Shown here piece after piece: positions 1-37,433 of a stretch of 37,433 bases of DNA. The notes beneath the pieces are model-generated. The model saw only the letters and a program-made list of their open reading frames with translations. It was not told the origin of the DNA and ran no database searches. The DNA comes from a virus. Made by a program: the position numbers and the translations under genes. Each line of letters opens with the position of its first letter. Position 1 is the stretch's first letter. The DNA lies in the IMG/VR virus record IMGVR_UViG_3300044733_003504, positions 1 through 37,433 of that record; one strand, 5' to 3'.

Positions 1-136
1 TTTGAATCTCTTCCGTTTTGTCAAAAACAAAAATAGCCTTGTTTCTTTGTTTTTCAACAACCATTTTAAACCCCTTTAATTTTAAATATGCCCCTAAATA
101 AAGATCACTTGTTGTATATCTTGTTTCTTGTTCCAT
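1..136 (-). CDS. DUF5659-like small protein, 3' part outside the window
   Basis: Reading the minus strand from an ATG at 136, an open frame runs off the window edge after about 45 residues. It begins MEQETRYTTSDLYLGAYLKL and continues with GFKMVV, then an aromatic FVFDKTEE. This pattern (a 'DLYLxAYLKxKGF' helix followed by a strand ending in FVF) is what I recall for DUF5659, a small domain of unknown function in phages and bacteria; the assignment is from memory of the pattern. A TATTTATA late-promoter-like box lies 26 bases upstream of the start. The gene is divergent from nothing nearby: the next gene (205-930) lies upstream on the same strand. It is partial because its 3' end is outside the window. 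Confidence 0.7.
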   Translation of the reverse strand, partial: MEQETRYTTSDLYLGAYLKLKGFKMVVEKQRNKAIFVFDKTEEIQ

Positions 137-154
137 TACTGTTTTTTTTCTTTT

Positions 155-162
155 TATAAATA
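155..162 (-). promoter_or_regulatory. TATTTATA late-promoter-like box
   Basis: Minus-strand TATTTATA (plus-strand TATAAATA) 26 bases before the ATG at 136, followed by an A-rich leader. It is one of eight similarly placed boxes in the window; the T4 late consensus is TATAAATA. Confidence 0.45.
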
Positions 163-204
163 TGTCTATTTTTTTTGTTTTCTAAAGTTTATTACATAAA
201 TTTT

Positions 205-930
205 TTAATTATATCTATATGAACATAATAAAATACTTCCTGTTGGAGGAGGAGTGTTAAATGTTATAATTTTTCCTGTTATTCTGTAATCAAACATATC
301 ACCTTCATCTTGTAATAAACCATTCAAATACAAGTGATCACTACCTTCCACAGGAGTTAATGATAATTCAAATACAGTATTGATTCCGTTAACAACACCC
401 ATCGGAACTTCATTATCGATAAAGTTAATTTCAGAGTAAGTTCTATATGATGCCAATAATCTACTGTTCGCAAATGGCGCAACATTAAACTCTATAGTTC
501 TTCCATAAATTAAATAATCAGCATTTATACCCTCTTTTTGTAAAAGACCGTTATAATAAATGCTTTCAGAATTAAATTCGGGTGTATATCTTAATGTAAA
601 AATCCTATTGACACCATCAACAGGATATAATACTTCTTTATCAACAAAATTTGGGTCACCACATTGAGCCGTACAATCAGACTTTAAAACTAAATCAGAA
701 TCGGTGATTCCGGTATAATACCAATACTCAACAACACCTTCGGTTGAACTAATGTATCGTCCTCCTGAAAATACAGTATCACCTGATAAAATACCGACAG
801 TAAGACCTACAACACGAAAAGAAAGATTAATTACCGAGTTGGCTTCAGTGGTCGAGGTATAGGGTCCATATCTATTATCTAAGATCTTGGGGGCTAGTGG
901 ATTTAAATTATCATTAATTTGAATTGCCAT
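205..930 (-). CDS. Tail fibre or adhesin protein with two tandem phage-tail repeat domains
   Basis: 241 residues, probably a virion surface protein. After an N-terminal region (residues 1-95) come two homologous domains of about 70 residues. Each starts with a V.NGxNxxFxL strand, has a central YLNGLLQ/YYNGLLQ with EG and DY, and ends in a SY(R) strand near 'ITFNTPPP'/'IEFNVAPF'. This NG...NGLLQ...DY...F..PP arrangement is common in small beta-sandwich modules of phage tail proteins; I know no defined biochemical role. The gene starts four bases after the stop of the fibre gene 934-2430 on the same strand, so it is co-transcribed as the last gene of a fibre operon running from 6116. The ATG at 930 has an A-rich leader and no Shine-Dalgarno. 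Confidence is high for coding and moderate for the role. Confidence 0.8.
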   Translation of the reverse strand: MAIQINDNLNPLAPKILDNRYGPYTSTTEANSVINLSFRVVGLTVGILSGDTVFSGGRYISSTEGVVEYWYYTGITDSDLVLKSDCTAQCGDPNFVDKEVLYPVDGVNRIFTLRYTPEFNSESIYYNGLLQKEGINADYLIYGRTIEFNVAPFANSRLLASYRTYSEINFIDNEVPMGVVNGINTVFELSLTPVEGSDHLYLNGLLQDEGDMFDYRITGKIITFNTPPPTGSILLCSYRYN

Positions 931-933
931 GTC

Positions 934-2430
934 TTAGAATAATCCGTTTCCTAGTGTTATTGTGTTTAGTGTTGTTGCGTAATTTCCTAAATAAATATAA
1001 AAACTAGCATTTGACCAATATCCCGATTCACTACTTACCAAACCGATTACACCAGGATCAAATAAACTTGTGGTCGACATTAAACCTTTGTTATCCGCCG
1101 CCACATACCATTGTGATTTTGGACCATAGGTTGACAAATGAGCAAACCACAAAAATTCTGTAGTTGCGTTATATGTTATGTGTAAATTATCTTGGGCGCT
1201 TAACAATACTTTATTTGCGGTTCCGTTTGATATTGAATCTATTACTGATTGGACCGTTGGTTCTATGTTCATTTTTCCATAGTAATATGGAAATATCCCT
1301 GTTATTGTTCTTGAAGACGAATCAAAGGAAGATGAACTTGACTGAGGTGCATTTGTAGATCTAACTTGAAATGGTCGTGTATCATCAACTCCTTTATTTG
1401 TTTTTTTTACCAAACCACTCGAGTAATTACCCCTACCTTTATATGTTGTTGTTGAACTTGTAATACCTGTTGGTATAACATAACTTTCATTATAGGATAC
1501 GCTAAAGGTATAATTTGGGTTATTTGGATCATTATATCCATATTGACTTGGTAAATTTGTTGTAGTTGCTGACGTTGGTGTTGTTGTTGAAGTTAAAGAA
1601 GTCGCGTTGTTTCTTATAATTTCTAAAAATGTAAAATTTCCTGCATCATTTTTTGTTGCCGTTACAATCAAATTACTCACATAAGTTGTCCCAACTTCTA
1701 CAGTTGAGTTTGAGTTGTTGATAGATATTGTTGGAATTGTATATGTTGGTTGTTGAGTTGGAAAAAACATATCGTCAAATATTTCAACTAATGTTTTTCC
1801 TGACAAACTTGAAACTGATGTTCCTGCCGGTAAACCCCCTATTGTCTGAGCCATTTGTAAAGAAGGGTCTAATAATGTGTTATATTCTGTAAAAAGAATG
1901 CCATTATCAACACCCAAACCTGTGTTAGCAGACACGCTTACAGAACTCGTAAATCCTGAGATCTCAACACTAGATCCATAATTGTTTATTAATTCTAATG
2001 TTGATTCCCCTTGATTGTATGTTCCACCTGTAATATAAGTGTCCGTTAACCCCGTGATTGTAATTAGTTCTCCTGAACTTTTTGATAGAGTTAAAGTTTG
2101 AGATGAATAATCTACCGTCCCCCCTGTAATATTATTTATGGTAATTGCTGATTGAGGAATTGTGTATAAAAAAATCTCTTGCCAATCCGATATTGTAAAG
2201 TCCCAAACACAATCTTTTAATTTGAAATATCTACTTCCACCATCAACACCTACGATCATACCCGATCTTCGTCGATCAAACGATACGTAATTAAGATCTG
2301 TTATGGAACTAACATTTCTTATACCATCGATTCCATATAAAGGATCGATTACGGCATATGTGTCTCTTGTGTCCATCGGCGAGATGAAACCCATAATTCC
2401 AACCCCACCGACACTACTAAAATCGGCCAT
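934..2430 (-). CDS. Probable tail fibre/adhesin protein
   Basis: 498 residues. The N-terminal 90 residues contain a compact domain with 'TRDTYAVIDPLYGIDGIRNV' and 'RRSGMIVGVDGGSRYFKL', a pattern I associate with N-terminal attachment modules of fibre-like proteins of Bacteroidetes phages (recalled, not searched). The middle (residues 95-200) is beta-rich and rich in Thr, Gly and Ser ('NITGGTVDYSS', 'GLTDTYITGGTY'), like trimeric fibre shafts. The C-terminal half (about 235-498) has Ser/Thr-rich immunoglobulin-like strands and a Tyr/Trp-rich tip, the usual place for receptor binding. There is no signal peptide or membrane segment. It sits between the Thr-Pro repeat protein upstream and the 241-residue tail protein downstream. 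A role in host recognition is inferred from architecture and neighbours. Confidence 0.75.
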   Translation of the reverse strand: MADFSSVGGVGIMGFISPMDTRDTYAVIDPLYGIDGIRNVSSITDLNYVSFDRRRSGMIVGVDGGSRYFKLKDCVWDFTISDWQEIFLYTIPQSAITINNITGGTVDYSSQTLTLSKSSGELITITGLTDTYITGGTYNQGESTLELINNYGSSVEISGFTSSVSVSANTGLGVDNGILFTEYNTLLDPSLQMAQTIGGLPAGTSVSSLSGKTLVEIFDDMFFPTQQPTYTIPTISINNSNSTVEVGTTYVSNLIVTATKNDAGNFTFLEIIRNNATSLTSTTTPTSATTTNLPSQYGYNDPNNPNYTFSVSYNESYVIPTGITSSTTTYKGRGNYSSGLVKKTNKGVDDTRPFQVRSTNAPQSSSSSFDSSSRTITGIFPYYYGKMNIEPTVQSVIDSISNGTANKVLLSAQDNLHITYNATTEFLWFAHLSTYGPKSQWYVAADNKGLMSTTSLFDPGVIGLVSSESGYWSNASFYIYLGNYATTLNTITLGNGLF

Positions 2431-2456
2431 TTAATTTAGTCTATATTCATAAAATA

Positions 2457-3932
2457 TTATACACATAACCACAAGTCAACCTCTGCGTGAGTTGAAACGT
2501 AGGTTCTATATACTTTATAAATAGTGGGATTACCAAAAATATCAGGGATAATTACGTCGGGTCTAGAAATAATTGGAACAACGAATCCTGCACATCCTTC
2601 AGAACTATTTCTAATGATAGATGGTTGATTCATAAATGAAGGTATCAACAAATATCCATAACCACTTCCACTTACAATTGGAATGTGGATGTCAGTTGAA
2701 TTAAAGGATTGAACGTTGTCTAATAAATTTTCTTGACCTTCAGTAAATGACGGAGTTTGAAGTTTTCCAAAATACAATGTTGGTGCAATTGCTGGTGAAG
2801 CTGTTGGAGTCGGTGTTAATGTTGGGGTAAATGTTGGTGTTACAGATGGTGTGATAGAAGGTGTTGGTGTAATTGTTTGTGTTGGTGTAGTCGTTGGAGT
2901 TACGGTAGGTGTTATAGTTGGAGTTACAGTAGGTGTTGGTGTAGGTGTAAATGTTGGAGTTGCGGTAATTGTAACTGTTGGTGTTGTTGTTGGTGTAATA
3001 GTTACTGTTGGAGTTGGTGTTACCCCTATGGTTGGAGTTACGGTTGGTGTTACGGTTAAAGTCGGAGTTATAGATGGTGATGGTGTATTAGTTGTTGTAA
3101 TTGTCGGAGTTGGGGTTACAGACGAACCTGGTGTTGGTGTAGGTGTTGGCGTAGGTGTGGTAGTTGGTGTTGGTGTTACGTCTGTCACAATTATCACATC
3201 AAACACGGCGCTTCCTGTATAACCTGATACTTCGGTATTTGTAACAATAACATCACCATCCAAATCGCTATAATTATGATCTATTATTGTTTCGCTATAT
3301 CCGGTTGTTTGACCTGATTCTACTATTGTTGATTTTGGAACTGAAATATGTGTTCCATCTTGCATCATCAATATACATTCATAATCTACACATGTTTCGT
3401 AAGGTAAAGTTATGTTGTAATTTACGATTGATTGAACTATGATTGAACCAGGAACCACATTTACATGAATTGTAACCACAAGATCTGTTGCGGATGGGCT
3501 TGGTGTCGGGAATGGAGTTATACATGGATTCCATGTTGGAGTCGGTGTTGGTGTTAAAGTTTTGGTCGGTGTTGGCGTCGGAGTCAGAGTCGATGTCGGT
3601 GTAGGACTAGGAATTTGACACGGATCAATTGTTGGTGTAGGAGTTGGTGTTGGCGTAGGTGTCTGTGTCGGAGTTTTTGTCGGAGTTATTGTTGGTGTCG
3701 GTGTTGGGGTTGGTCTAACAACATTTAAAAAATAAGGACAATTGGACGAAACAGGTTTTATAGTATATGTTCCGTAGATTTCTCTTGCGGGTATTAGTAA
3801 ATAAGGTTCGAATAAAAAAGGTAAAGTTATTTCACCAAAGTTTAAAACAACATTATCGTTGTCTGGTTTGAATAGGACTTCAGCCAATTCACCATCATAA
3901 AAAACACTATTGATTACTATACTTTGACTCAT
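2457..3932 (-). CDS. Thr-Pro repeat virion protein (long TPTPT linkers)
   Basis: 491 residues, no recognised enzyme domain. The N-terminal 70 residues form a globular beta-rich domain. Then follow two low-complexity segments of alternating Thr-Pro (residues about 73-142 and 250-390) around a folded domain (about 150-245, with CVDYECILMMQDG), and a C-terminal domain (about 395-491). Such TP stretches form extended, rigid, protease-resistant rods and are frequent O-glycosylation targets in other systems; that is general knowledge, and use here is inference. The gene stop is 27 bases before the start of the 498-residue fibre gene, and its start directly abuts the stop of the gene at 3933-6116, so it belongs to the same operon. 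Repeat length is probably unstable between strains because the DNA is a degenerate minisatellite. Confidence 0.8.
   Translation of the reverse strand: MSQSIVINSVFYDGELAEVLFKPDNDNVVLNFGEITLPFLFEPYLLIPAREIYGTYTIKPVSSNCPYFLNVVRPTPTPTPTITPTKTPTQTPTPTPTPTPTIDPCQIPSPTPTSTLTPTPTPTKTLTPTPTPTWNPCITPFPTPSPSATDLVVTIHVNVVPGSIIVQSIVNYNITLPYETCVDYECILMMQDGTHISVPKSTIVESGQTTGYSETIIDHNYSDLDGDVIVTNTEVSGYTGSAVFDVIIVTDVTPTPTTTPTPTPTPTPGSSVTPTPTITTTNTPSPSITPTLTVTPTVTPTIGVTPTPTVTITPTTTPTVTITATPTFTPTPTPTVTPTITPTVTPTTTPTQTITPTPSITPSVTPTFTPTLTPTPTASPAIAPTLYFGKLQTPSFTEGQENLLDNVQSFNSTDIHIPIVSGSGYGYLLIPSFMNQPSIIRNSSEGCAGFVVPIISRPDVIIPDIFGNPTIYKVYRTYVSTHAEVDLWLCV
2790..3180 (-). repeat. Degenerate minisatellite encoding Thr-Pro repeats (long block)
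   Basis: About 390 bases made of variants of GTTGGTGT/GGAGTTAC (plus-strand reading), i.e. codons ACN CCN on the minus strand, with occasional Ile, Val and Ser. The strong purine/pyrimidine and codon bias makes a spurious ORF on the plus strand. Confidence 0.85.
3508..3716 (-). repeat. Degenerate minisatellite encoding Thr-Pro repeats (short block)
   Basis: A second Thr-Pro coding stretch in the same gene, interrupted by short Cys-containing spacers (IDPCQIPSP and WNPCITPFP). It lies N-terminal of the folded middle domain. Confidence 0.8.
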
Positions 3933-6116
3933 CTACGTATTAATTATTGTGTATGTAAAATCATTAGGAATACATACCGATGTGTCACATACAGGACAAT
4001 CGGGATCAAACATATTAAAATTTGTTTTCACGATTTGGAAATTATGTTTAACTTCGGGAGAAGACAACGGTTCGGTGTAAAATCTAAACTGTGAAATCGC
4101 ACCATCAAAAGTTCCTGCAAAATTTTGTTCTAACAAAATGTGAGTTTTTAACTTATTCAACGTGGTCGCACTTAAAACATTCTCAGGAAAACATTCCGGG
4201 TCTTGTATGTAGTCCCCAACATTAAGAGAGGTGCAAGCCGACAAAGTTAAATTTTCGTGAAGTCCTTGAGTTCCACCACCCCAAGACATGTTAAAAGGAA
4301 CTCCAACTTGTTTTTCTTTATCGGTATCTAAAGCTCGTGGAATGACTTCTTCAAAATTTTCCACAGTGTAAAAAATTCTACCGTTTATATAAATTTTCAA
4401 ACGACCTAATCTAAATTTAGTTTCGTCCAACCAAGTTTGATTTAACTGAACAATCTCCACTTGACCAGGAATTTCATAACCATTTGTATATGGTGGTTGT
4501 ATTAAACTAATTGAATTGTTAGCCAAACTTTGTAATAACTCGACTCTCGTTATTTGATCCAAACCACCAAACCATCTTAAATCACAAAAATCTAAAAAAG
4601 TGTATCGTTCCCAAACCACATCAATTAAAAACCAATGTTCAAAGTCTAACCAAACAGGATTTACCTCTAAGCAATATGGGTAAATTGGTGGAGTGCAAAT
4701 ATCAACTATAGTATATCCTGTAACATAAGTTTGACCCGTTATACAAGACCCCGTTGTTTCACATTCACCGGTAATTTTAATTGCTCTAATACCAATACCA
4801 GGATTTTTTGGGTCACCACATAATCTAAATGAAATGTTATTTGACAAGTCATCCATTTTGGGATCTTTTTCACAAGTATCTTCTATTGAGTAAAATGTTG
4901 ATGATGGTGTAGATGGAGGACATCCACAAGTATCACAACCACAACTTGGGCAAGATGTGCAACAAGGTTTGGTTGGACAAGGTATAACATTTGATGGTGC
5001 ATCGCATGGTGGTGTTGGACTTGGAGTTGGGGTAGGTGTTGGTGTTGGAATTGTTATTCCCGAACAAACATGAGGAAAACACATCCATCCACATTTCAAA
5101 CAAGGATCTAAATTACATCCACAACCACAAGTTAATTGTCTTTCCACACTTCCATTACACAAATTACAACCATAATTGACATGTGGGTCGTATTCCTCAC
5201 CAATTGGTCTTGGTGGATATACATAGATACATCTACTGTTTTCTACAGAATAATCACAACAAGCACATGTTTCTTCACAAGTTAAACCTGAAGTTACTCT
5301 AACATAATCTTTATCACATTTTGGTGATCCGTCGGCATAATGGTAAAATTTATTTTCAGCCCGATTACCCATATAAAAAAATGTGTTTTTGTTATTTGGG
5401 TAAATTTGATTTAAAGTGGTATAACCTGGTGGAGGAACAAATTCGTCAGAAAATCTTGGTTTTAAAATCATTTCTACAGTCCACCCCTTATTCATTCTTT
5501 CGGGTAAAATGTCATAGTCATAACCAAACAACTTATAAAACCCTTGATAAAAACCACCATACAATTCAACATATCTACCTATCACAGGAGCAACTTTAGA
5601 AATCATTTGATATGTTGTATAATAAGGAACTCCTGAAAACTTATGATTTGAAGGGACATTTGTTGTTGTTTGAAAAAACTTCATTCGTCTATCAAAATAA
5701 AGTCTTTGGAATTTTAACTGATCGCTAAATAAACCATTTGTAAAAACTATACTATCTCCTTTAATTTTTGAAACTAAACCATTATCAACACCTGTCAATC
5801 CAATATCACAAGAAGTGCTCGAGCTAAAACAACTTAAATTTAAATTTTCGGGTTGGTAATAAGTTTCTGAAACAATTATGTTATTGGGATTATAAATTCC
5901 ATATGTTAAATTTAAGTTTTGTGTTGTGAGGGGACTATTTAAATTAAGATTAATTGGTAATTTCCTTCCGTCATCCGCCCCAATAATAAAAGGAGAAAAA
6001 ACAACTTCCTGATTGTAATCAACTTCATCAGACGCCAAAGACATGTCTTGCCCGTCATAAATAACTTGCAACTTTAACTTTGGGTAGTTATATTGATTTA
6101 TATTTTGATACGACAT
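3933..6116 (-). CDS. Large Cys-rich tail/fibre protein, possibly LamG/concanavalin-like
   Basis: 727 residues. The N-terminal region (1-75) begins with a short beta domain (YPKLKLQVIYDGQDMSL). Residues about 170-265 and 440-700 have the Trp/Tyr/Phe-rich strand pattern of concanavalin-like jellyrolls ('WTVEMILKPRF', 'LGRLKIYINGRIFYTVENF', 'FDGAISQFRFYTEPLS'), typical of LamG/laminin-type ligand-binding modules. Between them, residues 267-395 hold more than 20 cysteines in CxxC and CC pairs, plus a short TPTPTPTPSP linker. It is the first gene of the fibre operon: a TATTTATA box ends 10 bases upstream of the ATG at 6116, divergent from the gene at 6170. A structural or adhesin role is inferred; the lectin-like reading is by pattern only. 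Confidence 0.75.
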   Translation of the reverse strand: MSYQNINQYNYPKLKLQVIYDGQDMSLASDEVDYNQEVVFSPFIIGADDGRKLPINLNLNSPLTTQNLNLTYGIYNPNNIIVSETYYQPENLNLSCFSSSTSCDIGLTGVDNGLVSKIKGDSIVFTNGLFSDQLKFQRLYFDRRMKFFQTTTNVPSNHKFSGVPYYTTYQMISKVAPVIGRYVELYGGFYQGFYKLFGYDYDILPERMNKGWTVEMILKPRFSDEFVPPPGYTTLNQIYPNNKNTFFYMGNRAENKFYHYADGSPKCDKDYVRVTSGLTCEETCACCDYSVENSRCIYVYPPRPIGEEYDPHVNYGCNLCNGSVERQLTCGCGCNLDPCLKCGWMCFPHVCSGITIPTPTPTPTPSPTPPCDAPSNVIPCPTKPCCTSCPSCGCDTCGCPPSTPSSTFYSIEDTCEKDPKMDDLSNNISFRLCGDPKNPGIGIRAIKITGECETTGSCITGQTYVTGYTIVDICTPPIYPYCLEVNPVWLDFEHWFLIDVVWERYTFLDFCDLRWFGGLDQITRVELLQSLANNSISLIQPPYTNGYEIPGQVEIVQLNQTWLDETKFRLGRLKIYINGRIFYTVENFEEVIPRALDTDKEKQVGVPFNMSWGGGTQGLHENLTLSACTSLNVGDYIQDPECFPENVLSATTLNKLKTHILLEQNFAGTFDGAISQFRFYTEPLSSPEVKHNFQIVKTNFNMFDPDCPVCDTSVCIPNDFTYTIINT

Positions 6117-6126
6117 CTGTTTTCCT

Positions 6127-6134
6127 TATAAATA
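6127..6134 (-). promoter_or_regulatory. TATTTATA late-promoter-like box for the fibre operon
   Basis: Minus-strand TATTTATA followed by AGGAAAACAG and the ATG at 6116; 18 bases from box start to start codon. It sits in a 53-base divergent intergenic region shared with the box at 6148. Confidence 0.55.
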
Positions 6135-6147
6135 CCGCAATTCGAAG

Positions 6148-6155
6148 TATTTATT
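6148..6155 (+). promoter_or_regulatory. TATTTATT late-promoter-like box
   Basis: Plus-strand TATTTATTAAGAAAA, 22 bases before the ATG at 6170. The ten bases TATTTATTAA and the following GAAAA recur at 29544, and closely at 28052. Confidence 0.55.
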
Positions 6156-6169
6156 AAGAAAATTCTAAC

Positions 6170-7060
6170 ATGATTAAACTTAACGAAGAGTATTTTCAAA
6201 GTCCTTACTATTTTTATCTAAAAGAAAAGGGAAATAAAATCAATGTATATTTTGCTGTTGAGGAAACGATTACCGAATCAAGAAAAAATGACGAGGTTGT
6301 TGTTGTTGATAAAGAAGTTTTTAATGACATTCAAAAAGTTATTTCTAGTATATTAAAATCAGGAAAAAAATTATCAAAAAAATACGTTCATAAATTATTG
6401 GACAATAAAGCAAAATCTAAACATGCACCCGACGGCGAAATAGGTGAACTTGTAAATCCAGATGGGTCTGTTATAGGGTCTAGTATTCCTATTTTAAATC
6501 AAAGAAATTTGGCGAAAAAAACTATGGACCAAACGGTTCGTATGACAAAAGCAAATCAATTTCCTTTCATTCGTGTGTATTACGGTGAAGGTGAAGAAGT
6601 TGATGGGAAAATTTTGGATGAGGTTGATCAGTCCGAATCTTTTGGGTTTGAGGAAACTGAAGACGCTTCAACATATGATCAGGCAAATAAAATTATGAAA
6701 AAAATGGGTGTTGAAGATCCGTTTGAAAGAAATGAAAGATTAAAAAGATTAGGTTTTGATAGAAAATTGGATAAGGAGTTGAAAGGTGAGAAAAAAAGGG
6801 GCCAATGTAAAAATTGTTTTACCAAAAGAAGATTATCTGAATTAGAGATTGAAAAAATGAGTAAAATGATTGACGAAATTCTAATATCCAAAAAAACAAA
6901 AGACAAAGAGATCGTAAAGAAAGAAAAACCTGAAAAAAAAGAAAATGATAATGTGATGTCTAAATTGTTGATTAGAAACATAGAGGCAATTAAAAAACTT
7001 GCCGAAAAAGAAAATATAGATATTAATAAGTTAATTAAACATTTGAAACAAGGTGAATAG
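6170..7060 (+). CDS. Unknown protein, highly charged C-terminal half
   Basis: 296 residues, not recognised. Residues 1-60 look like a small alpha/beta domain (YYFYLKEKGNKINVYFAVEE). A middle part (about 95-155) has 'PDGSVIGSSIPI' and 'FPFIRVYYGEGEEVDGK'. Residues 170-296 are very rich in Lys and Glu and probably helical or coiled-coil, with one CKNC pair near residue 214. It is the first gene of a five-gene plus-strand operon that ends at the terminator at 8854; a TATTTATT box precedes it. Position beside the fibre operon and the late-type promoter suggest a virion or assembly role, which is inference only. The next gene starts with GTG inside its last codons. Confidence 0.75.
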   Translation: MIKLNEEYFQSPYYFYLKEKGNKINVYFAVEETITESRKNDEVVVVDKEVFNDIQKVISSILKSGKKLSKKYVHKLLDNKAKSKHAPDGEIGELVNPDGSVIGSSIPILNQRNLAKKTMDQTVRMTKANQFPFIRVYYGEGEEVDGKILDEVDQSESFGFEETEDASTYDQANKIMKKMGVEDPFERNERLKRLGFDRKLDKELKGEKKRGQCKNCFTKRRLSELEIEKMSKMIDEILISKKTKDKEIVKKEKPEKKENDNVMSKLLIRNIEAIKKLAEKENIDINKLIKHLKQGE

Positions 7061-7520
7061 TCAGTTATACAATAAAACAATAGAATTACCAAAAGAAGTC
7101 AAAGAATATCTTCAGACTTGCTTTGATCATATACCTAACTCCGATTCTAATATGGAAGGTCATAATAGAAACGAAGAGTTAAGAAATTCTGGTTATGTAA
7201 CTTATCAACAACTTGGGAGAATAAAAAATTGGTTTGATAATTATGATGGTGACGGAACCGACGCTCCATATATTCTAAATGGTGCTGATTACATGAGAAA
7301 TTGGGTAGAGTCAACCATTCAAGATTTACGAAAACAAACAACAACACATCAATCGGTTGAAGAAATTAAACCCGAAGAGATTGACGTAAAATTTATAAAA
7401 GATTTAGGACCAATCGCTGATATGTTAAGACCATCAAAAGAACATAGCACTTTTACACAAGATGTTAGAATTAAAGAAGACCTAGAAAGGATAAACCAAA
7501 TAATGAAACAAATAATTTAA
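7053..7520 (+). CDS. Unknown protein (GTG start)
   Basis: 155 residues, not recognised. The start is GTG at 7053, overlapping the previous gene by eight bases; no nearer ATG keeps the conserved-looking N-terminal helix (ELPKEVKEYLQTCFDHI). Residues 35-60 carry 'ELRNSGYVTYQQLGRIKNWF', a helical segment, followed by 'NYDGDGTDAPYILNGADYM', an acidic loop reminiscent of a Ca-binding loop but not a full EF-hand. The C-terminal third is charged and helical. The overlap implies translational coupling in the 6170-8831 operon. Function unknown. Confidence 0.7.
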   Translation: MNSQLYNKTIELPKEVKEYLQTCFDHIPNSDSNMEGHNRNEELRNSGYVTYQQLGRIKNWFDNYDGDGTDAPYILNGADYMRNWVESTIQDLRKQTTTHQSVEEIKPEEIDVKFIKDLGPIADMLRPSKEHSTFTQDVRIKEDLERINQIMKQII

Positions 7521-7521
7521 A

Positions 7522-7806
7522 ATGCAAACAGAAAGATTAGATTTTAGTCAACCTGCAAATGACTTGACTGCAATTGCAGATTTGCAAAGAAAAAGTTTGA
7601 TTGTGAAAAATGATTACAAAACACAAAATCCTTATTCATCAACAAACCCAGATGCTTTATCAGATGGAGATGAGTCAGGAAAAGGGACAGGAATTTTTTT
7701 AGACACAATTAATGGAGGTTCGTCAATTGATATTGTTGAAAGAAAAAATGAGATCAAACAAAACGAATATCAACCAAACAAACCTTATACTACACCATCA
7801 GCATAA
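7522..7806 (+). CDS. Small hydrophilic unknown protein
   Basis: 94 residues with no recognised domain. It is hydrophilic and low in aromatic residues, rich in Asn, Asp, Ser and Gln, with a Gly-rich centre (DGDESGKGTGIFLDTINGG), and is likely partly disordered. It follows the previous stop by one base and its TAA overlaps the ATG of the next gene (TAATG at 7804), so it is translated as part of the operon. Its repetitive 'YKTQNPYSSTNP' and 'YQPNKPYTTPS' segments resemble each other. Confidence 0.65.
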   Translation: MQTERLDFSQPANDLTAIADLQRKSLIVKNDYKTQNPYSSTNPDALSDGDESGKGTGIFLDTINGGSSIDIVERKNEIKQNEYQPNKPYTTPSA

Positions 7807-8201
7807 TGAAACTTTACAATACCTTAAATACTCTTATTTTAGAAGTGGCATCTATTGATCAGATCACTGATGCCATTAGAAGAAGAAGAGTTTGCGTTAT
7901 TTATTACAATGGTGATGAACCAGGTGGTAGAGGACTTAGGGTTATTGAGCCGGTATGTTTTGGTTATAGTAAAAAAGGAAACCCTGTGTTAAGGGCTTGG
8001 GATAGAGAGGGGGCGTCTCACAGAGCGTATTTAGGAAAAAAACCTTTACCAAGTTGGAGATTTTTTAGAGTCGATAAAATGGAATTTATTAGACCGACAC
8101 AAGAAACCTTTAACGAACCAAGACCCAACTATAACCCAAATGGTGACAAAAGCATGGAACGAGTTTTAATAAATGCAAAATTTGATAATGAAACAATTTA
8201 A
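7806..8201 (+). CDS. WYL-like domain protein with a possible capsid-targeting N-terminus
   Basis: 131 residues. Residues 17-105 match the outline of a WYL-type SH3-like beta-barrel: an entry helix (QITDAIRRRRVCVIYYNG), then 'GRGLRVIEPVCFGYSKKGNP', an 'LRAWD' strand, and 'WRFFRVDKMEFI' at the end, the FRxDKM feature typical of WYL proteins. WYL domains sense ligands or nucleic acid and regulate transcription or enzyme activity in bacteria and phages. No DNA-binding HTH is present, so it is a stand-alone module. The first 13 residues (MKLYNTLNTLILE) look like a T4 capsid-targeting peptide with an I-x-E cleavage site for the gp21 protease; this is inference. The start codon overlaps the preceding stop. 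Confidence 0.65.
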   Translation: MKLYNTLNTLILEVASIDQITDAIRRRRVCVIYYNGDEPGGRGLRVIEPVCFGYSKKGNPVLRAWDREGASHRAYLGKKPLPSWRFFRVDKMEFIRPTQETFNEPRPNYNPNGDKSMERVLINAKFDNETI

Positions 8202-8207
8202 ATATAT

Positions 8208-8831
8208 ATGAATTCAGAAGCAGAACTTTTAGAAAAATTGATGATTTCAAAAAAAATCATGGATAAACATAATCAAATTGGTAGAGGTGAAGTCAGAAAT
8301 ACGACAATGAACTCAGAAAGTTTTTCTGCGCCAATGGTAGAGGAATTTCAAGCGCCACCTGCGAGTTATAATATTCCCCAAGAATTTATGTTAGAACAAT
8401 CAAAACCAACACCACAAGTCAATTCAAACTTACCGTTTGAACAAAAAATTTCTAATTCTAAATTACCCGATGACATTAAAAGATTGATGATGGAACACCC
8501 AATTCAACAACCAACTATGGGAATGTCTTCAGGTGCGGTGTTGAGTGACGAACTTGTAGAAAAAGCATCAAGGTTGATGAATTCAACCCCAAGTAAAAAT
8601 GGCGTGAATGAATCAAAAAATATCGCTCAAACAAACAGACAACAACCAACATCACAATCTATTAATATGGAAGAAATTAAAGATGTCATCAGAGAAACAG
8701 TTCAAGAAGTTCTTTATGAAAATGGTCTTTTAGTTGAGTCAACAAAAAACTCTTCTGATGTTTTTAAATTTAGAGTCGGTCAACATATATTTGAAGGTAA
8801 AGTCACTAAGATAAGAAAGATTAGTAAATAG
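8208..8831 (+). CDS. Unknown protein, disordered middle and small C-terminal beta domain
   Basis: 207 residues, not recognised. Residues 1-25 are helical (SEAELLEKLMISKKIMDKHN). Residues 35-150 are rich in Gln, Asn, Pro and Ser and likely disordered. A helix at about 155-175 (MEEIKDVIRETVQEVLYENG) leads to a short C-terminal beta module 'FKFRVGQHIFEGKVTKIRKI'. A helix-VxExVxEVL-type segment of this kind appears in head or scaffold-associated proteins of T4-like phages, but I do not assign it. It is the last gene of the operon; a strong hairpin terminator follows 22 bases after its stop. Confidence 0.7.
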   Translation: MNSEAELLEKLMISKKIMDKHNQIGRGEVRNTTMNSESFSAPMVEEFQAPPASYNIPQEFMLEQSKPTPQVNSNLPFEQKISNSKLPDDIKRLMMEHPIQQPTMGMSSGAVLSDELVEKASRLMNSTPSKNGVNESKNIAQTNRQQPTSQSINMEEIKDVIRETVQEVLYENGLLVESTKNSSDVFKFRVGQHIFEGKVTKIRKISK

Positions 8832-8853
8832 TTTTAAATTTAATAATGAATGC

Positions 8854-8880
8854 AACCCATCTTAAAAAGGTGGGTTTTTT
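8854..8880 (+). terminator. Rho-independent terminator
   Basis: AACCCATCTT, loop AAA, AAGGTGGGTT: a 10-bp stem with one G-U pair, running into a T tract. It closes the 6170-8831 operon and separates it from the homing endonuclease gene. Confidence 0.88.
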
Positions 8881-8914
8881 GTTTTATAAAAATTACCTTT
8901 TGATAGGACAGGAC

Positions 8915-8922
8915 TATTTATA
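8915..8922 (+). promoter_or_regulatory. TATTTATA late-promoter-like box before the homing endonuclease
   Basis: TATTTATAATAAAA, 21 bases before the ATG at 8936 and just after the terminator, giving the endonuclease (and the operon behind it) its own transcription start. Confidence 0.5.
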
Positions 8923-8935
8923 ATAAAATATTATT

Positions 8936-9841
8936 ATGGATAGTAAAATTGAAAAACAAATTATATCAGAATATAAAAATGGTAAAAGTAATATTGAAAT
9001 TGTAAAAATTGTTGGTCTATCAAAACCAACAATTCTTAAAGTCCTAAATAAACATAATCTAATTAGAAAAAGAGATAGGTGTTTAAGTTTAAATATTAAA
9101 AAAGATGGGGACAGATATTATGTTTTAAGGAAATGCCCAATGTGTAAAAATGATGTGAAAACGTCCTCTAAAGATAAAACAATTGCCTGTAGAAATCATT
9201 TCAACATAATTAATAGCAATTCATTGTGTAGAATTTGCATGGGTAAAAATAATACAGGAGAAGGTAACCCGTTTTATGGTAAAAAACACACAAAAAAAAC
9301 AAAGAAACAAATATCAAAAAATAGGAAAGGTAAAGCAATTGGGGACAAAAATAGTATGTCTAATATAATATGGAGAAAAAAAGCCAAGGATAATCTAAAA
9401 AAAAAGTGGGATAGTGGTGAATTAGATCATCTAAAACCTTTCTTTTCAGATTTAATGAAAAAAACGATAAGTCAAAAAAAAATTAAATCAGTAGTTAGGT
9501 CAAAAAAAGAAACAGAAATTATAGATCAAATTGAAAAAATGGGGTATTCTACTCAACATTCTTATATGGTTGAGTCAAAAATTTGTGATATTTACATACC
9601 TTCTTTAAATTTGATAATAGAATACAACGGAGACTATTGGCATTGTAATCCAAAAAAATACGAAGCAAATTATTACAATCAAAAAAAACAGAAATTTGCA
9701 AAAGAGTTATGGGAATATGATAAAAATAAAGTTGATTTAATATTAAAAAAGGGTTATAATTTAGAAGTGGTATGGGAATCAGATTTAAAAAATGACCATA
9801 CTATAATAAATAAACTAATAAAAAAATATGACAAAAAATAA
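8936..9841 (+). CDS. Homing endonuclease, NUMOD3 plus EDxHD/Vsr-like nuclease
   Basis: 301 residues. Residues 1-45 are a helix-turn-helix (SNIEIVKIVGLSKPTILKVL). Residues 60-103 hold CPMC...C...CRIC cysteines, probably a zinc ribbon. A NUMOD3 DNA-binding motif follows (NPFYGKKHTKKTKKQISKNR, about residue 113 on). The C-terminal 115 residues form a PD-(D/E)xK-type nuclease related to Vsr and EDxHD homing enzymes: 'ICDIYIPSLNLIIEYNGDYW' then H, with E-x-x-x-D...H as the likely metal site, and a late 'NLEVVWESD'. Such enzymes cut an intact target gene and copy themselves in. Its last 14 bases overlap the start of the glycosyltransferase gene at 9828, and a terminator lies upstream, so it looks like a free-standing insertion at that junction. 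Confidence 0.88.
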   Translation: MDSKIEKQIISEYKNGKSNIEIVKIVGLSKPTILKVLNKHNLIRKRDRCLSLNIKKDGDRYYVLRKCPMCKNDVKTSSKDKTIACRNHFNIINSNSLCRICMGKNNTGEGNPFYGKKHTKKTKKQISKNRKGKAIGDKNSMSNIIWRKKAKDNLKKKWDSGELDHLKPFFSDLMKKTISQKKIKSVVRSKKETEIIDQIEKMGYSTQHSYMVESKICDIYIPSLNLIIEYNGDYWHCNPKKYEANYYNQKKQKFAKELWEYDKNKVDLILKKGYNLEVVWESDLKNDHTIINKLIKKYDKK

Positions 9842-11072
9842 CCCCGTGAATGGTCGTGAGAGAATCAAAATATTGGTTCTCCCAAGTGACAAGTCCGGGG
9901 TTGGCTGAGGTAAATTTCGTTCAGTCGACCCCCACATCAAACTTCAAAATCTTTATCCCAACGATTTTCATGTTGATATTGATTACGAACCAAGAATCAA
10001 TGACATCAATTATTGGAAAAATTATCAAATTGTTCATTTCCATAGAAGTTTTGGAAACATTGATCAATGTCCTCAAATTATTAAGAGTTTAAAAAGTCTT
10101 GGTCTTATTGTAATTGCCGATCTTGATGATTATTGGTTACCAACAAAAGAACACCCAATTCATCAATTAATAATTGAAAGTAAGTTAAACACGAAAATTA
10201 TCGAAAACTTAAAAGTTGCCGATTACGTGACAACAACAACCGAAATATTTGCAAATGAAATTAGAAAGTTTAATAAAAACGTAATTGTTCTTCCAAACGC
10301 AATCGATCCAAAAGAACCCCAATTTAATCAACCAACACCCCCATCAGATAAAATTAGAGTTGGGTGGTTAGGAGGATCTTCACACTTACATGACTTGAAG
10401 TTATTGGATAACATGGTCAATAAATTAAGTTCTGTTCAAGACAAATTACAATACTATGTTTGTGGTTTTGATATTAGAGGAAGTGTTACTGAAATTAACA
10501 AACAAACTGGCGAACAAACTCAAAGACCGATCAAACCGCAAGAAACAGTTTGGGTAAAATATGAACAAATTTTTACAAACAACTACAATATAATTTCACC
10601 TGAATATAAAATCTTTTTAGATAAATTTGAAGATAAACCATTCGAAGGTGTTGAAAAAGAAAATTATGTTAGGGTTTGGACCCGTCCTGTAGATCAATAC
10701 GCAAGAAACTACTCTAACTTTGATATTTCGTTGGCACCAATTAAAAACCATATCTTTAATAGAATGAAATCTCAATTAAAAGTTATTGAGGCAGGATTTT
10801 ACAAAAAAGCTTTAATTGCATCAAATGTGGGCCCATATACTATAGATTTGAAACACGCAATTAAGAACGGTCAATTTACAGATGGAAATGCTCTTTTGGT
10901 TGATGAAGTTAGAAATCATAGCGATTGGTCAAAATGGATTAAAAAATTAGTTGATAATCCAAACATGATTACCGATCTTGGTGAAAGACTTTACGAAACC
11001 GTAAAAGATAAATATGACCTTAATGTGGTCACTAAAACAAGAGCAGACTTTTATAAATCTTTAATTAAATAA
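9828..11072 (+). CDS. GT-B glycosyltransferase with an in-frame UGA at codon 27 (recoded or disrupted)
   Basis: Reading from the ATG at 9828 gives 414 codons: MTKNNPVNGRERIKILVLPS then DKSGVG, a TGA at 9906-9908, and GKFRSVDPHIKLQ. The frame then stays open to 11072. The reading 'ILVLPSD..GVG..FRS.DPH' is a typical first strand and Gly-rich loop of GT-B glycosyltransferases, and 'VIADLDDYW', 'ADYVTTTTEIF', 'VLPNAID' and 'VGWLGGSSHLHDL' continue the fold; the C-terminal half has 'FNRMKSQLKVIEAGFYKKAL', the nucleotide-sugar side. So the 5' part belongs to the gene. TGA is a normal stop elsewhere in the window (for example at 12397 and 20458) and Trp is TGG. No ATG lies soon after the TGA to restart a nearly full protein. 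It may be recoded by a six-base hop, disrupted, or a sequence error. Confidence 0.8.
9897..9932 (+). other. Hairpin enclosing the in-frame UGA
   Basis: Bases 9897-9909 (GGGGTTGGCTGAG) pair with 9920-9932 (TTCAGTCGACCCC): 13 consecutive pairs, 10 Watson-Crick and 3 G-U, around a 10-base loop. The take-off Gly codon GGC and the TGA lie in the 5' arm, and the second Gly codon GGT starts at the loop. A stem this GC-rich is exceptional in this AT-rich coding sequence. Confidence 0.7.
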
Positions 11073-11074
11073 AA

Positions 11075-11800
11075 ATGATCAATATCCCAATTACAAAAAT
11101 TTTATTTTTAGACATCGAAACCGTCGGTGGATGTAAGGATTATCAAACATGTATAGAATCAAACCCTAAAGTCGCCGATCAGTTCGACAAATATTTTGAT
11201 TGGTTTTTAAAAAGATTCCCTGAAGATAAAGATTTTTCCAACGACAGATCGACGGAAGAATTTATGGATATTATTTTTAGAAAACGAGCAGCTCTTGTTC
11301 CTGAGTTTGCAAAAATAGTTTGTGTCTCAATGTCATTTGTTTTAGATAGTGGTGAAGTTAAACGACAAACTTTTTCTGGTGATAATGAATATGAGTTATT
11401 GTTAGAGGTTAGAAATCTTTTAGACCGTTGTCATAAGTTAGATTTTTATTTATGCGGTCACAATCTCAAAAATTTTGATATACCAATGATGGCTAAACGA
11501 ATGATTATTAATGGAATAATGCCATCAAAAATACTTCCGTCTTATGATACTAAACCGTGGGAGGTAAGGGCGATTGATACAAAGGAAATTTGGCAATATG
11601 GTGCATATACCGCAATTGGATCTTTGGATTTGATGTGTGCTTGTTTGAATATCCCAACACCAAAGGGAGGTGAAGTAAATGGTGGTATGGTTCATGAGGC
11701 TTATTGGGGTCATAATAGGCTAGATGAAATTGCAAGATATTGTGAAAAAGATGTTGATGTATTGGTCGACGCAATAATGAAATTAAAAAGTTTAAAATAA
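11075..11800 (+). CDS. DEDDy 3'-5' exonuclease (DnaQ-like / PolB exonuclease-like)
   Basis: 241 residues. It has the DEDDy exonuclease signature: DIE at residues 13-15 after a hydrophobic strand (KILFLDIET), 'CGHNLKNFDIPMMAKRM' with D135, and 'YCEKDVDVL' with Y222 and D226. These carboxylates bind two metal ions and remove nucleotides from 3' ends. There is no polymerase domain, so it is a stand-alone exonuclease; related free-standing enzymes are common in Bacteroidetes and their phages. A role in repair or trimming of phage DNA is inferred. It starts two bases after the glycosyltransferase stop, and its own TAA overlaps the dUTPase ATG (TAATG at 11798), so it is part of the long operon. Confidence 0.88.
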   Translation: MINIPITKILFLDIETVGGCKDYQTCIESNPKVADQFDKYFDWFLKRFPEDKDFSNDRSTEEFMDIIFRKRAALVPEFAKIVCVSMSFVLDSGEVKRQTFSGDNEYELLLEVRNLLDRCHKLDFYLCGHNLKNFDIPMMAKRMIINGIMPSKILPSYDTKPWEVRAIDTKEIWQYGAYTAIGSLDLMCACLNIPTPKGGEVNGGMVHEAYWGHNRLDEIARYCEKDVDVLVDAIMKLKSLK

Positions 11801-12399
11801 TGAAAGAATTTGATGATGATATTGACCCTAAGGAAATGGAAAGTCTTATGGAATTTATTAACACAATTGACGAAAGTAATGTTAATTATGATAGTTTAAT
11901 GCAAAATCTATCTTTAGATTTTGAAAACTTAGAAAAAGAAATGGAAAATTTTACTCCAAAACTTGACGTAAGTTATAAAAAAACAAAAGACAATACCGCA
12001 GACCCAAATTACGCATATGAATCAGATTCTGGATTTGATTTATATAGTGTTGAGGATAAATGGATTCATCCGTTCGGTAGAACTCTTATTCCTACAGGTC
12101 TTCATATTGATATACCAGATGGGTATGAAATTCAAGTAAGATCTAAAAGTGGATTGGCTCTAAAACAAGGACTTATGGTTCTGAACTCACCTGGAACCGT
12201 AGATCAAGGTTATTTAGGAGAAATACAAGTTATACTTTTCAACACAACTAATGAAAAAATAAAAATTGAAAGTGGTCAAAAAATTGCACAAGCAGTTTTA
12301 TGTCCTGTTGTTTCAGGTAAGTGGGTTAATTTTATACAAAAAGATAATTTAGAAAATAAAGACCGAAATGAAAATGGTTTCGGTTCAACTGGCGTATGA
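11800..12399 (+). CDS. dut: dUTPase with an N-terminal extension
   Basis: 199 residues. It hydrolyses dUTP to dUMP and pyrophosphate, keeping uracil out of DNA and feeding dTMP synthesis. All five motifs of trimeric dUTPases are present: DSGFDLYS (from residue 76), RSKSGLA (from 114), SPGTVDQGYLGEI (from 130, with the catalytic Asp and the uracil-binding Tyr), GQKIAQ (about 159) and RNENGFGSTGV at the C-terminus, the P-loop-like flap. The first 50 residues are an acidic helical extension (DDDIDPKEMESLMEFINTID) not found in the usual enzyme of about 150 residues. Start and stop overlap both neighbours (TAATG and ATGA), implying translational coupling with the exonuclease and the next glycosyltransferase. 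Confidence 0.95.
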   Translation: MKEFDDDIDPKEMESLMEFINTIDESNVNYDSLMQNLSLDFENLEKEMENFTPKLDVSYKKTKDNTADPNYAYESDSGFDLYSVEDKWIHPFGRTLIPTGLHIDIPDGYEIQVRSKSGLALKQGLMVLNSPGTVDQGYLGEIQVILFNTTNEKIKIESGQKIAQAVLCPVVSGKWVNFIQKDNLENKDRNENGFGSTGV

Positions 12400-13907
12400 T
12401 CACAATAATTTACTCAACACATAAAGATCAAGATTATAATAAAAAATTTCAACAACATTTATTACAAACTGTTGGGTTAAAAGATGTTCAAATCTTAGAA
12501 TTTGTAAATCATAATCAATATTCGTTATCAGAAGTCTATAATAGTGGTATTACTCAATCTAATTATGATATTGTCTGTTGTATTCATAACGACATCAAGT
12601 TAGAAAAAAATTGGGGAAAAAAACTTTTACAAGATTTTTCTAATAACCCCGAATTCGGTGTAATTGGAAAGGCAGGATCTTGTTACTTTCCAAAATCAGG
12701 AGTGTATTGGGAACGAATGCACTACACGATGGTTGGTCAAGTATATCATCATCCTGAGGGTCAAAAAAAATGGGTTAATAAGTATTCGACAAAATTACCT
12801 TTTTTAATTCCCGTAGTTACGATAGATGGATTATTCATTTCATTTGATAAAACAAAAATTAAACATAGGTTTGATGAGACCATCGGTAGATTTCATTTTT
12901 ATGATCATTTATTTTGTTTGCCAAATTATTTGGATGGAATTAAAATTGGGGTAACCTCTTCATTTGAAATAACACACGAGTCTGTTGGCCAACCAAATCA
13001 AGAATTTTGGGAGAGTAAAGATAAATTTATTGAAAAATGGGGACACAAGTTACCGTTAGATCTCAAACCTGACCAAGTTTATATTCCAAAAATTAAAGAA
13101 AAACCAATAAAAAATTTTGGCAAAGTTGCCATCATTATACCAACCAAAGGTAAATTAGATCTTTTATTCAAGTGCATTAATTCTTTTTATGAATTTTGTG
13201 ATCCTAATATGTTTGAGATTTTCATTGCAGATACAGGATCATTATCAGAAGAAAAAAATTCGATAAAAGAAAAAATTAAAAATTATAATAACATAAATCT
13301 TATTGAGTATGATTACTATAATTTTTCCAAAATAAATAATCACGTTGTAAAAAACCATATCAGTGATGATTTTGAGTTTTTATTATTTTGTAATAATGAT
13401 ATTGAGATCAAAAGTAATGTTGTTTATGGTATGTTAAAGACATTTAAAGAAAATCTAAAAACAGGAACGGTAGGGTGTAGGTTACACTTTTCTAACAACA
13501 CAGTTCAACACGATGGAATTTCAGTTCTAATGAAAACCTCATCAAAAAGTTTTTTAGTTGATCATTTGATGAGAGAAACTTATTATAAATATTCAATAGG
13601 AAATACAGAAGTTGGTGGAAATACTGCGGCGCTTATGATGGTTAGAAAATCTTTATTTTTAAAATTTGAAGGGTTTAATGAAAACTTAAGACACTGTTAT
13701 GAAGACGCACTTTTTAATTTACAACTTCTAAAAAATGGCTATATTAATTACTGTAATTGTGATTATGTCGCATATCACCATGAATCACAAACAAGAAATA
13801 CAGAAGATACAAAAAAAGAAATGGCGGAAGACTTTAACCAAACTTTATATCCTTTTATAAAAGAAAACTTTGAAAAATTAAAAAAATATATAATTGTAAC
13901 AAATTAG
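12396..13907 (+). CDS. Two-domain glycosyltransferase (family-2 type)
   Basis: 503 residues with two GT-A-like halves. Residues 1-220: 'MITIIYSTHKDQDYN', 'DIVCCIHNDIKLEKNWGKKL' and 'VDGLFISFDK...RFHFYDH', the pattern of the Glyco_tranf_2_5 type. Residues 240-490: a second GT2 domain, 'KVAIIIPTKGKLDLLFKCIN', a 'LLFCNNDIEI' metal-binding DxD equivalent, and 'GGNTAALMMVRKSLFLKFEG', 'NENLRHCYEDALFNLQL' in the acceptor half. Such bifunctional proteins can add two sugars in succession; donor and acceptor cannot be told from sequence. No membrane anchor or signal peptide, so it acts in the cytoplasm. It overlaps the dUTPase stop by four bases (ATGA). Confidence 0.85.
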   Translation: MITIIYSTHKDQDYNKKFQQHLLQTVGLKDVQILEFVNHNQYSLSEVYNSGITQSNYDIVCCIHNDIKLEKNWGKKLLQDFSNNPEFGVIGKAGSCYFPKSGVYWERMHYTMVGQVYHHPEGQKKWVNKYSTKLPFLIPVVTIDGLFISFDKTKIKHRFDETIGRFHFYDHLFCLPNYLDGIKIGVTSSFEITHESVGQPNQEFWESKDKFIEKWGHKLPLDLKPDQVYIPKIKEKPIKNFGKVAIIIPTKGKLDLLFKCINSFYEFCDPNMFEIFIADTGSLSEEKNSIKEKIKNYNNINLIEYDYYNFSKINNHVVKNHISDDFEFLLFCNNDIEIKSNVVYGMLKTFKENLKTGTVGCRLHFSNNTVQHDGISVLMKTSSKSFLVDHLMRETYYKYSIGNTEVGGNTAALMMVRKSLFLKFEGFNENLRHCYEDALFNLQLLKNGYINYCNCDYVAYHHESQTRNTEDTKKEMAEDFNQTLYPFIKENFEKLKKYIIVTN

Positions 13908-13909
13908 AT

Positions 13910-14470
13910 ATGGAATCGATCATTACCTTTATTATCCCTTCGATCGCAAGATTAACTTTATTAACCACGATCGAGTCTTTAAAAAAACAATCAAATCCAA
14001 ATTGGAATGCAATTGTAATTTATGATGGTGTTGATGGACCTACTTTTGATGATGAAAGAATTAAAATTATCAAATCAGAAAAAGTTGGTTTAGAAGGCCC
14101 AATGAACGGTCAATCTGGTTTGGTTAGAAATATAGGAATTAAACAAACTGAAACCGAATGGATAGGTTTTTTAGATGATGACGATACAATTCATCCTGAA
14201 TATGTCTCAACTTTAGTTGAGAAGTATTTAGATAAAGATTTTGTGGTATGGAGAATGAAATATCAAAATGGTATTGTGTTACCACCAATTAAACATAATG
14301 AATTAACTTTTTCTCGAGTTGGTATTTCTTTTTGTTATAAGAAATCCTTAGGTGAAATATTATTTGATAATAATAGAGATGGTGAAGATTTTGATTTTTT
14401 AATGAAATTACAAAATCTAACAAATAAATGGGTGATTACACCTGAAGTATATTATAATGTAAGACACTAA
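13910..14470 (+). CDS. Small family-2 glycosyltransferase
   Basis: 186 residues, a single GT-A domain, shorter than the usual 250-300. The N-terminus 'ITFIIPSIARLTLLTTIESL' with 'KQSNPNWNAIVIYDG' is the nucleotide-binding half, and 'EWIGFLDDDDTIHPEYV' (D89-D92) carries the DxD that holds the metal and the donor diphosphate. The C-terminal 'GEDFDFLMKLQN' is the usual catalytic ED motif of GT2 enzymes. The short length lacks any C-terminal membrane or accessory segment. The stop overlaps the start of the next gene by one base (TAATG at 14468). Donor and acceptor are unknown; by context it belongs to the phage glycan module. Confidence 0.85.
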   Translation: MESIITFIIPSIARLTLLTTIESLKKQSNPNWNAIVIYDGVDGPTFDDERIKIIKSEKVGLEGPMNGQSGLVRNIGIKQTETEWIGFLDDDDTIHPEYVSTLVEKYLDKDFVVWRMKYQNGIVLPPIKHNELTFSRVGISFCYKKSLGEILFDNNRDGEDFDFLMKLQNLTNKWVITPEVYYNVRH

Positions 14471-15096
14471 TGGATATAACTAATTTTTTTTCTAAAACAT
14501 ACTGTATTAACTTAGAACGTAGAAAAGACAGATGGAATGAATGTTTATTGGAATTTAAAAATAAAGAATTAAATAACATTGAAAGGGTTTCTGCAGTGGA
14601 CGGAAAAGATTTGATGTTTTTTTCACAAAAAGTTAATTCTTCTGCATTGGCTCTTATTTTAACTAATGAAAAAATATTTGAAAGTGCGATAGAAAATAAT
14701 TATGAAACAATTTTAATTTTGGAAGATGATATAGAATTTACAGATCAAGTAAAAGATATTTCTTCTTTTGTTGAGAAATTACCTGAAAATTGGGACATGA
14801 TATATTTTGGTGGAAATCACAATACACATGTCGGGCATAAAGCTCCAGAATCAATCAATGAAAAGGTTGTTAAATTACACCACACTTTTAGCACACATTG
14901 TATAGGTATAAATAAAAAGGCTTACCAACCCATATTAGATAGAATTAGAAAAAGAGATCAACCGTTGGATGTGATTTATAGTGATTTACAAAAAAAACTT
15001 AACGTATATTCCTTTGTTCCCGCAATGGCAACACAAAGAGTCAGTTTTAGTGATATAGAGAATAAAGTTACGGATTATAAATGGTTAATAAAATAA
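14470..15096 (+). CDS. Family-25 glycosyltransferase (LPS/collagen type)
   Basis: 208 residues. It matches GT25 enzymes: the N-terminal 'TYCINLERRKDRWNECLLEF', the 'RVSAVDGKDL' segment, and 'ILILEDDIEF' (E85-D87, metal-binding EDD), then 'WDMIYFGGN' and 'HCIGINKKAYQPIL'. Bacterial members transfer sugars such as galactose to lipo-oligosaccharide; animal relatives act on hydroxylysine of collagen. The phage acceptor could be a glycan or a virion protein, which cannot be decided here. Start overlaps the previous stop by one base. The FkbM-type methyltransferase follows three bases later. Confidence 0.87.
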   Translation: MDITNFFSKTYCINLERRKDRWNECLLEFKNKELNNIERVSAVDGKDLMFFSQKVNSSALALILTNEKIFESAIENNYETILILEDDIEFTDQVKDISSFVEKLPENWDMIYFGGNHNTHVGHKAPESINEKVVKLHHTFSTHCIGINKKAYQPILDRIRKRDQPLDVIYSDLQKKLNVYSFVPAMATQRVSFSDIENKVTDYKWLIK

Positions 15097-15099
15097 CAT

Positions 15100-15756
15100 A
15101 TGAATATAGAAAATAAAGTATTAGAGTTATCGAATAATAATAAGATTGATTATATTTTACATTTGGGGGCCCACACCGGTCATGAGATAGATTTTTACGC
15201 AAAATTAAACCCAAAAATTATTTACTGGTTTGAGGCAAATCCAGAATTGATCGAACAACTAAAATCCAATATATCAAGATATCCTAATATCCAACAAGAA
15301 ATTTTTCAATATGCGGTTTCATCTCAAAACGCAAAATTAAAATTCAACCTGATATATAGTATAGATGGATCGAATACAGGTTGTTCGTCCTTGAAAGAAT
15401 TAAAACATCATTCTTTACAATACCCTCACATACAAAAAATCAAAGAAATCGAAGTTGTTTCAGTTAGAATAGATGACTTTTTGAAAGAAAATAATTTAAT
15501 ACAAGATTTCGATTTAATAAACATGGATATACAAGGATCTGAATACGATGTATTATCAACAACCAATTTTTTGTTTTCAGAAAAGTTAAAAAATCAAATT
15601 TTTATTCTCGAAACAACCAAGGATGAAATGTATGAAGGTCAAAAATTAGAATCGGACATAATAGATTTGATGAATTCAAAAGGGTTTGAAAAATACCACT
15701 ATGATACCATGTCACATAATTGGGGGGATACTATGTTTATTAAAAATAGAATATAA
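15100..15756 (+). CDS. FkbM-family SAM-dependent methyltransferase
   Basis: 218 residues. The Rossmann-fold SAM-binding region is visible: 'DYILHLGAHTGHEIDFYAKL' (motif I, residues about 18-37), 'IYWFEANPELIEQLKSNI' (acidic residue for the ribose) and 'DLINMDIQGSEYDVLS' near residue 140, the characteristic MDIQGxE of FkbM proteins. FkbM enzymes O-methylate sugars and polyketides; in glycan clusters they cap or decorate sugars. Here it probably methylates a sugar of the phage-made glycan, an inference from its place between GT25 and GT11. Intergenic spacing to the next gene is 38 bases, the largest gap inside this operon, with an AT-only hairpin that is too weak to call a terminator. Confidence 0.88.
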   Translation: MNIENKVLELSNNNKIDYILHLGAHTGHEIDFYAKLNPKIIYWFEANPELIEQLKSNISRYPNIQQEIFQYAVSSQNAKLKFNLIYSIDGSNTGCSSLKELKHHSLQYPHIQKIKEIEVVSVRIDDFLKENNLIQDFDLINMDIQGSEYDVLSTTNFLFSEKLKNQIFILETTKDEMYEGQKLESDIIDLMNSKGFEKYHYDTMSHNWGDTMFIKNRI

Positions 15757-15794
15757 GTTCTTTATTTTTAATAAAGTAAAATTATATTTAAAAT

Positions 15795-16622
15795 ATGGAA
15801 AAAATGATCTCATCAAACTTATTAGGAGGATTAGGTAATCAATTGTTTTCCGCGGCACATGCAATTTCTCAGGGATTAAAACATAATAGAAAAGTTGTTT
15901 TTATTCCCAAATCCTTTACACCTGGTCAAGGAAATGGTGCTGAAAATTATGTGGACAATGTTTTTAGAAATTTAACTTTTGTTGAAAATATAGACGGGTT
16001 CACTAAAGTTACAGAAAAATCATTTAGTTATTATGGAGAATCTCCTTTGGATACAAATACAGTATTTGATGGGTATTATCAAAGCAGTAAAAATTGGTTT
16101 GGTTTTGAGGACAAAATAAGAGATAAGTTTCAACCACCGATGGAATTAGTGGATTATTTTTTAGGAAAATATCCACAATTGAACGATGAAAATACATTAT
16201 CATTACACGTTAGAAGAAGTGAATATTTGTTGTTTCCTGAAATACATCCTACAATTACTAAGGAATATATTAATGAGGCTCTAAATATAATTGGGGAATA
16301 CACAACTATTTTTATTTTCAGTGATGATCATAAATGGATTAAAGAAAATTTGAATTTAAAATCGGCAATTTTTGTAAACGAATCAAAAGATTGGGAGGAA
16401 TTGTATCTTATGAGTTTATGTAAAAATCATATTATATCAAACTCAACATTTTCTTGGTGGGGAGTATTTCTTAATAAAAATAAAAATAAAAAAATAGTTT
16501 CTCCTTCAGTATGGTTTGGGCCAAAAGGACCAAATCCGATTGACATATACGAGTCATATTGGATAAAAATACCATGTAAATGGGTTATTGGAGGTAAAAT
16601 ATTACCAATAAAAAAAATATGA
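15795..16622 (+). CDS. Family-11 glycosyltransferase (alpha-1,2-fucosyltransferase type)
   Basis: 275 residues. GT11 hallmarks are clear: 'NLLGGLGNQLFSAAHAISQG' at the N-terminus, 'SLHVRRSEYL' with the HxRR donor-binding motif (H138, R140, R141), and the late 'HIISNSTFSWWGVFLN'. Known members transfer L-fucose from GDP-L-fucose in alpha-1,2 linkage; bacteria use them for O-antigens. ATGs at 15795 and 15804 are both possible starts. Four bases overlap the GT10 gene that follows (ATGA). With the GDP-mannose 3,5-epimerase downstream, the donor could be GDP-L-galactose rather than GDP-L-fucose; this is inference. No GDP-fucose synthesis genes (gmd, fcl) are visible in the window. Confidence 0.9.
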   Translation: MEKMISSNLLGGLGNQLFSAAHAISQGLKHNRKVVFIPKSFTPGQGNGAENYVDNVFRNLTFVENIDGFTKVTEKSFSYYGESPLDTNTVFDGYYQSSKNWFGFEDKIRDKFQPPMELVDYFLGKYPQLNDENTLSLHVRRSEYLLFPEIHPTITKEYINEALNIIGEYTTIFIFSDDHKWIKENLNLKSAIFVNESKDWEELYLMSLCKNHIISNSTFSWWGVFLNKNKNKKIVSPSVWFGPKGPNPIDIYESYWIKIPCKWVIGGKILPIKKI

Positions 16623-17446
16623 ATAAAATTTTTATTAGAAAATTTTCTGACTTTTGGGGTGAATTTGATTGTTCCTCAAACAGAAACATACCAAAAAACT
16701 TTAAATGGGTTCCACCTAACACTCAAGAAAAATATGAACATACAATTTATGTTGATAATTATATCTTAACCAAAGGTAATAATGACCCTTCTAAGAATAA
16801 ACTTGGATGGTTATTAGAATCCCCTCAGATCAATGAGGGTGTAATTAGGAATATATTAAAAAATATAAAATATTATAGAGACAATTATAAACATATTTTT
16901 ACTTGTGTTGATAGTCTTGTTGAAATCGGACATCCTTTTACATATACAATATCAAATGCCGCTCCATGGATATTGATGGAAAACAGAAAAATACACCAAA
17001 AAACAAAATTAGTTAGTATGATTGCGTCTAACAAAAGTTGGCTTAGAGGTCATCAAGAAAGATTGTCTTGGGTTAGTAAATTAGAAAGTAAAGTTGACTT
17101 ATTTGGAACAGGAAGACCAAATCAATTACAAAACAAGGAAGATGGGATAAAGGATTATATGTTCTCCGTATCAATCGAAAATGATATTTCTGACACATAT
17201 TTTACAGAAAAATTAACAGATAATTTTGTTATGGGAACAATCCCAATATATTACGGATCAAAAAAAGTTGTTGAAAAATATTTTGACTCTAGAGGGGTTA
17301 TTTTCCTTAATGACGACCCAACTTTGTCAACAATTTCGGAAGAACTTTATTACGATATGATGCCGTATATCGAAAAAAACTTTGAATTAGCAATGAATTT
17401 ACCAATTGCTGAAGATTATATTTATGAAAATTATTTGAAAAAATGA
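16619..17446 (+). CDS. Family-10 glycosyltransferase-like (alpha-1,3/4-fucosyltransferase type)
   Basis: 275 residues. The C-terminal half carries the GT10 signature: 'FSVSIENDISDTYFTEKLTD' followed by 'GTIPIYYGSKKVVEKYF' (residues about 182-220), matching the EN...YxTEK...xPxxYG motif that binds GDP-fucose. The N-terminal acceptor half is divergent ('WLLESPQINEGVIRNIL', 'FTCVDSLVEIG'). Two fucosyltransferase families side by side imply a defined oligosaccharide with two deoxyhexose-like or L-galactose branches. It overlaps both neighbours by four bases, so the three genes 15795-18255 are translationally coupled. Confidence 0.82.
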   Translation: MNKIFIRKFSDFWGEFDCSSNRNIPKNFKWVPPNTQEKYEHTIYVDNYILTKGNNDPSKNKLGWLLESPQINEGVIRNILKNIKYYRDNYKHIFTCVDSLVEIGHPFTYTISNAAPWILMENRKIHQKTKLVSMIASNKSWLRGHQERLSWVSKLESKVDLFGTGRPNQLQNKEDGIKDYMFSVSIENDISDTYFTEKLTDNFVMGTIPIYYGSKKVVEKYFDSRGVIFLNDDPTLSTISEELYYDMMPYIEKNFELAMNLPIAEDYIYENYLKK

Positions 17447-18255
17447 AATATTTAGTTTTAGGTTCATCAGGACAAATAGGTCTTGAGTTATGTAAATTTT
17501 TAAGAAAAGAAAATCATGATGTTATTGAATTTGACATTGCGTCAAATGATTCACAAGATTTAAGAATTCCAAATGTAATTGACAATCTAGTTGAGTCATC
17601 AGACTTTATAATGTTTTTGGCATTTGATGTTGGGGGATCTAGATATTTGAAAAAATACCAACATACTTATGAATTTATTGAAAATAATACAAAATTAACT
17701 TTATACACTTTTGAAAGTTTAAAAAAATTTAATAAACCATTTATTTTTGCTTCGTCTCAAATGGCAAATATGTCATATTCACCTTATGGTATCTGCAAAT
17801 CATTAGGTGAAATATATACTAAATCATTAAATGGTTTGACGGTCAAATTCTGGAATGTTTATGGTTTAGAGCATGATTTAGAAAAATCTCATGTTATAAC
17901 TGATTTCATTATAAAGGCCAAAGAAGGTAAAATTGATATGTTAACGGATGGGAAAGAAGAACGTCAATTTTTACACGCAGAGGATTGTTCGAGATGTTTA
18001 ATGATTCTTTCAGAGAAATATAATGAAATTGATAGAGAATCAAGTTTACATATCACAAATTTTGAATGGACTACAATATTAGAAGTTGCGGAAATAATTA
18101 AAGAATCAATTCCTTGTGAAATAATTCCATCAAATGATATTGATTCAGTTCAATTAAATAAAAGAAACGAACCGGACCCATATATTTTAAATTTTTGGAT
18201 TCCAAAAATAAAAATTAAGGAAGGGATTAATAAAATAATAAAAGAAATTCAATGA
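17443..18255 (+). CDS. NAD(P)-dependent sugar epimerase/reductase
   Basis: 270 residues, an extended short-chain dehydrogenase. The cofactor loop is 'YLVLGSSGQIGLELCKFLRK' (GxxGxxG variant), then 'FIFASSQMANMSYSPYGICK' with the catalytic Ser and the YxxxK pair (YGICK), and 'VKFWNVYGLEHD' in the usual substrate region. It is shorter than typical NDP-sugar epimerases (300-350). The reaction cannot be assigned; a 4-reductase or epimerase working on the product of the next gene is plausible. It overlaps both neighbours by four bases, which supports a joint pathway with the GDP-mannose 3,5-epimerase. Confidence 0.85.
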   Translation: MKYLVLGSSGQIGLELCKFLRKENHDVIEFDIASNDSQDLRIPNVIDNLVESSDFIMFLAFDVGGSRYLKKYQHTYEFIENNTKLTLYTFESLKKFNKPFIFASSQMANMSYSPYGICKSLGEIYTKSLNGLTVKFWNVYGLEHDLEKSHVITDFIIKAKEGKIDMLTDGKEERQFLHAEDCSRCLMILSEKYNEIDRESSLHITNFEWTTILEVAEIIKESIPCEIIPSNDIDSVQLNKRNEPDPYILNFWIPKIKIKEGINKIIKEIQ

Positions 18256-19286
18256 AAAAAATTTTAGTATTAGGTGGTGGTGGTTTTATCGGAGGTCACT
18301 TATCAAAACGACTATTTAATGAAGGTAATTACGTTAGAGTTGTTGATATCAAACCAAAACATGAATATTTCGAAACTGAAGAGTTTTGTAGTGAATATAT
18401 TTGTGGAGATTTGAGAGACCCTCAAATTGTGTCAAAAATTATGTTTGCACCAAATCAAATATCAATTGACAACAAACAAACATCTTTCGATGAGGTTTAT
18501 CAACTAGCGGCAGACATGGGAGGTGCGGGATATATATTTACAGGTGAAAATGATGCAAATGTCATGCACAATTCAGCTTTAGTCAATTTAAATGTTGTGT
18601 ATTACGCATCAAAATTTAATGTTAAAAAAATATTTTATTCGTCCTCTGCCTGTATGTATCCCGAACATAATCAATTAGATTCTGAAAACCCAAATTGTGA
18701 AGAATCATCAGCATACCCTGCTAATCCAGATTCAGAATACGGATGGGAAAAATTATTCAGTGAAAGACTATTTTTTGCTTTTGGCAGAAATTATGGATTA
18801 AATATTAGAGTCGCAAGATTTCACAATATTTTTGGTCCTTATGGAACTTGGGATGGTGGAAAAGAAAAGGCTCCTGCTGCCATGTGCCGTAAAGCAGCTG
18901 AAACACCAGATGGTGGTGAAATAGAAGTTTGGGGTGATGGTAAACAAACAAGATCGTTTTTATATGTTGACGAATGTGTTGAGGCTGTTTTAAAGTTGAT
19001 GGATAGTGATTTTGTTGGTCCTGTGAATATTGGGTCTGAAGAAATGGTAACAATAAATGAATTAGCACAAATGGCAATTGATATATCAAAAAAAGATATT
19101 ACTATCAATAATATTGATGGTGAGAATTTTTTAGATAAATACGGTTTTAAATGCCCTGTAGGTGTGAGAGGTAGAAATTCCGATAATAAATTGTATAAAT
19201 CTAAAGTTGGTTGGGTCGTTTCTGAACCACTAAGAGTCGGAATGGAAAAAACATTCAAATGGATAAATAAACAAGTAAATGGATAG
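18252..19286 (+). CDS. GDP-mannose 3,5-epimerase-like enzyme
   Basis: 344 residues, very close in motif order to plant GDP-mannose 3',5'-epimerase, which makes GDP-L-galactose (and GDP-L-gulose). Visible features: 'ILVLGGGGFIGGHLSKRL' (NAD loop), 'QLAADMGGAGYIF', 'YSSSACMYPE' with the acid/base Cys134, 'DSEYGWEKL' with Y163 and K167, 'FHNIFGPYGTWDGGKEKAPA' with the second catalytic Lys, 'GDGKQTRSFLYVDECVEAVL' with the phosphate-binding Arg, and 'VNIGSEEMVTINELAQMAID' and 'GVRGRNSDN'. All the residues I know to be catalytic in the Arabidopsis enzyme are kept. The start overlaps the upstream epimerase by four bases, and its end overlaps the nucleotidyltransferase by eight. The assignment is strong, though bacterial relatives with other substrates exist. 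Confidence 0.9.
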   Translation: MKKILVLGGGGFIGGHLSKRLFNEGNYVRVVDIKPKHEYFETEEFCSEYICGDLRDPQIVSKIMFAPNQISIDNKQTSFDEVYQLAADMGGAGYIFTGENDANVMHNSALVNLNVVYYASKFNVKKIFYSSSACMYPEHNQLDSENPNCEESSAYPANPDSEYGWEKLFSERLFFAFGRNYGLNIRVARFHNIFGPYGTWDGGKEKAPAAMCRKAAETPDGGEIEVWGDGKQTRSFLYVDECVEAVLKLMDSDFVGPVNIGSEEMVTINELAQMAIDISKKDITINNIDGENFLDKYGFKCPVGVRGRNSDNKLYKSKVGWVVSEPLRVGMEKTFKWINKQVNG

Positions 19287-19725
19287 ACAAAACAGAACTA
19301 TCGGAATAACATGCTCAACATTTGATCTTTTACATGCAGGTCATATTATAATGTTAGAAGAATGTAAAAAATATTGTGACTATCTAATATGCGCACTGCA
19401 AGTAGACCCGACTATTGACAGACCAGAAAAAAACAAACCAATACAAACTTTGGTTGAAAGATACATTCAATTAGAGTCCGTTAAACACGTAGATAAAATT
19501 ATCCCATATAACACAGAAGAAGATCTTGAATCCATATTTTTATCTTTGGATTTAGATGTCCGAATAATAGGAGAAGAGTATAAAGACAAAGATTTTACCG
19601 CAAAAAACATTTGTCAAAAAAGAGGTATAAGATTCGCCTATAACAAAAGAGATCATAATTTTTCATCTTCTAATTTGAGAAAGTTGGTTTATGAGCAAGA
19701 ATCTAATAAAAGGTTTGTTAAATAG
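19279..19725 (+). CDS. Cytidylyltransferase-like nucleotidyltransferase (TagD/RfaE type)
   Basis: 148 residues, about the size of glycerol-3-phosphate cytidylyltransferase (TagD). The nucleotide-binding HxGH motif is in 'CSTFDLLHAGHIIMLEECKK', and the second motif of the family (ISTxxLR) appears as 'SSSNLRKLV' near the C-terminus; 'VERYIQLESVKHVDKIIPY' and 'DVRIIGEEYKDKDF' are the usual middle strands. Such enzymes activate glycerol phosphate, ribitol phosphate, ethanolamine phosphate or heptose phosphate with CTP or ATP; the substrate cannot be told here. Coupled to the epimerase by an eight-base overlap, it suggests a second activated donor in the glycan module. Confidence 0.82.
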   Translation: MDRQNRTIGITCSTFDLLHAGHIIMLEECKKYCDYLICALQVDPTIDRPEKNKPIQTLVERYIQLESVKHVDKIIPYNTEEDLESIFLSLDLDVRIIGEEYKDKDFTAKNICQKRGIRFAYNKRDHNFSSSNLRKLVYEQESNKRFVK

Positions 19726-19728
19726 CAT

Positions 19729-20460
19729 ATGCAAAGAAAAAAAACACAACAATCAGAAGACAACTTCACAAAACCACAATCAAAAAAAGAATTTATTAAT
19801 TCTGTAATAAAGAAAAAACAAAGGAGTAAGTTTCTTACTGAAAATCAAAAAGAATATTACGATAAATTAATTTCAAATCAGATCACAATATGTTCTGGAC
19901 CTGCCGGTGTTGGCAAAAGTTTTATTGCAATGAAGGCTGCGGTTGATCTATTACTAGATCCAAATAATGGTTATGAAAAAATTATTATCGTAAGACCGGC
20001 AGTTGAGGCTGAAGAAAAATTGGGATCACTTCCTGGTAATTTGGAAGAAAAATTGGACCCATACATATTTCCGTCTTATTATTTGTTAAATAAAATTATT
20101 GGAAAAGACGCTCGAGAAAAGTTGAAGGATTCTGAAATTATCGAAGTTTTTGCTCTTGCATATATGAGGGGTATGAATATAGATAATTCAATATTAATTT
20201 TTGAAGAGGCTCAAAATTCAACTCCAAATCAAATGAAACTCCTTTTAACACGAATTGGTTTTTCTAGTAAGTTTTTTATTTCAGGCGACTTAGAACAAAC
20301 CGATAGATATAAAGATAAAAAACAATCAGGTCTTTACGATGCAATAACAAGGTTTAATTTTATTAATGACATTGCAACCTTCGAGTTTAACGATAAAGAC
20401 GTGGTAAGAAACCCATTAATTTCAAAAATATTAAAAAAGTATGATGAAGATAGGAATTGA
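19729..20460 (+). CDS. phoH: PhoH-like P-loop ATPase
   Basis: 243 residues. The Walker A motif is 'CSGPAGVGKSFIAMKAAVDL' (GPAGVGKS at 57-64) and the Walker B region 'SILIFEEAQNSTPNQMKLLL' at about 155-175; 'IIIVRPAVEAEEKLGSLPGN' and 'FFISGDLEQTDR' are further PhoH signatures. PhoH proteins are cytoplasmic RNA-helicase-related ATPases, common auxiliary genes of marine myophages, with unclear role during infection. The N-terminal 30 residues are a charged extension instead of the PIN domain of PhoH2. It follows the nucleotidyltransferase by three bases and overlaps the next gene by 20 bases. Confidence 0.92.
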   Translation: MQRKKTQQSEDNFTKPQSKKEFINSVIKKKQRSKFLTENQKEYYDKLISNQITICSGPAGVGKSFIAMKAAVDLLLDPNNGYEKIIIVRPAVEAEEKLGSLPGNLEEKLDPYIFPSYYLLNKIIGKDAREKLKDSEIIEVFALAYMRGMNIDNSILIFEEAQNSTPNQMKLLLTRIGFSSKFFISGDLEQTDRYKDKKQSGLYDAITRFNFINDIATFEFNDKDVVRNPLISKILKKYDEDRN

Positions 20461-21103
20461 TGTGAATGGTGTTTTAAGGGACACAATTCTTAAATTTGAT
20501 TTAGTTTATCAAAAAAATTTAATAGAAAAAAAAGATGAGGAGTTTTTAGGTCAAACTTTTGAATTAGATCTATCTGGAAATACGTCATTAATTGAGTCGG
20601 AAGAAAGTAATTTTGAATATAAAAAAATTTCGGAGGTTACGTCTTTAAATCTACAAAACCACTACTCTTTTCAATCGGATGAAGAATTGTTTAGTTTTTT
20701 GTATGAAGACTTTGCCATGGAGATTTTTGGTCACTCACCATCAACAGAAATGACAACATTCAATGTTCTAAACGACATCTACTTTGAATTTAGAGATGAA
20801 TTTCAACTTACTATAGTATCAAACGAAATTGGAAAATCAAAACCATCAACCTTATTTTTTTTATCTAAGTTCGGTTGTTTATTGGAAAAAGTTATTTTTT
20901 ACAGTGAATCAACAAAAAATAATATGTGGAATGAAGTTGATATTTTACTTACATCGAATCCTGAGTTATTATTAGATAAACCCGAAAATAAAATTGTTGT
21001 AAAATACAACACAAATTACAATAAACAAATTGAATCAAAATATGAAATAAATTCTATTTCTGAATTCAGTGAAATGATTAAAAAAATAAAAAATGTTATT
21101 TAA
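20441..21103 (+). CDS. HAD-like fold protein of unknown substrate
   Basis: 220 residues. The N-terminus 'MKIGIDVNGVLRDTILKFDL' has the HAD motif I position (hydrophobic strand, then D-x-N-G-x-x-R-D), and 'FQLTIVSNEIGKSKPSTLFF' fits motif II (hhhS/T-N) with a following Lys; 'FYSESTKNNMWNEVDILLTS' with an Asp may be motif III/IV. The second Asp of motif I is replaced by Asn, so phosphatase activity by the usual acid/base is uncertain. ATGs at 20441 and 20444 are alternatives. It overlaps phoH by 20 bases and the next gene by 11. Comparable HAD-like proteins next to phoH occur in T4-like marine phages (recalled). Confidence 0.65.
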   Translation: MMKIGIDVNGVLRDTILKFDLVYQKNLIEKKDEEFLGQTFELDLSGNTSLIESEESNFEYKKISEVTSLNLQNHYSFQSDEELFSFLYEDFAMEIFGHSPSTEMTTFNVLNDIYFEFRDEFQLTIVSNEIGKSKPSTLFFLSKFGCLLEKVIFYSESTKNNMWNEVDILLTSNPELLLDKPENKIVVKYNTNYNKQIESKYEINSISEFSEMIKKIKNVI

Positions 21104-21350
21104 TACTTTTGGTGAAAATTATTATATCGATTTAGATAAATTAGAAAAAGAAATAGAACTAACAAATTCTACAGGAGAAACACAAGTTCATTTAGTGAAA
21201 TACGAAATGATAAAGATGATGTTAGAGACCGTTATGACCGAAGCCGAGTCTGTTGATGAAAAATTAGGTCCTAATAATAGCGAATTAACTATTCCATTTA
21301 AAATTTCTTTTAATACACTTAGAGTAAAGAACATAATAAATAAACTATAA
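21093..21350 (+). CDS. Small conserved-looking unknown protein
   Basis: 85 residues, not recognised. It has an N-terminal beta stretch (FNTFGENYYIDLDKLEKEIE), a central helix rich in Met and Glu (KYEMIKMMLETVMTEAESVD) and a short C-terminal strand-helix (PFKISFNTLRVKNIINKL). No membrane segment or Cys. The 11-base overlap with the HAD-like gene implies coupled translation; the next gene begins after six bases. The fold looks like a small regulator or subunit, but nothing in the sequence gives a function. Confidence 0.65.
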   Translation: MLFNTFGENYYIDLDKLEKEIELTNSTGETQVHLVKYEMIKMMLETVMTEAESVDEKLGPNNSELTIPFKISFNTLRVKNIINKL

Positions 21351-21356
21351 TATATC

Positions 21357-22415
21357 ATGAGCACTGAAAATTACGAAAAATTGGAAAAATCCATAAATAA
21401 TATGAAAGAAAAACTTTCAAGAATTTATTTTGTGGTTCAAGACACTAAAGGAAACGCAAAAGCGTCTGTTAGATACATTTATCAAATGGCACTAACATTA
21501 AAAAGAGGTGGATATAATTCTATCATTTTACACGAAAAACCCGAATACTTTGGTGTTTCTTCTTGGTTAGGTGAAGAGTATATGTCAGAATTAGAACATA
21601 TAGCGATCGAAGGAACAAGTTTAGAAATTTCACCTGACGATTTAATTATCATTCCTGAAATCTACGGATTTGTAATGGATCAAATTACAAAACTACCATG
21701 TGGTAAAATTGTATTATCACAAGCCTTCGACCATATTTTTGAAACTTTACAACCAGGTCAATCATGGTCTCAGTTAGGGTTTTACAAGTGTATTACAACA
21801 TCAAATAAACAAAAAGAATTAATCGAATCGGTAATGAGAAATGTTTCAGTGGATGTTGTTGAACCATACATCTCTGAATGTTTTGAAAGAAATCCATTCC
21901 CACCAAAAACTGTAATTAATATTCACACAAGAGACCAAAGAGACACCGCAAATCTTATCAAAACTTTTTATGTTAAATTTCCACAATATAGATGGATTAG
22001 TTTTAGAGATTTAAGAGGTTTGTCAGAAAAAGAATTTAGCCAAGGAATGAAAGATAGCTTCATTTCAATTTGGATCGATCAAACAAGTTCGTTCGGGACA
22101 TTTCCACTTGAATCTATGAAAATGGGAATTCCTGTGTTAGGATTGGTTCCAGATGTAATTCCTTCTTGGATGAATGAAGATAATGGTCTATGGATAAACA
22201 ACAAAACTATAATTGTTGATGTATTGGCTGACTATATCCAAAATTGGTTAGAGGATAATTTAAATCCTGAACTTTTTGAAAGAATGGAACAAACTATCAA
22301 TTCAATTTCAACAAAAGAACAATTTGAAACTAACACTTTAAACCTATTTAATGAACTATTCGAAAAAAGATTACAATCTTTCGAAGATCAACTTTCTAAA
22401 TTTGAAACAATATAA
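21357..22415 (+). CDS. GT-B glycosyltransferase-like protein
   Basis: 352 residues. It has the layout of a GT-B glycosyltransferase: an N-terminal half with 'IYFVVQDTKGNAKASVRYIY' (residues about 22-41) and 'SPDDLIIIPEIYG', and a C-terminal half with 'WIDQTSSFGTFPLESMKMGI' followed by PVLGLVPDVIPSW, the donor-binding region of GT4-type enzymes (E of 'PLES' as the sugar/diphosphate contact). A typical EX7E is incomplete, so catalysis is not certain. Residues 130-160 ('SQAFDHIFETLQPGQSW') are unusual. The gene lies directly before another GT2 gene and after the DNA-metabolism segment, forming a second small glycan block. Confidence 0.75.
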   Translation: MSTENYEKLEKSINNMKEKLSRIYFVVQDTKGNAKASVRYIYQMALTLKRGGYNSIILHEKPEYFGVSSWLGEEYMSELEHIAIEGTSLEISPDDLIIIPEIYGFVMDQITKLPCGKIVLSQAFDHIFETLQPGQSWSQLGFYKCITTSNKQKELIESVMRNVSVDVVEPYISECFERNPFPPKTVINIHTRDQRDTANLIKTFYVKFPQYRWISFRDLRGLSEKEFSQGMKDSFISIWIDQTSSFGTFPLESMKMGIPVLGLVPDVIPSWMNEDNGLWINNKTIIVDVLADYIQNWLEDNLNPELFERMEQTINSISTKEQFETNTLNLFNELFEKRLQSFEDQLSKFETI

Positions 22416-22417
22416 TT

Positions 22418-23224
22418 ATGACAACAAAAAACCAAATATCAGTAATTCTTCCTATCAAAACAGGAAAAACTTTAGCCTTCACAGACTTTTTTGAAAAATG
22501 CATTCAGTCTGTAAGATACCAAGACGAATATTTAAAAGAATTAATTATCGTCCATGGAAATGAAGATTATTTGAACTCGTATTTGTATGAGTATGATTTC
22601 AGTGGTCTGACCGTGACCTTAGAACCATGGACAAGTAAACCCAACTTTTCAAAACAAGTAAACCATGGGGTTAGTATCGCAAACTCTAATTGGTGTTCAA
22701 TTTTAGAATTTGACGACGAATATTCAAACATTTGGTTCAAAAATGTTTCTAAATATATTGATATTTATAATGATGTAGATGCTTTTCTACCTATTGTTGT
22801 AGATGTTGATGATAAGTTAGTTTTTGCGGGTTTTACAAATGAAGCGACTTTTGCTGCGAATGTCTCATCAGAGATGGGTATTTTAACAAATGAAACTTTG
22901 CAAGGATTTCAAAACTTTCAAATTTCGGGTATGGTATTCAATAAAGAAAAGTATCAAGAAGTTGGTGGTTTGAAATCAAATATGAAGTTGACTTTTGGTT
23001 ATGAACTATTTTTAAGATTGACATATAACTCGGCAAAAATTATGACAATCCCTAAAATAGGTTATAAACATACAAATTTGAGAGAGGGGTCGATCTTTTG
23101 GAACTATAAAAATGGTGAAAACAAAATAACTCAAGATGAGGCTAAATTTTGGATTGATTCGGCTAAAAAAGAATATTTCTACACCAGCGAAAGAGAAATA
23201 AAATATGAACCCCAAGAAGTTTGA
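22418..23224 (+). CDS. Family-2 glycosyltransferase
   Basis: 268 residues, one GT-A domain. Visible are 'ISVILPIKTGKTLAFTDFFE', 'YLKELIIVHGNEDYLNSYLY', 'WCSILEFDDEYSNIWF' (D99, D100 as the metal-binding pair, in place of DxD), and an acceptor-side 'GLKSNMKLTFGYELFLRLTY'. The family transfers sugars from nucleotide donors to many acceptors; the substrate is not visible. It starts two bases after the GT-B gene, and its last four bases overlap the ATG of the sigma-factor gene, so the glycan genes and the late regulator are on one transcript. Confidence 0.83.
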   Translation: MTTKNQISVILPIKTGKTLAFTDFFEKCIQSVRYQDEYLKELIIVHGNEDYLNSYLYEYDFSGLTVTLEPWTSKPNFSKQVNHGVSIANSNWCSILEFDDEYSNIWFKNVSKYIDIYNDVDAFLPIVVDVDDKLVFAGFTNEATFAANVSSEMGILTNETLQGFQNFQISGMVFNKEKYQEVGGLKSNMKLTFGYELFLRLTYNSAKIMTIPKIGYKHTNLREGSIFWNYKNGENKITQDEAKFWIDSAKKEYFYTSEREIKYEPQEV

Positions 23225-23964
23225 TGTTAGAAAATGAAACTGAGTTATTAGCAGAAAAGAAAAAGAAAGGAAGAAAACCTAAGTTAAATAACTATTTTGA
23301 TGAACGTGAGGAGACCGCTGTCAAACTTTTTTTGATAGCGGAAACCTTTGAAGAAAAAAATAAGATTTATAATGAGTTTTTAAGACATCCTTTAGATAAG
23401 ATGATTTCTTCTATAATTAGAAGATATAAGTTGTATAGAAAAGATATGAATTATGAAGAAGTTCATGTTGATACACATTCCTTTTTGATGACCAAAATTG
23501 ACAAATTTAAACCATCAAAAGAAAAAAAGGCTTATTCATATTTTGGAACAATTTGTAAGAATTATTTGATGGGTCAAATCATGAAAGACCAAAAAGAAAT
23601 TAATAGAAAAATTTCTTATGAAGACATTTCTTCTGACTTATGCAATCGTCCTGAAATGTCTTACTTAATTGATAAAGATGAAATTAGTTCAGAATATATT
23701 ATAAAAAAGTTTTTAGAAAAACTTAGATTTGATTTAGAACAAGATGAACTTGATGAACAAGAAAAAAAATTAGGTTCGGCAATTCACGATTTATTCGAAA
23801 ACTACGGGACAATTTTTCCTGACACAAATAATAATAAATTCAATAAAAATATAATTCTTTTTGAACTTAGGGAAATGACTAATTTATCTACAAAAGAAAT
23901 AAGAAACTCTATTAAAAAATACAAAAAAATGTATTACGAGTTAGTCCAAGAATTACTAAAATAA
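23221..23964 (+). CDS. Late-transcription sigma factor, T4 gp55-like
   Basis: 247 residues. A diverged sigma-70 region 2 is visible at about residues 55-125: 'DKMISSIIRRYKLYRKDMNY', 'THSFLMTKIDKFKPSKEKKA', and 'YSYFGTICKNYLMGQIMKDQ', matching the W/YSYF..I..N...G motif by which sigma factors and T4 gp55 bind the polymerase coiled coil and the -10 element. Region 4 is not obvious; the C-terminal part (KEIRNSIKKYKKMYYELVQE) is helical. T4 gp55 reads TATAAATA late promoters without a -35 box, which fits the TATTTAT boxes in this window. The N-terminal 20 residues are basic. Probable role: switching host RNA polymerase to late genes. Confidence 0.78.
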   Translation: MMLENETELLAEKKKKGRKPKLNNYFDEREETAVKLFLIAETFEEKNKIYNEFLRHPLDKMISSIIRRYKLYRKDMNYEEVHVDTHSFLMTKIDKFKPSKEKKAYSYFGTICKNYLMGQIMKDQKEINRKISYEDISSDLCNRPEMSYLIDKDEISSEYIIKKFLEKLRFDLEQDELDEQEKKLGSAIHDLFENYGTIFPDTNNNKFNKNIILFELREMTNLSTKEIRNSIKKYKKMYYELVQELLK

Positions 23965-23975
23965 AAAATATTGAC

Positions 23976-24347
23976 ATGCCAAGACCACCAAAAAAAGAAA
24001 TTAATTTAAGTAAGGATTCTATGTTGGCATTGATGCAAGAAATTTACAATGAACTTGTAGAACAAAGACAAACCGCAATTAGAATTCAAAACAAAATGCT
24101 AACAATGATGAAAGAACCCGAGGATATGACATTGATCGGGCCGGTGATTGAAAAACAACAAAAAATTATTAACGATTGTGTTGAAAAAAAACTTACTTTA
24201 TCAAAATTGCAAGCACAAATGTGGCAAAAAAACACAGATAAAGAAGAAGACTTTACTCTAACCGATTTAGATATTGACGATGAAACTTTTCAAAATTTGT
24301 TAAAAAAAGATATTAGCAAAGACACTACTTATAAAATGAAGAAGTAA
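23976..24347 (+). CDS. Unknown helical protein beside the sigma factor
   Basis: 123 residues, not recognised. It is largely helical: 'MLALMQEIYNELVEQRQTAI', 'NKMLTMMKEPEDMTLIGPVI' and 'QKIINDCVEKKLTLSKLQAQ' form what looks like a helical hairpin, then an acidic tail (DFTLTDLDIDDETF). It begins 11 bases after the sigma-factor gene and ends six bases before the next virion gene. The acidic tail and the position invite comparison with T4 gp33, the late co-activator that bridges polymerase and clamp, but I see no sequence match and do not assign it. Confidence 0.6.
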   Translation: MPRPPKKEINLSKDSMLALMQEIYNELVEQRQTAIRIQNKMLTMMKEPEDMTLIGPVIEKQQKIINDCVEKKLTLSKLQAQMWQKNTDKEEDFTLTDLDIDDETFQNLLKKDISKDTTYKMKK

Positions 24348-24353
24348 TAAAAA

Positions 24354-26282
24354 ATGGCTGTTGATATAAATAACGAGTTAAGAAAGGCTACCGAAAAAAC
24401 TAACGTTTATAAAACGTATAAGGACTTCAAGGAGGGTAGTGAAAAATTAAAGAAAAAAGCTGGAGACTCCCAAGAAATCGCCAATAAGGCTATTTCACAA
24501 CCTCTTGACAAATTTGTGAGTTGGAGAAAAAAACATACCACAAGCACTCAAACTCTAACAGACGAATTAATTAAACAATTAAAACAAATTCGTGGTGCAG
24601 GACTTGATACCGACACTTTAATTAAAAGAATATTTTTAAATTCTCTAAAAAAAATTAAACCACAAATCAAGGAACTATTAACTTCCGAAGTAAAAAAAGC
24701 ATTGGCCTGTAGTGACGAACAATCATATCAGTTTAATTTCACTTATTACATTCCGGTAAAATCGGTTGATTTATTTGGTATTTTTGAAAACTCTCCTGAC
24801 GATAAAATCGGAAAGTTTTTTTATGAAAAAACAAATGCACCTTTCAATCAGTTTCCTTACTCAATGAATAGACAACTTTATGAAAGAATTCAAAACTTAA
24901 ATCAACCGTATTCTGTAGTCGCTGGTTCTAACTATAATGGAACATCACAACAACAACTTTTTGATATAACATACGTTGACAATTATTTAGATCCAATAAC
25001 ATTACAAACCGTTCAAGGTAGTTTTTTTAAAGTTGATTTAAAACCTAGACAAACATATCCCACCGTTGATGAATTTTTAAATGATTATTATAGCACAATT
25101 GATATTTTAGAATACAAAACATTTTTCACAAATTTAGTTGATTACACTACAGGTGCAATTTCTTTTGGTCGAGGTGATGGAAAATTAAAGTTGTCAGTAA
25201 TACAAAAGAGTTTAATAATCATGCAACGAATTTTAGGTCTTTGTTCTGATAGAAATGAAGAAATCGAAGTTGGTGGGACTTCTAAACTCTCTGAGGTTGA
25301 TAATGTTGATGAGTCTTTTTATGAGTTCAATGATATCGATTTAAGAGTTATCGACCAACTAACATCTAACATAAAAAAGGGAGTAATTGAATTTGAAGAT
25401 TGTGATAATATACAAATCCCTTTGAATGTTGATGCGGTTGTAACGGCTTTAGACAATCTTAATTTTTTTGAAAATACATCTGATCTTAATGAAATTAATG
25501 ACGCTCTTGGAATAATTTATCCTGTTATAGACGAAGACCCGGCATTTAAACTATCTGTCGATACAAGCTTTTTCCAACAATTTATAAAGGCGGTTATGAA
25601 CACGGTTTTATCCCCAAAAACGGTTTTACCTGTTATGATTGCCGCTGGCATGGTCAATCAACCAATATTCAAAGACATTAGCAATATAGAAGAATTTTTA
25701 AAAAAATTCAAAAACTTTTTCAACCAAGTTCTAACAAAAATATCTGCAATATTCACAAAGGCAGTTTTTGATGAATTAAAAAAAGAAATTAAACTTTTGG
25801 TGTCTTTGATTTTGAAAGATATTGTCACAGAAAAACAAAGAAAAAAATACCTTATGATTTTGTCAATTGTTGCAATCGTTCCGGCACTTGTTCAGATAGT
25901 TAAAGATTTTAGAGAGTGTAGAAGCGTTTTAGATGAACTTTTACAACTTTTAAATATTGGAGTGACGAAGAAAATTAGCTCAATTGCCAATGCTGGCGGT
26001 GATGTTCCCTTACCACTTCTATTAACCTCAAGATTTTTGGATGGTTATTCACCCACCAGATCATTTTTAAATACGGTCCAAAACCTACAAGAATTAGGAA
26101 TACCAACAGGTCCGATGCCTGACGGTAGTCCAAATGAATTCTTGGCCGCAATTAAGGCCATGATTGACGGAAATTCCAAAGAAATTGCCGAAAACAGCAA
26201 AGTTGCAATCGGTATTGGTCCATTAACAATTACACCTGCGGGTATTACAATTCCAAAAGACGCATATGGAAAATTCATTTGA
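24354..26282 (+). CDS. Large unknown protein, probable baseplate/tail component
   Basis: 642 residues, not recognised. The N-terminal 110 residues are helical and charged (KEGSEKLKKKAGDSQEIANK; a long helix at about 75-120). The middle (about 130-400) is mixed. Two hydrophobic stretches occur at about residues 420-435 (VLPVMIAAGMVNQP) and 497-515 (YLMILSIVAIVPALVQIV), either membrane-active or buried helices. The C-terminus (about 545-642) is Gly/Pro-rich with 'ITPAGITIPKDAYG'. The gene lies immediately before a small coiled-coil gene and the gp5-like spike, so a tail or baseplate role is inferred. Hydrophobic segments in a cytoplasmic virion protein would suit one that contacts the host membrane. 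Confidence 0.7.
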   Translation: MAVDINNELRKATEKTNVYKTYKDFKEGSEKLKKKAGDSQEIANKAISQPLDKFVSWRKKHTTSTQTLTDELIKQLKQIRGAGLDTDTLIKRIFLNSLKKIKPQIKELLTSEVKKALACSDEQSYQFNFTYYIPVKSVDLFGIFENSPDDKIGKFFYEKTNAPFNQFPYSMNRQLYERIQNLNQPYSVVAGSNYNGTSQQQLFDITYVDNYLDPITLQTVQGSFFKVDLKPRQTYPTVDEFLNDYYSTIDILEYKTFFTNLVDYTTGAISFGRGDGKLKLSVIQKSLIIMQRILGLCSDRNEEIEVGGTSKLSEVDNVDESFYEFNDIDLRVIDQLTSNIKKGVIEFEDCDNIQIPLNVDAVVTALDNLNFFENTSDLNEINDALGIIYPVIDEDPAFKLSVDTSFFQQFIKAVMNTVLSPKTVLPVMIAAGMVNQPIFKDISNIEEFLKKFKNFFNQVLTKISAIFTKAVFDELKKEIKLLVSLILKDIVTEKQRKKYLMILSIVAIVPALVQIVKDFRECRSVLDELLQLLNIGVTKKISSIANAGGDVPLPLLLTSRFLDGYSPTRSFLNTVQNLQELGIPTGPMPDGSPNEFLAAIKAMIDGNSKEIAENSKVAIGIGPLTITPAGITIPKDAYGKFI

Positions 26283-26505
26283 TTTACAAGAAAAAAAAAT
26301 TAAGTCTGGTGAAATTTTGATGATCATCAAAGAATATAAAGAAAGATCAAATAAAGATTTACAGTTAGCAATGGACTTTATACAAGAGGACTTTAAGTTC
26401 ACAAAAGAAAATATCATCAAACTAACTCACCATTTAGATAAATTAGAAAACACTTATAATTTATTACATAAAGAACATAGTGAAAGAAATAAAATAAATG
26501 GCTAA
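26266..26505 (+). CDS. Small coiled-coil protein between virion genes
   Basis: 79 residues, strongly helical and charged (KKIKSGEILMIIKEYKERSN and LTHHLDKLENTYNLLHKEHS), no Cys or membrane segment. It overlaps the preceding large gene by 17 bases and the following spike gene by eight, which supports a real, translationally coupled gene. Possibly a chaperone or assembly partner for one of its neighbours; this rests on size and position only. Confidence 0.65.
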   Translation: MENSFDLQEKKIKSGEILMIIKEYKERSNKDLQLAMDFIQEDFKFTKENIIKLTHHLDKLENTYNLLHKEHSERNKING

Positions 26506-28051
26506 TCCAAAGAAAATAATATTTCAGGGAATCGTTTTAAACAATCAAGATCCGTTAATGCTTGGTAGAATTAGAGCATTACCGATTGATGTCGTTGAGT
26601 CCCAAGTTTTACCTGAAGATTGGAACCCAACTGTTGATCCTTGGACAAAAAAAGACCCTTTAATTTATTTACCGTTATTACCTTATTATGTTAGTCAAGT
26701 TCCACAAGTGGACGAATACGTTCATATATTTCTATATAACTTAGACCAACAATTAGACAATAGTAAATTTTATGTTCAAGGACCAATAACAAGACCCCAA
26801 AACAATTTATTTGAGTATTGGAGGAATAGCGAATCGTTACTTGCAAGTGGAGAGTTTTTGAAACAAGCAAATAACATTAAAGACCCATTAACTTTTGAAA
26901 ACAAGGACAATACTAAAGGTATTTACCCTGAACCTGGTGACAATTCTTTATTAGGTAGGGGAACTGCCGATGTTGTTGTTAAAAAAAGTGATGTATTAAT
27001 AAGGGCAGGAAAAAATATACCGGTCCAAACGGCAGGATTTAATTTACCAAGCCCAAGACAAAATAGATCTTTTTTACAAATATCTTTGTTTGATTTAGAA
27101 AAAGAATTTGCAGATCCCGTTAAAAAAAGATTTTTAGAAAACAAAACACAATTAGTCAAAAAATTAGTGGAGTGGGAAGTAACCAACGAATTTACGATCA
27201 CAGGTTTTACAAGCGGTGGTGGTGTTACTGGAACAACTGTGTATAATGGAAACATTAAATTATATTCTTTATTACCTAAAGACGGAACTAAATCTAGTGA
27301 AATCAAAATGACAACACCTTTAGATACTTTCAAAAGTGGTGTTGAGTATTCATTAGATTTTACAGGAAAAACTTTGGATGAGGGGGTTAAAATTATAAAT
27401 CAATTTATTGGGGGGATAAACCAAGGAAAAATAAATGTAGATGGATATCAACAATTTCCTTTTGAAAACTCAACAACATTAAAAAATCAATTTCCTTTTT
27501 ATTTTAGACCCTCTAAAAATAATATAGATAAATTGTCGTCTTCCGCATCAACAGAATTCAATACGGTGAATAGTTTTTTTAGAAGAATAAAATTATTACC
27601 TTCCGATAAACAATTTGGTAGCGTCCTTGTTTGGCAAAAAAACGTAGTTGGAGAACAATTGACACCAACCACAGAAACTTTAGAACAACCAAGATATAAA
27701 CCAAATCCTGTTTCTTATGGAACCGTTGGCGCAGACTTTGTTTATTTATTATCACACAAAACAGATATTCCATCCAAATCAAAAATTAACCTTCAACCAA
27801 AAGAAACTCTATACGGAATAGACCAAGAATATTTCACAAATCAAATATTACCAAATACAGATCCGATGGTAAGAGGTGATGAACTTATGAAGTTATTGAA
27901 ATTGATTGTAGATTTCTTAGGGTCTCACGTTCATAACATAAATAAAGCTCCAATACCAATTGGAACCGACGGAACAAAGTTAGAAGAAATAAGGAAAATT
28001 CTTCAAGACGCAGACAATTCAATTTTAAATCAAAATATTAGAATCAATTGA
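26498..28051 (+). CDS. Baseplate spike/hub protein, gp5-like OB domain
   Basis: 517 residues. The N-terminal 100 residues match the OB-fold domain of T4 gp5-type spike proteins: 'GIVLNNQDPLMLGRIRALPI' (ND-P-x-x-x-GR-x-R), then 'DPLIYLPLLPYYVSQVPQVD' and 'EYVHIFLYNLD', the common 'D.PLLP......V.EYV.I' order. The middle is a diverged region with strands rich in Thr and Gly ('TITGFTSGGGVTGTTVYNG'), and the C-terminus (residues about 455-517) has 'LIVDFLGSHVHNINKAPIP', also typical of this family. No lysozyme domain is visible. Such proteins form the trimeric membrane-puncturing centre of the baseplate. It ends 20 bases before a structural gene preceded by a late-promoter box. Confidence 0.8.
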   Translation: MANPKKIIFQGIVLNNQDPLMLGRIRALPIDVVESQVLPEDWNPTVDPWTKKDPLIYLPLLPYYVSQVPQVDEYVHIFLYNLDQQLDNSKFYVQGPITRPQNNLFEYWRNSESLLASGEFLKQANNIKDPLTFENKDNTKGIYPEPGDNSLLGRGTADVVVKKSDVLIRAGKNIPVQTAGFNLPSPRQNRSFLQISLFDLEKEFADPVKKRFLENKTQLVKKLVEWEVTNEFTITGFTSGGGVTGTTVYNGNIKLYSLLPKDGTKSSEIKMTTPLDTFKSGVEYSLDFTGKTLDEGVKIINQFIGGINQGKINVDGYQQFPFENSTTLKNQFPFYFRPSKNNIDKLSSSASTEFNTVNSFFRRIKLLPSDKQFGSVLVWQKNVVGEQLTPTTETLEQPRYKPNPVSYGTVGADFVYLLSHKTDIPSKSKINLQPKETLYGIDQEYFTNQILPNTDPMVRGDELMKLLKLIVDFLGSHVHNINKAPIPIGTDGTKLEEIRKILQDADNSILNQNIRIN

Positions 28052-28059
28052 TATTTATT
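28052..28059 (+). promoter_or_regulatory. TATTTATT late-promoter-like box
   Basis: TATTTATTATAAAAAG, 20 bases before the ATG at 28072 and starting right at the stop of the spike gene. Confidence 0.5.
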
Positions 28060-28071
28060 ATAAAAAGATAA

Positions 28072-29538
28072 ATGTCAATTAATAATTCCTATTTTAGTAG
28101 AAATAACACCATAGTTTTAAATAGTTATGTAAATACCGGAAGAAATCCTGTAATGCAACTATATTACGGTGACGGTGGAGTTCAAAATCCAATTGGTTAT
28201 TCAAGATTCATTTTTGACCTAGACTTAACTTTATTACGAGAAAAAATATTAACAGGAGTAATTTCTACAAGTTGTAATAATCAAATTACCCATACTTTAA
28301 AAATGACAAATACCTCAGCATTTAACGCAGAGTTATTAAATACGTCTATGCCTGACGGTAGTATGAGGGCTACTTCATTTGATTTAATTTTATTTAGAAT
28401 ACCCCCAATTGATTTTGATAATAACCAACCACAAACATGGGACGAAGGTGTTGGTTATGATTTTTATGACTACGGAGACCCAATAGGTCCAAACAGAGCA
28501 TATTCTAACAGACCATCAAATTGGTATCAAAGATCGACAATTAAAAATTGGGAACAAGAAGGTATATATGATAATAGAAATTTGGGACCAGTTCCTTTTT
28601 CTGCTCTTACGATTGTTGATATCCAACATTTTGAATTTGGTAATGAAGATATTGAATTTGACATGACATATGAAATCAATATGATTTTAAACAATACACT
28701 AACTGGATCCACAGGTTGGGGTATTGCTTATCTCCCTGAGGTAGAAAATTTAAGTGGAACTACAGGTAGTTATTCGGTTGGTTTTTTCACCCGTCATACT
28801 CAAACATTTTACGAACCTTATTTATTAACCAATTATAATGATTTAATCGAAGACGATAGAAACAACTTTTCAATGGGAAAAGTTAATAAGTTATACTTAT
28901 ACATTTATGAAGATGGGGATTTCAAAAACTTAGACCAAACACCTCGAGTTTCAATTTCCGATTCTTCAGGAACACCGATTATTGGACTTCAAAACTTATC
29001 AACTTGTCTTAGAACAAAAGGGGTTTATGAAGTCACATTACCACCACTTACAGGATACAAAACACCATGTATGTTTACGGATACTTGGTCAAATATTAAA
29101 TTAAACGGATTTTCTTTACCTAATCAGACTAATGAGTTTACGGTCTATCCAATACAAAAATCCATTCAAATTGGAGCATCAACAAATGACCCATCTCAAT
29201 ATGGTTTTACCTATTATGGATTGAAACAAAATGAGAAAATCTTAAATACAGATGTTAGAAAAGTTGGGGTTATTATTAAACAAGCATACACAACAAACAA
29301 ACAACTACCAAATGTTGATGGTCAATACAGAGTTTATGTTAGAGAGGGTCAAACTGAAGTTATTGTTCAAGATTGGACTCCTTTGAATAGAACACCAAAT
29401 GAATATTATTTCATTTTTGATACAAGAGATAAAATACCAAATATGTATTTTGTCGATATTAAAGTTACGACTTCAGGTCAAATTAATGTTTATAAAGAAC
29501 AAATTAATTTTCAAATCGTAAACGAGAAAACAGAATAA
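28072..29538 (+). CDS. Probable virion structural protein
   Basis: 488 residues, beta-rich, not assigned to a family. The N-terminus 'NTIVLNSYVNTGRNPVMQLY' and 'YGDGG', 'GYSRFIFDLDLTLLREKI' look like an attachment or tail domain; the middle is rich in Asn, Tyr and Pro (YDFYDYGDPIGPNRAYSNRP), and the C-terminal third has immunoglobulin-like strands (VSISDSSGTPIIGLQN; YRVYVREGQTEVIVQDW). There is no signal peptide or transmembrane helix. Its own late-promoter box and the flanking spike and Cys-rich genes suggest a tail or fibre protein. Codon use is like its neighbours. Confidence 0.75.
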   Translation: MSINNSYFSRNNTIVLNSYVNTGRNPVMQLYYGDGGVQNPIGYSRFIFDLDLTLLREKILTGVISTSCNNQITHTLKMTNTSAFNAELLNTSMPDGSMRATSFDLILFRIPPIDFDNNQPQTWDEGVGYDFYDYGDPIGPNRAYSNRPSNWYQRSTIKNWEQEGIYDNRNLGPVPFSALTIVDIQHFEFGNEDIEFDMTYEINMILNNTLTGSTGWGIAYLPEVENLSGTTGSYSVGFFTRHTQTFYEPYLLTNYNDLIEDDRNNFSMGKVNKLYLYIYEDGDFKNLDQTPRVSISDSSGTPIIGLQNLSTCLRTKGVYEVTLPPLTGYKTPCMFTDTWSNIKLNGFSLPNQTNEFTVYPIQKSIQIGASTNDPSQYGFTYYGLKQNEKILNTDVRKVGVIIKQAYTTNKQLPNVDGQYRVYVREGQTEVIVQDWTPLNRTPNEYYFIFDTRDKIPNMYFVDIKVTTSGQINVYKEQINFQIVNEKTE

Positions 29539-29543
29539 TTAGA

Positions 29544-29551
29544 TATTTATT
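29544..29551 (+). promoter_or_regulatory. TATTTATT late-promoter-like box
   Basis: TATTTATTAAGAAAAAC, 23 bases before the ATG at 29567; identical over 15 bases to the box at 6148. Confidence 0.55.
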
Positions 29552-29566
29552 AAGAAAAACAATATT

Positions 29567-29959
29567 ATGGCAATTCAAAGTTTTGAATTATGTGATCAAT
29601 CGGGAGTTTTTGTCAATGTAAATGACAATGGAACTCCTTTAGTTACAGGAGACACCTATTCCGTTATAAATGGACTTACTGGAGAAATATTATGTGCAAC
29701 TTTTGTTAGTGGATCAACCATACCAGGACCCGTATATGAATTAGCAACATTATTTGATTCTTGTTTTGCTTGTAGTTCAAGTATTCCTTTTTCTGCAGGA
29801 ACAGAATATAATGGTTGTGTTATTTGTTGTCCATGTGGTCCAGGAACAACTGTAAATGAAGTAACATTACCACATCCAGAGTGGACTGGGTTGTATGGAA
29901 ATCCAATTACACAATTAGGATCAGTTCAACTTGGAGGAAGAAACGGTTTAAACTCTTAA
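29567..29959 (+). CDS. Small Cys-rich probable virion protein
   Basis: 130 residues with about nine cysteines, among them 'SCFACSSS' and 'GCVICCPCGPG'. The first part is beta-rich ('VFVNVNDNGTPLVTGDTYSV', 'NGLTGEILCATFVSGS'). The Cys-rich turn resembles those of the 727-residue fibre protein and the capsid insert, suggesting metal-binding or disulphide-stabilised folds in virion proteins of this phage. Short Gly-rich C-terminus (LGGRNGLNS). A late box precedes it. Function is unknown. Confidence 0.7.
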   Translation: MAIQSFELCDQSGVFVNVNDNGTPLVTGDTYSVINGLTGEILCATFVSGSTIPGPVYELATLFDSCFACSSSIPFSAGTEYNGCVICCPCGPGTTVNEVTLPHPEWTGLYGNPITQLGSVQLGGRNGLNS

Positions 29960-29966
29960 AAAGATT

Positions 29967-30425
29967 ATGAAAAATTTAAATTATATTATTAGAAAAGTTT
30001 TATTAGAAACGCACGACGAACAACACTCTTCGAGATATATGTTTTTCTCTAATTTAGAACAAATTAGAAGACAATGTGATTTATTACTTGATTTAGACCA
30101 AAACATGATAGAAGAAATTTTAGAAGATGGTCATGATTGGGCTCAAGATCACATTGCTGAAGCAAAAAACAATATGGATCAAGTTTTTGATTTTTTAATG
30201 AATAGAACTAATTCTGAACATCATGAAAATGATATGGATGATAATATAATGATGGAAGGTAGAAAAAAAACAGGAACAAAATTATGTGCAAGAGGTATTG
30301 CATCCGCCAAAGCAAAATACGAGGTCTACCCCTCAGCCTATAGTAATGGTCACGCTGTCCAAGTCTGTAAAGGAAAAATTAAAGGACTTGACGGGAAAAA
30401 AAGATGTTCAGGGGCTTTCTGTTAA
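29967..30425 (+). CDS. Unknown protein with CTS-like N-terminus and basic Cys module
   Basis: 152 residues. The N-terminus MKNLNYIIRKVLLETHDEQ reads as an amphipathic helix ending in L-L-E, like a capsid-targeting sequence with a gp21-type cleavage site. The middle (residues 20-90) is acidic and His-rich. The last 50 residues are a basic Cys-containing module (KLCARGIASAKAKYEVYPSA, then HAVQVCKGKIKGLDGKKRC). I recall this 'KLCARGKAxAKxKxxVYPSAYAN' pattern from many marine phage proteins of unknown function. Its neighbour at 30928-31920 ends in a different Cys/Lys-rich module. It follows the previous gene by eight bases. A packaged DNA-binding protein is an inference. Confidence 0.7.
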   Translation: MKNLNYIIRKVLLETHDEQHSSRYMFFSNLEQIRRQCDLLLDLDQNMIEEILEDGHDWAQDHIAEAKNNMDQVFDFLMNRTNSEHHENDMDDNIMMEGRKKTGTKLCARGIASAKAKYEVYPSAYSNGHAVQVCKGKIKGLDGKKRCSGAFC

Positions 30426-30439
30426 TTAGTTAAATCCAA

Positions 30440-30471
30440 TTTGTCTTATTAAATTTTCTTTCCTATATTTG
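30440..30471 (+). promoter_or_regulatory. Bacteroidetes-type housekeeping promoter (-33 TTTG, -7 TATATTTG)
   Basis: TTTG at 30440-30443, a 20-base spacer, and TATATTTG at 30464-30471. This matches the Bacteroidetes sigma-ABfr consensus (TTTG...TAnnTTTG, spacing 19-21) exactly. Transcription would begin near 30478, about 20 bases before the ATG at 30497. It is the only such site I found and it identifies the likely host group. Confidence 0.75.
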
Positions 30472-30496
30472 TAGAACAAACATAAACTACAAATAA

Positions 30497-30931
30497 ATGA
30501 AAAAAGCGTTTTTAAGATTTTACAAAAGATTCAAAGTATATTTAGGAAAACTCAACCGTAGTTCCGCAATGAAAACTCATGAGGAAGTAGAACTACACGA
30601 AAAAACCGCCTTTAAAATTTGTGTTAAAGTTATATCTCACAAAGATTCGGATTTTATGATTGCACCTATGTCTAACAAAAGATATATTCTTAATGAGACA
30701 CTAAATCTTTTCATTATAATTGACTATGGTAGAGTAGAAATAACAAACCACGTATTTCACTATGATGTGAAACTTACAGGTAGAGATTTTGACAGGGTCA
30801 TTTATTTATACGATAATGAAACCGAAAGAAGAAGAAGTAATGCTGAAATGGAAGTCAAAGGAAATATAAAAAATTCTTTACAAAAAGTTTTAGAAAAGAT
30901 TGAACAAAAAATTAATTCTAATCCGAGTTAG
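30497..30931 (+). CDS. Unknown protein under a host-type promoter
   Basis: 144 residues, not recognised. The N-terminus is very basic (KKAFLRFYKRFKVYLGKLNR), then a mixed alpha/beta body with 'KTAFKICVKVISHKDSDFMI' and 'LNLFIIIDYGRVEITNHVF', and a charged C-terminal helix (SLQKVLEKIEQKI). The basic start could bind nucleic acid or a membrane surface. Unlike the surrounding genes it has a Bacteroidetes housekeeping promoter, so it is probably expressed early by the host polymerase before the phage sigma factor. Its stop codon overlaps that of the convergent gene ending at 30928. Confidence 0.7.
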   Translation: MKKAFLRFYKRFKVYLGKLNRSSAMKTHEEVELHEKTAFKICVKVISHKDSDFMIAPMSNKRYILNETLNLFIIIDYGRVEITNHVFHYDVKLTGRDFDRVIYLYDNETERRRSNAEMEVKGNIKNSLQKVLEKIEQKINSNPS

Positions 30932-31920
30932 ATTTTTAGATTTCGAATGATTGATAAAACTGTGGTGTCTTCTTTAATATTCTTTTTTGGTTTATAAGAA
31001 GTCATCACAGGTTTTTGTCCTTTACCTCGTTGTGGATCTTTTTTCTCGGCTCTTCTTTTTTGAGCACAAGCAGCCTTTTTTTGTGAGTCAGACATTTTAC
31101 CAGCAACACCTGCTGCTCTACACTTAGGATATGAACCCTTACTTGTATCACTTCGACCACATGGGGGGTGTTTTCCGTCGACTTTACGACAAATGTTTAC
31201 CCAAGGACCTTTTGGTTGAGAAGATCCCTTAGGCTTCTTCTTTTTACCGAACCAAACGGCCAAGTCTTCATTAATTGTGTCGGGATAATCGATGTCTCTT
31301 TTATATGAGCCCTTTTCGTCTTTTTCCCACACACCAACATTTCTTTTAACATTTTTTTTAAGTGTATTTAAAAGAGATTTTTTGTTGTAATATTTATTAC
31401 CATCATAAATGAATGGGGATAGTTCTGAGTTTTTCCATTTGTATGACCCAATTTCTAAAGGAGCATTATATATACCCGAGGTAATTGAGGAATCCGCTTC
31501 TAACAAAAGATCATCCGTTAGCTCAACCCACTCGTTAAATTTCACTTTTTCTATGAATGGTGTCATTTTTTCTTTTATGTTTGGGTTGAATTTATCATTC
31601 ATTTGTGGATTAATAACATTTCCATCTTCGTCACTAAATGTTGAAAATGGGTGGTGTTTGATATAGTCTTGAATTTTGGCTGCAGTCCTTTCTAATTCAA
31701 TAATTTGGTTGTGTCTTAAGTCCCACTGTTTATCATAACTATCATATTGAACTAATGGGCTTTTATAGTCTGAAACCGCTTTAGTAAATGGTTGTAATGA
31801 TTCTCCTGAAAATGGTCTCAAACCAGGTTGCACAGGTGGAATATAACTTCCTCTACTTCCTGTCATATCGCCAGTTGCTTCACTTACGACTTTTTTAATT
31901 ATTTTACTTAGTCTATCCAT
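30928..31920 (-). CDS. Unknown protein with CTS-like N-terminus and CGR/Cys-Lys C-terminal module
   Basis: 330 residues. The N-terminus MDRLSKIIKKVVSEATGDM parallels the gene at 29967 (helix, then V-S-E followed by A), again like a capsid-targeting peptide. Residues 20-210 are unassigned. The C-terminal 110 residues are basic with 'WVNICRKVDGKHPPCGRSDT', 'KGSYPKCRAAGVAGKMS' and 'KKAACAQKRRAEKKDPQRGK', a module I recall from phage and giant-virus proteins of unknown function. The Lys/Arg content suggests DNA binding, so a packaged internal protein is a reasonable guess. A TATTTATA box lies 19 bases upstream on the minus strand. Confidence 0.7.
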   Translation of the reverse strand: MDRLSKIIKKVVSEATGDMTGSRGSYIPPVQPGLRPFSGESLQPFTKAVSDYKSPLVQYDSYDKQWDLRHNQIIELERTAAKIQDYIKHHPFSTFSDEDGNVINPQMNDKFNPNIKEKMTPFIEKVKFNEWVELTDDLLLEADSSITSGIYNAPLEIGSYKWKNSELSPFIYDGNKYYNKKSLLNTLKKNVKRNVGVWEKDEKGSYKRDIDYPDTINEDLAVWFGKKKKPKGSSQPKGPWVNICRKVDGKHPPCGRSDTSKGSYPKCRAAGVAGKMSDSQKKAACAQKRRAEKKDPQRGKGQKPVMTSYKPKKNIKEDTTVLSIIRNLKI

Positions 31921-31931
31921 TGAATTATAAT

Positions 31932-31939
31932 TATAAATA
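31932..31939. promoter_or_regulatory. Shared TATAAATA/TATTTATA box between divergent genes
   Basis: Plus strand reads TATAAATA, the exact T4 late consensus, 23 bases before the ATG at 31955; minus strand reads TATTTATA, 19 bases before the ATG at 31920. The whole intergenic gap is 34 bases, so one element could serve both genes. Confidence 0.5.
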
Positions 31940-31954
31940 TCTTATATTTTAAAT

Positions 31955-32179
31955 ATGGAAAATGAAAATGAAATTTTTGGTAATTTATTTGGTTCTATAA
32001 ATCTTATTAGCGAAGACCATTTAGAAATACTTTTGTCGACTATGGATAATAACACTGCAAATTATTACCTAATAGAGGCGATAAAATCGGCATATAAAAA
32101 GGGTGCCTTTTCTATTGGTGAATCAGAAGTTATTTCTAAGGCGATTAGAATTCTTCTAAAAAATACTGATGACAAATAA
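31955..32179 (+). CDS. Small helical unknown protein
   Basis: 74 residues, all-helical in appearance (ISEDHLEILLSTMDNNTANY and KSAYKKGAFSIGESEVISKA), no Cys, slightly acidic. It stands alone on the plus strand between minus-strand head genes, with a TATAAATA box 23 bases upstream and a terminator directly after its stop. No recognised family; the small size and independent promoter are compatible with a regulator or a head-assembly accessory protein, but nothing proves either. Confidence 0.65.
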   Translation: MENENEIFGNLFGSINLISEDHLEILLSTMDNNTANYYLIEAIKSAYKKGAFSIGESEVISKAIRILLKNTDDK

Positions 32180-32181
32180 AA

Positions 32182-32205
32182 AAAGGTCAGATTTCTCTGA
32201 CCTTT
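32182..32205. terminator. Bidirectional terminator between convergent genes
   Basis: AAAGGTCAGA, loop TTTC, TCTGACCTTT: a perfect 10-bp stem. The plus-strand reading ends in CTTTCTTCTT; the minus-strand reading is followed by eight T residues, so it ends the capsid transcript and probably also the small gene at 31955. Confidence 0.9.
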
Positions 32206-32227
32206 CTTCTTATAAACCTTTAATTGA

Positions 32228-34159
32228 TTATCTCAATTCTCTTAAATCGAATGATCTAACACCATCCACGGTAATTCTTCCGTAAAAGCGATTATTTACC
32301 ATCTTCTTCGCGTATCTTGTCATAATACCTTTGATAGGCGTGAAGTTGAATGGGTTATACATTGTAGGTGTCAATTGTAGAGGAACATACGGTGCGTAAA
32401 TGTAACCTGTGTCTAACAATGAAGTTCCTTTGTGCCCAATCAAAACTTGGTTTGGTGGGAAGTAAGGATCACGATAAACTTGGTAACGACCAGATAGAGT
32501 TCCAACTCTTTCGATACCCATGTTGTATTGGTCTTGCTCAGGAGCCGCGTTAGATACGTGGAAGTATTCTAAATCGTCAAAGATAGCAGAAACCTCAGAA
32601 GATACAACAATCCAGTTAGCTCCACCTCTCAAAGTAGATTTGTGGATTTGTGCTGACAATTGGTTGATTGCTGTGATCAAAGTTTGGTTCCAGTCTTTCT
32701 GAGTGTAAGATGTTGTTTGAGAAATTCTTCTCCATCCGTTGTAGTCCCAACGTAATTGCCAAGCCGCTCCTTTTCTCAAGTCACGTAGAATTTCACGGTC
32801 GATCTCAGCCGCTATTTGTTCTGACAACAATGCTGTCAATTCAGCTTCAGCGTCGATGTTGTGGAATGCCGCAACGTCTTGAGCCAATTCAGGTGACCAT
32901 TGAGCTCTTAGTTTTCTTTCAGTTACAGATACAGTTACTGACTGTAAATCAAAAGAAACCTCACCAATTTGATCTTCAAATTCTAAGTCAGCATATCTTC
33001 TATACCAAGCCATGAATGAAGTTCCAGAAGTTCCTGAATAGATAGTTGTTCCTGTGTAACCGTCAAGTGATGTAGAATCACAATCAGCACATACAGGACA
33101 AGAAAGGTCTACTTCAAGATAAATACAACCATCAGCATCACAAATATCATAATAGTTTGATCCGTTTCCTGTTGGTGGGTTGTAAGCTGGTGAACCAGGG
33201 TTATCACCCGCATTTCTAAATTGTGTGTTTTGGTTGTTACCATACTTAACAATTCCTTTACCGTAGATTTGTGTTACAACTCTAAATAATAGAGGAACAA
33301 ATACAGACTGTCCGTTGAAAGTTCCCCTAAGAACGTTACAAGGTGTAGTATCTGCAGAAATAACTGAAGTTCCGTAGATTCTTAAGTCAGACAAGAAAGC
33401 TTCTGTATCCATTTCGTTACCATCAGGTCCGATAAGTTTTCCAGCTCCTGAGTTAGCAAAACCACAAAGTTTCATGATAACTTTTCTTGTGTTTCCTGAG
33501 TAAGAGTTAAGTGAAGTATCTACTAAGTATCCACCTACCCAATGCTGAACAACGGTGTTTGCAGTTACTGCAGTCCACTTACCTTTAGAGTAGTCAAATA
33601 ATCCTGGAGGATCTAAAGACGCTTCATTTCCTTCGTAGAACAAGTCATAAAGGTTTTTAGCGTAAGGATAACCACCAGCAGTTGCGTCATAACCTACGTT
33701 AGGGTTAGTTGGTCCGTTTGGTGCCCCTACAGGTGCAAAGTGCTCACCACCTGCATTTCCGTTATTGTCAGGTGTAGAGTTAGGATACAAGTTTGCAAAT
33801 GTTGAACTTGCGTTTTCATATCCTTGGATTTTAGGCACAAAGTAGAACAATTTACCGATTGGTAAGTTCATAGCTTGCACTGATACGATGTCATTAGCCA
33901 ATAATTTAGAGAATACACGTCTTACGATTGGGAAAACAACTGTTTCAAATGCTCCGTTAGAAGTTCCATCTGAAGATGCTTCGTTAATCAAGAAAGATGC
34001 TTGGTTCTCATACAATTGAGCTACGTTTTCTTTAAGGTGACCTCTTAGACCGTCAAGAAAGCCTAATTTGTCCCATTTGTTAATTGTGTCTTCTTTGATA
34101 ACTTTAAGGTGCTTAAGACCGATGTTACCAACAAGACCTGATTCTAATAATGCTCCCAT
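32228..34159 (-). CDS. Major capsid protein, T4 gp23-like
   Basis: 643 residues, longer than T4 gp23 (521). gp23 family features: 'VVFPIVRRVFSKLLANDIVS' then 'VQAMNLPIGKLFYFVPKIQG' near the start, and from about residue 395 'SVTVSVTERKLRAQWSPELA', 'QDVAAFHNIDAEAELTALLS', 'RGGANWIVVSSEVSAIFDDL' and 'PYFPPNQVLIGHKGTSLLDT'. It forms the hexamers of the head. The prohead protease should remove the N-terminus; the best L/I-x-E site is LINE after residue 60 (FLINE then ASSDG), close to the T4 position. An insertion around residues 335-365 has five cysteines (C340, C345, C354, C357, C360). Codon use looks more optimised than its neighbours (for example TTC, AAC and GAC are frequent), as expected for the most abundant protein. 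Confidence 0.95.
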   Translation of the reverse strand: MGALLESGLVGNIGLKHLKVIKEDTINKWDKLGFLDGLRGHLKENVAQLYENQASFLINEASSDGTSNGAFETVVFPIVRRVFSKLLANDIVSVQAMNLPIGKLFYFVPKIQGYENASSTFANLYPNSTPDNNGNAGGEHFAPVGAPNGPTNPNVGYDATAGGYPYAKNLYDLFYEGNEASLDPPGLFDYSKGKWTAVTANTVVQHWVGGYLVDTSLNSYSGNTRKVIMKLCGFANSGAGKLIGPDGNEMDTEAFLSDLRIYGTSVISADTTPCNVLRGTFNGQSVFVPLLFRVVTQIYGKGIVKYGNNQNTQFRNAGDNPGSPAYNPPTGNGSNYYDICDADGCIYLEVDLSCPVCADCDSTSLDGYTGTTIYSGTSGTSFMAWYRRYADLEFEDQIGEVSFDLQSVTVSVTERKLRAQWSPELAQDVAAFHNIDAEAELTALLSEQIAAEIDREILRDLRKGAAWQLRWDYNGWRRISQTTSYTQKDWNQTLITAINQLSAQIHKSTLRGGANWIVVSSEVSAIFDDLEYFHVSNAAPEQDQYNMGIERVGTLSGRYQVYRDPYFPPNQVLIGHKGTSLLDTGYIYAPYVPLQLTPTMYNPFNFTPIKGIMTRYAKKMVNNRFYGRITVDGVRSFDLRELR

Positions 34160-34191
34160 TTTTTTTAAGGTTTTATTATTTTAGTTTATGT

Positions 34192-35676
34192 TTATTTTAA
34201 CTTTGTCATCAAATCCTTCATTCTCAAGAATTGAGGATTCTCATAAGTTTTTGATTCGATCAAATTGACAGAAGATCCAGACTCAACAGTTCTGCTAATT
34301 TTTCTATCAACTGATTCATTTAGTTTAGTTTCATGTGTAGAACCTGAACCTAATTCTGATTTAATGGTTCTATACAAGTTTTTAGATTCTTTCAACGTAT
34401 CAACGTTGTCAAATCTTCTTAAGATATTTATTTTTTCTTGTTTTGTGGTTGAGTGTTCAGTAAACAAACGTGTGGCGTAAGCCAAATTTGAATTGAAGAT
34501 CGCAACTTCGTTAAGTTTTGTTCTGAAAACATCAAGTGCTTTTTTATATTCGTTGTTTTTTTCTTTCATCAATTCTAATTCTTCATTGATTGCCGTGTTA
34601 AAACTAGAATGTGCTCTTGGTTTAGGAAGACCACCTCTTCTGAAATTAGAACCACTACCTAGTGTTCTTGAAGCTTCTTTTGTTTCCATTTTCTTCACAG
34701 TGGTGTTTTTTCCTTTTTTCATGTTTTCACCTTCTTTATATTCAAATTTCGCCTTTCCTGTTCCCATTGCTTTGATACCTTTACCAAAAGCTTCTTTTTT
34801 CTTCTCAGAAAAACCTCCACTCATATTTGGTTTTTTATCGTATCCAAACTTAGGTCCTCTACCGATTCCTACACCTTTTGGAGTTACAGATTTTTTGAAC
34901 TTTTTGGACCTTTTAGATTCCATCATATAATCATCCATTTCCATCATTTCATCATCCGTTTCCATCATGTAATCATCCGTTTCCATCATGTAATCATCCG
35001 TTTCCATCATGTAATCATCAGATTCCATCATTTCGTCATCCATTTCGTCCATTTCAGAACCCATACCACTCATTTCAATTTCATAAATTGTTTCGTCAGA
35101 ATCCATCATTTCGTTAGTTTCATCATCCATTTCGATTTCATACATATTTTCCATGTCTTCTTCATCTAATTCATTATAGGACTCTCCTAGTTGTATCATG
35201 TAATCATCATCTTCATCTGTAAGATGGATGTAATCACCTTCTTTTTTCACAACGATTCCATCGTCGTCTCCCATAGCTTTAAAAACCCTTAAAACTTCTT
35301 CATCGGAAGCATCTGTCATATCGATAGCGTCTTCTTCATCGTCCATTTCCATATCATCCTCAGGCTCCATTTCCATGTCTTCATCATCCATTTCCATGTC
35401 TTCATCATCCATTTCCATGTCATCTTCAGGTTCCATTTCCATGTCCTCATCGTCCATTTCTTCAGGACCCATGTCCATTTCATCATCGACTTCGATTTCG
35501 TCATCGGTTGCGGGTTGTTCAATCTCATCTTGTTCTTTCAAAGATTCTTTTACCAATTGTCTGATTTCTTCACTCATTGTAGACTGAAGTATTCCTTTTG
35601 CATTTTCTTGTAGAGTCTCTTCCAAATTCTTAATTTGAAATAGAGCATCTTCTACTACATTTTTGTTGTAACTCAT
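34192..35676 (-). CDS. Prohead core scaffold protein, gp22-like, with acidic Met-Asp repeats
   Basis: 494 residues, the gene directly upstream of the capsid gene, as in T4 (gp22 then gp23). Residues about 55-255 are extremely acidic with two runs of a seven-residue repeat: (E)MDDEDM in the first and DDYMMET in the second. Residues 255-355 are Lys- and Gly-rich. The C-terminal 140 residues are helical (ELELMKEKNNEYKKALDVFR, 'TKQEKINILRRFDNVDTLKE'), the part that resembles gp22 scaffolds. Scaffolds form the core of the prohead and are degraded by the gp21 protease. The acidic central insert is unusual for the family and its repeats make slippage likely. A TATTTATT box is 29 bases upstream on the minus strand. 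Confidence 0.8.
   Translation of the reverse strand: MSYNKNVVEDALFQIKNLEETLQENAKGILQSTMSEEIRQLVKESLKEQDEIEQPATDDEIEVDDEMDMGPEEMDDEDMEMEPEDDMEMDDEDMEMDDEDMEMEPEDDMEMDDEEDAIDMTDASDEEVLRVFKAMGDDDGIVVKKEGDYIHLTDEDDDYMIQLGESYNELDEEDMENMYEIEMDDETNEMMDSDETIYEIEMSGMGSEMDEMDDEMMESDDYMMETDDYMMETDDYMMETDDEMMEMDDYMMESKRSKKFKKSVTPKGVGIGRGPKFGYDKKPNMSGGFSEKKKEAFGKGIKAMGTGKAKFEYKEGENMKKGKNTTVKKMETKEASRTLGSGSNFRRGGLPKPRAHSSFNTAINEELELMKEKNNEYKKALDVFRTKLNEVAIFNSNLAYATRLFTEHSTTKQEKINILRRFDNVDTLKESKNLYRTIKSELGSGSTHETKLNESVDRKISRTVESGSSVNLIESKTYENPQFLRMKDLMTKLK
34925..35040 (-). repeat. 21-base tandem repeat encoding DDYMMET
   Basis: About five copies of TCCATCATGTAATCATCCGTT (plus-strand reading, with substitutions), three nearly perfect. 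The unit keeps the reading frame, so copy number can change without breaking the scaffold protein. Confidence 0.85.
35340..35470 (-). repeat. 21-base degenerate tandem repeat encoding MEMDDED
   Basis: Several copies of CATTTCCATGTCTTCATCATC and a variant with CATCTTCAGG, coding for Met-Glu-Met-Asp-Asp-Glu-Asp and Met-Glu-Pro-Glu-Asp-Asp units. Frame-keeping, in the N-terminal acidic part of the scaffold. Confidence 0.8.
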
Positions 35677-35697
35677 TTTTTTTTAAATAGTTTTTCT

Positions 35698-35705
35698 AAT
35701 AAATA
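35698..35705 (-). promoter_or_regulatory. TATTTATT late-promoter-like box for scaffold and capsid
   Basis: Minus-strand TATTTATTAGAAAAAC, 29 bases before the ATG at 35676. No comparable box precedes the capsid gene itself, so scaffold and capsid are probably transcribed together from here. Confidence 0.5.
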
Positions 35706-35750
35706 TTCACATTTTTCAAAAAGTTCTGTATTTTACACGATTGGGCATAA

Positions 35751-35786
35751 AAAAAGGGAAAAAGATTTTTTTCCTTTTCCCTTTTT
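35751..35786 (-). terminator. Rho-independent terminator after the 70-residue gene
   Basis: AAAAAGGGAAAA pairs with TTTTCCCTTTTT (12 bp) around a 12-base loop; read on the minus strand it is followed by a T run (TTTTTTTATG). It separates the protease operon from the scaffold-capsid unit. Confidence 0.75.
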
Positions 35787-35805
35787 AATTAAAATTTTCT
35801 TGAGT

Positions 35806-36018
35806 TTACCCTTCGATTACCTCATCAATTTTTGATTCAACAATAGCGGTAATTCGCCAATCCATAGTATAATTTTCATATACCTTTGTAACTTTAGCCT
35901 CAACATCAGTCGGTGAATATCCTCTGACCAATTTTTCTTCTTTCATTTTCTTTACCTTTCCGGTGTTCTCATCAACAATATCAGTTGTGATTCTCGCAAT
36001 AAAATACTTTTCGTCCAT
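35806..36018 (-). CDS. Small DUF4494-like protein between protease and scaffold
   Basis: 70 residues. 'YFIARITTDIVDENTGKVKK' and 'MKEEKLVRGYSPTDVEAKV' form the beta-beta-alpha pattern (K...E.YLV...S.T.AEA) that I associate with DUF4494, a small family in Bacteroidetes and their phages; recognition is by pattern only. It starts 12 bases after the prohead protease gene, sharing its transcript, and a terminator follows. Function is unknown; T4 has small head-core genes (67, 68) near this place but the sequences are not alike. Confidence 0.7.
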   Translation of the reverse strand: MDEKYFIARITTDIVDENTGKVKKMKEEKLVRGYSPTDVEAKVTKVYENYTMDWRITAIVESKIDEVIEG

Positions 36019-36030
36019 AATTATTTTTTT

Positions 36031-36753
36031 TTATTTATTCAAATAATCGGATAATCTATTCATTAAGTCAAGTGATTTTGATCCAGCTTCACCAACATGT
36101 CTTTCTGCGTGCATTTTTTTCTCTTCATCTAAGTTTTCTTCAAACCGAGATCTTTCATCTTTATCTCTAAAAAGATATGCCCCTGGTGTTGATGGTGATG
36201 AAACTAAATCGAAACAAATTAATTCAAAATCATCCTGAACTTCATTTTGTTCACCAACTTTTTTAAGGGAACCTACTCCACGAGAAGAAATCCCCAATGT
36301 AACACCCTGACGAAGATAGTTTGCTGCTAAGTCACCTTTTGTTGATACAATCCCTCTTTCGTGAAAACCAGGACTTGTAAGAAGTTTTAATTTACCTAAC
36401 AATACAGGACCTTCCCACCATATATCAGTAATTGCATGTGATACACGATCAAGATCTATAAGTGAAGATTCAGGGTGATTTAACTCAGAAAGAGCCGTTC
36501 CCTTTTGAATCATTTTTTTATAATTCTCGGCTTCTCTTTTTAATATCTTTTCAGGATATATTCTTCCGTTTCTATTTGGTGTATTATATTTTTGAAGAAC
36601 CGCATAGAACTCAAATGGTTTGGAGTGATCCAACATATCTCGATTTTCTCTAATCATAGACAAGTTTCTTCTTTCGTTTGGATCAATATATCCAGCGTCA
36701 TATTCGACAAGGATCATTTTTTTATCTAATTCATTTGTTATATTGACTTTCAT
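36031..36753 (-). CDS. Prohead protease, T4 gp21-like
   Basis: 240 residues. It matures the head by cutting scaffold and capsid proteins after (L/I)-x-E. Family features: 'FYAVLQKYNTPNRNGRIYPE', 'ALSELNHPESSLIDLDRVSH' with catalytic His93, and 'RQGVTLGISSRGVGSLKK' with the Ser nucleophile at 156 or 157; 'FDLVSSPSTPGAYLF' completes the herpes-assemblin-like fold. The order protease, small gene, scaffold, capsid is that of T4. An internal piece of protein is expected to be autoprocessed. It starts three bases after the GIY-YIG gene stop, which shows that the endonuclease gene sits directly before it. Confidence 0.93.
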   Translation of the reverse strand: MKVNITNELDKKMILVEYDAGYIDPNERRNLSMIRENRDMLDHSKPFEFYAVLQKYNTPNRNGRIYPEKILKREAENYKKMIQKGTALSELNHPESSLIDLDRVSHAITDIWWEGPVLLGKLKLLTSPGFHERGIVSTKGDLAANYLRQGVTLGISSRGVGSLKKVGEQNEVQDDFELICFDLVSSPSTPGAYLFRDKDERSRFEENLDEEKKMHAERHVGEAGSKSLDLMNRLSDYLNK

Positions 36754-36756
36754 TAT

Positions 36757-37433
36757 CTATTTAAATTTCCATTTATATCCTCCCGCACTTCGTCTTTGGT
36801 TATTACAAACCATCCTAATTGTGTTTCGGTTAATTAATAAATATTCAGATACTTCTTTTAATGACTTCCATTCAGCAACAAATTCACCATCTATTGTAAG
36901 TTGAATAACTGGTTTATATTTAGACTCAACACAAAATAATGATTGTTTTTTACCAAACATAGGATTTTTACCCCCTGTTCTACTTTTAGATAGTTTTTTT
37001 CTACCTTCTTCTGTTAATTTTCTTTTTTTCGCCGATTCCGACATCAATTTAATAGTTTCATCAGAAAATTTTCTATTTTTTAATTTCTCGGATATTTTTC
37101 TATTTGATTCAGGGCCATAATTACCCCCATCACCACCGTTAGTTAAATTATATAAATTAAATCCCCACGATTTAAATAACCCAATCCAATATTTTTCCCA
37201 AAATGACCATTCTGAAAACGGAATAACATCTAATATTTCTAAAATTGGTTTTTTATCTATCGAAATTAATTTTTTAATCCAATTATTTTTTTTTGTAATA
37301 GTATGTTTGTGTTTTCTTATATGTTCAATATACCTTTTAGGTGGGTTATCCGATTTACCAATATATTTAATACTAAAGTTTATAGGATCTTTCAAGCAAT
37401 ATATATAACTAATAATTGTTGATTGATCATTCA
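36757..37433 (-). CDS. GIY-YIG homing endonuclease, 5' end outside the window
   Basis: At least 225 residues, open to the window edge. The frame continues upstream of the TTG at 37395 as ...STIISYIYCLKDP, which supplies the first half of the nuclease signature (YIY...YIG: 'SIKYIGKSDNPPKRYIEHIR'), so the TTG is not the real start. Then come E of 'FSEWSFWEKYWI' and 'YNLTNGGDGG', the remaining nuclease motifs; two NUMOD3-like basic repeats (KISEKLKNRKFSDETIKLMS; GKNPMFGKKQS); and a C-terminal NUMOD1/IENR1 domain ('EWKSLKEVSEYLLINRNTIR', 'SAGGYKWKF'). It is intact through its C-terminus. Located immediately upstream of the prohead protease gene, probably between portal and protease genes. Confidence 0.9.
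   Translation of the reverse strand, partial: NDQSTIISYIYCLKDPINFSIKYIGKSDNPPKRYIEHIRKHKHTITKKNNWIKKLISIDKKPILEILDVIPFSEWSFWEKYWIGLFKSWGFNLYNLTNGGDGGNYGPESNRKISEKLKNRKFSDETIKLMSESAKKRKLTEEGRKKLSKSRTGGKNPMFGKKQSLFCVESKYKPVIQLTIDGEFVAEWKSLKEVSEYLLINRNTIRMVCNNQRRSAGGYKWKFK

Follow-up and report, generated by a model that had tools for sequence, protein, structure and literature searches.

The published accounts, as far as their passages on the subject go, present T4 gene 60 as the model of programmed ribosomal bypassing (PMC5009743, PMC3014915, PMC2988022, PMC11194080). Efficient bypassing in a phage or a bacterium has rested almost wholly on this one gene. Shorter counterparts have long been presumed, according to the available sections of a 2016 review, which also speak of in-frame stop hopping as being without a known natural occurrence (PMC5009743).

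The locus described here shares with gene 60 a glycine take-off codon with a stop right after it and a matched landing codon; a 5′ stem-loop upstream of take-off, the proposed motor in gene 60; relatives that lack the gap; and an adjoining homing endonuclease gene. Gene 60, however, has a gap of 50 nt in a single phage, and its endonuclease, MobA, is an HNH enzyme; here the hops would mostly be of 5–13 nt, the carriers are many, the nuclease is of the NUMOD3 kind, serine and arginine versions occur, and one phage differs from another in frame, stop and gap. Synthetic stop-hops in E. coli, as the review describes them, likewise place a stop between matched codons and need a short hop, but they are designed constructs, whereas the present sites are natural, recurrent and accompanied by a hairpin (PMC5009743). 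The mitochondrial bypassing of Magnusiomyces capitatus, in the same account, is alike in having many bypassed inserts in one lineage; it differs in its seeming independence of mRNA context and in that the codon presented in the A site is an unused one and not a stop (PMC5009743). In the tape-measure gene of mycobacteriophage Corndog an HNH insertion lies upstream, as the endonuclease gene does here, and peptides were found before any usual start codon; the authors name bypassing as one possibility (PMC4351075). The open-access literature, judged from titles, abstract openings and term counts, yielded no account of stop-hops as a natural family in phages; most subscription journals lay outside that scope.

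On the comparisons set out below, the locus is very probably a programmed bypassing (stop-hop) site that was imported with a mobile cassette consisting of an endonuclease gene, a recoded N-terminus and a coding gap.

The interrupted gene

The window, that is, the whole stretch of DNA analysed, is a virus record of 37,433 bases that encodes a T4-like major head protein, a head maturation protease and PhoH. Its relevant features are:

8936–9841, + strand: homing endonuclease gene, 301 aa, with a NUMOD3 motif and a C-terminal nuclease region
9828–9905, + strand: first part of the glycosyltransferase (GT) gene; ATG at 9828, 26 codons, MTKNN...KSGVG
9840–9902, + strand: predicted 5′ mRNA stem-loop, MFE −28.3, with its 3′ strand ending directly before the take-off codon
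9903–9905, + strand: putative take-off codon GGC (Gly), placed by the matched codons and the gapless homologues
9906–9908, + strand: coding gap, the TGA stop; absent from gapless homologues and from the predicted product
9909–9911, + strand: putative landing codon GGT (Gly)
9909–11069, + strand: main part of the GT gene, 387 codons from the landing codon, stop at 11070–11072; PHROG glycosyltransferase match, 1.6e-48

The GT gene is interrupted by GGC TGA GGT at 9903–9911 and is otherwise open; the codons at 9900–9914 read GTT GGC TGA GGT AAA. The first part carries an N-terminal extension that is missing in gapless relatives. A first-pass annotation had pointed to this in-frame TGA between two glycine codons, and it is confirmed. 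The nearly 390 codons of intact downstream frame that it had counted are the 387 found here, and its observation that no nearby ATG could restart translation holds as well: with the landing codon as codon 0, the first in-frame GTG, ATG or TTG is at codon 106 and the first ATG at codon 168. It had also spoken of six extra bases, and in gapless relatives GV and K/R-F/Y-RS are indeed separated by one codon. These homologues lack exactly the extra bases; the annotation's refuting case, a sense codon in place of the TGA between flanks of unchanged length, is not what they show, and the bypass that it had proposed is supported. Glycine and serine codons that switch together, gaps that are out of frame, the use of three different stops and a covarying 5′ hairpin that runs up to the take-off codon, all read from the sequences of relatives, point the same way.

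Two further IMG/VR contigs, L002 and L003, both taken from other samples, contain the same 11,161 nt with 0 differences. Sequencing error was rejected on these three identical assemblies and on the 22 types of junction among relatives; a plain nonsense mutation as the cause of the TGA was rejected too. TGA is an ordinary stop in the window, because 8 of 40 chosen ORFs end in it (TAG 8, TAA 24) and the 40 contain 125 TGG codons. Reading of the TGA as tryptophan was rejected on this normal stop usage and on the other stops at the junctions of relatives, selenocysteine on those other stops together with the other frames, and a group I intron for want of any Rfam match at the gathering threshold in the window.

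Junctions among relatives

To collect GT relatives from IMG/VR, the best 80 loci were first read in frame, and further scans added more; several of the searches kept their best 80 loci each, so that all frequencies given are those among collected loci and not those of a population. A loose first DNA pattern scan gave mostly chance among the matches listed, and from the pattern-scan loci L082–L200 only L113, L114 and L134 entered the junction reading. That reading began with 348 loci, 55 of which had no landing motif and were left out; the remaining 293, some of them from the same contig, comprise 215 gapless and 78 gapped loci. Gapless loci have a single glycine (GGN) or serine codon between GV (rarely GC) and KFRS-like residues. 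The gap is present at the GT site in at least 61 viral contigs, the window included (contig names, counted by hand). Gap loci reduce to 39 distinct sequences (70 nt plus junction; L182 and L421 were added by hand, and L493, found later, was left out) with 22 different junctions, and 22 junctions in 61 contigs is beyond chance. A scan of genome contigs found no relative; in the cultured-phage collection INPHARED no record has the main version, the relatives found in that search being below 60% identity, and the GT and endonuclease relatives present there are distant.

In 38 of the 39 distinct sequences the triplet next to the take-off codon is a stop (TGA 20, TAA 17, TAG 1). Gaps measure 2–10 nt in 38 of 39, and the hop from take-off to landing codon would be 5, 6, 7, 8, 9, 11, 12 or 13 nt, once 44 nt; where the hop is 5 nt, stop and landing codon overlap. 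Compared with gene 60, these gaps are too short for a take-off stem-loop, and one sequence, L257, has a hairpin within the gap. Twenty-seven sequences keep the frame across the junction and 12 do not. The first two bases of take-off and landing codon are identical in 38 of 39, one set of phages having Gly/Gly and another Ser/Ser (AGY). When G or A at take-off is tabulated against G or A at landing, the counts are 32 (G to G), 0 (G to A), 1 (A to G) and 6 (A to A) over the 39 sequences (p 2e-6), and 15, 0, 1 and 6 over the 22 distinct junctions (p 9e-5), kinship being ignored in both.

The one exception to this match is L348, from AGT to GGC, a landing that by reasoning G-U wobble can accommodate; its gapless relatives L443–L445, L448, L449 and L451 have serine at the site, as a hop from AGT would leave in L348. 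L421, which takes off from AGC and lands on AGA, is imperfectly matched as L348 is, and GGY goes to GGA in 4 of the 39. The sequence with the 44-nt hop is set out as follows:

L257:1309–1355: junction GGT GCT TAA, with a sense codon before the stop; hop of 44, gap of 41 nt

It is the sole gap of T4 size, contains a 9-bp hairpin (by eye) and is known from a single contig of 4.9 kb.

The 5′ hairpin

A long hairpin is predicted in all 39 distinct sequences, from about codon 6–8 to the take-off codon. Its 3′ end lies 0 nt from take-off in 30, 1 nt in 8 and 2 nt in 1, and in this the stem differs from that of gene 60: it extends right to the take-off codon. A further difference lies in the peptide: 24–28 codons precede take-off, and inspection of the 39 peptides found none of the KKYK that forms the gene 60 signal, although a nascent-peptide signal of another kind may be present. 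In the window the stem-loop at 9841–9902 has a z of −5.2, and 0 of 200 shuffles are equally stable. Over 80 nt, the mean MFE is −27.0 and the mean z −4.3 in 24 gap loci, against −8.2 and −0.07 (lowest z −2.5) in 71 gapless homologues; the hairpin is strong in gap loci and weak or absent in gapless homologues.

RNAalifold, run on ungapped alignments, returned almost no consensus structure, because the 5′ strand is 1–3 nt out of register between subfamilies; covariation was tested in its place by permuting the pairing of strands. Among 36 distinct strand pairs, position −4 is C-G in 29, G-C in 3 and U-A in 4, and position −7 shows six types of pair. Cognate strands sum to −826.8 as against a permutation minimum of −699.1, so that 0 of 20,000 permutations reach the cognate value, shared ancestry being kept in.

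In the motor model for the 5′ stem-loop of gene 60, as the relevant part of the review gives it, five pairs have formed and four are to come (PMC5009743). With the ribosome assumed to cover 15 nt upstream of the P-site codon, a mean of 9.3 pairs (6–12) could form behind it here and 13.0 (10–14) would still have to close; by analogy, these counts match the motor model, in a stronger form.

The endonuclease and the mobile cassette

The end of the endonuclease ORF overlaps the GT start by 14 nt, the overlap to which the first-pass annotation had drawn attention. The protein matches Pfam NUMOD3 (1.4e-7) and PHROG homing endonuclease (1.6e-11). Its own match to REase_MTES_1575 (0.0028) is weak and under the curated cut-off; NUMOD3 and REase_MTES_1575 are each matched by 11 of 11 aligned endonuclease relatives (E up to 0.1). 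Compared with PDB chains, the window endonuclease gave no I-Bth0305I/EDxHD match at E up to 1; the EDxHD type that the first-pass annotation had named was thus not confirmed.

By tblastn, an endonuclease or its remnant was detected in 38 of the 41 distinct gap loci, as against 12 of the 106 gapless ones. It had been predicted that relatives lacking the endonuclease would lack the extra bases too; 94 of the 97 distinct loci without an endonuclease match do, and the three others (L308, L182 and L421) keep the gap after loss or decay of the endonuclease. L308 retains a remnant of 50 nt, 82% identical; L182 and L421 have no convincing trace of one and have kept hairpin and gap, with GT frames open over 387 and 393 codons.

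Six pairs of gapped and less-gapped or ungapped neighbours were compared. In L284/L283, L201/L205, L213/L215 and L020/L024 the carrier holds an insert of ~1 kb with the endonuclease, and the N-terminus has been replaced; differences continue for ~30–45 nt past landing, after which identity is that of the flanks. The last differences in L201/L205 are synonymous (by eye), and the insert starts there after a terminator-like stretch. Such an insert, with such a pattern of differences between occupied and empty sites, would be the expected trace of co-conversion after a break near the site. In L008/L011 there is an endonuclease remnant only; in L249/L243 both members have the endonuclease. Gap carriers are scattered among gapless sisters in a GT tree of 92 rows; group shuffles of the tree did not set the observed arrangement apart (500 of 500 were as low), the class-B label being partly assigned by eye. 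Endonuclease, hairpin and gap behave as a mobile cassette, and most cassettes look recently acquired. The mobA-gap cassette of T4 gene 60 is reportedly the subject of a paper.

A related class of endonuclease is found in gapless loci, where it mostly ends ~40 nt before the site and the native N-terminus is retained (L005, L222, L243, L271–L280, L334–L338 and L340–L344; no gap). At the site L222 has serine (TCG) for glycine and L243 cysteine for valine, perhaps as alternative forms of resistance to cleavage. At the other end of the window, on the minus strand at 36757–37395, a GIY-YIG/NUMOD3 endonuclease gene lies immediately upstream of that for the head maturation protease and may start past the window end.

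Selection on the gapped gene and its predicted product

Downstream of the gap the frame is open in 39 of 39 distinct sequences, two of which run off the locus. Over 27 chosen pairs of gap carriers (L114 and L313, cut short, and L262, L267 and L314, with the start missing, being excluded), downstream pN/pS ranges from 0.055 to 0.387; the value of 0.055 belongs to L291 and L292, a fully supported clade of two carriers with 9 nonsynonymous and 42 synonymous differences. Part of this selection predates the gap, because most cassettes look recently acquired. In the 14 codons before take-off pN/pS is 0.25 over 37 distinct segments, codons that the hairpin also constrains.

In 12 contigs searched whole (up to 362 kb; they may be fragments) there is no second GT copy; in three of them an intein separates the two halves of a single GT gene, which appear as two matches. 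A back-up copy was rejected on this finding of one GT gene in each of the 12.

An extra codon at the site occurs in 0 of 215 gapless loci. G-V-G is invariant there in 12 aligned gapless GTs; in a wider set the glycine can be serine and the valine cysteine. A predicted model of the gapless L011 protein (mean pLDDT 81, about 66 for residues 11–20) matches GT-B glycosyltransferases, for example GlgM and MshA, and would put the site where helix 1 begins, after strand 1.

In the distant gap-carrying GTs L345, L346, L350, L355 and L360 an intein-like insert is seen, by eye, between GWLGGS and SHLKDL; an upstream endonuclease, a putative stop-hop and an intein meet there in one gene.

Other explanations

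Stop codon read-through or reassignment supposes that a tRNA decodes the stop as an amino acid, translation continuing in frame, as 27 of 39 junctions would permit. The other 12 are out of frame and their carriers are excluded from it already; all three stops are used at junctions; TGA ends 8 of 40 window ORFs, and the 37-kb record, which is all that was searched for tRNA genes, has none; moreover, 2–4 residues would be added in frame at a place where no gapless locus has even one more. This makes read-through highly improbable. Removal of the gap before translation, by excision from RNA or by reversion of DNA in part of the population, with help from the hairpin and a direct repeat, would account for the repeated codon that flanks the gap, since direct-repeat excision needs one. 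The repeat, however, is merely two bases in several loci, a stop stands at the would-be A site in 38 of 39, the gapped sequence is identical in three assemblies, the window has no Rfam match, and gaps of 2–10 nt (38 of 39) are far smaller than self-splicing introns are known to be; such removal is improbable. No agent is known to excise gaps of this size.

That the cassette simply inactivates the GT, and that the phage manages without it, could be argued from how recent many insertions look (the pairs L201/L205 and L284/L283). A dead gene is scarcely credible when two gap carriers in one clade differ with a pN/pS as low as 0.055 and the downstream frames are open throughout (39 of 39); when the gap outlasts loss or decay of the endonuclease in L182, L421, L308–310 and L291; when N-terminal codons and hairpin are conserved inside the cassette; and when none of the 12 contigs carries a second GT to take over. 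Alternatively, translation might terminate and re-initiate, with the C-terminal part made from a downstream start and working alone or with the short peptide. An ATG does occur 9–14 codons past landing in 18 of 37 gap loci, but the first start comes at codon 106 in the window and 166 in L249, and there is none within 200 in L214; the C-terminal part would, on the model, miss strand 1 of the N-terminal domain; and matched codons and the position of the hairpin are left unexplained. Re-initiation, too, is very unlikely as a general account, though it may occur in the 18 loci with an early ATG. Bypassing by re-pairing of the peptidyl-tRNA, by comparison, would explain together a stop placed in the A site, codons that match, indifference to frame, an intact product and a hairpin upstream.

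A second glycosyltransferase gene

A blind detector was built on three criteria: a stop after a codon, a stable hairpin ending there, and a matched codon opening a long frame. Run over 4,006,050 bases of collected loci it gave 62 matches, 59 of them distinct: 36 in the main GT gene and 23 elsewhere, the latter taken for chance without individual check. Over 102 endonuclease loci it gave 17 matches in the main GT gene and 26 elsewhere, and from these 26 L529 was picked because its two halves read as one GT. With L530 it makes one case, because the two contigs are of close sequence. The gene is a different GT, in which ...SDDLR is followed by CGA TAA CGA and then by LTSGIATVSR, an arginine version; the predicted hairpin (−24.4 kcal/mol, z −4.0) ends exactly at the first CGA. 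Gapless homologues join the halves, as DDLRLTSGIAT in Microcystis phage Mel-JY01 and DDIRMHSGIAT in Flavobacterium phage immuto. No free-standing endonuclease was seen directly upstream of the L529/L530 GT.

In Mel-JY01 (L538:1762–3253) the annotation divides the homologue of this second GT into two genes, separated by a stretch without homology. In L529, at about 2922–3900 and upstream of the GT, a NUMOD3-like endonuclease appears, by eye, to lie within an intein of a guaB-like gene; GuaB is annotated at the corresponding place in Mel-JY01.

The proposed hopping, its motor and its spread

The sequence architecture, its conservation and covariation, the mobility of the cassette and the selection on the gene are established; from them we infer the hop itself, the hairpin as its motor and protection from cleavage. 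A ribosome would halt after 24–28 codons, its P site occupied by the take-off codon (GGY or AGY) and its A site by the stop. By then the apex of the hairpin would have refolded behind it, and some 13 more base pairs would await forming, their 3′ strand still within the ribosome. As the stem closed it would pull the mRNA through; the peptidyl-tRNA would release the take-off codon and re-pair with the matching codon 5–13 nt (once 44 nt) downstream, and translation would resume to give the normal GVG-KFRS loop of a GT-B enzyme. It is plausible that the gap protects the site from cleavage by the endonuclease, and the gap would probably be retained through breaking that enzyme's own target site.

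It seems likely that hairpin-driven stop-hopping is a portable device: a stem that reaches up to the P-site codon would make a bacterial ribosome skip 2–10 nt at any stop and resume, whatever the frame, at the next codon that matches (Gly, Ser or Arg), with neither a nascent peptide nor a take-off loop of the gene 60 type. The device would spread with homing endonucleases through aquatic phages, would outlive them, and would have arisen in at least two glycosyltransferase families. The dozens of natural variants of gap, stop and codon form a mutational series by which the parts played by hairpin, stop, codon match and peptide can be told apart. Recurrence in dozens of related phages suggests that hopping sites are much commoner than one classic phage example. 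If the device is indeed portable, homing endonucleases can on repeated occasions settle next to a bypass gap; stop-hop sites lead gene finders to break up functional phage genes; and many phage genes that appear broken may be intact.
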